From NCBI RefSeq assembly GCF_003731635.1, contig NZ_RCUA01000032.1, forward strand, positions 188,598 through 252,597: a DNA stretch of 64,000 bases, given 5' to 3'. The stretch is from Marisediminitalea oceani (lineage in GTDB: Bacteria; Pseudomonadota; Gammaproteobacteria; Enterobacterales; Alteromonadaceae). The notes under the pieces are model-generated. The model did not search any database and was not told the origin of the DNA. It saw only the letters and a list, made by a program, of their open reading frames with translations. Each line of letters starts with the position of its first letter. Positions within the stretch are counted from its first letter, which is position 1. Shown one piece after another: positions 1 through 64,000 of the stretch. The position numbers were made by a program, and so were the translations under genes.

Positions 1-135
1 CTGAATGCCGTGTGGGATGCCTGGTTTGATGAGGGCACAGCGCCAAGCCGCGCGTGCGTAAAAGTGGAGCTGGCCGACCCGGACTGGCTGCTGGAAATGG
101 CCTTTACCGTGGCCGCGGGCGAAGCCTATTTATAA
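1..135 (+). CDS. RidA family protein, C-terminal part
   Basis: The frame is open from the first base of the window and ends at TAA 133-135, so only the last 44 residues are present. They include NAVWDAWF, PSRACVKVELADPD and a closing MAFTVAA stretch. This is the C-terminal pattern of the RidA/YjgF/YER057c family, small trimeric proteins that hydrolyse reactive enamine/imine intermediates; the Arg in the PSRAC segment corresponds to the conserved family arginine that contacts substrate. The gene converges on the acyl-CoA synthetase, with a palindrome between them. The specific subfamily and substrate cannot be told from this fragment. Confidence 0.8.
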   Translation: MNAVWDAWFDEGTAPSRACVKVELADPDWLLEMAFTVAAGEAYL

Positions 136-143
136 GCGCTCAT

Positions 144-163
144 GGAGCGGCCTCTGCCGCTCC
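144..163. repeat. 8-bp perfect palindrome (REP-like or bidirectional hairpin)
   Basis: GGAGCGGC (144-151) and GCCGCTCC (156-163) are exact inverted arms around a CTCT loop. The hairpin lies between two convergent genes. No T-run follows on either side, so it fits a REP-like palindrome at least as well as an intrinsic terminator. Confidence 0.5.
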
Positions 164-174
164 TACAAGCACAA

Positions 175-1815
175 TTAGCTTTCTTTTACCTGATTACGCA
201 ACACAAATTTCTGAATTTTACCGGTGGACGTTTTCGGCAGTTCACCAAATACGATTTTCTTCGGCACTTTAAAGCGCGCCATATTGTTACGGCAGAATTC
301 AATTACCTCGTCGGCGCTTACCTGCATACCGTCTTTAAGCTTAATAAACGCGGCGGGCACTTCTCCCCACTTTTCATCCGGCTGGGCCACCACTGCAGCT
401 TCAATAATGGCCTGATGGCGATAAAGCACGTCTTCTACCTCGATACTCGAGATATTTTCCCCACCGGAGATAATGATATCTTTGGAGCGGTCCTTAATTT
501 CGGCATAACCGTCGGGATGCCACACCGCCAGGTCGCCCGAGTGGAACCAGCCGCCCTCAAAGGAATCCTCGGTGGTTGAGGGATTCTTTAAATAGCCTTT
601 CATTACCACGTTACCGCGCATAAAGATTTCGCCCACGGTTTTACCGTCCTGTGGCACCGGCTCAAGGGTAGTGGGGTTAGCCACCATAATGTCTTCCTGC
701 ATGGGCACCTTAACGCCCTGCCGGGCTTTCTTTCTGGCCTTTTCTTCAATGGGCAGTTCGTCCCACTCGTCGTGCCAGGCGCACACCACACACGGGCCGT
801 AGGTCTCAGTTAAACCGTAGACATGGGTTACCGCAAAGCCCATTTCTTCCATGCCCTGAATAACCGCTGCCGGTGGTGCTGCGCCCGCCGTCATGACACT
901 CACCTGATGCTCTATGCCCTGCTTTAACTCATCCGGCGCATTGTTGAGCATGTTCAGCACAATGGGCGCACCGCAGAAGTAGTTCACGCCGTCTTCTTTG
1001 ATGGCATGGTAAATCGCATCAGGCCGAACGTGACGTAAGCACACACTCACGCCGGCATTGGCGGCAATGGTCCAGGGAAAGCACCAGCCATTACAGTGGA
1101 ACATGGGCAATGTCCACAAATAACGGGGATGCGGCGCCATATTCCACGACACAATATTGCTTACGGCGTTAAGGTAAGCGCCGCGGTGGTGATACACCAC
1201 GCCTTTTGGGTCGCCGGTAGTGCCCGACGTATAGTTAAGCGTAATGGCATCCCATTCATCCTCAGGCAATGACCACTCGTAACCTGACGCATCGCCGCCG
1301 GCAATAAACGCTTCGTAGTCCATTTCGCCAATCAGTTCGCCGCCTTCGTAATAGGGATCATCAATATCAATCACTAACGGCTTTTTGCTGAGCATCTTGA
1401 TGGCTTTGCCAACCACTTCGGAAAATTCGCGGTCAACCACGACTACCTTAGCCTCACCATGCTGCAGAATGAACGCGATGGCTTCGGCATCAAGGCGAAT
1501 ATTAACGGCATTTAATACTGCGCCGGTCATCGGCACGCCAAAGTGGGCTTCAAATAGTTCTGGTAAGTTGGGCGAGATAAACGCCACGGTGTCGCCCTTG
1601 CCGATGCCCCGCTGGGTAAGCGCACTGGCCAGCTGCTGGGTGCGTTGGTAAGTTTCAGCCCAGGTGCGGCGGGTTTGCTGATGAATAACCGCCAGATGAT
1701 TAGGGTACACCGCCGCGGTTCGTTTGATAAAAGACAACGGGCTTAAGGCCGCAAAGTTGGCCGGATTCTGGTCGAGTCCTAACGCGTAGGGGTTATGATG
1801 ATGTGTAGGGTTCAT
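175..1815 (-). CDS. AMP-dependent acyl-CoA synthetase (fatty-acyl or DmdB-like ligase)
   Basis: Activates a carboxylic acid with ATP and then forms its CoA thioester. The P-loop signature NYTSGTTGDPKGV, the acyl-adenylate motif VYGLTETYGP, the hinge region HSGDLAVWHPDGY with KDRSKDIIISGGENI, and the C-terminal lysine motif PKTSTGKIQK are all visible. At about 546 residues it has the normal length for the family. The start is placed at the ATG giving MNPTHHHNPY, because upstream codons to 1887 encode residues unlike the family N-terminus. The overall pattern resembles the medium-chain acyl-CoA/methylmercaptopropionate-CoA ligase (DmdB) branch, but no DMSP genes are adjacent, so the substrate is open. 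It is a single gene converging on the RidA gene. Confidence 0.9.
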   Translation of the reverse strand: MNPTHHHNPYALGLDQNPANFAALSPLSFIKRTAAVYPNHLAVIHQQTRRTWAETYQRTQQLASALTQRGIGKGDTVAFISPNLPELFEAHFGVPMTGAVLNAVNIRLDAEAIAFILQHGEAKVVVVDREFSEVVGKAIKMLSKKPLVIDIDDPYYEGGELIGEMDYEAFIAGGDASGYEWSLPEDEWDAITLNYTSGTTGDPKGVVYHHRGAYLNAVSNIVSWNMAPHPRYLWTLPMFHCNGWCFPWTIAANAGVSVCLRHVRPDAIYHAIKEDGVNYFCGAPIVLNMLNNAPDELKQGIEHQVSVMTAGAAPPAAVIQGMEEMGFAVTHVYGLTETYGPCVVCAWHDEWDELPIEEKARKKARQGVKVPMQEDIMVANPTTLEPVPQDGKTVGEIFMRGNVVMKGYLKNPSTTEDSFEGGWFHSGDLAVWHPDGYAEIKDRSKDIIISGGENISSIEVEDVLYRHQAIIEAAVVAQPDEKWGEVPAAFIKLKDGMQVSADEVIEFCRNNMARFKVPKKIVFGELPKTSTGKIQKFVLRNQVKES

Positions 1816-2043
1816 GGGTATCCTTATCGCATTCAAACAAGCGTTTAATTTATTCCTCCATACTAGACTTTTGTTTAAGCTAAGCACAGTAGCCGATGGT
1901 CTTAGATAGCTCGATTTATCGAGACTTTTTATGTTTCAAGTATGAAACTTCATGATAACCCGTAACAAAAATAAAACATTTCGGTTATCTTTAGCGGCGG
2001 GTTATGGTATTTGTATGACAAATAAAAATATCTATGGATAGTT

Positions 2044-3399
2044 ATGCGGTTTGTTCTCTTCGCGACGTTATTGTTTTGTTATGCGTGTACCCCGGTAACG
2101 GATAATGCCCACCCACCAGCCGCCCGGCTAATCCCTCTTGCTCAGGATGCTTTCTCGGGCAGTTCGGTGAATGTTCTCTCCGGTGTGAAGCAAACACTTT
2201 ATACTCGCAACGGTATGCAATACGCCGCATTTTATAACGCAGACGCCAAACTGGTGGTGGCTAAACGAGCCGTAAACAGTGAAAAGTGGCAAGTGATGGC
2301 AACGCCCTTTAGTGGCAATGTGAACGACGCCCATAACCACATCAGCCTGGTGGTGGACGACGAGGATTACCTGCATATCGCCTGGGACCACCACAATACG
2401 CCGCTCAAATACGCCAGATCGGTTGCACCGGGCAGTCTTGAACTCGCCAAAGCCCGCATGTTAAGCCAGCCCGGCGCGGAGGCCGCGGCGCTGGAGCACA
2501 GCGTTACCTATCCGCAGTTTTACGCTCTCGCCAACGGCGACCTGTTGTTTGCCTATCGGGATGGTGGCTCCGGGCGCGGCAATCTGGTGCTTAACCGATA
2601 CAATGGCAAGAGCAAACAATGGCAGCGCCTGCATAACTCATTGATCGACGGCGAAGGCCAGCGCAGCGCCTACTGGGATATGGCCGTGGATGCAAACGGC
2701 GTGTTGCATCTGGCCTGGATTTGGCGCGAAACACCGGACGTAGCCACTAATCATGATTTGTCCTACGCCCAATCCACCGACAATGGCGCCACCTGGCAAC
2801 GTCTTGGCGGCAAGCCTTACACGCTGCCGATTACGCTGGCCAGCGGTGAGGTCGTTAAAGCCGTACCGCAGCAGCACAAACTGATGAACCCGCCGGCAGT
2901 GACCGCCGATGCCCAAAGCCGGCCATTTATCGCCAGTTACTGGGCGGATACGCCAGCGGATATTCCCCGCTATCACGTGGTATTTAGTGATAACGCGCAG
3001 GGTAAAGAAAGCCCGGTGTGGCGGGAAATGAAAGCCCCCAAATTGGCTGAAAATTTTGCTCTGAGCGGCCATGGCACCAAACGTCCGCCGATTTCCCGCG
3101 CGGTATTGCTGGTAGAGTCATTCCGCAACGCCCGCCAGGTGCATTTGATTTACCGTGATGACTATCAGCACGGCAATGTAATTGCCCTTACCAGCCCCCT
3201 GGAGCAGCCCGCTTGGCATACGCAGGTACTGTTAGAACAGGCGGTGGGCGCCTGGGAGCCCAGCCTGGATATTGCCGCCTGGCATAACCAGCAACAAGCC
3301 CATTTACTGTTACAGGCGGTCGCCCAGAATGATGGCAACGACCACCAAAGCCTGGCCACCGCCCCCAGCCATATTGGCGTACTGGTTTGGCAACCGTGA
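2044..3399 (+). CDS. Secreted BNR-repeat (BNR_4) protein, possible PL24/PL25-type lyase
   Basis: A 451-residue exported protein. The N-terminus MRFVLFATLLFCYAC is hydrophobic and ends in a cysteine that may be lipidated, though CYAC is not a classical lipobox. The body fits the BNR_4 beta-propeller family: a His-rich blade around DDAHNHISLVVDDEDYLH, an AWDHHNTPLKYA segment, then HKLMNPPAVTAD and RPFIASYW. Ulvan lyases of families PL24 and PL25 belong to this propeller group. The GH105 gene starts 14 bases downstream, a pairing expected for degradation of a uronate-rhamnose polysaccharide. Lyase activity is inferred; a non-catalytic binding role is possible. Confidence 0.75.
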   Translation: MRFVLFATLLFCYACTPVTDNAHPPAARLIPLAQDAFSGSSVNVLSGVKQTLYTRNGMQYAAFYNADAKLVVAKRAVNSEKWQVMATPFSGNVNDAHNHISLVVDDEDYLHIAWDHHNTPLKYARSVAPGSLELAKARMLSQPGAEAAALEHSVTYPQFYALANGDLLFAYRDGGSGRGNLVLNRYNGKSKQWQRLHNSLIDGEGQRSAYWDMAVDANGVLHLAWIWRETPDVATNHDLSYAQSTDNGATWQRLGGKPYTLPITLASGEVVKAVPQQHKLMNPPAVTADAQSRPFIASYWADTPADIPRYHVVFSDNAQGKESPVWREMKAPKLAENFALSGHGTKRPPISRAVLLVESFRNARQVHLIYRDDYQHGNVIALTSPLEQPAWHTQVLLEQAVGAWEPSLDIAAWHNQQQAHLLLQAVAQNDGNDHQSLATAPSHIGVLVWQP

Positions 3400-3413
3400 T
3401 TAAAGGAATAATG

Positions 3414-4523
3414 ATGAAACTACGAACTGCACTGGTCGCGAGCCTGTTATTGTTAACCAGCCTGCCGGGGTTGGCTAAACTGCCTGAACAGGAGGACATC
3501 GTGAGTATTATGCAACAGGTTGCCGACTGGCAAATCGCCCACTTTCACGATGATATGGAGCGCGAAAACGAATGGGAAAACCGCTTTAATGCCTGGACTT
3601 ACGGCGCGCTGTATATCGGCATGGAAAAATGGGCGCAGATGGCACCGTCTGACAAGTACTATCAATTCTTACTGGAGGCGGCCGCCAACAACAAGTGGGA
3701 TTTAGGGCCGGGCAAATACCACGCTGACGATCAAACCGTGGGGCAACTTTATCTGGAGCTCTACCGTAAATTTCAGCAGCCTCATATGCTGGCCAAAGTA
3801 CTTGAGCGCACTGAGTGGATCATGAACAATCCCAGTCAGCAGCCCATGCGCTTAAACCACTATCAATACACCGAGCGCTGGACCTGGTGCGATGCCCTGT
3901 TTATGGCGCCGCCAGTGTGGGCGAAGCTTGCCAGCATCACCGGCAATGACCGCTTCAGAAACGAAATGTTTGCCGAGTACGTGGCCACCGTAAATCACCT
4001 GTACGATAAAGAAGAAAAGCTGTTTTATCGCGACGAACACTTTATTGATAAACGCGATAAAGGCCATAAGATTTTCTGGGCACGAGGCAACGGCTGGGTA
4101 TTCGGTGGCCTTACGCTTATTTTGCAGGAATTGCCCGAAGGCCCGCAAAAGGCGTATTTCAGTAAGCTGTACCGCGACATGGCGGCTAACCTCATTACCT
4201 TACAAACCGAGAAGGGTCACTGGGCCATGAGCTTAAAAGCGGCCGAGCTTTACCCTACCCCGGAAACCTCAGGCACCGCGTTTTTCACTTATGGGCTGGC
4301 CTGGGGAATAAATAATGGTTACCTCGATAAAGCCACATACCTACCCGCCATTGAGCGTGGCTGGCAGAGCCTGACCAGCCATGTAACCGATGAAGGCTTG
4401 TTGGGTTACGTGCAGCCTGTCGGCGCTGGCCCGGGTGAAGCCTGGCCAGATAAAACCGAAGTCTATGGGGTTGGTGCATTTCTGGCCGCGGGCAGTGAGG
4501 TGTATAAGCTGGCTGCAAATTGA
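3414..4523 (+). CDS. Unsaturated glucuronyl/galacturonyl hydrolase, GH105 (GH88/105)
   Basis: Removes the 4,5-unsaturated uronic acid left at the non-reducing end of lyase products, releasing rhamnose-containing oligosaccharides. The (alpha/alpha)6-barrel features are visible: WTWCDALFMAPPVWAKL carries the expected catalytic Asp, followed by FWARGNGWVFGGL and TSGTAFFTYGLAWGIN. A signal peptide (MKLRTALVASLLLLTSLPGLA) indicates export. The start at the second ATG of an ATGATG pair is preferred because AAGGA lies at a normal distance; 3411 is equally in frame. It forms an operon with the BNR gene (14 bases between stop and start). It could act on ulvan or on rhamnogalacturonan I. Confidence 0.88.
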   Translation: MKLRTALVASLLLLTSLPGLAKLPEQEDIVSIMQQVADWQIAHFHDDMERENEWENRFNAWTYGALYIGMEKWAQMAPSDKYYQFLLEAAANNKWDLGPGKYHADDQTVGQLYLELYRKFQQPHMLAKVLERTEWIMNNPSQQPMRLNHYQYTERWTWCDALFMAPPVWAKLASITGNDRFRNEMFAEYVATVNHLYDKEEKLFYRDEHFIDKRDKGHKIFWARGNGWVFGGLTLILQELPEGPQKAYFSKLYRDMAANLITLQTEKGHWAMSLKAAELYPTPETSGTAFFTYGLAWGINNGYLDKATYLPAIERGWQSLTSHVTDEGLLGYVQPVGAGPGEAWPDKTEVYGVGAFLAAGSEVYKLAAN

Positions 4524-4672
4524 TAAAAAGTGGCAGCCAATCTTGCAGAAACTGACAATATTGATGAGAAGAGTCCGATGGCAGAATATATGCTAGCCAG
4601 TTTTTTTAGTAAGCATTACTATCCAGAGTAATTTTACACTTCATTAACATGCAAATTGGATATCTCACAACT

Positions 4673-5194
4673 ATGCGTATTTTGTTAGTTTTGCTTTCCC
4701 TCATCACTGCTGTACCTGCCATGGCAGACGAACTGGCCAAGCCGGAGCTGGAGTTTATTTTTAAGGCCTTTGTTACCCTGGATGAACCCCATGAGCTGGG
4801 CAACACTAAATACGGCAAGCGCCGGATCATCGGCATTAATGGCGGCACTTTTAAAGGGCCTGAAATGCAGGGAGTAGTGCTCGATGGAGGTGCTGACTGG
4901 CAAACGGTACGGGCAGATGGTACCGCCGATCTGGTGGCCAAATACAGTTTAAAAACTGACGATGGCCATGTTATTTATATCCAGAATTCAGGAATTCGCA
5001 CCGCATCGCCACAAGTGCTGGCCAGGCTGGCAAAAGGTGAGCCAGTTCCCTCATCGGAGTATTACATGCGCACCGCTGCCACGCTGGAAGTTAACGAAAA
5101 CAGTCCTTATGCGTGGTTAAATAAGAGCGTGATCATTTCTACCGGCCGGCGTAATGCCGACAGCGTGGAGCTGGATTTTTATCGGGTTAAATAA
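4673..5194 (+). CDS. Exported DUF3237 domain protein
   Basis: The start is placed at the ATG that begins a clear signal peptide (MRILLVLLSLITAVPAMA, cleavage after AMA). An upstream in-frame ATG at 4649 would put eight polar residues in front of it. The mature part (LEFIFKAFVTL, GKRRIIGINGGTFKGP, GVVLDGGADWQ, ARYSL-like turns, ending in VELDFYRVK) is the DUF3237 pattern, a small beta-barrel fold of unknown function often found near catabolic and carbohydrate genes. It follows the GH105 gene by about 150 bases on the same strand and is followed by a strong hairpin. No function can be assigned. Confidence 0.8.
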   Translation: MRILLVLLSLITAVPAMADELAKPELEFIFKAFVTLDEPHELGNTKYGKRRIIGINGGTFKGPEMQGVVLDGGADWQTVRADGTADLVAKYSLKTDDGHVIYIQNSGIRTASPQVLARLAKGEPVPSSEYYMRTAATLEVNENSPYAWLNKSVIISTGRRNADSVELDFYRVK

Positions 5195-5198
5195 GTCG

Positions 5199-5218
5199 CG
5201 GGGCGATGTGTCGCCCCG
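5199..5218. terminator. Convergent hairpin terminator
   Basis: CGGGGCGA (5199-5206) pairs with TCGCCCCG (5211-5218) around a TGTG loop, followed by TAATATTT. It sits 4 bases after the DUF3237 stop and 21 bases before the stop of the convergent lipoprotein gene. Confidence 0.75.
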
Positions 5219-5239
5219 TAATATTTACTCTATTGTTAG

Positions 5240-5716
5240 CTAGCTTTCGGCCGCCTCTTCGCCTTCAAGTTGCTGTTCTTTCAGCTCAAGTTCTTTAACT
5301 TCGGCTTTAATTTGCTCGCGTAGCATATCGTGCTGCTCTCTGGTGAGCGGGTAGATTTTGTTGATATAGCATCTGAACGGCAGCGAGTCGGGTGTATAGA
5401 TAAAGTCGGTCCCTTCGCTGAGTGAGTTGCCAAACCGGCGGTGCAGCAAAATACCCGGCGCGAAGGCAATTTCATTACAGCGGGGCACCAGTTTCACCAG
5501 GTAATGACGCATAGGAGAACTGCGTAATATCAGGTACTCATCACTGAGTTCGGCGTAGCTGTCCAGCCTAAAGGCACTAATCGTATGGTCACGCTCAAGG
5601 GATTCATCTGCCACAAACTGCTCCACCAGCGTTACCATTTCGCTGTTGGTTAGACGCGGTGTTGCACACCCGGCTAGCATCAGTACCGCCATCACTAAAA
5701 GCCCATATCGCTTCAT
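5240..5716 (-). CDS. Small lipoprotein, DUF6491-like
   Basis: A 158-residue protein with a textbook lipoprotein signal: MKRYGLLVMAVLMLAGC, lipobox LAGC, so the mature protein is probably anchored in the outer membrane. The middle has RSSPMRHYLVKL, PRCNEIAF and PFRCYINKIYPL, the cysteine-containing pattern recalled from DUF6491 proteins of marine gammaproteobacteria. The C-terminus is a charged helix rich in Glu, Lys and Gln. It is a single gene, convergent with the DUF3237 gene. Its function is unknown. Confidence 0.7.
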   Translation of the reverse strand: MKRYGLLVMAVLMLAGCATPRLTNSEMVTLVEQFVADESLERDHTISAFRLDSYAELSDEYLILRSSPMRHYLVKLVPRCNEIAFAPGILLHRRFGNSLSEGTDFIYTPDSLPFRCYINKIYPLTREQHDMLREQIKAEVKELELKEQQLEGEEAAES

Positions 5717-5935
5717 AATTTACCCTTATAAAACACGTTAACTTTACAGGTTCGACAATCTGCCCGCCGAATAATTCCTTGTTTATCAGTTGTTACTTCA
5801 TAGCCTAGCACGCTTTGATTAACCAAACCTGAACGTATATGAGTATTACTTAGAAACCAACAGCTTATACTGCTATTATTGATTACATTGCGGACCAGCG
5901 CACCACACACAAGAGACCGGATAAAGAGACAGCCA

Positions 5936-7162
5936 TTGGACACCAGAGAGTTTATTCAGATACGCCGGTTTATCCTTAAGCTGGGCAAAATGCTGCACAA
6001 GTACGGTACGCCGTCCTTTCGGCTCGAGGCCTATTTAACCGAAGTCGCTCACTATCTGGGGGTCTATGCCTCGTTTATTTCTACGCCTACGTCCTTATCG
6101 GTAGTTATCTGGAGTGATCGTCACGAGGAAGAGTACAGTCATAATGCGCGCCTCAACCCTGGCGAACTGGATTTAAACTCGTTGTCACTCACCGATGAGC
6201 TGGCTAACCTGCTGTTATCCGGTCAGGTGACGCTTGAAGAAGCTGACCAGCGGTTAACCGAAATTGATGCCATGCCAAGCCCCTACGGTAAACTCATAAC
6301 CGGCTGTTCTTTTGGTTTGTCGACCGGTGCTTTCGGTATGCTGATGGGCGCCAGCTGGTCGGAAATTTTTTGGTCTGGCCTGTTCGGTTTTGTGGTGTAT
6401 TTCTGGGTACTGTGGTCGGAACGCTCCAAGCGCGTAGCCCTGATGCTCGAACCGGTAATCGCCTATGTAGTGGCTTTTCTGGCCTGCGTGGCGAGCCGTT
6501 TTTTTGATCCGGGCATCAATATTCCCATCATCATTTTGTCATCGGTCATTATCTTTGTGCCGGGTCTGGCGCTGACAATGGGACTTGCCGAGCTCTCATC
6601 GCGTAATATGGTGTCGGGCACAGCGCGGATTATGGACGCCATGATGCAACTGTTTAAACTGTATTTTGGTGCATTTCTGGGTGTAGCGACCGGCTTTAGT
6701 TTATTTGGCGAAAATACCTATGCACCGGCTGAATCCCTGCCCTACTGGTCGACCTGGCTGGCCGTGGTATTGCTGGGGTTTGGCCTGGTGGCTATCTTTC
6801 GCACCCGGGCAAAACATATTCCCTGGGCTCTGTCCGCCGCGCTAATTGGCTATAGCGCTACAGCGCTAAGCTCGGATTTCCTACCGCAGAATGTCGGTAG
6901 CTTTGTGGGAGCATTTACACTGGGAATTTTTGCCAATGCCTTTACCCGCATTGCCAATCAGCCTGCCACTATTGTGGCCATGCACGGCCTGATTGTGCTG
7001 GTACCGGGCTCTAAAACCTATATCGGGCTGAATTCTTTTGTCTCAGGTCAGGATTTCGTGAATGCCGATCATATCGGCCAGGACGTGTTTCTCATTTTCA
7101 TGTCACTGGTAGCCGGGCTCATTTTTGCCAACGTGGTGTTTCCCACCAAAAAAGCACTCTGA
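5936..7162 (+). CDS. ThrE-type threonine/serine exporter (fused YjjP-YjjB architecture)
   Basis: Inner-membrane efflux protein for threonine or serine by family. The N-terminal cytosolic part (KLGKMLHKYGTPSFRLE, then a stretch ending DAMPSPYG) is the ThrE_1/DUF1212 domain, and about ten membrane segments follow, including the ThrE_2-like C-terminal half (GSFVGAFTLGIFANAF). At about 408 residues it matches the fused form. No ATG fits: the first in-frame start is TTG 5879, but TTG 5936 has an AAAGAGA ribosome-binding sequence at normal spacing and begins right before the conserved part, so 5936 is preferred. It stands alone, convergent with the response regulator at a distance of 3 bases. Confidence 0.85.
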   Translation: MDTREFIQIRRFILKLGKMLHKYGTPSFRLEAYLTEVAHYLGVYASFISTPTSLSVVIWSDRHEEEYSHNARLNPGELDLNSLSLTDELANLLLSGQVTLEEADQRLTEIDAMPSPYGKLITGCSFGLSTGAFGMLMGASWSEIFWSGLFGFVVYFWVLWSERSKRVALMLEPVIAYVVAFLACVASRFFDPGINIPIIILSSVIIFVPGLALTMGLAELSSRNMVSGTARIMDAMMQLFKLYFGAFLGVATGFSLFGENTYAPAESLPYWSTWLAVVLLGFGLVAIFRTRAKHIPWALSAALIGYSATALSSDFLPQNVGSFVGAFTLGIFANAFTRIANQPATIVAMHGLIVLVPGSKTYIGLNSFVSGQDFVNADHIGQDVFLIFMSLVAGLIFANVVFPTKKAL

Positions 7163-7165
7163 GTG

Positions 7166-7816
7166 CTAGCCGATAATACCCAGCTCAACAGCGCGCAGCA
7201 CCGCGCGGGTGCGGTCGCGGGCATCAAGCTTGGCCAGTATGGTCGACACCTGATTTTTTACCGTACCCTCCGATTTAAATAACGCCCCGGCGATTTCTTT
7301 ATTGCTGCACCCGGATGCCATTAAACGCAGAATTTCCTTTTCCTTGGCCGACAGCGGTTCAACCGGTGCAGGGCCGTCGGGCGTGGTATTTAAGCCCTGC
7401 AGACTGTTGATCAGGGTATTGGTGATGGCCGGCTGGATCAGCGACTCGCCGTTATGCACTGCCTCAATACCGTCGACCAGGGTTTCCAGCGACACGTCTT
7501 TTAGCAGGTAGCCTTTGGCACCGGCACTGAGCGCTCCCATCAAACTCTCGTGGTCATCAAAGGTGGTAAGCATGATAGTAGGCAGTAAGGTGCCGTCCTG
7601 CTTTAAATGATTGAGGAGTTCTATGCCGGTCATGCGTGGCATGCGAATATCCAGCAGCATCACATCCACCATGCCGGCGTTGGCTTGCAGCCACTCGCGG
7701 GCCTCAACACCATCGTTGGCCTGCCCCACCACTTCCACTTTATCGGATAGCGAGAGCAGGCTACACAGACCTTGCCGCAATAGCTGCTGATCGTCTACAA
7801 CTAATACGCGAATCAT
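7166..7816 (-). CDS. NarL/FixJ-family response regulator
   Basis: DNA-binding partner of the upstream kinase. The receiver domain spans about residues 1-120 with acidic pair D8/D9, phosphoacceptor D56 in LLDIRMP, and the Lys of GYLLKD. A LuxR-type helix-turn-helix follows (LSAKEKEILRLMASGCSNKEIA, here split for length, and KSEGTVKNQVSTIL). At 216 residues it is a standard length. Its ATG overlaps the kinase stop (ATGA), so the two are translationally coupled. The arrangement resembles the DesK/DesR and LiaS/LiaR types. A likely target is the divergently transcribed membrane-protein gene at 9083. Confidence 0.93.
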   Translation of the reverse strand: MIRVLVVDDQQLLRQGLCSLLSLSDKVEVVGQANDGVEAREWLQANAGMVDVMLLDIRMPRMTGIELLNHLKQDGTLLPTIMLTTFDDHESLMGALSAGAKGYLLKDVSLETLVDGIEAVHNGESLIQPAITNTLINSLQGLNTTPDGPAPVEPLSAKEKEILRLMASGCSNKEIAGALFKSEGTVKNQVSTILAKLDARDRTRAVLRAVELGIIG

Positions 7817-9000
7817 TCTGGCTCCGGTATCATCAACAGGGTATGAAAGCCCCGTGGGCTGGCGTTGAACTCTGTGCTGCCATTGAGTTCGGCAACACGC
7901 TCTTTAATACCGGTTAAACCATTACCGGGCTGAAACTCACCGGCGGTGCCGTTGTCGGTAATTTCGGTAACCAATTGATTGGCCTTACGGCTTATCTCAA
8001 TGCGTAGCTCACTGGCTTTACCGTGACGGATGCTGTTGGTTAAGCTTTCCTGCACACATCGCAGTATCGTGGTGGCCTGCAACAAACTTAGTTCACTTAA
8101 ATCCCCCTCACAATCAATGGTCACCGATATTTTATCCTGCAAAGGGGCGATCAGTTCGTTCAGCGCCTGCTGCAAATCCAACGAGCCGAACTCGCGCATA
8201 TCCGACACAGCTTCCCGCACATCAGACAGTAGCAGTCTGGCAATGCTTAAGCACTGGTCAATGGGCGGTCGCTGCTCGGGGGCAACAGTCCGTGAGGCTA
8301 CCTGCAGATGTAACGATAGCGCGGTAAGGTGATGGCCAACCAGATCGTGAATGTCACGGGCGATACGGGTACGCTCATCCTTACGACTGGCCTGCTGCAT
8401 CAGATCCTGCAGAGCCCTTAGCTCACGGTTTGCCTGCTCGGCCTGCTCCTGGGCTACCTCAGCCTGCTTACGGCTTTCCATCATCATTAGTGAGAATAAA
8501 TTGAAGGTCCAGAACAGGATGGCGGTTAGCCACAGTCCATTGGTTTGCTCCCACATCAGGGCAAACACCAGCCAGGGCACTGCCGACCATAAAGGTGATA
8601 ACCACAGCGTGCGCCGGTAAGGGATAAAGTATGGTAATTGCCCGGACCAGATAACCAGTAAAATGGCATTGAACTCAAACGGGCTGGTCACGAATGTTCC
8701 CAGTACCAACAGGTACTCAATAGCCAGCAGAATAACCCTGACTGAAGTATCGTGGCGGTAGGGTTCATCGCGAGTGACAAACAGGAATGTCAGCGCAAAC
8801 AACACAAATATCGCCAGCGTAGCAAACAGGTTCACCGGCCCGAGGCGACTGGACCCACTCATCAGCCAGGCATTTGCTACTGCCACTACGGCAATGGTGA
8901 TAATTGCCACCAGTAGTTCGGAGTCAATTTTAGGGAAGTATTTTTTCATGTCTGCCAGTATTGGCGAATCGCCGTACAATTGGAATAGGCCAAAAGTCAT
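7813..9000 (-). CDS. Sensor histidine kinase (HisKA_3/DesK type)
   Basis: Membrane kinase with about five or six hydrophobic segments in its N-terminal 160 residues, a short coiled linker (AEVAQEQAEQANRELRALQ), the dimerisation box with the phosphorylated His (RIARDIHDLVGHHLTAL), an N-box ESLTNSIRHG and an ATP lid region GNGLTGIKERV. The sensor domain has no large periplasmic part, which suggests a membrane-embedded or lipid-type signal. ATG 9000 is chosen; TTG 9033 (longer) and ATG 8949 (MKKYFPKIDSELL) are alternatives and none has a strong Shine-Dalgarno. It is co-transcribed with the regulator at 7166. Confidence 0.9.
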   Translation of the reverse strand: MTFGLFQLYGDSPILADMKKYFPKIDSELLVAIITIAVVAVANAWLMSGSSRLGPVNLFATLAIFVLFALTFLFVTRDEPYRHDTSVRVILLAIEYLLVLGTFVTSPFEFNAILLVIWSGQLPYFIPYRRTLWLSPLWSAVPWLVFALMWEQTNGLWLTAILFWTFNLFSLMMMESRKQAEVAQEQAEQANRELRALQDLMQQASRKDERTRIARDIHDLVGHHLTALSLHLQVASRTVAPEQRPPIDQCLSIARLLLSDVREAVSDMREFGSLDLQQALNELIAPLQDKISVTIDCEGDLSELSLLQATTILRCVQESLTNSIRHGKASELRIEISRKANQLVTEITDNGTAGEFQPGNGLTGIKERVAELNGSTEFNASPRGFHTLLMIPEPE

Positions 9001-9082
9001 CTTTTCGATTGTGACTTTTGCCACTACGGCCAACCAGGCTGTAACGGTAGTCTGCTTAACACAAGGTTAAGGAGATTTCGTT

Positions 9083-9844
9083 ATGCACTATGTTCAACAA
9101 GGCTTACTGTACTTACATATATTTACCGGGGGTTTAGGGCTCCTGTTATTCTGGATCCCCATTTTTGGTCGCAAGGGCGGCTTTAACCATCGCCGGTTTG
9201 GTGTGTTCTTTCGTCGCACTATGCTGACCTCGGTGATAAGCGGGGTCATACTGGCGCTGTTCTGGATTGTCGTGCCCACCATGGGTCATCCTGAGTTGCT
9301 GGATAATCCCAGGGCGATCCCTTATTTTCAGCGTTTTGGGGCCTTTTTAGTGCACCTGGGCCTGGTGATGTATACCTCGGTAATGGGAGGGCAATGGGCT
9401 CTTGAAGCTAAGACTAACCGCGACTCGCTGCGCACTCCGGCTAGTGTTGCACCGGCTGTTTTACTGGTTTTCACCAGCATTGGTTCTGGCTACATGGGGA
9501 TTAGGTACGAGCAAGTATTAATGATGGTGTTTGCGCCGCTCGGCCTGATGATTGCCTGGGGTCAGTTACGTTTTATTTTTGCTAAAGAAGTCGAGCCAAA
9601 AGCCTGGCTGGTAGAACATCTTTCCGGTTACATAGGTACCGGCATTGGCGCTTACACTGCCTTCTTTGCCTTTGGCGGGCGCACCCTGTTCAGTGACATT
9701 GGTGCCTGGCAGTATGCTTTTTGGATTTTGCCCGGTGTTATTGGCAATATCGCCGTGGTTTTTCTGGCCCGTAAATACCGCGGAAACCGCAAACCTCAGG
9801 TAAAAGCCCCGCCACTGCCAGCGCAATCAGGTACCGCGCAGTAA
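9083..9844 (+). CDS. Multi-pass membrane protein, DUF2306-like
   Basis: 253 residues with about seven hydrophobic segments: LLYLHIFTGGLGLLLFWIP, a second near TSVISGVILALFWIVV, and a last near WILPGVIGNIAVVFLA. The start has an excellent AAGGAG at normal spacing. Several membrane-adjacent His residues (HIFTGG, HLGLVMY) recall DUF2306-type proteins, but the family call is weak. It is divergent from the histidine kinase with about 80 bases between, so regulation by that two-component system is plausible. Its 3' end overlaps the convergent eutC by 18 bases. Confidence 0.7.
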   Translation: MHYVQQGLLYLHIFTGGLGLLLFWIPIFGRKGGFNHRRFGVFFRRTMLTSVISGVILALFWIVVPTMGHPELLDNPRAIPYFQRFGAFLVHLGLVMYTSVMGGQWALEAKTNRDSLRTPASVAPAVLLVFTSIGSGYMGIRYEQVLMMVFAPLGLMIAWGQLRFIFAKEVEPKAWLVEHLSGYIGTGIGAYTAFFAFGGRTLFSDIGAWQYAFWILPGVIGNIAVVFLARKYRGNRKPQVKAPPLPAQSGTAQ

Positions 9845-10654
9845 AAAGACGCCTTGCGCAGACTCATCAGTGAGCACATTATCCTCGGAGCGGTCTTTCA
9901 GGCCAACGCCCGTCAGCTGTTTAGCCCGGGCGTTTTCCATTAAATACAGGCAGCGTGAGGCGGCTTTTTCCGGGGCCAGTCCCTCTGGCCGCACGTTTGA
10001 AATACAATTACGTTTTGCATCTTCACAGCCGCGCTTTGGCTGCCAGGTAAGGTAAATTCCCAGGCTGTCCGGTGAACTTAAGCCCGGCCGCTCACCTATC
10101 AGCACCACCACCATTTGCGCATTGAGCGCCTGGGCAATATCGTCACCGATGGCGACCCTGCCCTGTTCAACCACCGTAACTGGTCCCAGGGTCCATGCTG
10201 GCTGACTGGTTTCCAGCTGAGTCAGTAAAGCCGTTAAAAACGGTACGCTTTGCTGCATTACCGCAGTGGCCGAGAGCCCATCGGCAATCACAATAGCCAG
10301 ATCGAATGATTCTTTTTCACGCAGCTTTTGCAAAGAGTAAGTACTTGCTTCATTAAGTTTCCTCCCCAGATCAGGACGCTGCAAATACACCAGGCGGTCC
10401 TCTGCCTCGCTTTTCACGCTTTGGAGTGTTAACGGTTGTTGATGGTAGCTCAGCGCTGCCAGTTGCTCACATAACAGTTCACCGTTTAACGGGCTGTGTA
10501 CCGCATCAATGGCCTGGGCATGCGCAAGCTGAAATTTAAGTAATTCACTGGTGGGCAGGCTGGTACCGGCCCGGCCAAGCCCGATCCGTGCTGCGGTTAG
10601 CTCGCGTAACTGTTGCCAGGTATCGGGATGCAGGTGTTGCTCCTGGTTACTCAT
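9827..10654 (-). CDS. eutC: Ethanolamine ammonia-lyase, small subunit
   Basis: Small subunit of the adenosylcobalamin enzyme that converts ethanolamine to acetaldehyde and ammonia. Family landmarks: ARIGLGRAGTSLPTSELL near the N-terminus, AHAQAIDAVH, FDLAIVIADGLSATA, VVLIGERPGLSSPDSLGIY and the Cys-containing NCISNVRPEGL. At 275 residues it is normal length. Its start overlaps the eutB stop by 4 bases. No microcompartment, reactivase (eutA) or aldehyde dehydrogenase (eutE) gene lies within the window, so this is the minimal eutBC arrangement. Confidence 0.95.
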   Translation of the reverse strand: MSNQEQHLHPDTWQQLRELTAARIGLGRAGTSLPTSELLKFQLAHAQAIDAVHSPLNGELLCEQLAALSYHQQPLTLQSVKSEAEDRLVYLQRPDLGRKLNEASTYSLQKLREKESFDLAIVIADGLSATAVMQQSVPFLTALLTQLETSQPAWTLGPVTVVEQGRVAIGDDIAQALNAQMVVVLIGERPGLSSPDSLGIYLTWQPKRGCEDAKRNCISNVRPEGLAPEKAASRCLYLMENARAKQLTGVGLKDRSEDNVLTDESAQGVFLLRGT

Positions 10655-12051
10655 GGCTTACCTCCATTGTGCGGCAGCGCCGCGGCAAACCGGCCCGGTA
10701 GTTTTTCGGCTAATAGCTGATTGCCACTATCGGTGAAGATTTTCTGTTGCTTCAGCCAGGTATCAAATTCAGGCGCCGGGCGAGCGCCGAACAGCTGACG
10801 GATATACAGCGCGTCATGAAACGAGGTGGTCTGGTAGTTCAGCATGATATCGTCGGAGCCCGGGATACCCATAATAAACTGGCAATGGGCGCTGGCAAGT
10901 AAGGTGAGCAGGTTATCCATATCATTCTGGTCGGCCTGGGCATGGTTGGTGTAGCAGATATCACAGCCCATGGGTAAACCTAACAGCTTGCCACAAAAGT
11001 GGTCCTCTAGACCTGCCCGGATAATTTGTTTGCCATCAAACAGGTATTCCGGCCCGATAAAACCCACCACGGTATTGATAAGCAGCGGGTCGAGTACTCT
11101 GGCCAGGCCGTAAGCCCGGGCCTCGCAGGTTTGCTGGTCGACCCCGTGATGGCCATTGGCCGATAACGCGCTGCCCTGGCCGGTTTCAAAATACATTACA
11201 TTGTCGCCCACCGTCCCTCGTTTAAGCGATAACGCAGCCTCGCGAGCTTCCTGCAGAATAGCCAGAGAAACGCCAAAACTACTGTTAGTCACTTCGGTGC
11301 CGCCAATCGACTGAAACACTAAATCGACCGGCGCGCCGCGCTCGATGGCTTCAATGGTGTTGGTCACATGGGTCAGCACGCAGGACTGGGTGGGAATGTC
11401 GTACTGATTGATCAGTTCGTCGAGCATGTTGAGCAGTTTTATGGTCTGCGCCACATTGTCGGTTGCCGGGTTAATGCCAATCACCGCATCACCACTGCCG
11501 TACATCAGGCCATCAAAGATTGATGCCGCAATACCGTTTAAGTCATCAGTGGGGTGATTGGGTTGTAAGCGGGTAGAAAAGTGGCCGGGCACGCCAATGG
11601 TGTTGCGAAATGCGGTGATCACCTCACATTTTCTGGCCACCAGGATCAGATCCTGATTGCGCATAATTTTGCTCACCGCGGCTACCATCTCCGGGGTCAG
11701 CCCCAGACACACATCCTGCAACACAGTGGCATCGGTGGACTCAAGCAATAACCAGTTGCGTAACTCACCCACGGTTAAACTGGCCACCGGAGCAAACGCT
11801 TCGGCGTCATGGGTATCAATGATCAGTCGCGTTACTTCATCTTGCTCGTAGGGAATAACGGTTTCATTTAAAAAGGTGCTCAGGGGAAGTTCGGCCAGGA
11901 CCATTTGCGCTACCACGCGTTCCTCCGCAGTGGCCGCAGCCACACCGGCCAGTTGGTCGCCCGAGCGCAGTGGTGAGGCTTTTGCCATCACCTCGGCTAA
12001 ATCCTTAAACCGATACGTGAGCTGGCCGAGTGTGTAGCGATATTCCGCCAT
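10651..12051 (-). CDS. eutB: Ethanolamine ammonia-lyase, large subunit
   Basis: Catalytic large subunit (466 residues, normal length), a TIM barrel that binds ethanolamine and adenosylcobalamin. Recognisable stretches include RVVAQMVLAELPLSTFLNE, FRNTIGVPGHFSTRLQPNHP, GDAVIGINPATDN, YFETGQGSALSANGHHGVDQ and LPMGCDICYTNHAQADQND. The ATG is preceded by AGGGAGAG. It is the first gene of a two-gene operon with eutC. No cobalamin riboswitch or eut activator gene was seen in the 150 bases upstream or next door. Confidence 0.96.
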   Translation of the reverse strand: MAEYRYTLGQLTYRFKDLAEVMAKASPLRSGDQLAGVAAATAEERVVAQMVLAELPLSTFLNETVIPYEQDEVTRLIIDTHDAEAFAPVASLTVGELRNWLLLESTDATVLQDVCLGLTPEMVAAVSKIMRNQDLILVARKCEVITAFRNTIGVPGHFSTRLQPNHPTDDLNGIAASIFDGLMYGSGDAVIGINPATDNVAQTIKLLNMLDELINQYDIPTQSCVLTHVTNTIEAIERGAPVDLVFQSIGGTEVTNSSFGVSLAILQEAREAALSLKRGTVGDNVMYFETGQGSALSANGHHGVDQQTCEARAYGLARVLDPLLINTVVGFIGPEYLFDGKQIIRAGLEDHFCGKLLGLPMGCDICYTNHAQADQNDMDNLLTLLASAHCQFIMGIPGSDDIMLNYQTTSFHDALYIRQLFGARPAPEFDTWLKQQKIFTDSGNQLLAEKLPGRFAAALPHNGGKP

Positions 12052-12211
12052 AGCAACTCTCCCTGTAAGTGAGCTTCAATTCATCATGCCCGCGCGGCGA
12101 TACATTTGCAATCGCTACCAGACGGCAGATTTTCACTTACCGGTAGCGCATCGTACGCATTTACTGTTTAATTAATACTCAACACAAGGAATCGACGATC
12201 AGGAAGTCACA

Positions 12212-12662
12212 ATGAAATATCTAATATCTCTATTAATGCTGGCAGCTTGCCTAAATTTTAACTTAACTGGACAGGCACTCGCGGGCAAGCTTAACTGGAC
12301 AGGCACTCGCAGACGAGCACCAGGCTAAAAATCTGGATTCTGCCTTATTGGGCTACTGGTACGGTGAAAGTATTCCCATCCCCATTGGCGGTAGAATGGT
12401 AAACAGCCGGTTTACCTACCTCTTTTTAGACAGCGGCCAGATGTATATGGGCCCGGAAGCAGCATTAGAAAAGGCGCTAGAGGGTCAGCAAGGCTCTGCC
12501 TCAGATAGCGAGGTAAGGACAGGCACCTGGACCGTTGAAGACGATGTCTTGCTGGTGAAATGGGATAATGGCGCCAACACCAAACGCCGTTACCGGATAA
12601 ACGCTAACGCCTTGGAAATGCTTAACAAAAAAGGAAAAGTGGTTACCGCTTACCAGCGATAA
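12212..12662 (+). pseudogene. Small exported protein, frameshifted in its signal peptide
   Basis: ATG 12212 follows AGGAAG and starts a signal peptide (MKYLISLLMLAACLNFN..). The frame closes after 37 codons. The rest of the protein (LGYWYGESIPIPIGG ... TWTVEDDVLLVKWDNG ... VVTAYQR, to TAA 12660-12662) is open in another frame. The cause is visible: a 21-base segment is present twice, offset by 28 bases (12262-12282 and 12290-12310), which shifts the frame. Removing one 28-base unit restores a continuous reading with LTGQALADEHQAKN around a normal cleavage site. The 104-codon remainder could only start at a poor TTG (12348). Family unknown; the core resembles a small lipocalin-like domain only superficially. 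Confidence 0.72.
12262..12310 (+). repeat. 28-bp-offset tandem duplication carrying the TGGACAGGCACTC motif
   Basis: CTTAACTGGACAGGCACTCGC occurs at 12262-12282 and 12290-12310 with GGGCAAG between. Each copy contains TGGACAGGCACTC (12268-12280 and 12296-12308), the same 13-mer found beside the tyrosine transposase and around the P-type ATPase gene. Confidence 0.85.
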
Positions 12663-12676
12663 GGGCTTTTTTGACA

Positions 12677-12689
12677 TGGACAGGCACTC
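12677..12689 (+). repeat. REP-like motif next to the transposase
   Basis: TGGACAGGCACTC lies 219 bases from the 3' end of the REP-associated transposase gene. The 245-base stretch 12663-12907 holds no other gene-like feature. Confidence 0.6.
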
Positions 12690-12907
12690 TTTAAATACTC
12701 AGGGTTATGTAGATTCAGCTCTATGAATCAGGCAATTGTTTCTGCGCTTTTTTATGACTCAGAGGGGGAAACTACAGTATTTGCTCTTTCAAATGCGTGG
12801 GAAGCCTGTTGAATGTCCGCCAGTCGCTTTTCGCTAAATATCTGGTGATACGGAATGAAATGGTGTTGCTGTAATAATAAAGTTTGGCTTAAAAGAGCAT
12901 GAAAGCT

Positions 12908-13852
12908 CTAAGCGCAGTCTGCATATTTCCTGCGTCGCCTGATTAATTTGTCAATGCTTACCGATGATTTAAAAGCTGTCTCGATACCGGTTACCATCTC
13001 ATTCCAATCACTCTGCGCGAGTCCAACCCGGGTAAGAATGGGTGAAGCTGAATCATCAATTTTGCCTTTCTTGTTGGGTTGTATATGACGACCTGACAGT
13101 TCCACCAATTCAATATAGTCCTGTAGCTGAAAAGGCAAACCGTCAGGTATTGTGTTACATGGGTTCCCCGCGAACGGCAGTAGTTGAGCGGGTTGTCGAT
13201 TCGATTTGGCCGCATTGATGCGTTTTTGAATGCTGGTATGGTTTGATTCTTCTGGAGTATTAGCCAAACAGGCTCGTACTGGATTTAAGTCAACATAAGC
13301 CATGCACGCGGCTAACGATGCTTCATCCAGGAGCGCCTGCGACTTAAACCGCCCCTCCCAGAAATGTCCTGTACAATCATCTTCTTTATTGGCTCGTCGG
13401 GCGATGTATTCATTAAGCAACCGCATAAACCAGCTGATATCGTACAGTCGTTTACGGTAAATTTCAGCCAGGCTATGTACCGTTTCAATTTCCGCTTTAG
13501 ACAATGTAGTCGATTCAGCTTCGTCAACATAGCGTTGAGACAACAACACGCCTTTATAAAGCCGATGCCACCGCCTGATGATATCTTTAACACTTAACGA
13601 ATCGGCTTTTTGTTTATTGATGCGTAAGACCACATGGGTGTGGTTGCTCATTACTGCATAGGCGCACACATCAACACAGAACACCTCTGCCAAAAACAGT
13701 AGCCGGTCTTCTACCCATTCCCGGCGGTGCTCGTAGCTTCTTCCTGTCTGTTTATCTTCACCACATAAATACGCTCGTCGAACGCAGCGGGAAGCGCAAT
13801 GGTAGTAAGGGGTATCTGACAGGTTGATAAGACTTTTACGAGGTCTGGGCAC
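12908..13852 (-). CDS. REP-associated tyrosine transposase (Y1_Tnp/IS200-like, RAYT)
   Basis: Single-strand DNA nuclease of the HUH superfamily, 314 residues. The HUH motif is in AVMSNHTHVVLRI; the candidate catalytic tyrosine is in LLNEYIARRANK, followed by GHFWEGRFKSQALLD and YVDLNPVRA, all family hallmarks. The N-terminus (MPRPRKSLINL, TPYYHCASRCVRRAYLCG) is typical of the large Alteromonas/Shewanella branch. The start is GTG with a weak Shine-Dalgarno. RAYTs are domesticated and act on REP-type repeats. The motif TGGACAGGCACT nearby is a candidate target. No terminal repeats delimiting an insertion sequence were found. Confidence 0.9.
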   Translation of the reverse strand: MPRPRKSLINLSDTPYYHCASRCVRRAYLCGEDKQTGRSYEHRREWVEDRLLFLAEVFCVDVCAYAVMSNHTHVVLRINKQKADSLSVKDIIRRWHRLYKGVLLSQRYVDEAESTTLSKAEIETVHSLAEIYRKRLYDISWFMRLLNEYIARRANKEDDCTGHFWEGRFKSQALLDEASLAACMAYVDLNPVRACLANTPEESNHTSIQKRINAAKSNRQPAQLLPFAGNPCNTIPDGLPFQLQDYIELVELSGRHIQPNKKGKIDDSASPILTRVGLAQSDWNEMVTGIETAFKSSVSIDKLIRRRRKYADCA

Positions 13853-13991
13853 AATGCTTCACTAATCTAGAAAAGTAGTGTGTTCATTGTGCAGATATTA
13901 AGAAAGAATCCAACTGAACCTGAGTCTAGCGAGTGACTGTCTCAATATGAAAAGGGGAGGGCTTTACGTTATTGCAAAGCCCTGCTCCTTT

Positions 13992-15182
13992 CTAACACAC
14001 TGCTGCGAATGCCTTTGCTGTCGCATCAAGATTACGGGTGTTCAGGCCCGCTACACACATGCGGCCACTGGCAATCAGATAAACGCCAAACTCATCTTTC
14101 AGGCGTCTAATTTGTTCCGGGCTGAAGCCGGTGTAACTAAACATCCCCACTTGCGCCGCCAGATAGCTGAAATCCACATCCGGGCGCAGCTCGCCAAGCT
14201 TGGCTACAAGTTGCTGACGCATGGTGTGCATACGCTCGCGCATAGCTTCCAATTCGGTTTTCCACTCATCGGTCAGTGCATCGCTCGCCAGAACGTGGTT
14301 AACCAGGCGCGCGCCGAACGATGGCGGCGTAGAGTAATTGGTCCGGACGGTAAACTTAAGCTGGCCCTGAATGGTGTCGGCGGTTTCCGGTGATTCACAC
14401 ACCACATACAACGCTCCAACACGCTCACTGTACAGTGAGAAGATCTTCGAGAATGACTGCGCTAACAGGAATGGCTGACCAGACTCCGCCATCAGTTTAA
14501 TGGCCTGAGTATCTTCGTTTAAACCAAACCCAAAACCCTGATAAGCCATATCGAAAAAGGCCAGCAGGTTACGCTGTTTAATCACGTCCACAACCTGTTG
14601 CCATTGCTCGTTGGTTAAGTCGATCCCCGTTGGGTTATGGCAACACGGGTGCAGCAGTACAATGGCTTTTTCCGGCAGTTGATTTAAATCTTCCAGCATG
14701 CCGCTGAAATCGAGCATTTTGGTTTGCGGGTTGTAGTAGCGATAGGTATTTACCTTCACGCCCGCGCCTTTGAAGATAGAGTGATGATTTTCCCAGGTCG
14801 GGTCGCTCACCCATAGCTCTGAATCGGGAAAATAGCGTTTGAGTAAATCAGCGCCTACTTTCAGCGCGCCCGAACCGCCCAGACTCTGGGTTGATGCTAA
14901 GCGACTGTCCACCAGTGGTAGTGCATCACCAAAGGCCAGCGATTTTACTGCTACGCGGTAATCCGGTAAGCCGTCCATCGGCAGGTAAACTGGCGATGCC
15001 GGTGGGTTGTCTGCCGCCCAGACTTTGGCCTTATCAACACTGCTAAAGTTTGGCACTTTGCCGTCTTCATCAAAATAAAACCCGATGGTGAGATTCACTT
15101 TGTCCTCACGGGGATCTTTCATGAATTGTTCAACCAACGAGAAAATCGGGTCGCCGGCATAGGCATCGACATGTTCAAACAT
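13992..15182 (-). CDS. Aromatic/aspartate aminotransferase (class I, TyrB-like)
   Basis: PLP enzyme exchanging amino groups between an aromatic amino acid or aspartate and 2-oxoglutarate. The N-terminal MFEHVDAYAGDPIFSL, substrate-loop VNLTIGFYFDE, HPCCHNPTGIDL, FFDMAYQGFGFGL and the PLP-lysine segment AQSFSKIFSLYSERVG are visible, and Arg of SGRMCVAGLN near the C-terminus binds the alpha-carboxylate. At 396 residues it is normal length. It lies 59 bases after yitT and near an Lrp gene on the same strand; this co-location suggests amino-acid-responsive control. Aromatic preference (TyrB) rather than AspC is inferred from overall pattern only. Confidence 0.9.
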   Translation of the reverse strand: MFEHVDAYAGDPIFSLVEQFMKDPREDKVNLTIGFYFDEDGKVPNFSSVDKAKVWAADNPPASPVYLPMDGLPDYRVAVKSLAFGDALPLVDSRLASTQSLGGSGALKVGADLLKRYFPDSELWVSDPTWENHHSIFKGAGVKVNTYRYYNPQTKMLDFSGMLEDLNQLPEKAIVLLHPCCHNPTGIDLTNEQWQQVVDVIKQRNLLAFFDMAYQGFGFGLNEDTQAIKLMAESGQPFLLAQSFSKIFSLYSERVGALYVVCESPETADTIQGQLKFTVRTNYSTPPSFGARLVNHVLASDALTDEWKTELEAMRERMHTMRQQLVAKLGELRPDVDFSYLAAQVGMFSYTGFSPEQIRRLKDEFGVYLIASGRMCVAGLNTRNLDATAKAFAAVC

Positions 15183-15241
15183 AGTATTTCCTTAGCGTGA
15201 CTGTCTCTTGGGAGCAGTTTTTAATTAATCTATTGGCCAGT

Positions 15242-15862
15242 TTAAGCTAAATAACGGTCTTTACGGTGGTTAAATGCAATCAGAATATTCAGTACCACCG
15301 CGCCCAGTACAGAAGCAATCAGTGCCGGAATGCTCACTACAAAGAACGCCGCACACACCACCAGCACATCTACCCCCATTTGCAGGTACCCGGCACGGAA
15401 GCCGGTTTTATCCTGAATGTAGAGCGCTAAAATGGTTACGCCACCCAGGCTGGCACCATGGCGGAACAATACCACAAAGCCGGTGCCCATGAGCAGGTTG
15501 CCAAACAGGGTTGAGTAAAATAAATCCAGCTCACCAAACTGAATAAACGCCGGATGAATATGAGTAAACAACGACACCAATGACACGGTCGCAAAGGTCT
15601 TAAGCGTAAAAACCACACCCATTTTCTTTAGCGCCAGAATATAAAACGGAATATTCACTAAAAAGAAGGCTACGCCGAAGGTCATGGGCGACAGGTAATC
15701 AATCAAAAAAGCCATCCCTGCAGTACTGCCGGTAAGCGCGCCAACCTCACGCAATAAAATAGCCCCGAAAGAAACTAAAATGGTACCGGTGATCAGGGCC
15801 AGAACATCTTCTACCCAACTGTGCCGAATGGACTTCGGCTGACTGATTGCTGCTTCACTCAT
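15242..15862 (-). CDS. YitT/DUF161-family membrane protein
   Basis: About 206 residues with five or six membrane segments (ITGTILVSFGAILL, AFFLVNIPFYILAL, LFGNLLMGTGFVVLF, VDVLVVCAAFFVV, IASVLGAVVLNILI). The conserved RHGASLGGVTILALY loop is diagnostic of the YitT_membrane family, whose transported substrate is not established. The start is set at the ATG giving MSEAAISQPK; codons upstream to 16000 encode nothing membrane-like. A probable Lrp operator lies about 85 bases upstream. Confidence 0.85.
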   Translation of the reverse strand: MSEAAISQPKSIRHSWVEDVLALITGTILVSFGAILLREVGALTGSTAGMAFLIDYLSPMTFGVAFFLVNIPFYILALKKMGVVFTLKTFATVSLVSLFTHIHPAFIQFGELDLFYSTLFGNLLMGTGFVVLFRHGASLGGVTILALYIQDKTGFRAGYLQMGVDVLVVCAAFFVVSIPALIASVLGAVVLNILIAFNHRKDRYLA

Positions 15863-15944
15863 TATTTTACCCACGGGATGACAAAAAATTAAACCGTGAG
15901 AAATATAGCACAAAAAAATCATATCGTGCGTTAATTTTGCATTT

Positions 15945-15963
15945 ATTGCGCAAACTGTGCAAT
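15945..15963. promoter_or_regulatory. Probable Lrp/AsnC operator
   Basis: ATTGCGCA and TGTGCAAT form a near-perfect inverted repeat (7 of 8 positions) around AAC, between yitT and the adjacent lrp-like gene. Related half-sites (TGTGCAA, CGTGCAA) occur upstream of the lrp-like gene at 16440-16482. Confidence 0.5.
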
Positions 15964-15983
15964 CAGGAGTTATTTTTTCGGCA

Positions 15984-16439
15984 TTACAACCAAACACCAT
16001 CCTCTTTAAGACGTTCCAACACCACCGCAGTGCGGATATGCCCCACCGTTTTGTGTGCGGCCAGGTCGCTGATCAGCGCCGATAAGTCACTCAGCTCCGC
16101 CACCGCCACTTTAAGAATAAAATCGGCATTACCGGTAGTTTTATACATGTCCAGAATCGCCGGGGTGTGTTTAACCAGCTCATAGAAGGCGGTAACAGCC
16201 TCGGGCGAGGCTTCGGCCAGGGTGATTTCCAGTACCGATGATATATCCAGGTTTAGCGCTGCCGGTGAGATTCGGGCACTGTAGCCGATGATGTATTTTT
16301 GCTGCTCAAGTTGAATTCGGCGGCGGGAGATTTGCGAAGCAGACAGGCCCACCAGCTCGCCTAACTCCTGATTAGTCAGGCGGCCGTTCTGGCGCAGGAG
16401 TTTTAGGATCTGTTTATCGTAATCATCAATATCATGCAT
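15984..16439 (-). CDS. Lrp/AsnC-family transcriptional regulator
   Basis: 151 residues, standard length. The N-terminal winged helix (DDYDKQILKLLRQNGRLTNQ, ELVGLSASQISRRRIQLE) is followed by a RAM ligand-binding domain (LEITLAEASPEAVTAFYEL, TTGNADFILKVAVAEL). Such proteins form octamers that respond to amino acids. Neighbouring yitT and the aminotransferase are the natural targets. Three TGCA-type half-sites in its own 43-base upstream gap suggest autoregulation. Confidence 0.92.
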   Translation of the reverse strand: MHDIDDYDKQILKLLRQNGRLTNQELGELVGLSASQISRRRIQLEQQKYIIGYSARISPAALNLDISSVLEITLAEASPEAVTAFYELVKHTPAILDMYKTTGNADFILKVAVAELSDLSALISDLAAHKTVGHIRTAVVLERLKEDGVWL

Positions 16440-16482
16440 GATGTGTGCAAATTTCCGTGCAGTTTGAGTTTATCGTGCAAGC
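16440..16482. promoter_or_regulatory. Cluster of Lrp-like half-sites
   Basis: The gap between the lrp-like gene and the upstream unknown gene contains TGTGCAA, CGTGCAG and CGTGCAA in one orientation, roughly one to two helical turns apart. They match the half-site of the palindrome at 15945. Confidence 0.4.
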
Positions 16483-17598
16483 TTAGCGCGAATGCGCAAT
16501 GAGATCATGCAATGATTCAATCGCCGGCAGTTGATGCTCCGGCTGATAGAATAACCGGTTAAGACGGCCGAGGAAATTTACCTTACGATTGGGATCCTGC
16601 GGTTTTACCCGCCGTTCACTGCTGGTTTGCAAAAACTCCTGCGGGCGCAAATTCAGTTCGCGAATCTCATCGGTGGTAATACCCTGGCCATAAACCGTGC
16701 TCAGAATACGCTCCGTTTTACTTTCCATAATCGGCATAATGTCATTAGCGTAAAGTTCGCTAATGGGTTCGCCAATGGCTTCCAGCGAATGATTTATTGC
16801 CGCCCATAACTCATCGTGAGTATAGTGCGCATCACCCGGCGCGTAGTAACCCATGACTTCCCACTCAAATTCGGCATTACTGGCCGCAATGGAGCTATCC
16901 ACCGTTGGCGAAAAAGACAGGTCCGGCCGTGCGCCGATGTTGTAAGCGTCTACTGACAGGCCAATACAAATCACCAGGTCACCCATTACCTCGGGGTTGC
17001 GGTAGAGCGCTTCGAAGGCGGCCCGTTTTACCCCCATCCAGCCGTAAATCATCGGCTTTTGCTGAGCAAAATGGCGCACTTCATGGGGCAGATCTTCACC
17101 GTACTTTTCCACCAGCAGCGGCATGGGATCGGCTTCTAACTGGCTTTCCGGTACCCAGACTTCGTACTCCAGACGATTATCGGCTTTACCCCGGCTCTTA
17201 ATACCGTAGGAAAGGTTGACCGGGCGGCAAATACTGCGGTCTTCATCCACCCGATGAAAATACTCCGAACGTAACCGTTTAATAAACGGGGCATCCAGAC
17301 CGGCCAGTGCGGCAGTAGGATAACGGTAACCACAGTCACTATGCTCAACAATGGTAAGTCCTGGAACTCGCTCAGTTAAGGCATGTTTCAATCCTTTAAA
17401 CAGATGGTAGTCAGGCAGAATGATGCTGCGCTCCGGTTCGATGGTAAATCGTTCGCCGGTTTCGCTAATAAATTTGGGAGTCTTACTGAATTCATAGTTG
17501 CCGAGGCCTGACTGCTCAATAGCAAGGTCTCGCAAACGGGCAATTTCCAAAAACAACGCTTCATGGTTGCGAATATGTTTTAACAGCGGTCGTTCCAT
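16483..17598 (-). CDS. Conserved-looking hypothetical protein, 371 aa
   Basis: Not recognised. The protein is soluble by composition, with no signal peptide or membrane segment. Noticeable features are ERSIILPDYHLFKGLKHAL, a Cys-containing HSDCGYRYPTAALAG, a central PMIYGWMGVKRAAFEALY, and VICIGLSVDAYNIGARPDL. Codon use looks like that of its neighbours, and the frame is uninterrupted from an ATG, so it is very probably a real gene. It is 43 bases upstream of the lrp-like gene on the same strand and may share its transcript. Confidence 0.65.
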   Translation of the reverse strand: MERPLLKHIRNHEALFLEIARLRDLAIEQSGLGNYEFSKTPKFISETGERFTIEPERSIILPDYHLFKGLKHALTERVPGLTIVEHSDCGYRYPTAALAGLDAPFIKRLRSEYFHRVDEDRSICRPVNLSYGIKSRGKADNRLEYEVWVPESQLEADPMPLLVEKYGEDLPHEVRHFAQQKPMIYGWMGVKRAAFEALYRNPEVMGDLVICIGLSVDAYNIGARPDLSFSPTVDSSIAASNAEFEWEVMGYYAPGDAHYTHDELWAAINHSLEAIGEPISELYANDIMPIMESKTERILSTVYGQGITTDEIRELNLRPQEFLQTSSERRVKPQDPNRKVNFLGRLNRLFYQPEHQLPAIESLHDLIAHSR

Positions 17599-17658
17599 CT
17601 ACTCACATCTGGATTAATTAAAGCCTGTTAGCCAGTCTGCCAGAAATAGCACCAGAGG

Positions 17659-18303
17659 TTAAGCACTTAAGTAGCGGCCAGAATTGACGCTGCACACACC
17701 GCAGCACTGCCATTCAGTAAGCAGTTCAATACAGCCGCTGATAGCCACATCCTGACGGCAGGGTTGGGTTAGCATTTTGATTCGGGCTTTCGGTAACCGG
17801 CACATCAGCTCCAGTGTTCTGCCGGTATCCGCCGATTCGGTGATCACGCCCGAGGTGTAGCCATAAAGCAGTCGCATCAGCCTGGAGCGCAGGCGAGGTG
17901 TTACGCCGCTGTTCGATGTGCCCCAGTTGGTATTATGCATTAACCCGGCAACGTTGCCGCGTAAGCCCGACAGCAGGTTAGCCGTAGAGGCGGCCTGGAT
18001 ATACTGATCGTCCACCGCCAGAACAATTTCACCGGGATGGCATTGCATATAGCGCTTTAATTCAGGCACCGCCAGCCACACACTGCTGGCCCGCAGGGTT
18101 TTGATGGTTAAATGCGGGTGTGCCGGTAAATGGCAGGACGACTTATCTTTGTTGTTGAGCAGCAGTAATTCCACATGCACGCCACTCATCAACAGCCCTT
18201 CTATCAGCTGGCTGGTGAGTTCAGCGTCTTCGCAGCTATCACATTCTGAATACGCCGCAAAAACAGCAAGGCGCTCCAGTGAATGTTCTACAGAAAAATA
18301 CAT
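17659..18303 (-). CDS. Truncated glycosyltransferase-like protein (GT4 N-terminal half)
   Basis: 214 residues. The pattern is that of the N-terminal Rossmann half of GT-B, family 4 enzymes: AELTSQLIEGLLMSGVHVEL, LAVPELKRYMQCHPGEIVLAV, then an acceptor-side loop ending GVITESADTGRTLELM and KARIKMLTQPC. The donor-binding C-terminal half (Glycos_transf_1) is missing; after TQPC the chain ends with a Cys-rich tail (QCCGVCSVNSG). The gene may be a degenerated or deliberately half-size relative. It is divergent from the sulfotransferase gene, so a shared role in glycan decoration is conceivable. Confidence 0.5.
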   Translation of the reverse strand: MYFSVEHSLERLAVFAAYSECDSCEDAELTSQLIEGLLMSGVHVELLLLNNKDKSSCHLPAHPHLTIKTLRASSVWLAVPELKRYMQCHPGEIVLAVDDQYIQAASTANLLSGLRGNVAGLMHNTNWGTSNSGVTPRLRSRLMRLLYGYTSGVITESADTGRTLELMCRLPKARIKMLTQPCRQDVAISGCIELLTEWQCCGVCSVNSGRYLSA

Positions 18304-18389
18304 GCTGACCTCAATATGTCATAGTCGCCCCGTATGTTGGTATTAAAGCACAAAGCCCCACACAATTCATTAACATTTAAATAACATTC

Positions 18390-19040
18390 ATGCTGCTTTC
18401 CCACAAACATCAGTTTCTTTTTGTGCATATTGCAAAAACCGGCGGTACCAGTGTGCGCGACGCGCTGTCACGCTATCGCTGGGACGCCCGTTACGGCATG
18501 CCGCAATTTATAGTAAATAAACTAAGTCAGCTCTGTGGGCATAAGCTGGGTTGCCGCTTTCCACGACACAGTAAAGTGATTGCCGCCAAAGAAATGTTAC
18601 CGGCGGAATATTTTGCCGGGCTGTACAAATTTGCTTTTGTACGAAACCCATGGGATTTGCAGGTGAGTTCCTATCACCACATCAAACGTGAACGGCCGCA
18701 CCTGGTAGCGGGCTTTGATGACTTTGACAGCTTTATGCGTTACAAGCTCGATCCTGAACGCCCCTATCAGTATCACATCGATACTTCCATGCAGTTACAG
18801 ACCGATTATCTGACCGATCTGCAGGGCAATCTGTGTATGGATTTTATCGCCAAATACGAAAACCTGCAGGATGATTTCAATACCATTTGTGAGCAATTAA
18901 ACCTGCCGACTGCAACGCTGCCACATAAGCGCGAGGCCACTGACCGACAGACTTATCACCGATACTATTCGGATGAGTTAGCCGAGTTAGTGGACAGTCA
19001 CTTTCAAAAAGACATTAGCCTGCTTGGCTACCACTATTAA
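18390..19040 (+). CDS. Sulfotransferase (Sulfotransfer_2-like)
   Basis: 216 residues. Transfers sulfate from PAPS to a carbohydrate or similar acceptor, by family. The 5'-phosphosulfate loop FVHIAKTGGTSVRDAL lies at residues about 11-26 and the 3'-phosphate binding segment KFAFVRNPWDLQVSSYHH at about 88-105. The C-terminal DFIAKYENLQDDFNTIC is the usual helix of heparan/chondroitin-sulfotransferase-like bacterial proteins. No membrane anchor is present. It is divergent from the truncated glycosyltransferase; acceptor unknown. Confidence 0.85.
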   Translation: MLLSHKHQFLFVHIAKTGGTSVRDALSRYRWDARYGMPQFIVNKLSQLCGHKLGCRFPRHSKVIAAKEMLPAEYFAGLYKFAFVRNPWDLQVSSYHHIKRERPHLVAGFDDFDSFMRYKLDPERPYQYHIDTSMQLQTDYLTDLQGNLCMDFIAKYENLQDDFNTICEQLNLPTATLPHKREATDRQTYHRYYSDELAELVDSHFQKDISLLGYHY

Positions 19041-19106
19041 CGTTTTCATCCATATAGCGTACGCCTTAAAACTTTTTTCAACTTCCAGCCAAGTCAGTGC
19101 AAGTTA
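19041..19106 (-). pseudogene. Decayed duplicate of the P-type ATPase 3' end
   Basis: Read on the minus strand, this stretch aligns with the last about 65 bases of the adjacent ATPase gene (19168-19236) at roughly three quarters identity: TAACGTTTTC, AGCGTA and an ACTTTTT run are shared in order. With one extra A removed it reads LEVEKVLRRTLYG and stop, against LEIEKVVRLTLYQRKR in the intact gene. It is too short and frameshifted to function. Its borders coincide with a REP-like motif. Confidence 0.65.
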
Positions 19107-19160
19107 GTGGACAGGCACTTATATCTGCAACCAGAGCAGCCTGAATGAGTGCCTGTCCAC
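19107..19160. repeat. Inverted pair of the REP-like motif (13-bp arms)
   Basis: GTGGACAGGCACT (19107-19119) and AGTGCCTGTCCAC (19148-19160) are exact inverted copies separated by 28 bases, forming a stable hairpin just beyond the ATPase stop codon. The same motif lies near the RAYT gene. It may also work as a terminator or mRNA-stabilising hairpin for the ATPase transcript. Confidence 0.8.
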
Positions 19161-19167
19161 GCGGCGG

Positions 19168-21873
19168 CTAACGTTTTCGCTGATAAAGCGTAAGCCTCAC
19201 GACTTTTTCAATCTCCAGCACTATGAGCAATGCAAAGCCGGTTAGCACTATCACCAGGTTGTCGATTAATGAGGGTGAATGCGTACCGAACACGGTTTGT
19301 AGTATCGGAATATAAGAAATGGCCAACTGAGCTACCACTACCACACCGACGGCCGACCACACCACTTTGGTGCCTTTTACCCCGGCTAAGGAGATTGAAC
19401 GCAGGTTCATGGTACGGACAAAGAACAGGTAAAAAATCTCCAGGCCCACCAACATGTTCATCGCCAGTGTCCGGGCATACTCCACATCATGCCCGGCTTT
19501 AATGGCGTACTGATAAATGCCAAATACCGCCAGGAAAAACAGTGTGCCCACCAGCATAATCTGCCACACCAGCGCAGGCTGAATAAGTGCCTGTCCACGT
19601 GGTCGTGGTGGTTTTTTCATGGTCGCCGCGTCAGTGGGTTCAAAGGCTAACGCCATGCCCAGCGTAACCGCCGTGATCATATTGACCCACAAGATCTGCA
19701 CCGGCGTAATGGGATATGGCAACCCCGCCAACAGTGCAACAATGATGGTTAGCGCCTCACCCGCGTTAGTAGGCAGCGTCCAGCTCACCACTTTTTTGAT
19801 GTTGGCATACACGGTACGGCCCTGCTCTACCGCCGCCGCTATGGAGGCAAAATTATCGTCTGCCAGTACCACTTCGGCCGCTTCCTTAGCCGCTTCGCTG
19901 CCTTTAAGGCCCATGGCCACACCGGCGTCGGCGCGTTTAAGCGATGGTGCATCATTTACGCCGTCACCGGTCATCGAGACTGTCAACCCTAGTGACTGCA
20001 GCGCCATCACCAAACGTAACTTGTGCTCAGGCGTAGTGCGGGCAAACACATCGGTATGCTGCACCGCTTCTTTGAGTTGATCATCGCTGAGGGCATCGAG
20101 CTCCGTACCGGTTAGCACCTTGTCGGTATGCGTTAAGCCCAGCTGTTTACCAATTGCCTGAGCGGTCACCGCATGGTCGCCGGTAATCATCTTGACCTGA
20201 ATTCTTGCATTCAGACAGGTTTGCACGGCGCTAATGGCTTCTTGTCTGGGAGGATCTATCAGCCCTACCAGCCCCAGCAGACAAAGCGAATCCTGCAAAT
20301 CCGTGGCACTCAGAACGGTATGATCAGCAGGCACACTGCGAGAAGCCACAGCCAGTACACGTTGACCTTTTCGGGCCAGCGCCTCCGCTTTATCGAGCCA
20401 CGCGGTTAAATCGATGGATTGTTCCTCGCCCTGTGCCGTTTGTTGTACCCGACATAACTTCAATACCACTTCCGGCGCGCCTTTCACCAGAATGATTCCG
20501 TGGCCGTTGTGGTCGTGATTGAGTGTGGCCATATACTGGGTGGTAGAGTCGAATGGCAGTACATCGGTGCGCCGCCAGCGCGCTTTAAAATCCTCGCCCT
20601 CATCAAAAGTGGCCTTACTGGCAAAGCTTACCAGCGCCGCCTCCATAGGATCGCCCTCGAAACTCCAGTTGTCATCACGATGGTGAATCTCAGCGTCGTT
20701 ACACAGTGCGCATGCCCGGGCAACTTTCTGCAACAAGGGCTGCTCAGCGGTATGTATCGGTTTATCATTAAATAACACGTCGCCAATGGGCGCATAACCT
20801 TCGCCATCCACATCGTAGTCATTGGCGGCGGTTTGTACGCTGACCACCATCATTTCGTTGCGGGTAAACGTACCGGTTTTATCGGAGCAGATCACCGACA
20901 CAGAACCAAGTGTTTCAATTGCCGGTAATACCCGTACGATGGCGCTGCGTTTGGCCATGGCCTGCACGCCAACGGCCAGGGTAATGGTAAGCACCGCGGG
21001 CAACCCTTCCGGAATGGCAGCGACAGACAAGCCCACCACTGCGAGGAAGAGCTCAGTAAACGGCTGATTGAGTACCAGAGTGCCAACCAGCAACAGGATA
21101 ACCGCCACGGTCAGAATAAATCCGGTGATCCATTTAGCCAGCACGTCCATTTGCTCCACCAGCGGTGTAGTGAGCTTCTGAACCCCCGACAACATGCCGC
21201 CAATGCGGCCAATTTCGGTATGGGCGCCGGTGGCCACCACTATCCCTGTTGCCTGGCCGGCTGTTACATTGGTGCCACTAAACGCCATGCATTGCCGATC
21301 GCCCAGCGCTGCTCCCTCTTCCACCTTGCTTGTACCCTTTTCCACCGGTAGTGATTCACCGGTTAGCAGACTTTCCTGAATAGCCAGGCTGTGACTGCTA
21401 AGCAGCCGGATATCTGCCGGCACTTTATCACCGGCTTCCAGCAGAACCACATCACCGGGCACCAGCTCTTCACCCGCCACAGTGCGACGCTTGCCATTAC
21501 GGATCACCGCCGCTTTTAAGGCCAGCATCTGGCGAATTGAATCCATGGCTTTTTCGGCCTTACCTTCCTGCACCACGCCAATCAGGGCGTTCACAATCAC
21601 CACCGCGAAGATCACCGCCGTGTCTATCCAGTGCTGTAAAAATGCGGTCAGAATACCGGCCACCATCAGCACGATAACCAGCAGATTGGCAAATTGTTTA
21701 AGAAAGCGCGCCAGCGTGCTGGCCTGTGGCGCCTCAGGCAGTTTGTTTGGCCCACAACTTGAGAGTCGCTGGCTAACCTGTTCCTGGCTCAGGCCGTCGC
21801 GGGTGGTTTCGAGTTGGGTAATCGCTTCGTCGGCGGTTAGCGCGTGCCATTTGGATTGCTGTACATCGGTCAT
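19168..21873 (-). CDS. Cation-transporting P-type ATPase (PMR1/SERCA-like, P-II)
   Basis: About 901 residues, usual length. The cation-ATPase N-domain is first, then actuator motif LLTGESLPVEKG, the PEGLPAVLTITLAVG helix, the phosphorylation site CSDKTGTFTRNEM, nucleotide-domain stretch FEGDPMEAALV, MITGDHAVTAQAIGKQ, TGDGVNDAPSLKRADAGVAM, and C-terminal membrane helices including ILWVNMITAVTLG. This layout fits Ca2+/Mn2+ (or Na+) exporters; the ion is not certain. ATG 21873 is chosen because GGGAG precedes it; twelve extra upstream codons are poor. A REP-like motif is embedded in frame at 19586-19598, encoding part of PRGQALIQPA. Confidence 0.95.
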   Translation of the reverse strand: MTDVQQSKWHALTADEAITQLETTRDGLSQEQVSQRLSSCGPNKLPEAPQASTLARFLKQFANLLVIVLMVAGILTAFLQHWIDTAVIFAVVIVNALIGVVQEGKAEKAMDSIRQMLALKAAVIRNGKRRTVAGEELVPGDVVLLEAGDKVPADIRLLSSHSLAIQESLLTGESLPVEKGTSKVEEGAALGDRQCMAFSGTNVTAGQATGIVVATGAHTEIGRIGGMLSGVQKLTTPLVEQMDVLAKWITGFILTVAVILLLVGTLVLNQPFTELFLAVVGLSVAAIPEGLPAVLTITLAVGVQAMAKRSAIVRVLPAIETLGSVSVICSDKTGTFTRNEMMVVSVQTAANDYDVDGEGYAPIGDVLFNDKPIHTAEQPLLQKVARACALCNDAEIHHRDDNWSFEGDPMEAALVSFASKATFDEGEDFKARWRRTDVLPFDSTTQYMATLNHDHNGHGIILVKGAPEVVLKLCRVQQTAQGEEQSIDLTAWLDKAEALARKGQRVLAVASRSVPADHTVLSATDLQDSLCLLGLVGLIDPPRQEAISAVQTCLNARIQVKMITGDHAVTAQAIGKQLGLTHTDKVLTGTELDALSDDQLKEAVQHTDVFARTTPEHKLRLVMALQSLGLTVSMTGDGVNDAPSLKRADAGVAMGLKGSEAAKEAAEVVLADDNFASIAAAVEQGRTVYANIKKVVSWTLPTNAGEALTIIVALLAGLPYPITPVQILWVNMITAVTLGMALAFEPTDAATMKKPPRPRGQALIQPALVWQIMLVGTLFFLAVFGIYQYAIKAGHDVEYARTLAMNMLVGLEIFYLFFVRTMNLRSISLAGVKGTKVVWSAVGVVVVAQLAISYIPILQTVFGTHSPSLIDNLVIVLTGFALLIVLEIEKVVRLTLYQRKR
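19586..19598 (-). repeat. REP-like motif inside the ATPase coding sequence
   Basis: AGTGCCTGTCCAC on the plus strand equals the arm at 19148-19160, and the flanks also agree (CAG-CTGAAT immediately before it in both). It stays in frame with the ATPase. Confidence 0.65.
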
Positions 21874-22063
21874 GATTACTCCCGTACATGTAAGACAAAG
21901 GCAGTACAAAGCAGGGGCGTAGTGTTATGTGCTCAGCACCTGCATGCCATCTATGAGTATAGATACCGTACAAAGATTACGCGCCGAAGACACTGATTTG
22001 CATCAAAGAGAGGACTACCGGGAATACTGACGTCTTGTCACAGCAGTCCCGGTGTAGGCGGGT

Positions 22064-22510
22064 TCAGATATGCAATGTCGCACCATGCTGAGAAAAAATC
22101 GAGCGCACTTTATCCAGTTCGTCCGGTGATGCCTGTTTGAGAAACGCACTCAGGGAGCGAAACAAATCCAGCGCCTGACTGCCAGGGCCGGTAAATTCGA
22201 TCATCCTGACCCCCTCCGCACAAGACTGAAACGCATGAACCTGATCCGCCGGAATATAAACCATAGCCCCGGCGCCGCAGTGATAACCGTCTTCGTTCAG
22301 CATAAAATCCACTGCGCCGCTTATCACATAAAAGGTTTCCGACCAGGGATGACTGTGGGGTGGCGGGCCAAACCCGGCTCCGCTACTCTCCTGAACGGTG
22401 ACAGATTGCTCATCACCTTTCTGAGTATCACTCATTACATTGATCAGGCCGCCGAGCAGCTCAATTGATTCAAGTGGTGCAGTCTCCTGCAAAACAATAG
22501 CCCTGTGCAT
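22064..22510 (-). CDS. Cupin-domain protein
   Basis: 148 residues with a single Cupin_2 barrel: metal-ligand motif PPHSHPWSETFYVISGAVDF and the second cupin motif YIPADQVHAFQSC, giving the usual three His and one Glu. A helical tail (FLKQASPDELDKVRSIF) follows. Start supported by AGAGGT at normal distance. Probably a small metal-binding enzyme or sensor; the substrate cannot be deduced. It stands alone between the ATPase and the metallopeptidase. Confidence 0.85.
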   Translation of the reverse strand: MHRAIVLQETAPLESIELLGGLINVMSDTQKGDEQSVTVQESSGAGFGPPPHSHPWSETFYVISGAVDFMLNEDGYHCGAGAMVYIPADQVHAFQSCAEGVRMIEFTGPGSQALDLFRSLSAFLKQASPDELDKVRSIFSQHGATLHI

Positions 22511-22576
22511 AGCATTACCTCTTTTTACCCACTTACGGCTTAAGCCAAAAGCCTGCCGCAGACTGTCTTTACGGGC

Positions 22577-23299
22577 TCACCTAACAGCTAATGACATACC
22601 TGATATGCCAGATTTGAGCCCATAACGAAGGCGACGGTAAGCCACTGCAAAAGACCCCAGCAGTAATAAAACACTCACTGCCGGTGCATTCACCTGAGTT
22701 GCTACCGCCACCACTAATACCGGTAAAACTTCAATAAAGAACCCCGTATTATCAAACTGCACCAGTGGGCTGCTCATAATGGTTGCCACTTCGGTGCTGC
22801 TTAGATCCTTACCACCATTTAAAAACGCATCCATCAGGTTGTTACTGCCACTGTTGTGAGGCAGGCCCAGATTATGGCCGAGCTCATGGGCAAGTAACTC
22901 TGCGTTAAACAGGCTATCGGCATAGGCCGATTCAACCACAAAATCGTTGCCAGGCGTTTCACCGCAGCCAACGTAAAATATAAAGTTATTACCGCACCAG
23001 GTAATATTATCGAGAAACCAGAAATTCACCGTTGTGGCTGAACCGTAATGGGCTGAGGTCAGCGCACTCCATTTTGTGGCGGAGTCGAGGGTGAGCAAGC
23101 CCGGGTCAACGTGTTCAATGGCGCTGCCCAACCGGATATCAACCGGCGTATTGCCAAAGCTGGTCTGGGCATATATCGCATCCATACCGGCTTCATCAAC
23201 GGTAATATAGGCAGCCTGCGCCATCCCGCTTAAAACAAAAAGAAAAACAATGCTGTACAGTCGTAGCAACGGTGCTGAAGAATTGGCGTTTCGCAACAT
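22577..23299 (-). CDS. Secreted zinc metallopeptidase with PEP-CTERM-like tail
   Basis: 240 residues. A signal peptide (LYSIVFLFVLSGMAQA) is followed by a short domain with the metzincin zinc signature AHELGHNLGLPH and a downstream NNLMDAF turn that can serve as the Met-turn. The C-terminus is a hydrophobic helix preceded by NAPA and ended by YRRLRYG, like the PEP-CTERM sorting tails of Alteromonadales in which the PEP triplet is relaxed. No exosortase gene lies in the window. The substrate is unknown. Confidence 0.78.
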   Translation of the reverse strand: MLRNANSSAPLLRLYSIVFLFVLSGMAQAAYITVDEAGMDAIYAQTSFGNTPVDIRLGSAIEHVDPGLLTLDSATKWSALTSAHYGSATTVNFWFLDNITWCGNNFIFYVGCGETPGNDFVVESAYADSLFNAELLAHELGHNLGLPHNSGSNNLMDAFLNGGKDLSSTEVATIMSSPLVQFDNTGFFIEVLPVLVVAVATQVNAPAVSVLLLLGSFAVAYRRLRYGLKSGISGMSLAVR

Positions 23300-23473
23300 G
23301 TCCGGGTCCTTTGATCATCAACAGGATTTTTATATTCCAGACAGCTCAACAATAAAGTTCAGGAATAGATATGCTTTGCACTTAACAGTGGCTAAGTATA
23401 GTGAAGAATTTTAAAAACGAGATGGCTGAGAGAAAATAACCGGCTGAAAACTTACCAACGGGTCTGCTTTCAG

Positions 23474-24028
23474 CTAGTCCTTCTGACGCTGGGCGGCCAG
23501 ATACTTATACAGCGTAGATTCACCGATATTAAGCTGTTGGGCGACCTCTTTTTTCTTCATGCCTTTGGCAATCAGCTTATTGGCTTTGTTAATAATCGTT
23601 GCAGGCAGGGCTTTACGGCCTTTGTACTTACCCTTAGCCCGGGCTTTGGCTATACCAATGGCCTGCCGGTCGGTCAGCAGGTCTTTATCCATTTGTGCGG
23701 CACTGGCAATCAGCGCATAGATATTTGGCGCCGGGCCGCCTACCGACTCCAGATTATCCACAATCAGCATAATACCCTGTCGTTCAAGGTCAGCAGTAAC
23801 CGCCGCTACCGCCCTAATGCTGCGCCCGAGCCTGGACACATCGTGAATAATCAGCCGATCACCCCGCTTTAAGCGCTTTAACAGTCGGTTGAGCTTGGGC
23901 TTTGCGCCGGGGTCTACATTGGGCTCGCGCACCACAATATCGTGAGGGTACTTGTTGATTAAGGACTGTGCCTGCTCGTCAACGTCCTATTTTTCGGTAC
24001 TACTGCCAACGTATAAGTAGGTGGTCAC
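23474..24028 (-). pseudogene. Serine recombinase (resolvase/invertase) with premature amber stop
   Basis: The full reading from GTG 24028 gives MTTYLYVGSSTEK, then TAG at 23987-23989, then DVDEQAQSLINKYPHD and on through the resolvase domain (HDVSRLGRSIRAVAA, SAAQMDKDLLTDRQAIGIA) to a C-terminal helix-turn-helix (KKKEVAQQLNIGESTLYKYL). The family has STEKQDVDEQ here, so a CAG to TAG change explains the stop. A restart at GTG 23935 gives 153 codons but loses the catalytic Ser, so any product should be unable to recombine DNA. Upstream 24029-24199 shows no clear recombination site. Confidence 0.8.
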
Positions 24029-24199
24029 GCGCTGATTCTGATTAGCCTGGTTATGCTCAAAATGATAGTAAAATCAGCATTGAATACAAGCGTTAAAACA
24101 TCCGACCTGACATTTAGCGGGTTTTCACCCTGCCTTGACCGTTGCCAGGCTAAGGTTTGCATAACATACTAGAGCAACAGACTTAAAGGACGCCGGACT

Positions 24200-24898
24200 G
24201 TGGCAACATCAATTTCTGTTTTATTAATCGAAGACAACCTGGCCATTGCCCGGCAGATTGTTGATTTTCTGGAAGGCCACGGCTGGCTGGTCGATTTTGC
24301 TGCCACCGGCAAGCAGGGTGTTCAGCAGGCATTAAACGGTCAGTTCGACGTTATCATTCTGGATCTGAACCTGCCTGATATAGATGGCCTGGAGGTTTGT
24401 AAGCGCGTAAAGGCAGAGGCCACCAAAGTGGTGCCGGTGTTAATGCTCACCGCTCGTGATGCCTTTACCGACAAAGCCAAAGGTTTTGGTCAGGGCGCCG
24501 ACGACTATCTCACTAAGCCTTTTGATTTACGCGAATTAGCACTGCGCTGCGAAGCCCTGGCACGACGTCCGCAACTGCACACCGACACTACCGTAACCCG
24601 GGGATCGCTGGCCATGGATACCCGGGCCATGACCGTCAACTGGCAAAGCACCGTTATTCCGGTAACCGGTATCGGCTTTAAGATCCTGCATAAACTGCTT
24701 TGTGACTACCCTTATCCGGTAAGTCGTTCAGACTTAATCAGTCATATCTGGGCCGACGATCCGCCAGAAAGTAACGCGCTGAAATCGCACATGTATACAT
24801 TACGCAAAGCCCTGGAACAAGCCAGCGGCCGGGCCCTGTTGCATACCATCAGTAACGTGGGTTATCAGCTAAAGGGGCTGGATGATAATGAAGTTTAA
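24200..24898 (+). CDS. OmpR/PhoB-family response regulator
   Basis: 232 residues from a GTG start preceded by AAAGGA. Receiver domain: acidic E11/D12, phosphoacceptor D55 in ILDLNLPD, Lys in YLTKPFDL. The winged-helix output domain contains GIGFKILHKLLCDYPYP, SRSDLISHIWADDPPESN, LKSHMYTLRKALE. Its end overlaps the kinase start by 17 bases, so the pair is translationally coupled. The regulated genes are not evident; no recognisable target neighbour exists. Confidence 0.93.
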   Translation: MATSISVLLIEDNLAIARQIVDFLEGHGWLVDFAATGKQGVQQALNGQFDVIILDLNLPDIDGLEVCKRVKAEATKVVPVLMLTARDAFTDKAKGFGQGADDYLTKPFDLRELALRCEALARRPQLHTDTTVTRGSLAMDTRAMTVNWQSTVIPVTGIGFKILHKLLCDYPYPVSRSDLISHIWADDPPESNALKSHMYTLRKALEQASGRALLHTISNVGYQLKGLDDNEV

Positions 24899-26090
24899 AG
24901 GCATTCAGGCGCAGTTGTTTATCGCGTTTGGAACCCTGGTACTAATCATTGGCTTATTTTATACCCGCCTCAGTATGCTGTTTATGGAGGTGACCCAGGA
25001 CATTGTTGCCTCCCATTTACTGAGCATGGAAATTACGCAACTGGAAAACAGCTGGGCTAACAATAGCAAACTGAGTGTGCTGGCTCCCTCTTCCGCGGCA
25101 TATACCATCATTAATCACGACGGCGAGCTCCCCGGTGAGCTCACACCGAGCACCTATGGCGATAATGTTGCTACGGTTGCCGGGCAGGAGGCAGTTTACT
25201 TTCAGCCTTTTACACTGCCTGATATCCCGGCCCGGGGTGTGATGGTGCAGGCTAGTGAGCTCCTGCCTCTGGCTAACTTTGCCAGCATTTATCAGGTTTT
25301 CCTGTTTAGCGTATCGGCGGCGGCACTTATCCTGGCAATACTGAGCACCTGGTTTCTGGCCTCGCGACTGGCCAAGCCTATCCAGCGCCTGTCGGTTTCA
25401 ATTAAACAGCAGTCGCCAGACTCGCCCTGCCAGATTAGCGGCGAACGTCGCCAGGACGAAATTGGCGAACTGGCAAATTCGTTCAAGAATACTTATTCTG
25501 AACTTCAGGAAGCCTGGCAACGGGAGCGGGATTTTACCCGTGATGTGAGCCACGAATTGCGTACCCCCATCACACTGCTGAAGAATACCCTGGCAATCAA
25601 TGACAACCTCATAAGCGATCCGGCCGAGCGCCAGTTAATTGAGCAGGCTACCAATACCTTAGAGCAAACCGTAGAAGTCTTGCTGGCACTGGCGCGTAAG
25701 GAAAACCTGCAGTTCAGCGAGGTTAAATTACTGCCCGTTCTTGAAAAGCAGTTACTGGCGCTGTACCAGATTTATCCCGACCAGGCATTTAATGCCGACA
25801 TAGAACTGCCCGCCAATTTCACCCTGCCAGGCAACACCTACTTAATCACTTTGTTGTGTCAGAATCTGATTAACAACGGCTTTTATCATGGCGGTGGAGG
25901 CGGCATGCGGATTTATGTGCAGTCAGCACATCTGGTGTTTGAAAACCCGCTGACCGAATCGTCTTCGCGGCCCTATTATCAGGGTCTGGGGCACGGCCAG
26001 TATCTGGTGCAGCGGATTGCGTCGGTAATGCACTGGCAAGTCAGTATTGAGCAATCCGCCACGCATTACCGCGTGTTACTAAGCTGGTAG
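24882..26090 (+). CDS. Sensor histidine kinase (HAMP/HisKA type)
   Basis: 402 residues: membrane segment 1 (QLFIAFGTLVLIIGLFYT), a small periplasmic sensor of about 110 residues, membrane segment 2 (FLFSVSAAALILAILSTWF), HAMP linker, HisKA box DFTRDVSHELRTPITLLKN, then an ATPase domain whose N-box is NLINNGFYHGG and whose G2 region is reduced to GLGHGQYLVQRI. The classical DxGxG box is replaced by the FENPL segment, so the ATP-binding site looks degenerate, as in some short kinases of this branch. AAGGGG supports ATG 24882. Its end overlaps the convergent membrane gene by 12 bases. Confidence 0.88.
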   Translation: MIMKFKGIQAQLFIAFGTLVLIIGLFYTRLSMLFMEVTQDIVASHLLSMEITQLENSWANNSKLSVLAPSSAAYTIINHDGELPGELTPSTYGDNVATVAGQEAVYFQPFTLPDIPARGVMVQASELLPLANFASIYQVFLFSVSAAALILAILSTWFLASRLAKPIQRLSVSIKQQSPDSPCQISGERRQDEIGELANSFKNTYSELQEAWQRERDFTRDVSHELRTPITLLKNTLAINDNLISDPAERQLIEQATNTLEQTVEVLLALARKENLQFSEVKLLPVLEKQLLALYQIYPDQAFNADIELPANFTLPGNTYLITLLCQNLINNGFYHGGGGGMRIYVQSAHLVFENPLTESSSRPYYQGLGHGQYLVQRIASVMHWQVSIEQSATHYRVLLSW

Positions 26091-26726
26091 TTCGGGCATT
26101 TTCTGCTTTAACAATAAGCGGCCCAGCCAGCAAAACCAGCCAATTTGCAGCAATCCGAAGACGCCGCCTGCAGCGGCTAATGGCGGATAAAGGGTTAACA
26201 TACCAATCAGGCCCGTTATGGCTCCTGCAACACTTAAGGATCGTGGCACACTTCGCCGGCAGTACAGGCTGATATTAATCACCAGCATCCAGATACCGCC
26301 AATCCATTCTACGCCATCGCCAAGACCCGTCTGAATAGCCAGGATCGCCGGCCAGGTTTCATCGGATTCAGCAGGTGTCAGGTGGGTAAGGTATTCGATG
26401 GTGAGCACCGAAATAAAACCAATAGCAAAGACGTAAGCAGCCCAAACGTAGCCGATCAGCGCGCCTATCAGTTGCCATTGGCCGGTTTCCTCGCCAGCCG
26501 GACGATAAAGGCTGCGATTCAGCATTAGCAACGCTATGCCGAACACCACAAAAATAATAAAGTACCAGCTCTGGATCAGGCGCGGTTGGGAAAGTATGGC
26601 CTGCAGACGCTGTTCGCCATCAATATTAATGTCCGGCATGACAACCAGTATCATGGTAAACCCAATGATATAACACAGCGCACAGACTACTGCGGCAATA
26701 CCGCCAAGCTGCAAGCGAGTTTTCAT
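26079..26726 (-). CDS. Membrane protein of unknown family, 215 aa
   Basis: About six hydrophobic segments (IAAVVCALCYIIGFTMILVV, WYFIIFVVFGIALLML, LIGALIGYVWAAYVFAIGF, WIGGIWMLVINISLY, and two near the end). ATG 26726 is chosen because GGAG precedes it and the upstream codons are weakly coding. No motif allows a function. It converges on the histidine kinase with a 12-base overlap. Confidence 0.65.
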   Translation of the reverse strand: MKTRLQLGGIAAVVCALCYIIGFTMILVVMPDINIDGEQRLQAILSQPRLIQSWYFIIFVVFGIALLMLNRSLYRPAGEETGQWQLIGALIGYVWAAYVFAIGFISVLTIEYLTHLTPAESDETWPAILAIQTGLGDGVEWIGGIWMLVINISLYCRRSVPRSLSVAGAITGLIGMLTLYPPLAAAGGVFGLLQIGWFCWLGRLLLKQKMPELPA

Positions 26727-26828
26727 TTTGGCTCCGTCCGATGGCAATAGGCAAAGCATCAGCATACCACTTAACCCGCTTTGCCAGAACTCACCGGTTA
26801 TGAGTTCAGGTGCCTAATTTGTAACAGA

Positions 26829-27974
26829 TTATCTAAAGCGGACGTGGTGGCGATTAAGCTCACTGATTTTACTGCAACCCATCAGGCGCATATCGCGTTC
26901 TATTTCTGCCACCATCAGCTGCATGGCGCGCTCGACGCCCGGTTGACCAGCGGCAGCCAGCGCATACAAGTAGTAACGGCCCAGACCCACCGCTTTTGCT
27001 CCCAGCGCCAGCGCTTTGAGTACATGAGTACCGCGCTGAACACCACTATCAAAAATCACATCAATTTTGTCGCCCACCGCATCAACAATTTCGGCCAGAT
27101 GGTCGAAGGAACTGCGTGAGCCGTCCAGTTGCCGGCCACCGTGGTTAGAGATAACAATACCGGTACAGCCAATGTCTACGGCACGGCGCGCATCATCAGC
27201 ACTCATGATCCCTTTTAAGCAAAACTGGCCGTCCCAGAATTTAACCATCTCTTCCACATCTTTCCAGTTCATGGAAGGGTCGAGCATATTGGTAAAGTAA
27301 TCGCCGATAGAGCTGCTGCCACCACCCATATCAATGTGCGCTTCGAGCTGCGGTAGGGAGAATTTCTCGTGGGTGATGTAGTTAATCCCCCAGGCAGGTT
27401 TGCTGGCAAACTGCCATAATCCGGCCAGGTTGAGCTTAAACGGAATGGAAAAGCCAGTTCTGAGATCGCGCTCCCGGTTACCACCGGTAATGGAGTCTAC
27501 CGTTAGCATCATTACTTCGATGTTAGATTCTTTAGCCCGTTCCATCATGGCCCGGTTCAGGCCTCTGTCTTTGTGAAAATAGAACTGATAAACCTGTGGG
27601 GTATCGTATTGGCGGGCAATCTCTTCCATACTTACCGTGCCCAGCGACGACACACCAAACATGGTGCCGAACTTCTCGGCCGTGGCGGCAACAGCACGCT
27701 CTCCCTGATGGTGGAACAAACGTTGTAATGCGGTGGGCGATAAGTACACCGGCAGGTCGAGCTTCTGCCCCATCACTTCCACGCTCAGATCGATATCTTT
27801 TACCCCGGTTAATACACGAGGGATAAGGTCGCATTCTCTGAATGCATCGCTGTTGCGACGCAAGGTAGTTTCGTCGTCTGCGCCGCCATCAATGTAGTTG
27901 AAGATAGGACCGGGCAGTCGCTTTTGCGCCAGCTTTCTGAAATCGTGAAAATTAAAACATTGGTTCAATCGCAT
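26829..27974 (-). CDS. lldD: FMN-dependent L-lactate dehydrogenase / alpha-hydroxy-acid oxidase
   Basis: Oxidises L-lactate to pyruvate, passing electrons to the membrane chain or oxygen. The FMN barrel signatures are present: GPIFNYIDGGADDETTLRRN, LTVDSITGGNRERDLRTG, the active-site His/Arg block SNHGGRQLDGSRSS, and DSGVQRGTHVLKALALGA. At 381 residues it has the family length. It lies downstream of the rhamnose isomerase but a 12-bp-stem terminator separates them, so it has its own transcript. Rhamnose catabolism yields L-lactaldehyde, then L-lactate when the aldolase-dehydrogenase acts, so this enzyme plausibly completes the route. Confidence 0.85.
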   Translation of the reverse strand: MRLNQCFNFHDFRKLAQKRLPGPIFNYIDGGADDETTLRRNSDAFRECDLIPRVLTGVKDIDLSVEVMGQKLDLPVYLSPTALQRLFHHQGERAVAATAEKFGTMFGVSSLGTVSMEEIARQYDTPQVYQFYFHKDRGLNRAMMERAKESNIEVMMLTVDSITGGNRERDLRTGFSIPFKLNLAGLWQFASKPAWGINYITHEKFSLPQLEAHIDMGGGSSSIGDYFTNMLDPSMNWKDVEEMVKFWDGQFCLKGIMSADDARRAVDIGCTGIVISNHGGRQLDGSRSSFDHLAEIVDAVGDKIDVIFDSGVQRGTHVLKALALGAKAVGLGRYYLYALAAAGQPGVERAMQLMVAEIERDMRLMGCSKISELNRHHVRFR

Positions 27975-28114
27975 TAACGGCTCCCCTTTTATATAACGCG
28001 AATGGGCTGACTTTGGTCACAGTGGATACACTGCCAAGGATACCGGAAATTTTTATGTTTGCGGCAGTATGCGCCTAATGTCTCAGTGAAACCGTTGAAT
28101 AGCCGAATAAAAGT

Positions 28115-28156
28115 AGCCTGACTGCCGAGCCGTTGGGTTAACAGGGCAGTCAGGCT
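28115..28156 (-). terminator. Intrinsic terminator after the rhamnose isomerase gene
   Basis: AGCCTGACTGCC (28115-28126) and GGCAGTCAGGCT (28145-28156) are perfect 12-bp arms with an 18-base loop; on the minus strand ACTTTTATT follows the stem. It lies 16 bases after the isomerase stop. Confidence 0.8.
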
Positions 28157-28171
28157 GGCTTGGAAACACGG

Positions 28172-29467
28172 TTACACAATACCTGAGCCGGTGGCATTTG
28201 GATCCCGTGGGCGCAACTCAGCCATTTTGCTGCGATAACCACTGCTGCGGTATACCGCCAGCGGGTTAATAGCTGCGCCTTTGCGATAACGGGCCATAGC
28301 CAGTATGGGCGACACATCCAGGTTAAAGGCATTCTTTAATTCCAGCGACGCCATCAGCGCGTCGTTATCTTCCTGATAGCCGTAAAGTGCCTCGCGATTA
28401 ACCAGTAAGGCTTTAACAAAGGAACGCTGCACTTCAATGGCGGAGTTAATCAGGCTTTCTGCCGGATCGGTTACGTTATGTGACTGGTCGAGCATATAGG
28501 CGGGATTGAATTCCTCCTCCTTGCGGTATTCTGCATCCACCAGCTCATTAAAAATAAGAAATTGCTGATAGGGATGTAACGAACCACTGTCGAGATCATC
28601 GTCACCGTATTTGCTGTCGTTAAAGTGAAAACCACCGAGCTTTTTAAACTGGATCAGCCGCGAAACAATCATCTCGATATTGGTGTTTGGCGCGTGATGG
28701 CCAAGATCAACCAGCGACTTACATTTTGGCCCTAACTGCATGGCCGCCAGAATGTTGGAGCCCCAGTCCTGGATGATGGTGGAATAAAATGCCGGTTCGA
28801 ACATCTTATGCTCGATGTGCATTTCCCAGTCATCCGGCAGCCCTTTATAAATTTGCTCCATGCTGGCCAGGTAACGTTCAAATGCGCGCTGAAAATGCTG
28901 CTGCCCGGGATGATTAGAACCGTCGCCAACCCATACCGTGAGACTTTTCGCGCCTAACTGCTGACCATAGCCGATGCAGTCGAGGTTGTGCTGAATAGCC
29001 AGTTCACGGGCCTCTTTGCTGGTGTTACTCAGGCTGCCGTATTTGTAGGAGTGTTCCTGACCAGGCTGATCCTGAAAAGTATTGGAGTTCACGGAAACCC
29101 ATTTTATCCCGTATTCATCGGCGGTTTGTTTGAGCTCACTGAAGTCATCCACTTTGTCCCAGGGGAAATGCGGCGACACGCTGTCGGTACAGCCCGAAAG
29201 TTCATTGATCACGGCACAATCCTCGAGTTTCTCAAAGATATTGCGTGGTTCGCCGGTGCCAGGGAAACGCGCAAAACGGGTACCGCCGGTACCGGTACCC
29301 CAGGACGGCACGGCAATCTGAAATTCTGCTGCGCTGCGGGTGATGGCTTCAATATCAATATTCTGCCGCCCCAGCTTGTCGCCCAACGCCGCGTAGTCAG
29401 CCTCAAGTTCGTTAAGTAGTGAATGATTCGCCTGGTTAATCAGTGCTTCATCGATGCGTCTTAACAT
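28172..29467 (-). CDS. rhaI: L-rhamnose isomerase (RhaI-type)
   Basis: Interconverts L-rhamnose and L-rhamnulose in the cytoplasm with a divalent metal. The 431-residue TIM-barrel shows the RhaI hallmarks: FPWDKVDDFSELKQTADEYG, KSLTVWVGDGSNHPGQ, MHIEHKMFEPAFYSTI, DLGHHAPNTNIEM and GGFHFNDSKYGDDDLDSG, which carry the metal-binding Glu, Asp and His residues. This is the RhaI form rather than E. coli RhaA. ATG is preceded by AGGAG; the upstream aldolase-dehydrogenase ends 12 bases before it. Confidence 0.92.
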   Translation of the reverse strand: MLRRIDEALINQANHSLLNELEADYAALGDKLGRQNIDIEAITRSAAEFQIAVPSWGTGTGGTRFARFPGTGEPRNIFEKLEDCAVINELSGCTDSVSPHFPWDKVDDFSELKQTADEYGIKWVSVNSNTFQDQPGQEHSYKYGSLSNTSKEARELAIQHNLDCIGYGQQLGAKSLTVWVGDGSNHPGQQHFQRAFERYLASMEQIYKGLPDDWEMHIEHKMFEPAFYSTIIQDWGSNILAAMQLGPKCKSLVDLGHHAPNTNIEMIVSRLIQFKKLGGFHFNDSKYGDDDLDSGSLHPYQQFLIFNELVDAEYRKEEEFNPAYMLDQSHNVTDPAESLINSAIEVQRSFVKALLVNREALYGYQEDNDALMASLELKNAFNLDVSPILAMARYRKGAAINPLAVYRSSGYRSKMAELRPRDPNATGSGIV

Positions 29468-29479
29468 AATCGGTTACTC

Positions 29480-31672
29480 CTATCGCAAGAAGGCTTCGTG
29501 CAGACCACCGTCCACACTGATCACCTGCCCGGTGGTTTTACTCAACTGCCCTGAAATCAGCAGGTACGCTGCTTCGGCCTGATCGTCCGGCGTTATGGGC
29601 TGCTTAGTGAGGGTGCGCTGAGCATAAAACTCAGCCAGTTTATTGCGCAATGCCTCGGTAGACTCATCGGCGCTGAACGCAATGTTGTATTTGGTTAAAG
29701 ATGAAATCACCCGGTCACGAGGGAACATGTTACTGCCCTGCACCACCGTTGCCGGCGCCAGTGCATTCACATTAATAAGCGGCGAAAGCGTAACGGCCAG
29801 CTCCCGCACCAGATGGTTGGCCGCAGCCTTACTGGTATCGTAAGCCAGCGAGCCTTTCTTGGAGACCGCACCGTTAACACTGGTGGTGAGTACCATAGCG
29901 CCTTTAAGCCCCTGACTTTGCCAGATTTTCTGCGCTTCAGAAGCCACCACGTAACCGCCTTTTACATTCACACCAAAGCTTAAATCAAAGATTTGGTCGT
30001 TCTTGGCCATGTCTGCGCCTTCCGCTACAAACACACCTGCGGTAACAATCACTTTATCAATGCCGCCGTAAGCCAGCAGCACCTGCGAGAACAAGCACTC
30101 AACGGTTTCGCGCTTGGTGATATCTACCTGTAAGGCGATTGCCGGTCCACAGGCTGAGATCCCCGAGCCTGCAACACCAATACCCTGACCGTAAATATCC
30201 GTAAGCTCCGCGGCAGTTTTCTCAGCATTGGTGTAATTCAGATCCGCACACACCACATGGGCGCCTTCCCTGGCAACGCGGTGGGCCGTCGCTTTTCCGA
30301 TTCCATCGCCGGCGCCAATCACGACTACCACATCGCGCGCCAGCGATTTTTCTGCCGGCATACGTTGCAGTTTGGCCTCTTCCAGCGCCCAGTATTCAAT
30401 ATCAAAAGCTTCCTGTGCAGGCAGCGCAGTGTATTCAGAGATGGCTTCAGCGCCTCGCATTACCTCAATGGCACAGTTGTAAAACTCGGCCGTCACCCGC
30501 GACTCACTCTTGTTTTTACCCCAGGCAATCATGCCGATGCCAGGAATAAGAATTACCGTGGGGCTGGGGTCACGCATAGCCGGAGAATCTTCGTGTTTGC
30601 AGCTTTCGTAATAAGCAATGTAGTCTTCGCGATATTGCTGCAAGCCCGCTTTAAACTTGTCGACCAGCTGTTCGAAATCATCATTTTGCGGATCAAAATC
30701 CACCAGCAATGGTTTAATTTTGGTACGCAGGAAATGATCCGGACAAGAGGTACCCAATGCAGCCAGTCTTGGCGCATCCACGCTGTTTACAAAACGTAAG
30801 GTAGCGTCGTCGGTTTGCACAGTGGCGATAAATTTTACCTCGGTGGAAATCATGCCTCTGGCAACCGGCAGGAATTCGGTTAGCAGGCGGGTGCGGCTGC
30901 TTTCATCCAGTGGCGCGTATTTTTGCCCGCCAAAAGTCATCTCGCCCTTGTCGTGCTCTTCAATGTAACGGGCAGCCGTTTCAATCACCCAGAGCGAGGT
31001 TTCGTAACAACTCTTACTCTCACCGGCCCAGTTGGTGTGACCATGTTGTCCCAACAGAATGCCCACGATATCCGGGTTTTCCTCGTAGGTTTCTTCACAG
31101 AGTCTGGCCGCTTCCCAGCCCGGGCGCATCCATGGCACATAGGCCAGCTTGCCGCCCCAGATGGTTTCAGTGAGGGCTTTTTGATCTTTACAGGACGCCA
31201 CCGAAATCACCGCATTGGGATGCAGGTGATCGACATGCTTCTCATCAATCATGGAGTGCAGCGGCGTATCTATGGATGAGGCACGCGGGTTCAGGCAAAA
31301 GTTACAGTGCTTAAACATGCCCACCATGCGGTCTTCGCCGGCAGATTTGTAGCCTTTATCAGGATAGGCCTGATATACCTCATCCAGTGCCTGCAGCTTG
31401 CCTTCGTACAGTGAAGAGAAGTTCTCCCGGGTGGATGTGCGCAAATCACCGCCGGAGCCTTTTACCCACAATACTTCTACCTGCTCGCCGGTGAGCGGGT
31501 CGGTTTCCATCAGCTTAGCCGAGGTATTACCACCCCCGGTGTTAGTGATGCGCTGATCTTCTCCCAGCTTGTTTGAGCGGTAAACCAGGTTATCGACGGG
31601 GCTTAGCTCATCGGCAATGTGATCTTCCCATAAATACTTTACGTGTTGATACTCATCCGGCTGATACGGCAT
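29480..31672 (-). CDS. Bifunctional rhamnulose-1-phosphate aldolase / short-chain alcohol dehydrogenase
   Basis: About 730 residues. The N-terminal half is a class II aldolase (GGGNTSAKLMETDPLTGE, HLHPNAVISVASCKD with the zinc His, HGHTNWAGESKSCYE). The C-terminal half is an NAD(P)-dependent short-chain dehydrogenase (VVVIGAGDGIGKATAHRVA, catalytic YDTSKAAANHL). Together they split L-rhamnulose-1-phosphate into dihydroxyacetone phosphate and L-lactaldehyde and oxidise the latter to L-lactate. ATG 31672 (MPYQPDEYQH) is chosen over upstream in-frame codons in a repeat-rich operator region. Same arrangement is known in Rhizobium-type rhamnose operons. Confidence 0.93.
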   Translation of the reverse strand: MPYQPDEYQHVKYLWEDHIADELSPVDNLVYRSNKLGEDQRITNTGGGNTSAKLMETDPLTGEQVEVLWVKGSGGDLRTSTRENFSSLYEGKLQALDEVYQAYPDKGYKSAGEDRMVGMFKHCNFCLNPRASSIDTPLHSMIDEKHVDHLHPNAVISVASCKDQKALTETIWGGKLAYVPWMRPGWEAARLCEETYEENPDIVGILLGQHGHTNWAGESKSCYETSLWVIETAARYIEEHDKGEMTFGGQKYAPLDESSRTRLLTEFLPVARGMISTEVKFIATVQTDDATLRFVNSVDAPRLAALGTSCPDHFLRTKIKPLLVDFDPQNDDFEQLVDKFKAGLQQYREDYIAYYESCKHEDSPAMRDPSPTVILIPGIGMIAWGKNKSESRVTAEFYNCAIEVMRGAEAISEYTALPAQEAFDIEYWALEEAKLQRMPAEKSLARDVVVVIGAGDGIGKATAHRVAREGAHVVCADLNYTNAEKTAAELTDIYGQGIGVAGSGISACGPAIALQVDITKRETVECLFSQVLLAYGGIDKVIVTAGVFVAEGADMAKNDQIFDLSFGVNVKGGYVVASEAQKIWQSQGLKGAMVLTTSVNGAVSKKGSLAYDTSKAAANHLVRELAVTLSPLINVNALAPATVVQGSNMFPRDRVISSLTKYNIAFSADESTEALRNKLAEFYAQRTLTKQPITPDDQAEAAYLLISGQLSKTTGQVISVDGGLHEAFLR

Positions 31673-31765
31673 AACAGTGTCCTGTGAAATCAATAAATCG
31701 AATTTGGCTTTATATTGCATGTAACCATCAATATAAAAATCAATATACATCCATACCAATCTATG

Positions 31766-31782
31766 TCAATCAAATTCAATCA
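31766..31782. promoter_or_regulatory. DeoR-type operator: TCAATCA direct repeat, 10-bp period
   Basis: TCAATCA at 31766-31772 and again at 31776-31782, upstream of the aldolase-dehydrogenase gene. Several looser ATCAAT elements lie closer to the start codon (31685-31745). Confidence 0.6.
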
Positions 31783-31859
31783 TGAAGCAACAAATTAGTT
31801 ACATTAATTTTAAGTATAACCCTTGTCGGTGATCACAAGAGGATATCGCAGGCACAAAA

Positions 31860-31880
31860 AAAGCCGGCAATGCCGGCTTT
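31860..31880 (-). terminator. Intrinsic terminator of the DeoR gene
   Basis: AAAGCCGG (31860-31867) pairs with CCGGCTTT (31873-31880) around CAATG. On the minus strand a run of seven T follows. It lies about 30 bases after the regulator stop, so the regulator and the aldolase gene are separate transcripts. Confidence 0.9.
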
Positions 31881-31909
31881 CTATAAATGATATTGAGTAG
31901 ATTTAGGAG

Positions 31910-32695
31910 TTACCCGCAGGCTTGCACCACCACAACATTCACCCCGTGTTGACGGATTTTATCGAGCGCCTGCGGATCGGCATTACTGTCGGTAATGATG
32001 GTATCCACCGCATCCAGTCCGCAGAAGATAAGGTTACCTTTTATGCCTATTTTGCTGCTATCCACCAGCACAATCAGTTTATCAGCCCGTTTTCTTAGCT
32101 TTTGCTCGGCCAGAATTAATAACGGATCGGTTTCCATTACGCCAAACTCACTAACGCCGGGAGAGCCCATAAACATCTTACTGCCACGATAGTTTTGCGT
32201 GGTGTCGTTTTCAAAGGAACTGAGAATAATGCTCTGCTTACGGTACACCTCGCCGCCCGGCAAGGTCACCTGATTCTGGCTGTTTTCGAGTAATTCATGG
32301 GCCAGAACAAAAGAATTGGTGAGGATATTCATCCGCCTTTCAGCCAGAAACTCTGACATCATAAAGGTTGAGGAGCCACCGTTAATAATAATGGCTTCGC
32401 CGTCTTCACACAGTTCGGTAGCCGCTTTGGCAATCATGCGCTTAGTGTCGGTGTTACGCTCTCTGTCGACTAAAAAGGCATTACCGGAAATCTTGATATT
32501 GGAAACAGCGCGATCGTCGAGCACCTGTGCCCCACCACGAATTTTCTTAATTTTTCTGGCATCAGCCAGTTTATTTAAGTCGCGGCGAATAGTGGCTTCA
32601 GAGGAATCCAGCTGGCTACACAAGTCTCTCACGCTAACAAAGGTACTTTCATCCAGAATGTCCAGAATCAGCTGATGACGCTGCTTTTCAAGCAT
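31910..32695 (-). CDS. DeoR/GlpR-family regulator of the rhamnose locus
   Basis: 262 residues. An N-terminal helix-turn-helix (MLEKQRHQLILDILDESTFV, LCSQLDSSEATIRRDLNKLAD) and a sugar-phosphate-binding domain (IIINGGSSTFMMSEFL, LLILAEQKLRKRADKLIVLVDSSKIG) give the DeoR pattern. The start at ATG 32695 follows AAGGG; the 23 codons upstream are not family-like. Probably a repressor released by a phosphorylated rhamnose intermediate, by analogy. Its own upstream region has an inverted repeat built from the same TCAATCA element as the neighbouring promoters. Confidence 0.9.
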   Translation of the reverse strand: MLEKQRHQLILDILDESTFVSVRDLCSQLDSSEATIRRDLNKLADARKIKKIRGGAQVLDDRAVSNIKISGNAFLVDRERNTDTKRMIAKAATELCEDGEAIIINGGSSTFMMSEFLAERRMNILTNSFVLAHELLENSQNQVTLPGGEVYRKQSIILSSFENDTTQNYRGSKMFMGSPGVSEFGVMETDPLLILAEQKLRKRADKLIVLVDSSKIGIKGNLIFCGLDAVDTIITDSNADPQALDKIRQHGVNVVVVQACG

Positions 32696-32755
32696 TATAC
32701 TGCCCTTATATTCGTTGTTGTTCAGGGAGTTAATATAGTCACCTATTTGTTCACG

Positions 32756-32785
32756 ATCAATCATAAAAGCTAAAATATGATTGAT
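32756..32785. promoter_or_regulatory. Inverted-repeat operator upstream of the DeoR gene
   Basis: ATCAATCATA (32756-32765) and TATGATTGAT (32776-32785) are exact 10-bp inverted arms separated by 10 bases. Confidence 0.65.
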
Positions 32786-32806
32786 TGTGATGATTCGTTA
32801 CGATTA

Positions 32807-34207
32807 CTACTGAGCTGCCCGGGTCGCAATAGCGTGGTACCAGTCCGCTTTATACTGCGCCAGTTGGCTAAAGGTCGCAGGCGTGCAAGGCACCAAATCG
32901 GTGACCTGTTGCTGCCTGTGGTTAAAGTTCATTAAAGCGGCTGCGCCCATCACTGTGCCGGTATTATCCGAGGAGAGCATAACCTTTTGATGAGGCCGAA
33001 GTTGAGCTACCAGCTCACAGAGCACCGGGTTTTTCAGAAACGCCCCTTCAATGTACACCGGCCCGCTGGCGTTGAGGTCGTTAAGGCGCTGATCGATCAT
33101 CAAGGCACAGTACAGGGTTGCGATAGCCTGCGGTGATGGAGGTTTGTCCGGGCAAAGTAAAGCCGGTTGGGCATGACCAAAAGGCCCGTTGCCGTGACTA
33201 AAATCCGGAGTCACCATCCAGCGCTCATCGATAGCCTGTTGAATAGCTGCGGCTTCTGCCCCCATACCGATATCGCCACCGAGGAGCTGACAGATGGTTT
33301 CGTATTCACGCCCGCCCATGAAGCGGGCGCAACTAACCGGGCGGCCAAAGACATCCACATTGGCCAGCGTATCCCGCGCCGCTTTCAGGTTATCCACCGG
33401 CCGGTTGGTTTGCATGATGATGGTCCAGGTGCCGGAGGAAATGACGTTCAGGGTCTGGTTACTGTTATTATCAGTTGGCAGATAACGCAGCAGACTCGCA
33501 TTGCTGTCGTGAATCCCGGCATAGAGTTTACAGGTAGTAGATAACCCGGTTTGCTGAGCCACCTGCTCACTCACGTAGCCCAACTCATCCCAGGCATTTC
33601 GTAACGGCGGGAAATACTCTCGCCACTGGCATTTATCAACCAGCGAAGAATAGTCCTGCCCCTGCGGCTGCCACAGGTCTGTATGGCAACCTAAAGAAGT
33701 CACTTCACTGGCTGGCTCGCCGCCCAGTCGCCACGCCCAGTACTGCGGGTACATCAGAATATGGGTTGCACTGGCAAATTCATCAGCAAACTTATGCTGT
33801 AGCCAGAACAGTTGCCGCCCAAGATTAAGCCCTGCGGGTAATTGCGGCGACAAGGTTTCAGAAAAATCCGGGCGAACACCGGCATAGTCGCCGTTACACT
33901 CTTCCACACCGTCAAACTCGTAATCAACGACTGGCAGCACCAGCGCTGTATTGCGGTCTTGTGCGTTATGGTTTACCAACGCCGCCGTGGCGCCGTGAGT
34001 AGTAACAACCAGCGCAGAAATTTCGCCGGTACGCGGATAAGTGTTCAACGTGGAACATAACCACTGCCAGATGCCATCTGTATCGGCTTGTGGGTAAAGC
34101 CCATCCTGCGGTGCATTTTTACTGGTAAAGCAAGCCTGCTGCTGACCATCCTCAAGCACCAGCAACTTAATATGAGTTTTACCAATATCCACTACGGCGT
34201 TCAGCAT
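32807..34207 (-). CDS. FGGY-family sugar kinase (L-rhamnulokinase-like)
   Basis: Phosphorylates L-rhamnulose at C1 with ATP, by context. The 466-residue protein has FGGY domain 1 (VVDIGKTHIKLLVLEDG, LVVTTHGATAALV, GLNLGRQLFWLQ) and domain 2 (YAGIHDSNASLLRYL carrying the catalytic Asp, VISSGTWTIIM, GPVYIEGAFLKNPVLCELV, DNTGTVMGAAALMNF). It is shorter and divergent from E. coli RhaB. ATG 34207 (MLNAVVDIG) is chosen; upstream codons are Cys-rich and not family-like. First gene of the locus, with its own TCAATCA operator. Confidence 0.85.
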   Translation of the reverse strand: MLNAVVDIGKTHIKLLVLEDGQQQACFTSKNAPQDGLYPQADTDGIWQWLCSTLNTYPRTGEISALVVTTHGATAALVNHNAQDRNTALVLPVVDYEFDGVEECNGDYAGVRPDFSETLSPQLPAGLNLGRQLFWLQHKFADEFASATHILMYPQYWAWRLGGEPASEVTSLGCHTDLWQPQGQDYSSLVDKCQWREYFPPLRNAWDELGYVSEQVAQQTGLSTTCKLYAGIHDSNASLLRYLPTDNNSNQTLNVISSGTWTIIMQTNRPVDNLKAARDTLANVDVFGRPVSCARFMGGREYETICQLLGGDIGMGAEAAAIQQAIDERWMVTPDFSHGNGPFGHAQPALLCPDKPPSPQAIATLYCALMIDQRLNDLNASGPVYIEGAFLKNPVLCELVAQLRPHQKVMLSSDNTGTVMGAAALMNFNHRQQQVTDLVPCTPATFSQLAQYKADWYHAIATRAAQ

Positions 34208-34312
34208 TAAAGGCTCCCAACGGACAAAGCCGATACAACGACACAAGCAAAGGCAGCCTGTAAGACCGCCTCCTGTTAACAATACTGAAACAAATTACAC
34301 AAAAAATCACTT

Positions 34313-34329
34313 TCAATCAATATCAATCA
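34313..34329. promoter_or_regulatory. DeoR-type operator upstream of the kinase gene
   Basis: TCAATCA at 34313-34319 and 34323-34329, again a direct repeat with 10-bp period, about 105 bases upstream of the kinase ATG. Confidence 0.6.
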
Positions 34330-34380
34330 CAAAGAAAGAGAGATTTAACATTTAGGAAGGGTAGCAAGCAGATAAAAATA

Positions 34381-34409
34381 GCAGCCGCCAATTGCTGTTA
34401 GCCGGCTGC
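34381..34409 (-). terminator. Intrinsic terminator downstream of ligJ
   Basis: GCAGCCG (34381-34387) pairs with CGGCTGC (34403-34409); on the minus strand the stem is followed by TATTTTTAT. A second hairpin (34429-34461, 10-bp arms CGGGCACACC and GGTGTGCCCG) lies between it and the ligJ stop. Confidence 0.7.
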
Positions 34410-34428
34410 CATTAAGAAGAGGAAAGGG

Positions 34429-34461
34429 CGGGCACACCATTGGGTCCTGACGGTGTGCCCG
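34429..34461 (-). terminator. Second hairpin in the ligJ trailer
   Basis: Perfect 10-bp arms CGGGCACACC (34429-34438) and GGTGTGCCCG (34452-34461), 13-base loop, 10 bases after the ligJ stop. No long T-run follows directly, so it may protect the 3' end or act with the downstream terminator. Confidence 0.55.
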
Positions 34462-34471
34462 TGGCTAATTA

Positions 34472-35494
34472 TCAGCCAATGCCAAGCTCTTTCAGTTTTT
34501 TGTCCAGGCCCGGATAAACCCGGCGCGCGTTGCCGGAATACACCTGTTTACGTTGCTCGTCTGTTAAGTCCAGCGCGTCGATGTAGCGTTTGGTATCGTC
34601 GAAGTAGTAGCCGGTTTCCGGATCGATGCCACGTACCGCACCAATCATCTCAGAGCCAAACAGAATGTTATCCAGATCGATGACTTCAAATAACAAATCG
34701 ATGCCCGGCTGATGATAAACGCAGGTATCGAAGAACACGTTCTTCATCATGTGCTCTCGTAATGGCGGCTGTTTAAGCATATCGGCCAGACCGCGATAGC
34801 GCCCCCAGTGGTAAGGCACTGCTCCGCCGCCGTGTGGAATGATAAAGCGCAACTCGGGAAAGTCTTTAAACAAATTCCCCTGCAGCAGTTGCATAAAGGC
34901 TGTGGTGTCGGCGTTCATGTAATGGGCGCCGGTGGCATGGAAGTTTTCGTTACACGAGCCAGAGACATGGATCATGGCCGGCACATCCAGCTCTACCATC
35001 TTCTCATAGAAGGGGTACCAGCTTTTATCGGTCAGAGGTTTGGATGTCCAGTGACCGCCTGAAGGGTCCGGGTTAAGGTTACAGCCTACAAAGCCCAGTT
35101 CTGTTACGCACCGCTCCAGTTCTGCGACGGAGTTTTTAATCGGCACGCCGGGCGACTGGGGTAACTGACACACGCCAATAAAATGCTGAGGGTACAGATC
35201 GACAACCCGTTTAATCAGGTCGTTACAGGCGCTGGTCCATTGTTTTGAGACGGCCTCGTCACCAACATGATGAGCCATGGCTGACGCCCTGGGTGAGAAA
35301 ATGGTCATATCTGAACCGCGTTCAATTAATAAACGCAGCTGGTTTTTTTCAATACTTTCCTGGATCTGCTCATCGCTGATATGAGGAACCTCAGGCAGTG
35401 CCTTGCCACCCTGATACGCTTTTAGCTGTGCTTCGCGGAACAGCTGAAGCGGTTCCGGTGCAGTGGTGTAATGTCCGTGGCAATCAATAATCAT
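34472..35494 (-). CDS. ligJ: 4-oxalomesaconate hydratase
   Basis: Hydrates the tautomerised 4-oxalomesaconate to 4-carboxy-4-hydroxy-2-oxoadipate in protocatechuate 4,5-cleavage and gallate catabolism. The 340-residue amidohydrolase-2 fold shows DCHGHYTTAPEPL with metal-binding HxH, GCNLNPDPSGG, IHVSGSCNENFHATGAHY, IPHGGGAVPYHWGR and LFGSEMIGAV. This pattern, with the long LigJ-specific insert, is distinct from LigI. Last gene of the ligK-ligU-ligJ operon, 29 bases after ligU. Confidence 0.9.
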   Translation of the reverse strand: MIIDCHGHYTTAPEPLQLFREAQLKAYQGGKALPEVPHISDEQIQESIEKNQLRLLIERGSDMTIFSPRASAMAHHVGDEAVSKQWTSACNDLIKRVVDLYPQHFIGVCQLPQSPGVPIKNSVAELERCVTELGFVGCNLNPDPSGGHWTSKPLTDKSWYPFYEKMVELDVPAMIHVSGSCNENFHATGAHYMNADTTAFMQLLQGNLFKDFPELRFIIPHGGGAVPYHWGRYRGLADMLKQPPLREHMMKNVFFDTCVYHQPGIDLLFEVIDLDNILFGSEMIGAVRGIDPETGYYFDDTKRYIDALDLTDEQRKQVYSGNARRVYPGLDKKLKELGIG

Positions 35495-35523
35495 AACTAG
35501 TGCCTTTTCCTGTACGAATAAAA

Positions 35524-36612
35524 TTAATCCTGAGCGAATGCTGTATCGGGGATCATTACCTCTCCCCGCATCAGCAAGCGTGCGGTGCGCAGTAATGCCG
35601 CGCGACGTATAGTAAGTGTGTCTGCCGACTCCTCACCTTCCACCTCCATGGCCACGGTAAACTGGCCGGTGGGATGTTCAATATTCAGAGCGGAATAGTC
35701 GTGGTCATCACCAAGGTAGCGATTACCCACCGCGCCCTTAATAACGCAGGCAGTGGCCACACTGACCGAGCCTAAAACACCAATCGCATCATGTACGCGG
35801 TGAGGGATAAACGAGCGGGTATTGAGTAAGCCATGATTTACCGGCGCCGAAACCAGGGTCATTTTTGGCACGGTTTTACTGCTCACATCACCCAAGTTCA
35901 TTTTTTCACCGGCCTGTAAACGGATAGTTTCCACCTTGTCTTTTAGCCGGGCATTGGCTTCCAGCTGTTCCGGAGATTCATCGCCCTGAATATCGAAGTC
36001 CTGTGCTTCCATCATTACTACCGGCATACCGTTATCAATACAGGTTACGGTGACGCCTTCAAAGGTATCGGTAACGTTGCCCGTTGGCAGTAAAGCCCCA
36101 CAGCTGGAGCCAGCGATATCAAGAAAGTCTATTAGCACAGGCGCTGCGCCACCGGGCACACCGTCGATTTCAGCATCGCCCTCATACACGGGCTTACCAT
36201 TTTTTACCTGTACCTGCGCAACCGCCAAGGCACCGGTATTAACCATGTGAATGCGCACATCAGTTACGCCTTCATTAGCCGCAACTAGTCCTTCGTCGAT
36301 GGCGAAGGGCCCAACACCGGCCAGAATATTGCCGCAGTTCTGGGCATCGCTGACCACAGCCTTGTCGACCACCACTTGTAAAAATAAGTAATCCACATCG
36401 GCATCGTCGCGCTGTGAGGGGCTGACAATTGCCACCTTACTGGTAAGCGGATGCGCACCGCCAACGCCGTCAATCTGACGGCTATCCGGCGACCCCATGG
36501 CCGCCAGCAAAACCTGATCGCGAATGGCGCTGTCGGCGGGTAAATCCTTAGCCTGAAAGTACAGACCTTTGGACGTACCGCCACGCATTAAACTGCAGGG
36601 AATGGCTTTCAC
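35524..36612 (-). CDS. ligU: 4-oxalomesaconate tautomerase (PrpF family)
   Basis: Isomerises 4-oxalomesaconate by a 1,3-allylic shift, giving the LigJ substrate. The PrpF/DAP-epimerase-like signature is clear: [52 protein letters not shown] and [16 protein letters not shown]. Length (362) is normal. The GTG start overlaps the ligK stop by 4 bases (GTGA), so the two are translationally coupled. GalD of the gallate pathway is the same activity, so gallate use is an alternative reading. Confidence 0.87.
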
Positions 36613-37313
36613 GCTTTATTACCGCTGTTATGTTCTTCGTAGGTCACATAACGCAGGCCTTTTTCGGCCAGGCGTTCGCGCATATTGTAGATATCGAGCC
36701 CGAGTTCACCGTTGGCCAGGCGCACTCGCTTAGACTCTTCGTTGGCTACTCTTTTAAGCACTTTTTCGTGAACTTCGTCAGCTTCCTCGCGGGCAACCAC
36801 CACTACACCATCTTCATCGGCAACCACCATATCACCGGGGTTTACCAGTGCACCGGCGCACACCACCGGCACATTCACACTGGCAATAGTTTCTTTCACC
36901 GTGCCCTGCGAATAAATGGCTTTCGACCATACCGGAAACTCCATTTCTTCCAGTGTGGCGGTATCTCTTACGCCACCAGCAATCACCAGCCCCTGCACAC
37001 CGCGGGCTTTCAAAGAGGTGGCCAGCAGATCGCCAAAGAAGCCATCAATGCAAGGACTGGTTGGCACAACCACCAGCACATCCCCTGCCTGACACTGTTC
37101 CACCGCAACATGAATCATCCAGTTATCGCCCGGCGCTACCTGACAGGTCACCGCAGGCCCGGCAATTTTCGCCGGCTTATAGATAGGCGTCATGTATTCC
37201 GCCATCAGCCCCTTGCGCCCCTGTGCTTCGTGCACTGTGGCCGCCTCAGCCCCTGCGTAATTTTCAATAGTTTGTTTTGATGGGCGTGGACACCCGGTAA
37301 CACATACCGCCAT
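36609..37313 (-). CDS. ligK: 4-carboxy-4-hydroxy-2-oxoadipate aldolase / oxaloacetate decarboxylase
   Basis: Cleaves CHA into pyruvate and oxaloacetate. RraA-like fold, 234 residues: [19 protein letters not shown] near the N-terminus, [56 protein letters not shown] (metal- and substrate-binding GGxRD) and [16 protein letters not shown]. First gene of its operon, divergent from the LysR gene at 37441. Confidence 0.92.
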
Positions 37314-37440
37314 AACAGCCTCGGTGAAGTAATTTCTGATGGCATCAGTATGCGCCTGGCAGCGGTGAAATTCCGTTTAGAAAGATGTAAAAGTCCATTA
37401 GGATTTTCTATAATGATAAAAAACACCAAAGAGAAATGCT
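37314..37440. promoter_or_regulatory. Divergent promoter region, ligK / LysR-type regulator
   Basis: The 127 bases between the divergent starts are A+T-rich near the regulator (TTCTATAATGATAAAAAAC). A LysR-type regulator normally binds such a region; no single T-N11-A box stands out enough to be chosen. Confidence 0.45.
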
Positions 37441-38628
37441 GTGCAATTTAATATCCGACACCTGTTCTGCGCGCTGGAAATTCGCAAGCATGCTAATCTC
37501 TCCGAGGCGGCAAGGCATGTTCACTTAACCCAGTCGGCGCTTACTCAGAGCATTCGAAAACTGGAAAAGTCTATTGGCGTACCGCTGTTTAAACGGGCCA
37601 CCACCGGCATGTTTGTTACACCAGAAGGAGAGGTATTTCTGCGCCGTTTTGAGCGCGGATTTGCTTATATTGAGCACTTTGCCAATACCCTGTTTAATGC
37701 CGACCGCACTGCCCGGCTGATCTTCCTTAGGGGCATTGGTGCGCGCCAGCTGGCAGCCCTTATCCAGGTGGTCGAACACCAAAGCTACACTGCGGCCTCA
37801 CGGGTCATGGGGTTAACCCAACCCACCCTTCACCGCACCATAAAGGAGCTCGAAACGCTTTGCGGGCAGAGTTTATTTACCCGCTCTCCCACGGGCGTTG
37901 AGGCTACCTGGCGGGCACGTCAGTTAAGTCGTTTAGCCGGGCTGTACTTTGCGGAACTACAACAGGGGCTGGATGAATTGCAGGAGCTGGCAGGCTCCGG
38001 CCATGGTTCACTCAAACTGGGTAGTCTGCCATTAACCCGCACCAGTATTATTCCTAACGCGGTGCTAAAGCTCACCGAGGTGGCACCACAGGCGCACATC
38101 AGCATTGTAGACGGCCCCTATGAAGAGCAGCTACATGCCCTGTTGCACGGTCAGATAGATATATTAATTGGTGCACTGCGCTTCCCGCCGCTGAGTGATG
38201 AAATTACCCAGCATCATCTGTTCGACGACAACCTGTCGCTGGTGTTTCGCCATGGTCACCCGCTTGCTACTGAGCCTACGCTCAGCGCTACCCACTGGTC
38301 ATCACTAAAATGGATAGTGCCTAAAACCGGGACGCCAGCCAGGGCCATATTTGAAGAATTGTTCGCCACCATGAAGTTACCCGTACCCGGTGACATTATT
38401 GAATGTAGTTCGCTGGTTGCCACCCGGGGAATGCTGATAAACAGCGACCGCGCGGCCTTGCTGCCAGCCCGGCAGGTGGAGGTAGACGTACAGGCCGGCC
38501 TGCTGGCGGTGAGTCCGCTCAAACTAGGCGACCCGGCCAGGCAGATCGGTTACACCCTGCGCAAGGGCTGGACACCCACCCGCCTGCAGGCCAGCTTCTT
38601 AACCATACTGGAACAAACCAAACCTTAA
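37441..38628 (+). CDS. LysR-type regulator with two tandem winged-helix domains
   Basis: 395 residues, about 90 longer than an ordinary LysR protein. There are two HTH_1-like domains: residues about 5-65 (LSEAARHVHLTQSALTQSIR, GVPLFKRATTGM) and about 103-160 (YTAASRVMGLTQPTLHRTIK, GQSLFTRSPTGV). A single effector-binding domain follows (SLKLGSLPLTRTSIIP, QIDILIGALRFPP). GTG start with AAAGAGA upstream. It is divergent from ligK and is the natural activator of ligKUJ, probably sensing a pathway intermediate. Two-HTH LysR relatives exist among aromatic and sugar regulators, but they are uncommon. Confidence 0.88.
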   Translation: MQFNIRHLFCALEIRKHANLSEAARHVHLTQSALTQSIRKLEKSIGVPLFKRATTGMFVTPEGEVFLRRFERGFAYIEHFANTLFNADRTARLIFLRGIGARQLAALIQVVEHQSYTAASRVMGLTQPTLHRTIKELETLCGQSLFTRSPTGVEATWRARQLSRLAGLYFAELQQGLDELQELAGSGHGSLKLGSLPLTRTSIIPNAVLKLTEVAPQAHISIVDGPYEEQLHALLHGQIDILIGALRFPPLSDEITQHHLFDDNLSLVFRHGHPLATEPTLSATHWSSLKWIVPKTGTPARAIFEELFATMKLPVPGDIIECSSLVATRGMLINSDRAALLPARQVEVDVQAGLLAVSPLKLGDPARQIGYTLRKGWTPTRLQASFLTILEQTKP

Positions 38629-38806
38629 ACCTACGCACTTCGCCTTTTGCGTGCACACATTCGCGTTAGCAAATATCTACTTGTGATGCCGCTTATACAG
38701 GTATCAATTTTATCAATGCCGAGCTCTATATAAACGATTTGTTAACCGCTAACACGAGGATTAAATTTACATTTAATTAACCAGACCATCACAGGAAACT
38801 CATCTA

Positions 38807-39339
38807 ATGCAGCCTGACCAATCGTTATCGGCTTATATCTTCAGAGAGACCCTTATCGGCGGGGTGATAAACGCATTTTTCAGCCTGATATTCGTTTTTA
38901 TCGTGTTTGCCGGGCAGGCAACAATCTCCATGGCAGGTAGCGACGGCCTGCTGATTGACAGCCTCCCTCAAGGTCTTGCAATTGGCTTATTAGGCAGTTT
39001 TTTCCATCGTTTCTCACTCGCAAACGATTATCCACAGGAGCATTACCAGCCTGTTCACATCAATCCAGATCCCGCCTGCCATTGCAGCCATTTTTAAGGG
39101 CTCTGCTATTTGCTGTGCTTGGTGCCGCGCTGACCGTAGTGCTTTTTTACTCGCTGTTTCTGGTAGGGAAAGTAACGCATTTAAGTTTTCTGCAGGCAGC
39201 TTTTATAAAAGTTATCTGGGGTGGTTTGCTCGGTGCTGCGGTAGCTAATACTGCGCTTCGTTTAGCACTGCGGATTATCATTATTTACATCCCTCGCTCA
39301 CCTCCGGGACACCTTAAACTGCGGGCCATTGATAGCTGA
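38807..39339 (+). pseudogene. Four-helix membrane protein interrupted by a -1 frameshift at T6
   Basis: Frame one from ATG 38807 gives helices 1 and 2 (LIGGVINAFFSLIFVFIVFAG, GLAIGLLGSFF) and then loses sense. The -1 frame continues as FPSFLTRKRLSTG, a linker, then helices 3 and 4 (FLRALLFAVLGAALTVVLFY, LQAAFIKVIWGGLLGAAVAN) to TGA 39337-39339. The switch lies at AGT TTT TTC (38996-39004), which is also a canonical -1 slippery heptamer T TTT TTC. The joined product is about 177 residues. A one-base deletion, a sequencing error in the T-run, or programmed slippage would all give this picture. Function unknown. A strong terminator follows. Confidence 0.65.
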
Positions 39340-39341
39340 AG

Positions 39342-39372
39342 AAACCGGATTGCATCCGGTTTTTTATTTTTT
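39342..39372 (+). terminator. Intrinsic terminator
   Basis: AAACCGGAT (39342-39350) pairs with ATCCGGTTT (39354-39362) around TGC, followed by TTTATTTTTT. It closes the membrane-protein gene just upstream and insulates the TonB-receptor locus. Confidence 0.92.
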
Positions 39373-39556
39373 GCGACGCGATTAATAGGTATCCCGTTGT
39401 GAAAAAAAATAATAGCCGCTCAAATCCACCTCGTTACCATTCATTAACAGTTTGTTTACGCTTGCGTCCGGCAATGACGCCACTGCATGGCCCGGAAAGC
39501 CAGGGACAACGCAAGGAAGTCGTAAACAAGTGATTAAGGAAAATAACGGGGCACAC

Positions 39557-42500
39557 ATGAAATCTAAATTTCCGTACAAGAAAACAATACTTACGCAAAG
39601 TATATCGCTGCTGCTTGGCACCAGCGTAATGCTGCCGGCGATGGCACAGCAGGCATCGCCGGATGACGATCTGGTTGAGGTAATTGAGGTTACCGGCCTG
39701 AAGTCCAGTCTTACCGAGGCGGCATCCATTAAGCAAAACTCCGTAGGGGTAGTCGACGCGATTTCCGCTGAAGACATTGGTAAATTCCCGGATACTAACC
39801 TGGCAGAATCGCTGCAGCGCATTACCGGCGTATCCATCAGCCGTTCCAACGGTGAAGGTAATGAAGTCACGGTGCGCGGCTTTGGTGGTGAGAATAATAT
39901 GATCACCCTGAATGGCCGTATGATGCCTGCCGCACAAACCTACGGTGGCGGCAGTGGCGCCGATGGTACCACCCGTGGCGGCGGTACCCGCGCGTTTAAC
40001 TTTGGTAACCTGGCGTCAGACGGTGTTCGCGCCGTAGAGGTGTATAAAACCAGTAAGGCCAACATCGCTACCGGCGGGATTGGAGCTACCATCAACATCA
40101 TTACCGCACGACCGCTGGATAATCCGGGCTTTAGCGCCACCGTTGGCGCCAAAGCGGTGCACGACACCACTAACCGCGCCGGCGACGACATTACGCCAGA
40201 GCTTTCCGGCCTGATGAACTGGACTAACGAAGACGCCACTTTCGGCGTGAATGTGGCAGCAGTAGTGCAACAGCGTGATTCTGGTTACGCCGGTGCTACG
40301 GTAAACGACTGGAACATTGGTACCTGGGGCGATCCTAACGACCCGGATACGCTGTTTAACAATGCCGACATGTCGATCTATCAGAACACGCCGGAGGCTG
40401 GGCAACTGTACGCGCGTCCAAACGATTTACGTTACGCCTTTTCCGATACTCAACGGGATCGGACAAACGCCCAAATCACCATGCAATACGCGCCCACCGA
40501 CAACATTACAGCCACGCTGGACTATGTATTTGCCGAGAACGAAATCACCGAACATCGCGGCGAAATCACTAACTGGGTCCAGAACGGCTCTAACGTCACC
40601 AGCGTTATCTTTGATGATGGCCCGGTGGCCACGCCTATCTACATAGCCGAAAACTATAACGGCACCGTGGATGAAGGTTACGAGCAACAGTATCGTGAAC
40701 AAACCAACACCCTGAACTCGCTTGGCTTTAATGTGGTGTACCATGTAAGCGACGCACTATCGCTGAACTTCGACGTGCATAACTCCAAAATGGAAAGCTT
40801 ACCCAGCGGTCCCAGCGACAACCTGGCAACCGGCGAAATTGCCGTGGGCATAGGCGCACCATCTGTGGCCTCCCGCGAGTGGTGGTACGACAGCGAACTG
40901 CCCAGCTACCGCAACGTGTACGACGACTCCTTACGGGGCAATAACAACGGTACAGTTGATGCCGGCGATGTGGGCTCATCCATTCTGCGCTTCCGTCACG
41001 CTTCTCAGGTTACCGAAATCACCCAGTTTAAGTTTGACGGTACTTACTACATGGATAACGGCAAGTTCCAGTTTGGTGCCGAAGGCCGTGCAATGGAAAT
41101 GAATGCCCGTCAAACAGCCGGTGACAACATGACATTAGGTAACTGGGGTATTGCCAACCCGGGCGAGTTCTCTGATGGCCTGCTGGAACAAATCAACGTG
41201 GGCGGCCTGTTTGATGACTACGACATCGGCGAAAGCCAGGGCATCGGTTTTATTGCCGATCCGGTAGCGCTGGCGCGGGAAGGCATTGCCCTGTACCCGT
41301 CAGATGCTAACTTCTTTGGTGTCAGCAGCGTGTTTTCCAATAATGATACGGTGAAGGAAGACACCATGGCGGCCTACTTCCAGGTGCACATTGAAGCTGA
41401 ATGGAACGATATGCCCATTAACGTGCTGGCCGGTATGCGCTACGAAACTACCGATGTGGAGTCCACCTCTCTGGTTACGCCACCAAGCTACCTGATCTGG
41501 GAAAACAACAACGACTTCTCGTTGTATACCGATCCGTCAACCTCAGCACAGCCGCTGTCTGTTGACGCGGATTACGACAACCTGCTGCCCAGCCTTGATT
41601 TTGACATCATGCTGACCGACGACGTTAAAGCCCGTTTCTCCTACAGTAAAACCATTGCCCGTGCTGGCTACGGCTCACTGCGGGTTTCGCCCAGTGGCTT
41701 TGGTTTAACCGGCTCAACTATCAATGGTGCCAGAGCAACGGCCTCGTCTTCCAACCCGGGGCTGTTACCGCTGGAGTCGGATAACTTCGACCTGTCGTTT
41801 GAGTATTACTACGACGACAGCAGTTACGCGTCTTTTGGTTTCTTTGAAAAACGCGTTGCCAACTTTATTGGTACCGGCCAGCAGGACAGAACCTTCTTTG
41901 GTATTCAGGATCAGACCGCAGGCCCGCGTGCTATCGCCGCTGCCCAGGCCCTTCGTGACCGCGGCTTTGCGGTAGACGATACTTCGTTGTTTGCGATGAT
42001 GGTATTACTTGAGCAGCCTGAAGCGTTCCCTAACGGTGCCGATGACTACACCGGCTCAGCGGAGCAAATTCTGCAGTTAGGTGAAACTCCGGGATGGGAT
42101 CTAATCCCGCAGCAAGGCGATCCGGAGCTGGTATTCCGTACTTCTTATCCGCAAAACAACAAGGAAGCCAAACTGTACGGTGCCGAACTTGCGGTACAGC
42201 ACTTCTTTGGTGAAACCGGCTTTGGTGTGCAGGCTAACTACACCATCGTGCGTGGTGACATAGGTTTCGATAATACCGGCAACCCGAATGTCTCGCAGTT
42301 TGCCCTGACCGGCCTGAGTGACACAGCCAACCTCGTATTACTCTACGAGAATTACGGCTGGACGGCACGTTTCGCCCTCAACTGGCGTGATGAATTCCTC
42401 AACCGGGCTAACTACAAAGGGTCTAACAACCCGGCCTATATTGAGGACTATTATCAGCTGGATGCTAACGTCAGTTACGCCGTTAACGACAACCTTACGG

Positions 42501-42625
42501 TATTTGTGGAAGGCATCAACATTACCGGCGAAAACAGCCGCGAACATGGCCGAACTGCTAACCAGCTGTGGTATCTCGAAGATCTCGGTGCGCGCTACCA
42601 GTTAGGCGCCCGGTACACCTTCTGA
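39557..42625 (+). CDS. TonB-dependent receptor, oligosaccharide-uptake type
   Basis: Outer-membrane porin of about 1,022 residues that imports a carbohydrate with TonB energy. Signal peptide ILTQSISLLLGTSVMLPAMA; a TonB box just after it (VEVIEVTGLKS); plug domain with GKFPDTNLAESLQRITGVSI, SNGEGNEVTVRGFGG and IATGGIGATINIITARPLD; then a long barrel ending in aromatic residues (LGARYTF). This is the large Xanthomonas/Caulobacter-type receptor. ATG 39557 begins the signal peptide; the 35 preceding codons do not fit. The genes after it (SapC, cupin, halogenase, AKR, GH9) mark a sugar-uptake locus; GH9 suggests a beta-glucan or similar beta-linked substrate. Confidence 0.93.
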   Translation: MKSKFPYKKTILTQSISLLLGTSVMLPAMAQQASPDDDLVEVIEVTGLKSSLTEAASIKQNSVGVVDAISAEDIGKFPDTNLAESLQRITGVSISRSNGEGNEVTVRGFGGENNMITLNGRMMPAAQTYGGGSGADGTTRGGGTRAFNFGNLASDGVRAVEVYKTSKANIATGGIGATINIITARPLDNPGFSATVGAKAVHDTTNRAGDDITPELSGLMNWTNEDATFGVNVAAVVQQRDSGYAGATVNDWNIGTWGDPNDPDTLFNNADMSIYQNTPEAGQLYARPNDLRYAFSDTQRDRTNAQITMQYAPTDNITATLDYVFAENEITEHRGEITNWVQNGSNVTSVIFDDGPVATPIYIAENYNGTVDEGYEQQYREQTNTLNSLGFNVVYHVSDALSLNFDVHNSKMESLPSGPSDNLATGEIAVGIGAPSVASREWWYDSELPSYRNVYDDSLRGNNNGTVDAGDVGSSILRFRHASQVTEITQFKFDGTYYMDNGKFQFGAEGRAMEMNARQTAGDNMTLGNWGIANPGEFSDGLLEQINVGGLFDDYDIGESQGIGFIADPVALAREGIALYPSDANFFGVSSVFSNNDTVKEDTMAAYFQVHIEAEWNDMPINVLAGMRYETTDVESTSLVTPPSYLIWENNNDFSLYTDPSTSAQPLSVDADYDNLLPSLDFDIMLTDDVKARFSYSKTIARAGYGSLRVSPSGFGLTGSTINGARATASSSNPGLLPLESDNFDLSFEYYYDDSSYASFGFFEKRVANFIGTGQQDRTFFGIQDQTAGPRAIAAAQALRDRGFAVDDTSLFAMMVLLEQPEAFPNGADDYTGSAEQILQLGETPGWDLIPQQGDPELVFRTSYPQNNKEAKLYGAELAVQHFFGETGFGVQANYTIVRGDIGFDNTGNPNVSQFALTGLSDTANLVLLYENYGWTARFALNWRDEFLNRANYKGSNNPAYIEDYYQLDANVSYAVNDNLTVFVEGINITGENSREHGRTANQLWYLEDLGARYQLGARYTF

Positions 42626-42644
42626 TCACCGCTTTAAGTAACAC

Positions 42645-42664
42645 AAGGCCACTTCGGTGGCCTT
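42645..42664 (+). terminator. UUCG-tetraloop hairpin between receptor and SapC
   Basis: AAGGCCAC (42645-42652), TTCG loop, GTGGCCTT (42657-42664), then CTTACGTTT. The weak T-run suggests a leaky terminator that would make the receptor more abundant than the downstream proteins. Confidence 0.7.
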
Positions 42665-42687
42665 CTTACGTTTAAAAAAGGTAAGCA

Positions 42688-43461
42688 ATGAACAATAACA
42701 ATTACACCCTGCTCGATAACGTGACGCACAAGGATCTGCGTGTCATCCCCCAATACAGCGCCGACTTCGGCGACAATGTTGCATCTGTTCCGGTGTTCGC
42801 TACCGAACTGGCCAACGTCATCAAACACTATCCGGTACTGTTCTATCCCACCGATAAAACCACCAGCGATTTTACCATGGTGGCGTTACTCGGGCTGGAA
42901 GCCGGCGAAAACCTGTTTCTCAACGAAACACTGCCAGAAAGCTACCAGGCCCTGCGTCAACAGTCTGGCTGGGCGGCAGACTATGTGCCGGCCACAGTCG
43001 CCCGCGGCCCTTTTGCCATTGGTCTGCATGAAAATGGTAATCAGGTGATGGTCCATGTGGATGCCAGCCATCCCAAACTTTCTACCGAGCAGGGCAAACC
43101 GCTGTTTTTACCCAAGGGCGGTAACTCCGACTACTTAAACCGCATCAGTTCAATACTGGCGGTGATCCATAACGGCGTACAGGTCACCAGTGACATGGTG
43201 AGTATGTGGCACTCTATGGGGTTACTGGAGCCTATGACTGTAGACATTGAGCTGGTTGATGGCTCCAAACTCACTCTCGGTGGCCATTTTGCTGTCAGCG
43301 AGGAGAAAGTCGCAGCCCTTTCAGCCACCGATTTACACACCCTGCATCAGCACAATTACCTGCAAGGGCTGTATCTGGCGATGACATCACTGAATAACCT
43401 CCAGACCCTTATAGACCTGAAAAACATCCGCATACATCAGGAGCTGCGGGCCTATGCCTGA
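42688..43461 (+). CDS. SapC-family protein
   Basis: 257 residues of the SapC pattern: FATELANVIKHYPVLFYP, MVALLGLEAGENLFLN, YVPATVARGPFAIGLHENG and GLLEPMTVDIELVDGSKL. Found after TonB receptors in Alteromonadales and Xanthomonadales; the molecular role is not established. Despite the name it is not known to form an S-layer here. The C-terminus overlaps the next gene by 8 bases, so the two are co-translated. AAGG precedes the ATG. Confidence 0.88.
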   Translation: MNNNNYTLLDNVTHKDLRVIPQYSADFGDNVASVPVFATELANVIKHYPVLFYPTDKTTSDFTMVALLGLEAGENLFLNETLPESYQALRQQSGWAADYVPATVARGPFAIGLHENGNQVMVHVDASHPKLSTEQGKPLFLPKGGNSDYLNRISSILAVIHNGVQVTSDMVSMWHSMGLLEPMTVDIELVDGSKLTLGGHFAVSEEKVAALSATDLHTLHQHNYLQGLYLAMTSLNNLQTLIDLKNIRIHQELRAYA

Positions 43462-44488
43462 TAGTCTGTCGACCATTAGCACCACGGTGAAGGAATTGGC
43501 TGCGGCGAGTGCGCCTGCTGCAGAGACGCTGGCTGAGGCTGCCCAACCGGTTGTCTTACGCGGTATCGCTGAAGACTGGGCGCTTACCCGCCAGTCAGCA
43601 TCAGGCCCCGCCGGTGCTGCCGCCTATCTGAAACCTTTTTATAATGGCCGGCCATCGATGATTTACCGGGCGCCTGCCAGCATTAATGGCCGCTATTTCT
43701 ATACCGAAGATGCCAGCTCGCTGAATTACCAGAGTGTCACCGGCCGGGTCGATGCCTTTTTAGATGAGCTCGCCGTTGACGCGCAGGATGAGTCGCTTTA
43801 TATGGCGTCGGCACCACTGGATAAGTTTTTTCCGGGCCTTAAGGATGCCGTGCGTTTTAGCCAGCCTGCGCAGCTAAACCCCAATGCACAATACGATCCT
43901 TTGGTGAGTATCTGGGTAGGTAACCGGTCGCTGGCGTCCTGCCATTTCGACAATATGGAAAACATTGCCTGCTGTGTGGCCGGGCGGCGCAGAATTATCG
44001 TCTTTCCGCCAGAGCAAATAGCCAATCTGTATCCCGGCCCGGTAGAGCGCACGCCAGGCGGCCAGGTTATCAGCATGGTGGACTTTCATCAGCCGGACTT
44101 TGCTCGTTACCCGCGTTTTGCTGAAGCCCTTAAACATGCGCAGATCGCCGAGCTGGCGCCGGGTGACGGGATTTTCATTCCCAGTATGTGGTGGCATCAG
44201 GTAGAAGGCCTGAGCGATTTTAACGTACTGGTGAATTACTGGTGGTCGCAGGCACCATCGCTGGCTGGCTCTGGCATGCCGGCACTGTTTCATGCCATGC
44301 TGGCCATTCGCGACAGGCCCGAGCGTGAGAAAGCGGCTTTTAAGGCCTTATTCGATTATTACGTGTTCGGCGATAGCAATTTGCCCCATGCGCATTTACC
44401 CGAGTCAGGTAAAGGCGTACTGGGCAGCATAGACGAAGTCACGGCCCGGCGTTTACGCGCTATCATTATCAATCAGTTAAATAAGTAA
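43454..44488 (+). CDS. Cupin-like (JmjC/Cupin_8) oxygenase-type protein
   Basis: 344 residues. A double-stranded beta-helix with likely Fe(II) ligands: LASCHFDNMENIACCVAGRR (HxD) and SMWWHQVEGLSDFNVLV (distal His). The RRIIVFPPEQIANLYPGP strand is typical of Cupin_8 proteins related to protein hydroxylases. Its N-terminal region (VLRGIAEDWALTRQSASG) also fits. It overlaps sapC by 8 bases and precedes the halogenase-like gene by 7, so it is part of the receptor-linked operon. Substrate unknown. Confidence 0.88.
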   Translation: MPDSLSTISTTVKELAAASAPAAETLAEAAQPVVLRGIAEDWALTRQSASGPAGAAAYLKPFYNGRPSMIYRAPASINGRYFYTEDASSLNYQSVTGRVDAFLDELAVDAQDESLYMASAPLDKFFPGLKDAVRFSQPAQLNPNAQYDPLVSIWVGNRSLASCHFDNMENIACCVAGRRRIIVFPPEQIANLYPGPVERTPGGQVISMVDFHQPDFARYPRFAEALKHAQIAELAPGDGIFIPSMWWHQVEGLSDFNVLVNYWWSQAPSLAGSGMPALFHAMLAIRDRPEREKAAFKALFDYYVFGDSNLPHAHLPESGKGVLGSIDEVTARRLRAIIINQLNK

Positions 44489-44495
44489 CCCGCTC

Positions 44496-45995
44496 ATGAC
44501 AATACCACCCAAACAAATAGTAATAGCCGGCGGCGGCACCGCAGGATGGATAGCCGCCGCAGCGCTGGCCCGCAAAATGGGGCCACTGGTTAATATCAGA
44601 CTGGTGGAATCCAGCACCATTGGCACCATTGGTGTGGGAGAAGCGACCATCCCACCCTTACGTACGTTTCATAAATTGCTGCAAATCGACGAGCAGGCGT
44701 TTATGCGCGCCACCGCCGCCACTTTTAAGCTCGGCATCCGGTTTGAAAACTGGGGGCGCATTGGTGAGCAGTACATTCACTCTTTTGGTATGACCGGCCA
44801 GCAAAGCTGGCTGGCCGAGTTTGTGCACTTTTATCTGAGCGCCAAAGCCCGCGGGCTGGAAGGCGACTACGGTGACTATTGCTTTGAGCTCGAAGCCGCT
44901 CGTCAGCACAAGTTTGCCACCTCAACGCAGAGTAATATTCAGTATGCCTATCATCTGGACGCCGGCAATTACGTAGCGTTTTTAAAGCGCTTTTGCAGCA
45001 ACCTCGGCGTTACCCATTGCGATGGGGTTATCAGCCAGGTTCTACAACACGACAATGGCGATATTAAAGCGCTCAGACTGGCCAGTGGCGAGCTGATTGA
45101 AGGTGACTTTTTTATCGATTGCACCGGCTTTAAAGGACTGCTGATTGAGGAAACCCTGCACACCGGTTACGAAGACTGGTCGCACTGGTTACTCTGTGAC
45201 AGCGCCTGTGCCGTACAAACCACCAGCACGGAGCCAGTCGCGCCCTTTACCCGCTCTGCCGCGCATCATGCCGGTTGGCAGTGGGAAATTCCGCTGCAGC
45301 ACCGCACCGGCAATGGCAACGTTTACAGTAGCGCGTTTATGGATGACAACGAAGCCAGCGAACAGCTTATGCAAAACGTTAAGGGCGAAGCGATTACCAC
45401 ACCCAGAACCCTGCGTTTTAAAACCGGCCGACGTAACAAAGCCTGGCATCGCAACTGCCTGGCTCTGGGCCTGGCCAGTGGCTTTGTGGAGCCGCTGGAG
45501 TCCACCAGTATTCATCTGGTGATTATGGGGATCACCCGGTTTATGCAGTTGTTTCCTCACGGCGGCAATTATCAGGCGCTGACAGACGAATACAACCAGC
45601 AAACCCAACTGGAGCTGGAACGCATTCGCGACTTTATTATTCTGCATTATCACGTCACCCAGCGCGACGACAGCCCGTTTTGGGAGCACTGTAAAAACAT
45701 GACTGTCCCAGACTCTCTGCAAACGCGCATTGCCTTATTTAAAGAGCAGGCGCATGCCTTCCAGAAGCAGAACGAACTGTTCCGGGTAGACTCCTGGGCG
45801 CAGGTAATGCTGGGCCAGGGCGTAACGCCGGATTATCACCATCCGGCTGCCGCCATGCTGTCGGATGCACAACTTAATCAGTCTATGCAGCAGCAACGCC
45901 AGCGAGTGCTTCAGGCCGTCGCTCAGTTGCCCGCTCATGAAGACTTTATACGCCGCTACTGCGCCACACCACAAAAGGCCGAGGCCCTTTTGTGA
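44496..45995 (+). CDS. Tryptophan-halogenase-family flavoprotein
   Basis: 499 residues. FAD motif IVIAGGGTAGWIAAAALA at the N-terminus, GVGEATIPPLRTF with the nearby lysine of the family (TAATFKLGIRFENWG), the WxWxIP signature (GWQWEIPLQHRTGNG) and the second nucleotide stretch ALGLASGFVEPLESTSIHL. The active-site residues needed for halogenation appear present. In TonB-receptor operons of marine bacteria, homologues are of unproven substrate and may act on a pathway component rather than free tryptophan. Confidence 0.88.
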   Translation: MTIPPKQIVIAGGGTAGWIAAAALARKMGPLVNIRLVESSTIGTIGVGEATIPPLRTFHKLLQIDEQAFMRATAATFKLGIRFENWGRIGEQYIHSFGMTGQQSWLAEFVHFYLSAKARGLEGDYGDYCFELEAARQHKFATSTQSNIQYAYHLDAGNYVAFLKRFCSNLGVTHCDGVISQVLQHDNGDIKALRLASGELIEGDFFIDCTGFKGLLIEETLHTGYEDWSHWLLCDSACAVQTTSTEPVAPFTRSAAHHAGWQWEIPLQHRTGNGNVYSSAFMDDNEASEQLMQNVKGEAITTPRTLRFKTGRRNKAWHRNCLALGLASGFVEPLESTSIHLVIMGITRFMQLFPHGGNYQALTDEYNQQTQLELERIRDFIILHYHVTQRDDSPFWEHCKNMTVPDSLQTRIALFKEQAHAFQKQNELFRVDSWAQVMLGQGVTPDYHHPAAAMLSDAQLNQSMQQQRQRVLQAVAQLPAHEDFIRRYCATPQKAEALL

Positions 45996-46044
45996 GTGAT
46001 ACCGTATAAAGCACACATTTACCGAAGTACCAAAAGGAGATTCA

Positions 46045-47040
46045 ATGTCAGTTAAATCCATCCCATCACGTGTGCTTGGCGCATCCGGGCTTGCAGTCAG
46101 TGAAGTCGGCTTGGGCTGCTGGCAGCTGGGTGGCGACTTCGGCCCCATTGACGAGCCCACGGCAAAAGCCATACTCGAACAAGCCGTTGCCGACGGCATT
46201 ACGTTTTTCGATACCGCCGATGTCTATGGCGCCGGGCAGAGTGAGAGCTACGTGGGCGAAGTACTGGCAGCGATTGCACCTAGTGCGGTAATCGCCACCA
46301 AATATGGCCGCGGCGAAGGCACCTACCCGGATGGCTATTCCCTGCAGGACCTGCGCGACTCAGTAAAGCGTGCCCAGGACCGATTACAGCGGGACAGCCT
46401 GGACTTACTGCAACTGCACTGTATCCCGGAGCAGGTACTCAGCGAAGGCGCTATTTTTGACTGGCTCCGTGAAGTACAGCAGGAAGGCCATATTCAGCAT
46501 TTCGGCGCCAGTGTGGAAACCCTGCGCGAAGCGCATATTTGTTTGCAGCATGCCGACCTGACCTCACTGCAAATCATTTTTAACCTGATGCGCCAGCGCC
46601 CGGTCACCGAGTTGCTGGATCAGGCCGCAGCCCAACAGGTGGGCATTATCGTACGCCTGCCGCTGGCCAGTGGCATGTTAACCGGTAAGTTTGATCAGCA
46701 CACCCGGTTTGCCGACAGCGATCACCGCAACTTTAATAAAGACGGCGATGCCTTCAGCGTGGGCGAAACCTTCAGCGGTATTGAGTTCAATAAAGGTCTG
46801 GCACTGGTTAAGCAGTTGGAAGACTTTAAACCGGCGTCACTCAACATGGCGCAATTTGCCATGCGCTGGATCCTCGATCATCCGGCCGTGTCGGCCATTA
46901 TTCCCGGCGCCAGCTCTGCCAGACAGGTATCGCAAAATGCCGCCATCGCGGGATTACCGCCGCTCGATGAAGAATTGCATAACGCCCTGTTTGCGTTCTA
47001 TGTAAAAGACATAGAGCCACTCATTCGCTGCGAGGTTTAA
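46045..47040 (+). CDS. Aldo/keto reductase
   Basis: 331-residue NADP-dependent TIM-barrel reductase. Start (VLGASGLAVSEVGLGCWQLG), catalytic Asp/Tyr region (FFDTADVYGAGQSESYVG), the Lys of IATKYGRGE, His of LDLLQLHCIP, and the cofactor loop ISA-type segment AIIPGASSARQV all fit. AAGGAG precedes the ATG. It follows the halogenase by 49 bases on the same strand, so a role in processing imported sugars is likely. It differs clearly from the second reductase at 49720. Confidence 0.9.
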   Translation: MSVKSIPSRVLGASGLAVSEVGLGCWQLGGDFGPIDEPTAKAILEQAVADGITFFDTADVYGAGQSESYVGEVLAAIAPSAVIATKYGRGEGTYPDGYSLQDLRDSVKRAQDRLQRDSLDLLQLHCIPEQVLSEGAIFDWLREVQQEGHIQHFGASVETLREAHICLQHADLTSLQIIFNLMRQRPVTELLDQAAAQQVGIIVRLPLASGMLTGKFDQHTRFADSDHRNFNKDGDAFSVGETFSGIEFNKGLALVKQLEDFKPASLNMAQFAMRWILDHPAVSAIIPGASSARQVSQNAAIAGLPPLDEELHNALFAFYVKDIEPLIRCEV

Positions 47041-47203
47041 CTCCCTTTTTGCAGTCAGTGGCATGCTCTCCCATTGCTGTCACTGACTCGCTTTTTCTAC
47101 CCCTCTCAAGTGATGAAATCACAATAGCGATAACCGATACCGTAATTTTAATTGCCCGCCAGATTGATAACCTTTTGTTTACAATTAAAAACGGAGAGAC
47201 TGC

Positions 47204-49672
47204 GTGCTAAAACCACTTCTTGCTGTCGCCATTGCCGGCGCCTTTGCCACTGCGTCAACAATCACCCTGGCGGCTACCCCTAAGCTTAATGATAAGCAGT
47301 ATTTCAGCCAGCCGAGTCTGGATGTGGTTGTGTTCAGCAACTGGTACAACGGTTTATTTGGTGATTCCAAAATTAGTGGTGTTGAGCTGATTCATTTTGG
47401 CGAGCGCACCGCAACCAATGGTGATGTGCGACTCAGTGCCACGCCTGAACAGTGGGATCCCATTCCCACCTTTGTGGAGCGCAAAGTCGATCAGGCATCG
47501 GGTACCATCAGCGCCACTCTCGCGTATCCGGAGTATGACTTTACCTACACCATTACCGCCAGGCCCATCAACAACGGCGTTGAAATTACCCTGTCGTCGC
47601 CCAACCCGCTACCGCCTGCTCTGGAAGGTAAAGCCGGCTTCAATATGGAATTCTTGCCGGCCATCTATATGGAAACCAGCTTTCTGGCCGACGGCAAACC
47701 CGGCAGCTTCCCGCTCTACCCCACTGGCGTAAAAGAAATCATCGGCGAGCATGAGCCACAACCTCTGGTCACCGGTCAACACCTGGTTCTCGCTCCGGAG
47801 AGCCCGCAGAAACGGGTATCAATTAAGTCAGAATCACTGCCTCTGGCGCTTTATGACGGGCGTGCCAAGGCCCAGAATGGCTGGTATGTGGTGCGAGGTC
47901 TGCTACCTGCCGGCAAGAGCGGTACGCTGGCTAAATGGCAGCTAACGGCCAGTACTGATGACAACTGGTTACGTGCGCCGGTTATTGGCCATTCACAGGT
48001 AGGTTATCTGCCGCAACAAACCAAGCGCGCTGTCATCGAGCTGGATGCCAGAGCCACACTTTCCGGCGATGCCGAGTTATTACGGGTTAATCCCGACGGC
48101 ACCACGACCACCGTTAAAAAGCGCCAGCCTGAAAAGCACGACAACTACACCCGATATCAGTATGCGGTGTTTGATTTCAGCGATGTCACCACCAGCGGTG
48201 TGTACCAGTTGCGCTATGGCGAAACCACCACCGCGCCATTTTCGATTGATGCCTCGGTGCTGGATAACGCCTGGCACCCTACCCTCGACCACTATTTCCC
48301 GGTACAGATGGATCACATGCTGATCAACGAAGCCTACCGGGTGTGGCATGGCGCCTCTCACCTGGATGATGCTTTGCAGGCTCCGGTAAATCACACCCAC
48401 TTTGATTTATATGCTCAGGGCCCCACTACCGACACACCCTACGAACCGGGCGAGCATATTCCCGGGCTTAACGTAGGCGGCTGGTATGATGCCGGTGATT
48501 ACGATATCCGCACGCAGACGCAGTATCACACCATTACCTCACTGGTACAGACCTGGGAAGAATTTGGCCTGACCCGTGATACCACGCTGGTTGATTACGA
48601 ACGCAAATATGTGGATATTCATGTGCCGGACGGCAAGCCCGATCTGTTACAGCAAATAGAGCACGGCAGTCTGGCATTGCTGGCGCAGTATAAAGCGGTC
48701 GGTCACGCTATTCCTGGCATTATCGTGCCCGATTTAAGCCAGTATACTCACCTCGGTGACGGCCTCACCATGACCGACAATCTGATCTACGATCCGGCCA
48801 TGAGTGATACCGAATCGGATGGCACACGCAGCGGTGTATTTGACGACCGCTGGGCGTTTACCAGCAAATCCACCCCGCTTAACTACGGATCTATGGCAGC
48901 ACTGGCCGCAGCGAGTCGCGCCATGGCCGACTACAATCCGGCTCTGGCTGGGGAGTGCCGAGACACCGCTATTGCCGCGTGGCAGGAGGAAGCAAGCCAT
49001 GCACCGGATATGTTTAAGGTGGGCAATACCACCGGCGGTGGTCTGGAAGAGGAAAAACTCAAAGCTGCAGTAGAGCTGCTGATTACCACCGGCGACAAAA
49101 AATACCAGCGCGCAGTAAAAGACTTACTGCCCTATATCGAAGGGGAATTCAATCGTGCGGCGGTGATTGCTATTCGCGCTCTACCGCACATGGACAAGGC
49201 TTATGCACAGCGCATTCGCCGGGCGGCACAGAAATATAAACCAGCGCTTGAAGCCGCCACCAGCAAAAACCCGTTCGGTGTCACCATTACCGAATACGGC
49301 TGGGCGGGCAATGGTACTGTTTTGCAGATGGCAATTACCCAGTACTACCTGCACACTGCCTTTCCTGATTTATTCGATGCTGAGTTAATTTACCGCTCTC
49401 TCGACTACCTGTACGGCACCCACCCGGACTCCGACATTTCCTTTGTTTCTAATGTCGGTACGGTTTCGAAAAAAGTGGCGTATGGTATGAACCGGGCTGA
49501 CTACTCGTTTATCAGTGGTGCCATCGTGCCGGGGGTATTAATTCTGAAGCCGGACTTGCCGGAAAATAAAGAAAACTGGCCATTCCTGTGGGGCGAAAAT
49601 GAGTATGTGATCAACGTGGGCGGGCTTTATCTGTTTACCGTTAATGCAGCCCTTGCGCTGGCGGAGCGCTAG
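47204..49672 (+). CDS. Glycoside hydrolase family 9 protein (CelD_N plus GH9)
   Basis: 822 residues with a signal peptide (LAVAIAGAFATASTITLA). An N-terminal extension of about 260 residues of unclear fold precedes an Ig-like CelD_N domain (HSQVGYLPQQTKRAVIEL to ITAPFSI-like strands) and the (alpha/alpha)6 GH9 domain: GLNVGGWYDAGDYDIRTQ contains the catalytic Asp pair, THPDSDISFVSNVG the His-type loop, and WGENEYVINVGG the catalytic Glu. GTG start with GGAGAG at good spacing. GH9 enzymes attack beta-1,4-glucans or related beta-glycosides; the locus suggests an exported or periplasmic partner of the TonB receptor. Confidence 0.9.
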   Translation: MLKPLLAVAIAGAFATASTITLAATPKLNDKQYFSQPSLDVVVFSNWYNGLFGDSKISGVELIHFGERTATNGDVRLSATPEQWDPIPTFVERKVDQASGTISATLAYPEYDFTYTITARPINNGVEITLSSPNPLPPALEGKAGFNMEFLPAIYMETSFLADGKPGSFPLYPTGVKEIIGEHEPQPLVTGQHLVLAPESPQKRVSIKSESLPLALYDGRAKAQNGWYVVRGLLPAGKSGTLAKWQLTASTDDNWLRAPVIGHSQVGYLPQQTKRAVIELDARATLSGDAELLRVNPDGTTTTVKKRQPEKHDNYTRYQYAVFDFSDVTTSGVYQLRYGETTTAPFSIDASVLDNAWHPTLDHYFPVQMDHMLINEAYRVWHGASHLDDALQAPVNHTHFDLYAQGPTTDTPYEPGEHIPGLNVGGWYDAGDYDIRTQTQYHTITSLVQTWEEFGLTRDTTLVDYERKYVDIHVPDGKPDLLQQIEHGSLALLAQYKAVGHAIPGIIVPDLSQYTHLGDGLTMTDNLIYDPAMSDTESDGTRSGVFDDRWAFTSKSTPLNYGSMAALAAASRAMADYNPALAGECRDTAIAAWQEEASHAPDMFKVGNTTGGGLEEEKLKAAVELLITTGDKKYQRAVKDLLPYIEGEFNRAAVIAIRALPHMDKAYAQRIRRAAQKYKPALEAATSKNPFGVTITEYGWAGNGTVLQMAITQYYLHTAFPDLFDAELIYRSLDYLYGTHPDSDISFVSNVGTVSKKVAYGMNRADYSFISGAIVPGVLILKPDLPENKENWPFLWGENEYVINVGGLYLFTVNAALALAER

Positions 49673-49686
49673 CCTTGAAAGAGAGT

Positions 49687-49711
49687 CAGTTCACCCGGGG
49701 TGGGTGAACTG
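49687..49711. terminator. Bidirectional terminator between GH9 and the reductase
   Basis: CAGTTCACCC (49687-49696) and GGGTGAACTG (49702-49711) are perfect 10-bp arms around GGGGT, between two convergent genes. Confidence 0.85.
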
Positions 49712-49719
49712 ATTTGTGA

Positions 49720-50712
49720 TTACTCGTCGGCAAAATCCTCGGTATCGATGTCGGCCTGAACGCCGGCCGGATAACGAGCTCCTTTTACCGTCTGGCGATT
49801 GATCAGCTCATCGGCCTTCACCAGCAATTCCGGTGGCAGTTGCAGGCCGCTGGCCTGTAAATCTTCTATAAGATGTGCTTCGCTGCTGGTACCCGGCAGT
49901 GCGTGAATGTGCTCTCCCTGCGCCAATACCCAGGCCATGGCTAACTGTGCCGGGGTAATGTCTGCAGAGGCCGCCAGTGATGCAAAGTCGGCGTACAACT
50001 GCTGATTAGCAGTCCAGTTATCGCCCTGGAAGCGGGGCATACCTTTACGGATATCACCTTCGCCCATGCTGGCCGGATCGACGCCACCAGCAAGATAACC
50101 ACGAGCCAGCGGACTGAATGCCACAAAGTCTACACCTAAGTCTTTACAGGCATCGAGCACCGCGATTTCGGCATTGCGGGTCCACAGGGAATACTCGGTT
50201 TGCAGCGCCGCAATGGGATATTCGCCATGAGCTTTTCGCAGCGTTTCAGCCGAGACTTCCGATAATCCCACAGCGCCTATTTTGCCGGCTTTAACCATAT
50301 CACCCAAGGTACCCACGCTTTCCTCTACCGGCACATCCGGATCAATACGGTGCAGATAATACAGGTCGATATGGTCTGTTTGCAGGCTGGTTAACGCGGT
50401 ATCCAGAGTGGCTTTTAAGGTGGCCGGATGGCCATCAATAGTGCGCTTGCCGTTAACGCCGGTCATGCCGCATTTACTGGCCAGAAAGATATCCTTGCGA
50501 AACGGTTTAATCGCTTCGCCAACCATCTTTTCGTTACTGCCAAAACCATACAGTGCTGCCGTATCAAAATGCGTGACACCCGCATCAAAGGCTTTGGTCA
50601 GCAGGCTGGTCGCCGTGGCCTGATCGACCTTTTTGGCATAGGCATGGTTGAGGTTCATACACCCCAGGCCAATTTCTGATACCAGGCGGCCAGCCAGTTT
50701 GCGTTGTAACAT
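49720..50712 (-). CDS. Aldo/keto reductase in the ligI-ligC operon
   Basis: 330 residues with the full aldo/keto reductase pattern: LVSEIGLGCMNLNHAY, THFDTAALYGFGSNEKMVG (catalytic Asp and Tyr), FLASKCGMTGVNGKR (Lys), DLYYLHRIDPDVPVEE (His), and IHALPGTSSEAHLIEDL at the cofactor site. It begins 38 bases after the ligC stop on the same strand, so it probably serves aromatic catabolism (an aldehyde or keto intermediate), but no such step is required in the known protocatechuate 4,5-pathway. Confidence 0.9.
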   Translation of the reverse strand: MLQRKLAGRLVSEIGLGCMNLNHAYAKKVDQATATSLLTKAFDAGVTHFDTAALYGFGSNEKMVGEAIKPFRKDIFLASKCGMTGVNGKRTIDGHPATLKATLDTALTSLQTDHIDLYYLHRIDPDVPVEESVGTLGDMVKAGKIGAVGLSEVSAETLRKAHGEYPIAALQTEYSLWTRNAEIAVLDACKDLGVDFVAFSPLARGYLAGGVDPASMGEGDIRKGMPRFQGDNWTANQQLYADFASLAASADITPAQLAMAWVLAQGEHIHALPGTSSEAHLIEDLQASGLQLPPELLVKADELINRQTVKGARYPAGVQADIDTEDFADE

Positions 50713-50750
50713 AGCGCTAATCCCTTCGGTTTACTGAGTACTGAGATAAA

Positions 50751-51695
50751 TTACTGAGCGTTTAGCTGCTGCTCAAGCTCATACAGTACACGATAACAGT
50801 CAAAGACCTTGGCAACACTGCTATTCGGCTCGCGCCCTTCGTTGATGGCCGCGACAAACTCACGGTCCTGCAGCTCAATACCATTCATCGATACATCTAC
50901 CTGCGACACATCTATAGCATTTTCCCGGCCGTCAACCAGGTCATCATAACGGGCAATGTAGGTGCCGTTGTCACAGATATAACGGAAGAACGTACCCAGC
51001 GGGCCGTCGTTATTAAATGATAGAGACAGCGTACACACCGCGCCATTTTCAGCCAGCAGTTGAATAGACATATCCATGGCGATACCCAGCTCCGGGTGAA
51101 CTGGCCCCTGGATAGCATTCGCCTTAACGACTTTGCTGCCTGCCTGATAGGCAAACAAATCTACCGTGTGAGCGGCATGGTGCCACAGCAGGTGATCGGT
51201 CCATGAACGCGGCTCGCCTTTGGCATTAATATTCTTGCGGCGGAAGAAGTACGTCTGCACATCCATTTGCTGAATGTTGAGCTCACCGGCGGTAATTTTG
51301 TTATGCACATACTGGTGCGACGGGTTAAAGCGACGGGTATGACCCACCATGCACACCTTACCGGTTTCTTCCTGTACTTTGAGCACTTCCTGGGCATCTT
51401 CCCAACTGTCAGCCAGCGGAATTTCAACCTGCACATGCTTGCCCGCTTTCATACAGGCAATCGCCTGGGCGGCGTGCATCTGCGTTGGGGTGCACAGGAT
51501 CACGGCATCGGCGTCACTCTCCAGCGCCTCTTCCAGCGAGGTATAAACATTGGGGATGGCATATTCGTCTGCCACCGCCTGGGTTTTCGCTGCGTCACGA
51601 CCTACCAGGCCTACTACCTCAGCGCTATCAATATTTTTCAGACCATCTAAATGCTTGATGCCAAACGCACCCGGTCCTACGACAACAATCTTCAT
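50751..51695 (-). CDS. ligC: 4-carboxy-2-hydroxymuconate-6-semialdehyde dehydrogenase
   Basis: Oxidises CHMS (as its cyclic hemiacetal) to 2-pyrone-4,6-dicarboxylate with NADP. 314 residues, the LigC length. Gfo/Idh/MocA nucleotide motif VVGPGAFGIKHLDGL at the N-terminus, then GRDAAKTQAVADEY, GKHVQVEIPLADSWE, MVGHTRRFNPSHQY, a FFRRKNINAKGEPRSWTDH loop and DLFAYQAG. ATG 51695 (MKIVVVG) is preceded by GGGAG; upstream codons are not family-like. Middle gene of ligI-ligC-reductase. Confidence 0.9.
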   Translation of the reverse strand: MKIVVVGPGAFGIKHLDGLKNIDSAEVVGLVGRDAAKTQAVADEYAIPNVYTSLEEALESDADAVILCTPTQMHAAQAIACMKAGKHVQVEIPLADSWEDAQEVLKVQEETGKVCMVGHTRRFNPSHQYVHNKITAGELNIQQMDVQTYFFRRKNINAKGEPRSWTDHLLWHHAAHTVDLFAYQAGSKVVKANAIQGPVHPELGIAMDMSIQLLAENGAVCTLSLSFNNDGPLGTFFRYICDNGTYIARYDDLVDGRENAIDVSQVDVSMNGIELQDREFVAAINEGREPNSSVAKVFDCYRVLYELEQQLNAQ

Positions 51696-51745
51696 AAAAA
51701 CTCCCGTTTCGTTACTACCGGCGTTGAAATCTGCCGGCACGGTGT

Positions 51746-52639
51746 CTAATCCGCCCAGTACAGGCGCATAGGGTTATCAATCAGTAATTTTTTCTGCAGT
51801 GCCTCAGTTGGCGCAATTTTGGGGATCATGTCCACCAGATGGCCATCGTCAGGCATGTGCGACTTCATATTGGGATGCGGCCAGTCGGTACCCCACAAAA
51901 CACGGTCCGGGAAACGTTCCACCACGGTTCTGGCAAACGGCACCACATCTTCGTAGCTGCCAGTCGGGCCAACCTTTGAGATGCGCTCCGGGCAGCTGAC
52001 CTTGCTCCAGAAGTTTTCGTTCTCTGCCAGCAGCTTTAAAAACAGCGCAAACTCAGGGCCATCCAAGGGCTTACTCACATCCGGTCGACCCATATGATCC
52101 ACCACCACGGTGGTTGGCAGCGCAGTAAAGAAATCGTATAGCTCGGGCAGCTCCTGAGCTTCGAAGTAGATCACAATATGCCAGCCCAACGGCTTAATTT
52201 TGTCGGCAATCACCTTCAGCGCATCAAACGGTAATGCATCCACCAGACGCTTAACAAAGTTAAAGCGAACCCCGCGTACGCCCGCTTCATGCAAACTTTG
52301 CAGCGCTTCATCGGTAATAGACTCGGTAACCGTAGCCACCCCGCGAGCCAGGCCATTGGAGTGATTCAATGCATCCACCAGCGCCCGGTTATCAGCACCA
52401 TGGCAGGTGGCCTGAACAATCACGTTACGGCTGAAACCAAGGTAATCACGCAATGCCCACAACTGATCTTTAGACGCATCGCAAGGGGTGTACTTACGCT
52501 GTGGCGCAAAGGGAAACTGGTCACCGGGGCCAAACACATGACAGTGCGCATCCACCGCGCCTTCCGGTACCTTAAAGTCTGGTACCGATGGTGACTGATG
52601 CCAGTGCAACCAGTCAGCATCTACAACAAATTGGCTCAT
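51746..52639 (-). CDS. ligI: 2-pyrone-4,6-dicarboxylate hydrolase
   Basis: Hydrolyses the lactone 2-pyrone-4,6-dicarboxylate to 4-oxalomesaconate, without a bound metal in the characterised enzymes. 297 residues, amidohydrolase barrel: VDAHCHVFGPGDQFPFAP, VIQVTCHG-like strand IVQATCHGADNRALVDAL, VRGVRFNFVKRL, VVDHMGRPDVSKP and LWGTDWPHPNMKS. ATG 52639 follows AGGAG. It heads an operon with ligC and an aldo/keto reductase, and its product is the substrate of the ligU-ligJ pair 15 kb away. Confidence 0.93.
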   Translation of the reverse strand: MSQFVVDADWLHWHQSPSVPDFKVPEGAVDAHCHVFGPGDQFPFAPQRKYTPCDASKDQLWALRDYLGFSRNVIVQATCHGADNRALVDALNHSNGLARGVATVTESITDEALQSLHEAGVRGVRFNFVKRLVDALPFDALKVIADKIKPLGWHIVIYFEAQELPELYDFFTALPTTVVVDHMGRPDVSKPLDGPEFALFLKLLAENENFWSKVSCPERISKVGPTGSYEDVVPFARTVVERFPDRVLWGTDWPHPNMKSHMPDDGHLVDMIPKIAPTEALQKKLLIDNPMRLYWAD

Positions 52640-52999
52640 GACCCGCTCCTGAGTATTGGTTGCCCGCTTATGCCTGTTGGGTAACAACCTGTTGATTCGC
52701 CGGACTTTCAGCGCTTTGCAAAAACAACCATAACGAAAAAGTACAATCAAAAGATGAAAATATACAATGTCGTTGGCGATACTAAAGCGCAGGCCCGTAC
52801 AGTATTTACGCTATAGTATGCGCCACCTGTTATGCGCTTGCAGTTTAGAAAACTGCTAAACGCCATTAGTTTTTCCTATATCGAAATATTAAAACCGCAC
52901 TAAATAAAACCAGAAAAAACCTATAAAACCCATTTATTACATAACGTTAAATAATCAACCCGAGTATAAATAAGCATTATTTAGTAATTAATCTTGTCA
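52640..52999. other. 360-base intergenic region between ligI and pobR
   Basis: No gene is seen. The strongly A+T-rich half near pobR (52860-52990) follows the regulator's 3' end. The promoter for ligI on the minus strand should lie in 52640-52800, where the motif shared with pobA is found (52736-52747). No convincing terminator for pobR was recognised. Confidence 0.6.
52736..52747. promoter_or_regulatory. AAAAAGTACAAT motif, upstream of ligI
   Basis: AAAAAGTACAA occurs here, 97 bases upstream of the ligI ATG, and again upstream of pobA (53949-53959). A candidate binding site for the AraC-type regulator encoded between them. Confidence 0.45.
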
Positions 53000-53887
53000 T
53001 CATTTACGTTTCTGCTGGCGAAACTCACCGGCGGTAGTGCCTTCCATTTGTTTGAAGAAACGACAGAAATAACCGGTGTCTTTAAACCCCAGGGTAAGCG
53101 CTATCTCATCCAGGGTTTGCTGGGTGTAAACTAAGCGCCGCCGGGCTTCACTGATCAGTCGCTGATGCACCAGCCGTTTAGGCGTTTGCGAAAGCTGCTG
53201 ACGACAGATACGGCTTAGAGTTGATACCGACACAAACAATTTTTCAGCATACTCATCAATGGTCATATGATCCTGATAGTGCTTGTCGATAAGTTCCCGA
53301 AAGCCCAGCAGAATACGGTTTTCCCTACCAGAAGGGCCGCTTTGAACCGAGTCGAGCTGGCGTTGCCGGGCAATAGTGATAAACAGCAGCTTTAACAACA
53401 ACCGGATAGTGGTAGACGCGCCGGGATCGCTGATGTGCATTTCATCGGCCAGCATCATCAGATAGCTGAAATAGCGCTCTGCCTGGCGGGCACTGCGAAA
53501 CTCAATGGTTTGCGGTAACCACACCAACTGGTTAAACGCACTGACATCCTCGCCCATTTCCATATTGGCAATCACATCGGCATTAATGGATAACACAAAG
53601 CCTTTGGTGTTGGGCGCAAAGTGAAAACCATGCACTACCCCGGGCGGTAAGGTAACCACCCAGTTGCCAGACAGGTTATGCACCTCGTCATCGAGCTGCA
53701 CCTGCCACTGACTGTCGAAGGCACAGATGATCTGAGCCAGATTAGCGTGCCGGTGCGGTTTAATTTCCCAGCCTAAGTCGGCACTGCGCGACTGAATATC
53801 CTCCAGATGCACAAAGTCCGGCTGCATGCGCATAAAGGATTCACCGTAGAGGTCGTAAAACGGGATCTGCTTTTGCGTTGTTGTCAA
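53000..53887 (-). CDS. pobR: AraC-family regulator of pobA (PobR-like)
   Basis: 295 residues. The N-terminal cupin-like effector domain (IPFYDLYGESF, IKPHRHANLAQIICAFD, WVVTLPPGVVHGFHFAP) is that of AraC-type PobR/PobC regulators, which sense 4-hydroxybenzoate. The C-terminal AraC helix-turn-helix has VSTLSRICRQQLSQTPKRL and LGFKDTGYFCRFFKQMEG. The start is TTG, supported by AGGAG at correct spacing. It is divergent from pobA with about 160 bases between starts. Confidence 0.9.
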   Translation of the reverse strand: MTTTQKQIPFYDLYGESFMRMQPDFVHLEDIQSRSADLGWEIKPHRHANLAQIICAFDSQWQVQLDDEVHNLSGNWVVTLPPGVVHGFHFAPNTKGFVLSINADVIANMEMGEDVSAFNQLVWLPQTIEFRSARQAERYFSYLMMLADEMHISDPGASTTIRLLLKLLFITIARQRQLDSVQSGPSGRENRILLGFRELIDKHYQDHMTIDEYAEKLFVSVSTLSRICRQQLSQTPKRLVHQRLISEARRRLVYTQQTLDEIALTLGFKDTGYFCRFFKQMEGTTAGEFRQQKRK

Positions 53888-53948
53888 AACGGTTCTCCTG
53901 GCGGGCTTATAACAGCCACGGGCAGTGACAAAAAATTAACATATGATT

Positions 53949-53960
53949 AAAAAGTACAAC
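53949..53960. promoter_or_regulatory. AAAAAGTACAAC motif, pobR-pobA promoter
   Basis: Shares AAAAAGTACAA with the ligI upstream region, about 90 bases upstream of the pobA ATG, in the divergent promoter. Likely PobR operator core. Confidence 0.45.
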
Positions 53961-53982
53961 ACTTTAAAGGATAAGTGAATAA

Positions 53983-55257
<1,275 letters not shown>

Positions 55258-55302
55258 TAACGCTGTTCCTGCATAACGTAGCGTCTGCGCTTTAACCAGA
55301 CG

Positions 55303-55845
55303 CTACAATTTTCCAAGGCTGAATTCGCTCTTGCCGCTGTTGATAACCAAATGCTCCTCACCATTTTTGTTAACCTGTCGGGCAATATCCACCCACTGAT
55401 AAAACACATTACGATGGACTAAGGCCTTGAGCCCACGGTGCAGCGTAACGTAAGGGCGGGGCTGGTCGGGATTGCTGTTATCTACTTCCAACGGGTGGCT
55501 CTCAGATAACACAGCCGCATGACCTAAGTTTGAAATCACCTCAATAGCCGGGCCTTCTTCGGTGTTGTGCGTTTGCCACTGAGTGATCACGAATGGCGCA
55601 TCTTCAACCTGAATACGCACTTTTTCGGCCGGCGTTTTAAGGAAATACTCGTCGCCCTCCTTAAGCAGTACACTGGCAAATAACTTCACCAACCGTTCCC
55701 GCCCAATGGGACTACCCATGTACCACCAGCTGCCATCGGCCTTAATAACCATATCGATGTCACCACAAAAAGGCGGATGCCATTTATCGAAGGGCGGTGC
55801 CGCGTCGAGATTTTCTATCTGTTTGGTAAGCGTTTGCAGATCCAT
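55303..55845 (-). CDS. DUF1285 protein
   Basis: 180 residues, DUF1285 pattern: PPFDKWHPPFCGDIDMVIKA, WWYMGSPIGRERLVKLFASV, YFLKTPAEKVRIQVEDAPFV and LKALVHRNVFYQWVDIA. Function unknown; the fold consists of two related beta-rich lobes. It converges on pobA, with 45 bases between stops, so it is probably unrelated to the aromatic pathway. Confidence 0.88.
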   Translation of the reverse strand: MDLQTLTKQIENLDAAPPFDKWHPPFCGDIDMVIKADGSWWYMGSPIGRERLVKLFASVLLKEGDEYFLKTPAEKVRIQVEDAPFVITQWQTHNTEEGPAIEVISNLGHAAVLSESHPLEVDNSNPDQPRPYVTLHRGLKALVHRNVFYQWVDIARQVNKNGEEHLVINSGKSEFSLGKL

Positions 55846-56105
55846 GCCGTTATCACCTGGATTTGTTAGTTAATCATTGAAGAGAGACTCGCCATAAGGC
55901 AGAGATCGCCACGTCAGATTAGAGTGTATCACTCTACATTGTTATCAATAAAAAAAACCAACCTATATCTAAACGCTCCCGGCAATCAGAAAGCCCAAAT
56001 AACCGAGTCGCCAACGCACTATATTTGGTTTTAGGGATTAGCTGCCAGTCTCCTTGCTTTTAAGAAAGAACAAGATTGCAGCATCAGGTGGATTTAACTG
56101 ACAGA
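55846..56105. other. 260-base intergenic region
   Basis: No gene or clear regulatory element. It probably contains the promoter of the DUF1285 gene near 55850-55950 (A+T-rich stretch around 55940-55960). Confidence 0.4.
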
Positions 56106-56490
56106 CTACCCTTTACCAATCGCTACAGAGCTATGCACAGAATTGCCCACCGGTTTATAGTGCTGAATCAGCATTAATGCAGTAAAAGCCATAAGCGTTG
56201 CAACCATATCTTTCCAGTCGAAATACATTTCTGGAATGAAAGCCTGATGAATCTCCCACAACAACGCCCCGCAGGTAATACTTATAATGCAGTTGCTCAT
56301 TCTGTTAGTCACAGAATGGGCAAAAGTAACGTAACCAGACACCAGAATCACTATATATAAATAGCTCATCACCGAACCCAGCAGAATATCCAGCCCGCCA
56401 TGAATACCGGTGTAGTCTTCACGATTTAATTGCCAGCGACAATAGCGCCGACAGGGTGAACATGATTAAATAAATTGCTCTGTTATCCAT
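56106..56490 (-). pseudogene. Small membrane protein, frameshifted after helix 1
   Basis: ATG 56490, with AGGAG in front, starts MDNRAIYLIMFTLSALLSLAIK and stops two codons later. Skipping one T restores a second frame, REDYTGIHGGLDILLGSVMSYLYIVILV, open to the stop at 56106, with about three more membrane segments and WEIHQAFIPEMYFDWKDMV. Joined, it would be about 127 residues. A single-base insertion is the likely cause; initiation at ATG 56369 could still give an 87-residue product. Family not recognised. Confidence 0.6.
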
Positions 56491-56617
56491 TACAATCTCC
56501 TAACCAGAAATTAGTAGTGTTAACCATAAATGATAGGCGGCGCCTGGAAAGCTGTACTCAGGGTTAGAAAATACAAAATCAGTAGTAGAAAGTGCAAAGA
56601 TTGGTTTTCCTACAGGG

Positions 56618-57337
56618 TTATACTGTGGCCGCCTCAGATACGCACTGACCGTGTTTATGCACCACATACCCTAACACCCCACCGAAAATATCCATTAAAG
56701 CGTGCAGAGCAATTACCACCCACAGCGACTCGGTAAGCACATAGATAATGCCTAACACCAAACCAATAACGCCGGTTCGCAGCACATTGGCCCAGCCCTG
56801 ATAGAGATGACACAAACCAAATAAAAAGCTACCCAGCACCAGACTCACCCACACGCCCAGGGGCTCAGCAAACACCGCCAGGAAGAAGCCCCGGAATAAC
56901 AGCTCCTCGCAAATACCGGCCGACATCGACACCCCACACGTAAACCAATACAGCTCACGCTTATTCGCTGGCATCAGCCAGCTGTGGGGTTGCATGGCAT
57001 CAAATAACTGTTGATATTGCGGAGTACCGGGCTGAATACTGCGGATATGCCAGAACACATAAGCCAGCCCCATCATTACTAGTGCTGGGCCAGCCCAGTT
57101 GGCCCAGCTGTTTTGCCAGGTAAGCCCCAAACTCTGTGCCGACACAATGTTGAACGGCAGCATGAGTAAAACACTGGTTGGCAGCCACAAAAAACCAATA
57201 GTTTCTTTGTACATGGCGAGTTTGGTTTTACGCCCTGCGATAACCGCCAGTTTATTCTTATCCGCTTCCCACAAGCTGTACAACACCATGCCTGCCATCA
57301 TTGCCAATACCAGCCACTCGCCTGAATGTAATGTCAT
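56618..57337 (-). CDS. CPBP-family intramembrane glutamic protease
   Basis: 239 residues, about seven membrane segments. The three Abi/CPBP motifs are present: CEELLFRGFF (paired Glu and Arg), FGLCHLYQGW (His) and IALHALMDIFGG (His). These enzymes process lipidated or membrane peptides and some protect against bacteriocins. Divergent from a LysR gene (57446), which likely controls it. Confidence 0.9.
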   Translation of the reverse strand: MTLHSGEWLVLAMMAGMVLYSLWEADKNKLAVIAGRKTKLAMYKETIGFLWLPTSVLLMLPFNIVSAQSLGLTWQNSWANWAGPALVMMGLAYVFWHIRSIQPGTPQYQQLFDAMQPHSWLMPANKRELYWFTCGVSMSAGICEELLFRGFFLAVFAEPLGVWVSLVLGSFLFGLCHLYQGWANVLRTGVIGLVLGIIYVLTESLWVVIALHALMDIFGGVLGYVVHKHGQCVSEAATV

Positions 57338-57395
57338 TTTATTTACCCTCTCTGCACTAAGATTTGACTGATTCCAGCTTAAAGAGTGGCAATTG

Positions 57396-57429
57396 ATAAA
57401 TAAATATATTAAAAACTGTAGTTATTTAT
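57396..57429. promoter_or_regulatory. Inverted repeat in the CPBP/LysR divergent promoter
   Basis: ATAAATAA (57396-57403) and TTATTTAT (57422-57429), exact 8-bp arms 18 bases apart. Plausible LysR site or simply A+T-rich promoter DNA. Confidence 0.35.
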
Positions 57430-57445
57430 ACTTTTAGTTTACACA

Positions 57446-58354
57446 ATGATTAATCCTAAAGATCTCGCCATATTTTGTAAGGTTGCTGAGACGGGCAATA
57501 TGTCTCGCGTGGCCGAGTCAGAAGCCAAAACTGTAATGGCCATCAGCAAGCAAATTGCCAGGCTGGAAGCGCAGCTTGGCCAGGCATTGTTTATTCGCTC
57601 CCGACGACAGCTGCTATTAACCGAGTTTGGCAAAGCGTTTAAACACAAAAGTGAGGCTTTACTGGAACAACACCAGGCGCTGATGCAATGGAGCCACACC
57701 AAAGCCACGGTAGTCAGCGGCGAGCTGAGAGTGCTGTGTCAGAGCAATGAGGTAGTAACGGAAACCCTGGTGCCCTGGATGGCCGAATTTACTGCCCAAT
57801 ACCCAGAGCTCACCCTGTCGCTGGATGTGAAAGAATCACTCATCAATATTCGCGATGACGACTATGACGTGTTCTGGTCGGTAGGTGATTACCTGGGCGA
57901 CAGATACCCGGGATTAAAACGCCGCTCCATCTGGAAAACCCGATACGGGGTATTTGCCTCGCCAGCCTATCTGAAAGCTAATGGTACGCCCAACCACCCG
58001 GACCAATTGGCAGAGCATAAGGTAATCGGTTATCTGTATAACCAACCAAGCAACGTATTGGTGCTGCAAGACAGTAACGGCGAGCACATTTACGCCACAC
58101 CGCACTGCCAGATAAAAACCGTTGCAGGCATGGTTGAACTGGCCGAAGCAGGCCTTGGGCTCATAAACGCACCGGTGGAATCCGGCCACATTCAGCGCTT
58201 GTTACAACAAGACAAACTCGCCCCGGTGCTGCAGGATTATTGGTGGCAGGATGCCGAGGTTTACGCCTACTACCACCCATCAACTCCTACACAGGCAAAA
58301 GTACGGGTATTCCTGGGTTTCTTTTTGGCTAAGCGGGAAGAGTGGCAGTTTTAA
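57446..58354 (+). CDS. LysR-family transcriptional regulator
   Basis: 302 residues, standard length. Winged helix at residues about 3-62 (LAIFCKVAETGNMSRVAESE, GQALFIRSRRQLLLTEFG) and the effector domain to the end (GELRVLCQSNEVVTETLVPW, LADVFASP-type turn RYGVFASPAYLKANGTP). It is divergent from the CPBP protease gene. The inducer is not predictable. Confidence 0.93.
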   Translation: MINPKDLAIFCKVAETGNMSRVAESEAKTVMAISKQIARLEAQLGQALFIRSRRQLLLTEFGKAFKHKSEALLEQHQALMQWSHTKATVVSGELRVLCQSNEVVTETLVPWMAEFTAQYPELTLSLDVKESLINIRDDDYDVFWSVGDYLGDRYPGLKRRSIWKTRYGVFASPAYLKANGTPNHPDQLAEHKVIGYLYNQPSNVLVLQDSNGEHIYATPHCQIKTVAGMVELAEAGLGLINAPVESGHIQRLLQQDKLAPVLQDYWWQDAEVYAYYHPSTPTQAKVRVFLGFFLAKREEWQF

Positions 58355-58540
58355 GTAGGCCATACTCAAACGGCATTAGGGAATATTTAACGCATTTGCC
58401 TTAAGCGTCGGTGATCTATTGAGTATTAGGGTTAAATGACTTTATCTTCTAGTTGATTCTCGTATACAAGAGCCTGCATAAGTGAACTTTATTCAATATT
58501 TTGTATATTTTAAATTTATACATGTTTTTGAATAAAATTA

Positions 58541-58564
58541 ATTTATACGTATTTCCGTATAAAT
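58541..58564. promoter_or_regulatory. Perfect 9-bp inverted repeat, operator of the HipB-like gene
   Basis: ATTTATACG (58541-58549) and CGTATAAAT (58556-58564) around TATTTC, 27 bases upstream of the ATG. This is the usual place and shape of an autoregulatory XRE operator. The rest of 58355-58591 is A+T-rich and has no gene. Confidence 0.7.
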
Positions 58565-58591
58565 CAATTTGTACAACAGAGCGCGAAAAAG

Positions 58592-58864
58592 ATGATTGTG
58601 AAGGTTAACACCGCGAAAGATTTAAGTGCCGTTATCAGAGACAGCAGAAAGTCCAGAGGCTGGACGCAAGCTAACTTAGCTAAACGTATCGGCGTCTATC
58701 AAAGGGATATTTCTAACTATGAAACAAAACCTGAAAAAGTCTCTGTCGATATGCTCATCAAACTCTGTGCAGCACTAGACTTAAAATTGACTGTCGACGA
58801 CCAGCCTAACAATGAAGTGTCTGCAACGACTGCGCCTATCGATAAGAAATCACTGAGGTTCTAA
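58592..58864 (+). CDS. HipB-like XRE-family transcriptional regulator (antitoxin-type)
   Basis: 90 residues. Helix-turn-helix KSRGWTQANLAKRIGVYQRDISNYE, followed by VSVDMLIKLCAALDLKL and a flexible Ser/Thr-rich tail, exactly like HipB antitoxins. Its stop overlaps the next ATG (TAATG), the arrangement used to couple antitoxin and toxin translation. But the next frame has only 23 codons, so the usual HipA kinase is absent. Confidence 0.85.
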   Translation: MIVKVNTAKDLSAVIRDSRKSRGWTQANLAKRIGVYQRDISNYETKPEKVSVDMLIKLCAALDLKLTVDDQPNNEVSATTAPIDKKSLRF

Positions 58865-58935
58865 TGGTACCAGAATCATATACACGAACAGTTTTTAAAC
58901 TCATGAAAGAATATGCGGTAGGTCAGCCCCATTAA
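58864..58935 (+). pseudogene. 23-codon remnant in the toxin position
   Basis: ATG 58864 overlaps the stop of the XRE gene and reads MVPESYTRTVFKLMKEYAV before TAA 58933-58935. It is too short to classify. The abrupt change at about 58921 (GGTCAGCCCCATTAAAAGTG, resembling an insertion-sequence end) suggests that a partner gene was cut off by a rearrangement. Confidence 0.4.
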
Positions 58936-58976
58936 AAGTGGACGCATAAGCTTTATTGCTCCCCGGATTGATAGAG

Positions 58977-59405
58977 TTACAGATGCTGACTCATATAAGC
59001 CAGTGCGGTTTCAAACGCGGATTTCTGAAAACCTTTTAAACCGGTCTCGCTGAATTCTATAAACACGCGACTTTCTTTTAACGCCGTTTTAATCTCGGTG
59101 GGCGGCATTACGATAACCTGCACCCCGTTTAGCAACTCCAGCGCCGCCTCTAATTTAAAGCCAATAGCGCCACCAGCAAACTTGCCCTTCATCGGGCGCT
59201 GGCGGATAACGATGGTCTCAATCTTATAGTCCTGCACCAGTTGCGCGAAGGATTTCTGAAAATACTTAAGCTCATGAGCAGTAGCGGCTTTTTGTAAACT
59301 CAATTTACGGGTACGGCAGTCAGGAAGCTGAATCAGGCCATTTTCCAGATTCATCAGGGCAATGTTGGCATCATTTCCGGCCAGTTCTACACCACATACA
59401 CGCAT
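58977..59405 (-). CDS. DUF3010 protein
   Basis: 142 residues, DUF3010 pattern: VCGVELAGNDANIALMNLEN, a FQKSFAQLVQDYKIETIVIR segment, RPMKGKFAGGAIGFKLEAAL and a C-terminal FQKSAFETALAYM. The N-terminal strand-turn and the overall plan recall the RNase H-like fold, but the function is not established. Convergent or unrelated to its neighbours. The 160 bases to 59565 hold no clear gene. Confidence 0.88.
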   Translation of the reverse strand: MRVCGVELAGNDANIALMNLENGLIQLPDCRTRKLSLQKAATAHELKYFQKSFAQLVQDYKIETIVIRQRPMKGKFAGGAIGFKLEAALELLNGVQVIVMPPTEIKTALKESRVFIEFSETGLKGFQKSAFETALAYMSQHL

Positions 59406-59565
59406 TACAAAACTCCACTTTAAATATCAGCCTGGAGTATATCGGATTTAGCGGTGCTGCGGGCTGGTATTTCTGATCATACGCACTTTGCTGTTGGGGA
59501 TATTATAGAAAATTTCGAGGAAATTAATGGCGATGATTAAATTATATATACAGGCGTTAGTAACG

Positions 59566-61260
59566 CTACCACTCTTCGAGTTGCTGGAAGTCTTTGATTC
59601 GGTCCCGCTGTAGCGTGAGCGCTTCAAAGACGTCCTCAAAACTACGGTTGCTATCAGGCAGATTTGGCAACGCGAGATTAGCCTGGATAAAAAACTCGTC
59701 CGCAAAATCAGACCAGCCTTGTTGCCACCACTCTGTAATGATTCGTCTGTTTTGCTGCAAACGGGCGGAGCTGGGCAATTTGTCTGATTTTCTGGCGTTG
59801 ATGTGCATCTTAGCAGGAAGCAGATTCCATAAATCGTTATTCGGCCATCGGGAAAATGGCATAGCGTGATCGATTGCATAACCCTCCGCCACGAGTTTTT
59901 TCCCCGACCAGCAACAGTTTACTTTTTCACTCTCAAGCAAAGCGTTTACCCGGCTTCTTACCCGCGCGGTGGTTCTGCGTGGATCTTCCCAGGTTAACGC
60001 TTTAAGCAAATCAGATTGAGAGAACGCCATCGCCTGTTTTGCCGTGTAGGTTTGCATTAATGCCGCCCACTCATTTACCAGCGAGGGCTCAATCCACACA
60101 CTGAATCTGGCCAGCGAATCCCAGATACTTACCGGAATATAAAAACGCCCGAAGGATTTCATAAAGTCAGCATCAAGAACAACGCCACCAGAAGGTTTAC
60201 TGGTGCGTTTACTCTCGACATGAAATATACCCTGCTCTGTGCCAGGCAGAGTAATGTATCGCACAGGCATATCCCGTATGGTGAACGTTACATCTTTCAG
60301 CGTTTGATATACCGCACGAGCAATATCGACATTCAGATAAGTGGCGCCGATATAAAAATCGTTAGCCGTAAAAGAGCGCAGTTCCTGCCATCCGCCCTTT
60401 TTAACAAACCCCAGTCCTTTATTCCGGTTGCTACTTTGGGGAATCTCAAAGTGATCGATCAGCGGTTTAAATAGCTTTATCCAGTAAAGAGCAACCAGTC
60501 CTACAGGTAATACCACATGCTCTTTGGTGCGTTCAAGAACCGCACCGGGATGACCCTCGGCAATTCTCAGCAAGGTACGCAACAAAGCAACTTTGTACGT
60601 CGAAGACTTATTATCGTTAACAATAATGTTGCGCAGCAGGGGGAATGCCCCCGAACCGTCATCAGGTAAGGTAAGTATTACCGTTTGCCAGTGAACATCA
60701 TCCCGCCCCAACTCATCGGCATTGACCTGTTCGCTAAGCAACCGAAATGACAGACCAAACTTGCGGGCAAACCCCGAAAGCTCATCTGCTGACACCGGGT
60801 ACATAGTGCGTTCGTCATGGTTCGCGCCATGACGCAACGAAATAATGATTTTTCCGTTAGCTTTTAGCAGGGAGCTAAGCTTACGAATACATCGCTCACG
60901 CTCAGAAGGCGCAATATGCATCCAGACAGCACTGATTAAAATCAGATCAAACTTTGTTTGCAGGCTGAACACCTGATTAAGCTCAGGCAGTTTGTCATTC
61001 AACCAGTGAATCGGCTGATTAACCACATATTGCTGGGCGCGTTCACGAATGCCATCAGCAGGTTCAACAGCAACAACACTCAATCCTTTATCAGCAAGAA
61101 AACGGGCATCGCGCCCTGACCCTGCGCCAATATCCAGCACAAAGCCTTTTTCAGGTATTTCAGAAAGCCAGTCGCCATGTACTTTTTCAAACGCTACGCT
61201 GTTATATTGATTAGCGAGTCTTTCAGCGTGAGTTGAATAGTATTTAATGTTTTCGGACAA
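59566..61260 (-). CDS. Fusion: class I SAM methyltransferase + HNH endonuclease
   Basis: 564 residues in one uninterrupted frame. Residues about 1-195 are a Rossmann methyltransferase with motif I VLDIGAGSGRDARFLA (41-56) and VVAVEPADG; it lacks the NPPY or PCQ catalytic motifs of DNA methylases, so a protein, RNA or small-molecule target is equally possible. A middle region of about 250 residues has HVVLPVGLVALYWIKLF. Residues about 447-497 are an HNH nuclease: CCWSGKKL, then IDHAMPFSRWPNNDLWNLLP and HINARKSDKLP. The start is TTG, with AAGGA at slightly long spacing. It is divergent from the dcm locus, 290 bases away. Defence role inferred from architecture and neighbours. Confidence 0.82.
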   Translation of the reverse strand: MSENIKYYSTHAERLANQYNSVAFEKVHGDWLSEIPEKGFVLDIGAGSGRDARFLADKGLSVVAVEPADGIRERAQQYVVNQPIHWLNDKLPELNQVFSLQTKFDLILISAVWMHIAPSERERCIRKLSSLLKANGKIIISLRHGANHDERTMYPVSADELSGFARKFGLSFRLLSEQVNADELGRDDVHWQTVILTLPDDGSGAFPLLRNIIVNDNKSSTYKVALLRTLLRIAEGHPGAVLERTKEHVVLPVGLVALYWIKLFKPLIDHFEIPQSSNRNKGLGFVKKGGWQELRSFTANDFYIGATYLNVDIARAVYQTLKDVTFTIRDMPVRYITLPGTEQGIFHVESKRTSKPSGGVVLDADFMKSFGRFYIPVSIWDSLARFSVWIEPSLVNEWAALMQTYTAKQAMAFSQSDLLKALTWEDPRRTTARVRSRVNALLESEKVNCCWSGKKLVAEGYAIDHAMPFSRWPNNDLWNLLPAKMHINARKSDKLPSSARLQQNRRIITEWWQQGWSDFADEFFIQANLALPNLPDSNRSFEDVFEALTLQRDRIKDFQQLEEW

Positions 61261-61512
61261 AGGCTTGCTTCCTTGCTAGTTTGTTCAAAACAATCCAGTT
61301 AAATTTATATATTCAGCACAATACGAACAATGCAGTAAAAATGCAAAGTAAGTTCGATGTAGCCGCTACTCATCTAAACGCACCAAGCATAGAATCGAAA
61401 TTTTTAATTATTTATGCATAAAACCTCCTGAAGTCCAGTTCCATCTTTATACAACATGTTAAACACTAAACTTGTATATTTGATCAGTAGTATGGATAAT
61501 TGGACTAACAGT

Positions 61513-61527
61513 GTGATCGTTGATCAC
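61513..61527. promoter_or_regulatory. Palindrome upstream of the methylase gene
   Basis: GTGATC GTT GATCAC, exact 6-bp arms, 24 bases before the dcm-like ATG. Possibly an operator. No separate controller gene is seen, so self-regulation by the methylase is possible. The rest of 61261-61550 has no gene and is A+T-rich. Confidence 0.4.
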
Positions 61528-61550
61528 TCATTTGACCCAGAGTAAAGAAA

Positions 61551-62909
61551 ATGACGAATAAATCAGATTTAGAGCTTATACAGCAGCTTCTGGAAATTTA
61601 TGACCAAAAGGCGGTTGCAGAGTTTTTAAATGAAGTATCTCCTGACCGCTGGTGCAGAGAAACCCTGAACCGTTGGGTAAAAGGAAAAGCTTCACCAAAA
61701 CTAACTCACAGCGAGTACCTTACATTAAAGGAACTTATACCCAGCCCTAAAGTTACAAAAGAAAACTGTGAGTTTAGATTCATCGATTTATTTGCCGGTA
61801 TTGGCGGGATTAGGAAAGGTTTTGAGGATGCTGGCGGCTTATGCGTTCTGACCAGCGAGTGGAACAAATACGCAGTCAAAACTTATAAAGCCAACCACGG
61901 TAGTGACGAGAGTATTCATAAATTTAACGAAGATATTCGTCAGATCACCCTGTCTGAAGATGAAAGTATTTCAGAGGCAGAAGCATATGAGCATATAGAA
62001 AAAGAAATTCCGGAATATGACGTGCTTCTGGCAGGCTTTCCATGCCAGCCTTTCTCAATTGCCGGAGTATCCAAGAAAAACGCTATGGGTCGCGAGCATG
62101 GTTTTGAATGTAAGACTCAGGGAACACTGTTTTTTGATGTTGCGCGAATTATTGCCGCTACTAAACCTAAAGCCTTCGTGCTGGAAAATGTGAAGAACCT
62201 GAAAAGCCATGATAAAGGTAAAACTTTTCGAGTCATTATGGAGACTTTGAAAGAACTTGGTTACGAAGTGGCTGACGAACGGTATGAAGGAACGCAGGAC
62301 CCTAAAATTATTGATGGCAAGCACTTTCTTCCTCAACACAGAGAACGTATTGTACTTGTTGGGTTCCGCAAGGATCTTAATGTCCATGACGACTTTTCAT
62401 TGAAAGGTGTACTACAACAGAAACCCGAACAACCTGTGTCTCTCGGGCAAATACTCGACAAAGAAGTAGATGAGAAGTACATACTTACACCGAAGCTCTG
62501 GAAATACCTTTACGATTATGCCGCCAAGCATAAAGAAAAGGGGAATGGCTTTGGTTTCGGGTTGGTAAAAGAGAATTCTGTTGCAAGGACATTGTCGGCG
62601 AGATATTACAAGGATGGTTCCGAGATCCTTGTAGACAGAGGATGGGACTTTGAGAAAGGATTCGATGACGCGGAGAACCTTGAAAACAGACCCAGACGTC
62701 TTACTCCTTTGGAGTGTTCACGTTTAATGGGATTTAGCGCGCCCGGCTCAAGTGACTTTAAAATCCCGGTTTCAGACACCCAGGCTTACAAGCAATTCGG
62801 TAACTCGGTTGTAGTACCTGTCTTTGCAGCTGTAGCAAAGTTAATGAAACCCCGGATACTCCAGGCAATCATTAATGATAACCAGAAGAAAGTGGATGAT
62901 GCTGCCTAG
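61551..62909 (+). CDS. dcm: DNA cytosine-5 methyltransferase, Dcm-like (probable CCWGG)
   Basis: 452 residues. Like E. coli Dcm it has an N-terminal helical extension ([20 protein letters not shown]) before the methylase core: [17 protein letters not shown], catalytic Cys165 in [52 protein letters not shown], and [14 protein letters not shown] with [14 protein letters not shown]. The target-recognition region ([39 protein letters not shown]) is very close to E. coli Dcm, so the same sequence, 5'-CC(A/T)GG, is expected. The stop is 3 bases before vsr. Confidence 0.95.
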
Positions 62910-62912
62910 CAG

Positions 62913-63431
62913 ATGACTGACGTTCACTCACCTAAAGTCCGTTCTAAAAATATGCGCGCTATTAAGGCGCGCAACACCAAACCTGAAATAAAAGTAAGAA
63001 AAGGCCTTCACAGGCTGGGCTTCAGATACACTTGCAATAAAACAAACCTTCCTGGTAAACCCGACCTGTATTTTAAAAAGTACAAATCGGTGATTCTCAT
63101 AAACGGCTGCTTCTGGCATGGCCATAACTGCGACTTGTTTCACTGGCCTTCTGCAAAAAGAGAATTCTGGGTAAAAAAAATAACTGATACTCAAGAAAGA
63201 GATATGAGGAAGATCAATGAACTACTGGATCGAAACATCAAAGTCCTGTTAATTTGGGAGTGTTCATTGAAGCGCAAGGAACAGTTGGCTAATGCTATAG
63301 AAATGTCTGCTAACTGGCTTAAAAATCAGAACAATATATTTTCAGTGATTGATAAGGAAGGACTCCACAATGTACGAGAAATTGACAGATATTTTCGACG
63401 CAGTCGCAGTAAAGTACCTGACGGCAGTTGA
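62913..63431 (+). CDS. vsr: Very short patch repair endonuclease
   Basis: 172 residues. Nicks next to T:G mismatches that arise when 5-methylcytosine deaminates at Dcm sites. N-terminal TDVHSPKVRSKNMRAIKARN, catalytic Asp in GKPDLYFKKYKSVILINGCF, and zinc-binding CFWHGHNCDLFHWP, as in E. coli Vsr. It is placed directly after dcm as in E. coli, though spaced rather than overlapping here. Its last 62 bases overlap the next gene in another frame, so the longer C-terminus (IDRYFRRSRSKVPDGS) is probably an extension relative to the E. coli protein. Confidence 0.95.
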   Translation: MTDVHSPKVRSKNMRAIKARNTKPEIKVRKGLHRLGFRYTCNKTNLPGKPDLYFKKYKSVILINGCFWHGHNCDLFHWPSAKREFWVKKITDTQERDMRKINELLDRNIKVLLIWECSLKRKEQLANAIEMSANWLKNQNNIFSVIDKEGLHNVREIDRYFRRSRSKVPDGS

Positions 63432-64000
63432 TGTAAAGCGTAATAACAGTAAATCTTCAGGTTCAAATCAGCATGAATTGGGGGGGCTTGTAAGCGCAGG
63501 TATAGGAAAGTATCTGGATCTGACACAAAACCACAACCACCTGAAATATAAAGCTACGATGGTCTATATAGGGTCACAAGATGAAGAGCCTATTGTTTGC
63601 AGAGACACGGTTACTTGGTATGACACCAGATATATGGCTCACGGCAGGGGTCCTGAATTCAGGCTTTACTATAAAACCAATGAAGTTTCTGAGTTATTTG
63701 AAGAGTCTGACTTTCTTCTTATAGCTGTCACCAAAGACAAGGAAATACTGCTGGTATTCACCCCCAAAGAATCAACCGTTGAAACTCAGTTAAGAACAAT
63801 CTTCGGAGCCGGAAATATATCCGCTAATAATTCATTCAAAGAAGTGAAGATCCATCAGTCAGAATTAGCATTGCCGATTCAGACAATGCTGAGCCAGCTC
63901 GGCATTGAATTATATACCGAAGCAGATGAATCAAAAGAACTGCTGAAATCAATATTAGAAACTTTCGGGGAAAGATTTCCGAAAACCAGAGAGTTTTCAG
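63370..64000 (+). CDS. EcoRII-like type II restriction endonuclease, N-terminal part (cut by the window end)
   Basis: The frame is open from ATG 63370 (behind AAGGAAGGA) to the last base, 210 codons with no stop. Recognisable are an early KRNNSKSSGSNQHELGGLVS, which fits the position of the glycine-His strand of the EcoRII N-terminal domain, TVTWYDTRYMAHGRGPEF and FLLIAVTKDKEILLVF, with TVETQLRTIFG. EcoRII-type enzymes bind CCWGG, the site expected for the upstream methylase, so the gene order methylase-vsr-nuclease is coherent. The PD-(D/E)xK half lies beyond the window. Family call is from pattern recall and context. Confidence 0.72.
   Translation, partial: MYEKLTDIFDAVAVKYLTAVDVKRNNSKSSGSNQHELGGLVSAGIGKYLDLTQNHNHLKYKATMVYIGSQDEEPIVCRDTVTWYDTRYMAHGRGPEFRLYYKTNEVSELFEESDFLLIAVTKDKEILLVFTPKESTVETQLRTIFGAGNISANNSFKEVKIHQSELALPIQTMLSQLGIELYTEADESKELLKSILETFGERFPKTREFS

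Follow-up and report, generated by a model that had tools for sequence, protein, structure and literature searches.

A methyltransferase-HNH nuclease fusion of Marisediminitalea oceani, probably an undescribed immune module

The fused gene and its locus

We analyzed a stretch of 64,000 nucleotides from Marisediminitalea oceani (assembly GCF_003731635.1, contig NZ_RCUA01000032.1), referred to below as the window. The genes and domains near its end are as follows.

59566..61260, minus strand: fused methyltransferase-HNH gene, 564 amino acids, TTG start (open reading frame, Pfam)
60664..61260, minus strand: class I SAM methyltransferase domain, residues 1-199, a separate gene in relatives (Pfam, alignment); residues LDIGAGSGRDAR (D43, G45, G49, R50, D51), H115, R151, D182, R186 and W191
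59971..60663, minus strand: helical middle domain, residues 200-430, with the motif NDxKxxTYKxALLR
59716..59970, minus strand: Cas9-like HNH nuclease, residues 431-515 (Pfam, alignment, structure comparison)
59569..59715, minus strand: C-terminal helices of the fused protein, residues 516-564 (model)
61551..62909, plus strand: Dcm-type cytosine-5 DNA methyltransferase, divergent neighbour (PRK10458 above cut-off)
62913..63431, plus strand: Vsr mismatch endonuclease
63397 (about)..64000, plus strand: EcoRII-C restriction endonuclease, running past the window end (409 amino acids in locus L078)
58977..59405, minus strand: DUF3010 gene, a chromosomal flank common to some relatives

The initial annotation described one intact gene joining a SAM methyltransferase, a conserved-looking middle domain and an HNH nuclease. 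The open reading frame and Pfam confirmed this, with Methyltransf_25 at residues 41-136 (E 1.8e-11) and HNH_4 at residues 455-496 (E 2e-6), both over their curated cut-offs. A Shine-Dalgarno-like AAGGA was seen by eye just 5' of the TTG start, and the gene was the single match in a search of the host genome. Both domain types were present in all 120 listed of 2414 homologues, according to a precomputed Pfam column. The gene was also found, as described, to face a Dcm/Vsr/EcoRII-like locus in an A+T-rich end: 290 bases separate the start codons of the fused and the Dcm-type gene, and the G+C content was 0.40-0.47 over 58-64 kb, compared with 0.48-0.56 in most earlier 1-kb windows and 0.46 in a few. 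A HipB-like regulator lies at 58592-58864; it scored below the HipB cut-off and has no adjoining HipA, and its match in genome G048 (L079:5813-7392) is followed by a HipA kinase gene. Just beyond EcoRII-C, L078:14388-15701 (window coordinates 64790-66103) encodes DUF4325/STAS-like and histidine-kinase-type ATPase domains.

The first domain has the Rossmann fold and the motif I glycines and acidic residue of class I SAM methyltransferases. Its top Foldseek hit was 3h2b (probability 1.00), and the nearest folds in the search were small-molecule or uncharacterised methyltransferases. DNA methylases carry the catalytic motif PCQ or [DNS]PP[YFW]. The motif IV region of the window protein reads FDLILISAVWMHI, so that a DNA-methylase motif IV is absent, and Pfam found no DNA-methylase family in the protein at E up to 1. 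The earlier statement that these catalytic motifs are missing was thus borne out, and with neither a family model nor a catalytic motif the domain was not assigned to the m5C, N6A or N4C DNA methyltransferases. In an alignment of 187 fused rows (500 amino acids or more, some redundant, the window gene present twice), the key SAM residues were identical in 187/187 rows. Among solved structures, the one closest to a split Acinetobacter methyltransferase is RPA2492 (PDB 3e23; E 1.1e-24), an uncharacterised SAM methyltransferase. It differs in being a free protein without a nuclease, and the profile of the fused family matched it only at E 1.6e-7.

In the HNH part, D464, H465, N479, N488 and K491 were invariant in all 187 fused rows. 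We take D464-H465 and N488 to be the counterparts of the Cas9 HNH residues. The catalytic residues are thus D464-H465 and N488 instead of the His/Asn/His named beforehand, and all of them are present. The loss of HNH or SAM-binding residues, named beforehand as a finding that would speak against the proposal, did not occur in any of the 187 rows. The structure model has a strand-strand-helix order at 461-491, and Cas9 HNH rows were among the structure matches of this part, with modest Z. The part thus has the beta-beta-alpha metal fold, Asp-His and Asn of the HNH_4/Cas9 type, and metal-dependent DNA cleavage is predicted. Cas9 and IscB combine HNH with RuvC; Pfam found no RuvC part in the window protein, which was not assigned to them. 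The view of the middle domain as conserved held up, as K218, K223 and R228 of its motif were kept in 187/187 fused rows. No fold match was found for the middle domain, with VIA rows lying mainly on residues 231-362 of the C-terminal model, and the C-terminal part had no Foldseek match at E up to 0.001.

The protein was compared with known systems. It lacks the PLDc, helicase and DUF3427 parts of a SauUSI-type enzyme, all of which are present in neighbours of its relatives. Its best PADLOC match was mad2 of MADS (E 2e-14), in which residues 34-170 match only positions 288-418 of the 492-position model, short of a full-length match. PADLOC-DB 2.0.0 gave partial matches only to the fused and split proteins. 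As judged from the sequence, the module would be neither a restriction-modification enzyme (by the motif test), nor SauUSI, nor Cas9, nor MADS (by full-length match). We did not find a methyltransferase-HNH fusion described in the open-licence PubMed Central literature. HNH modification-dependent enzymes have DUF262 or a domain that reads DNA or modified bases (SRA, EVE), whereas the window protein has a methyltransferase and an unmatched middle domain. It resembles McrA, TagI, VcaM4I and GmrSD/BrxU (PMC12707154) in that a helper domain is joined to HNH. GmrSD, according to PMC4619093, occurs as two genes or one, as does methyltransferase-HNH.

Distribution and neighbours of the fused gene

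Matches were found in 20 of 59 genomes of the same genus, comprising 17 full-length copies, one split over two frames and two fragments. The C-terminal part matched in 65/246 genomes of the same family, from 22 of 52 genera, a count that includes five remote and several partial copies. In the class, 11 of 369 genomes matched: the window genome and four others carry the fused gene in full length, five carry a free methyltransferase, and one has a partial copy (residues 8-457) near a contig end. A scan of genome contigs returned five loci, one at 43% and four at 89-95%, the latter comprising three titled Alteromonas and one gammaproteobacterial MAG. Nine of 49 matching plasmid records hold at least 80% of the fused gene; the settings of the seven inspected ranged from McrBC with VapBC, through HNH genes, to plain metabolic. 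A scan of viral contigs, sensitive to close relatives only, found no relative, and 3 of 50,697 phage records matched, each in the methyltransferase part only. In Escherichia phage phi458 (L047:2336-3519), a free methyltransferase that shares 40% identity with the window domain lies near an integrase gene and overlaps a 194-residue open reading frame with hydrophobic stretches (by eye); the two are a possible accessory gene pair.

The fused gene had no fixed operon partner, and its neighbours varied among the relatives compared. A recurrent neighbour was a PLDc, helicase and DUF3427 protein with the architecture of SauUSI, a type IV enzyme dependent on m5C/hm5C. In G048 this neighbour (L079) was identified as PADLOC mREase_IV (E 4e-221). 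The studied SauUSI cuts m5C DNA and one polypeptide is described as sufficient, according to PMC3874153; by analogy with that enzyme, the SauUSI-like neighbours found here may also cut m5C DNA.

To quantify the association, we mapped five families across the whole of 80 genomes, of which 75 have a usable fused gene and 5 a free methyltransferase; only the 75 (24 genera) were counted. In genomes of the family, distances refer to the C-terminal portion of that gene. DUF3427 (SauUSI-like type IV) genes lay within 10 kb of the fused gene in 16 of 27 cases (0.15 expected; 11 genera), m5C methylases in 11 of 51 (0.27 expected; 6 genera) and Vsr in 5 of 13 (0.07 expected; 3 genera). The controls were type I HsdR, with 1 of 72 (0.43 expected), and N6/N4 methylases, with 0 of 28 in the 75 genomes (0.18 expected). 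Left out were broken or partial genes (G021, G042, G057, G247, G487, G569, G616, G631), the remote fused group (G434, G449, G570, G632, G644) and the second piece of one m5C gene in G036; leaving out the five free-methyltransferase genomes drops 2 DUF3427, 1 Vsr, 1 m5C and 3 HsdR places. Because related genomes are not independent and binomial p values overstate independence, we put weight on how the partners differ from the controls and on the diversity of arrangements. Partner orientations were divergent, convergent and co-directional.

Against these controls, the fused gene shows the recurrent linkage expected of a defence module. By hand count, at least one of DUF3427, m5C methylase and Vsr lay within 10 kb in 28/75 genomes; none of the three was found within that distance in 47/75, some fused genes in the 75 genomes being close to contig ends. 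The survey of neighbours for defence genes that had been suggested beforehand partly supported the proposal, through the enrichment of SauUSI-like, m5C methylase and Vsr genes. Ordinary contexts, which had been named as evidence against the proposal, turned up for some homologues, and the setting was of a defence type in many relatives. In the window the gene sits beside a restriction locus, but the most frequent of the examined partners is SauUSI-like, and a DUF3427 search found no such gene in the window genome.

Individual loci illustrated the variety. G048 shares the LysR, HipB and DUF3010 flank with the window genome and has a SauUSI-like gene where the window genome has Dcm/Vsr/EcoRII-C. 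The shared chromosomal flank was established for G048, not for G004, G056, G017 and G650. An m5C methylase followed by an HNH gene was found in G004 (by Pfam) and G056 (by cluster); near the fused gene, G017 has EcoRII-C, an m5C methylase and Vsr, and G650 has Vsr with McrBC-like genes. In L082 and L087, Vsr lies 86-95 bases upstream of the fused gene on the same strand. Co-occurrence anywhere in the genome was a weaker signal. Of the 246 family genomes, 60 have DUF3427 genes, and 36 of these 60 lack the fused gene; DUF3427 genes were present in 24/65 genomes with the fused gene versus 36/181 without (p 0.011), a weak link, and in 6/15 genomes with a split form versus 54/231 without (p 0.21), which is no link.

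Split forms and the pairing of the two parts

SauUSI-like genes were also found as operon partners of the same methyltransferase family. We examined 35 of the 36 DUF3427 loci without a fused gene (all but G604); a SauUSI-like open reading frame over 300 amino acids was not seen in two of them (L152, L168). A methyltransferase of the same superfamily abuts the SauUSI-like gene in 8/35 loci, at about 45-47% identity to the window domain in L121, L138, L144 and L156, at 27-30% in L159 and L165, and at 23-29% in L146 and L166. The same was found at 43-45% identity in L122 and L123 from the wider class. This arrangement occurs without an HNH gene in L121, L122, L123 and L138 (43-46% identity for these four) and in L159, L165, L146 and L166. 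In L144 and L156, the SauUSI-like, methyltransferase and HNH genes lie head to tail in an apparent three-gene operon. L154 has a methyltransferase-HNH pair facing the SauUSI-like gene across 90 bases, and in L150 such a pair is 5.5 kb distant from it. The methyltransferases at L146:6277-7254 and L166:6874-7860 are NUDIX-methyltransferase fusions directly 5' of the SauUSI-like gene, and the NUDIX half of the L146 protein matches the PADLOC candidate PDC-S07 (E 1.9e-48). MutT homologues beside SauUSI homologues in Streptococcus are mentioned in PMC7641849.

The split HNH of the L144/L156 type was found in 15/246 family genomes from 8 genera. In 15/15 of these genomes the HNH gene is directly preceded by a methyltransferase gene in the same orientation, with a gap of -40 to +4 bases as measured from first-start open reading frames. 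The gene had been proposed as a single-protein module; although one polypeptide here, it is better understood as a methyltransferase-HNH unit of two genes in its fused form. Long proteins (507-536 amino acids) make up seven of the 15 split HNH, and the five examined among them all carry a C-terminal Peptidase_S24. This LexA/UmuD-type domain follows HNH, behind a coupled methyltransferase gene, in L219, L222, L225, L226 and L227, and possibly reflects control by DNA damage.

Fourteen plasmid records cover at least 80% of the split HNH, and all were inspected. Seven show an annotated, co-directional methyltransferase gene immediately before HNH (in two of them some 300 bases away by the annotation), two have a HIT gene in its place, one (H49) has a 61-residue open reading frame resembling a methyltransferase tail (by eye), and four have neither methyltransferase nor HIT adjacent. 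In H46, one of those four, a methyltransferase gene lies at a distance of 3.6 kb and a SauUSI-like gene is convergent. The HIT-family genes lie directly 5' of HNH on Aromatoleum and Polaromonas plasmids (L204:5660-7032, L205:5568-7035), overlapping in one and 43 bases apart in the other. Two of the 14 plasmid HNH genes lie upstream of BREX genes and one beside type I-Fv cas genes; one plasmid split or HNH-only form lies beside McrC, an AAA ATPase and a type I restriction-modification gene. On Acinetobacter plasmids, a WYL gene and BREX genes lie downstream of a methyltransferase-HNH pair (L206:3400-8981) or of HNH (L212:3977-8981), and type I-Fv cas1 lies downstream of another such pair (L203:5372-8137). 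The L203 methyltransferase matched N6_N4_Mtase below threshold (E 0.009; 16.4 bits, cut-off 26.7). A nucleotide pyrophosphohydrolase follows a Hymenobacter HNH, no methyltransferase is annotated near several HNH relatives, and small open reading frames 5' of free HNH genes (79, 94 and 84 amino acids) shared no family. Standalone HNH genes near BREX are reported, with families not given, in PMC12839542 and may include relatives of the present HNH.

We constructed phylogenetic trees of the two parts. In the methyltransferase tree (42 rows), the enzymes of L144 and L156 belong to the main clade, which holds both fused and free forms; a second set of fused proteins and a second set linked to SauUSI diverge at a great distance. 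The HNH tree (45 rows, long branches present) puts the split genes, L144 and L156 included, in a separate clade, with the fused proteins nearer the free HNH of Deinococcus, Cyanobacteria and others. The branching of the two trees does not correspond. From these sequences, the two parts thus appear to have come together more than once, which if so argues for a working link between them.

Proposed function and alternatives

We propose, with a probability of roughly 0.7, that the gene encodes, as one polypeptide, a mobile immune module of two parts, in which the HNH nuclease cuts DNA and the SAM methyltransferase sets when or what it cuts. An undescribed immune module is probable because the fused enzymes are coupled genes in some relatives, often beside known anti-virus systems. 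At the sequence level, the active sites are kept, the parts are coupled genes elsewhere and combine in more than one way, and the surroundings are enriched in partner systems. In the proposed mechanism, the Cas9-like HNH with the conserved helical domain would cut DNA, presumably invading DNA. A SAM methyltransferase of small-molecule type, not a classical restriction-modification base methylase, would license or direct it. The module would be recruited beside modified-cytosine systems, either SauUSI-like type IV or Dcm/Vsr/EcoRII-type loci. This preference for m5C-related neighbours suggests that modified cytosine is part of the module's role. As the methyltransferase substrate, our first guess would be a nucleotide or modified base, because the NUDIX, HIT and pyrophosphohydrolase partners are nucleotide-handling and the fold relatives act on small molecules; a second guess would be the nuclease itself. 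A bolder and tentative extension is that the methyltransferase family, acting on nucleotides or modified bases, is an interchangeable licensing subunit for unrelated immune nucleases (Cas9-like HNH, fused or encoded by a coupled gene, and SauUSI-type helicase-nucleases), with NUDIX and HIT enzymes as related accessories. Self and invader would then be distinguished through a chemical test or alteration of nucleotides or of modified phage bases, or through SAM sensing. If true, this would be a recognition mode unlike restriction-modification.

Enzymatic (type VII-like) antitoxins silence toxins by covalent modification, and the methyltransferase might likewise modify and silence HNH, which infection or loss of SAM would set free. 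Such a self-controlled toxin, itself compatible with defence, would fit the coupled upstream methyltransferase gene in all 15 split genomes, the HIT gene replacing it on two plasmids, and the LexA-type domain of the five long HNH proteins examined. However, the same methyltransferase family abuts SauUSI-like genes without an HNH gene, and HNH relatives exist without an annotated methyltransferase nearby, which argues that the methyltransferase is not a dedicated guard of HNH; we regard this explanation as somewhat improbable. A repair or nucleotide-pool hygiene enzyme accompanying cytosine methylation, as Vsr does, would not be a defence effector. The bias toward m5C methylase and Vsr neighbours, with none toward type I or N6/N4, would be expected of such an enzyme, as would the closely spaced upstream Vsr of L082 and L087 and the NUDIX and HIT partners. 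This role is unlikely given that the commonest examined partner is SauUSI-like, whose studied homologue cuts m5C DNA (PMC3874153), that split forms occur in BREX, CRISPR and McrBC settings, and that the distribution is patchy.

An ordinary single-chain restriction-modification enzyme, with a methyltransferase protecting host DNA and HNH cutting unmodified DNA, would also place both activities in one polypeptide beside restriction genes, and one split relative gave the sub-threshold N6_N4_Mtase match. We consider it very unlikely, as the window protein has no DNA-methylase family or motif IV, its nearest folds are small-molecule or uncharacterised methyltransferases, and some HNH relatives have no methyltransferase annotated nearby.

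If the immune-module reading is right, it would add a restriction-like module carried by roughly one in four genomes sampled from this marine family (65/246). It would also give a partner to SauUSI-like enzymes, which PMC3874153 describes as working as one polypeptide. With one methyltransferase family beside two unrelated nucleases, the target of the methyltransferase becomes a testable question.
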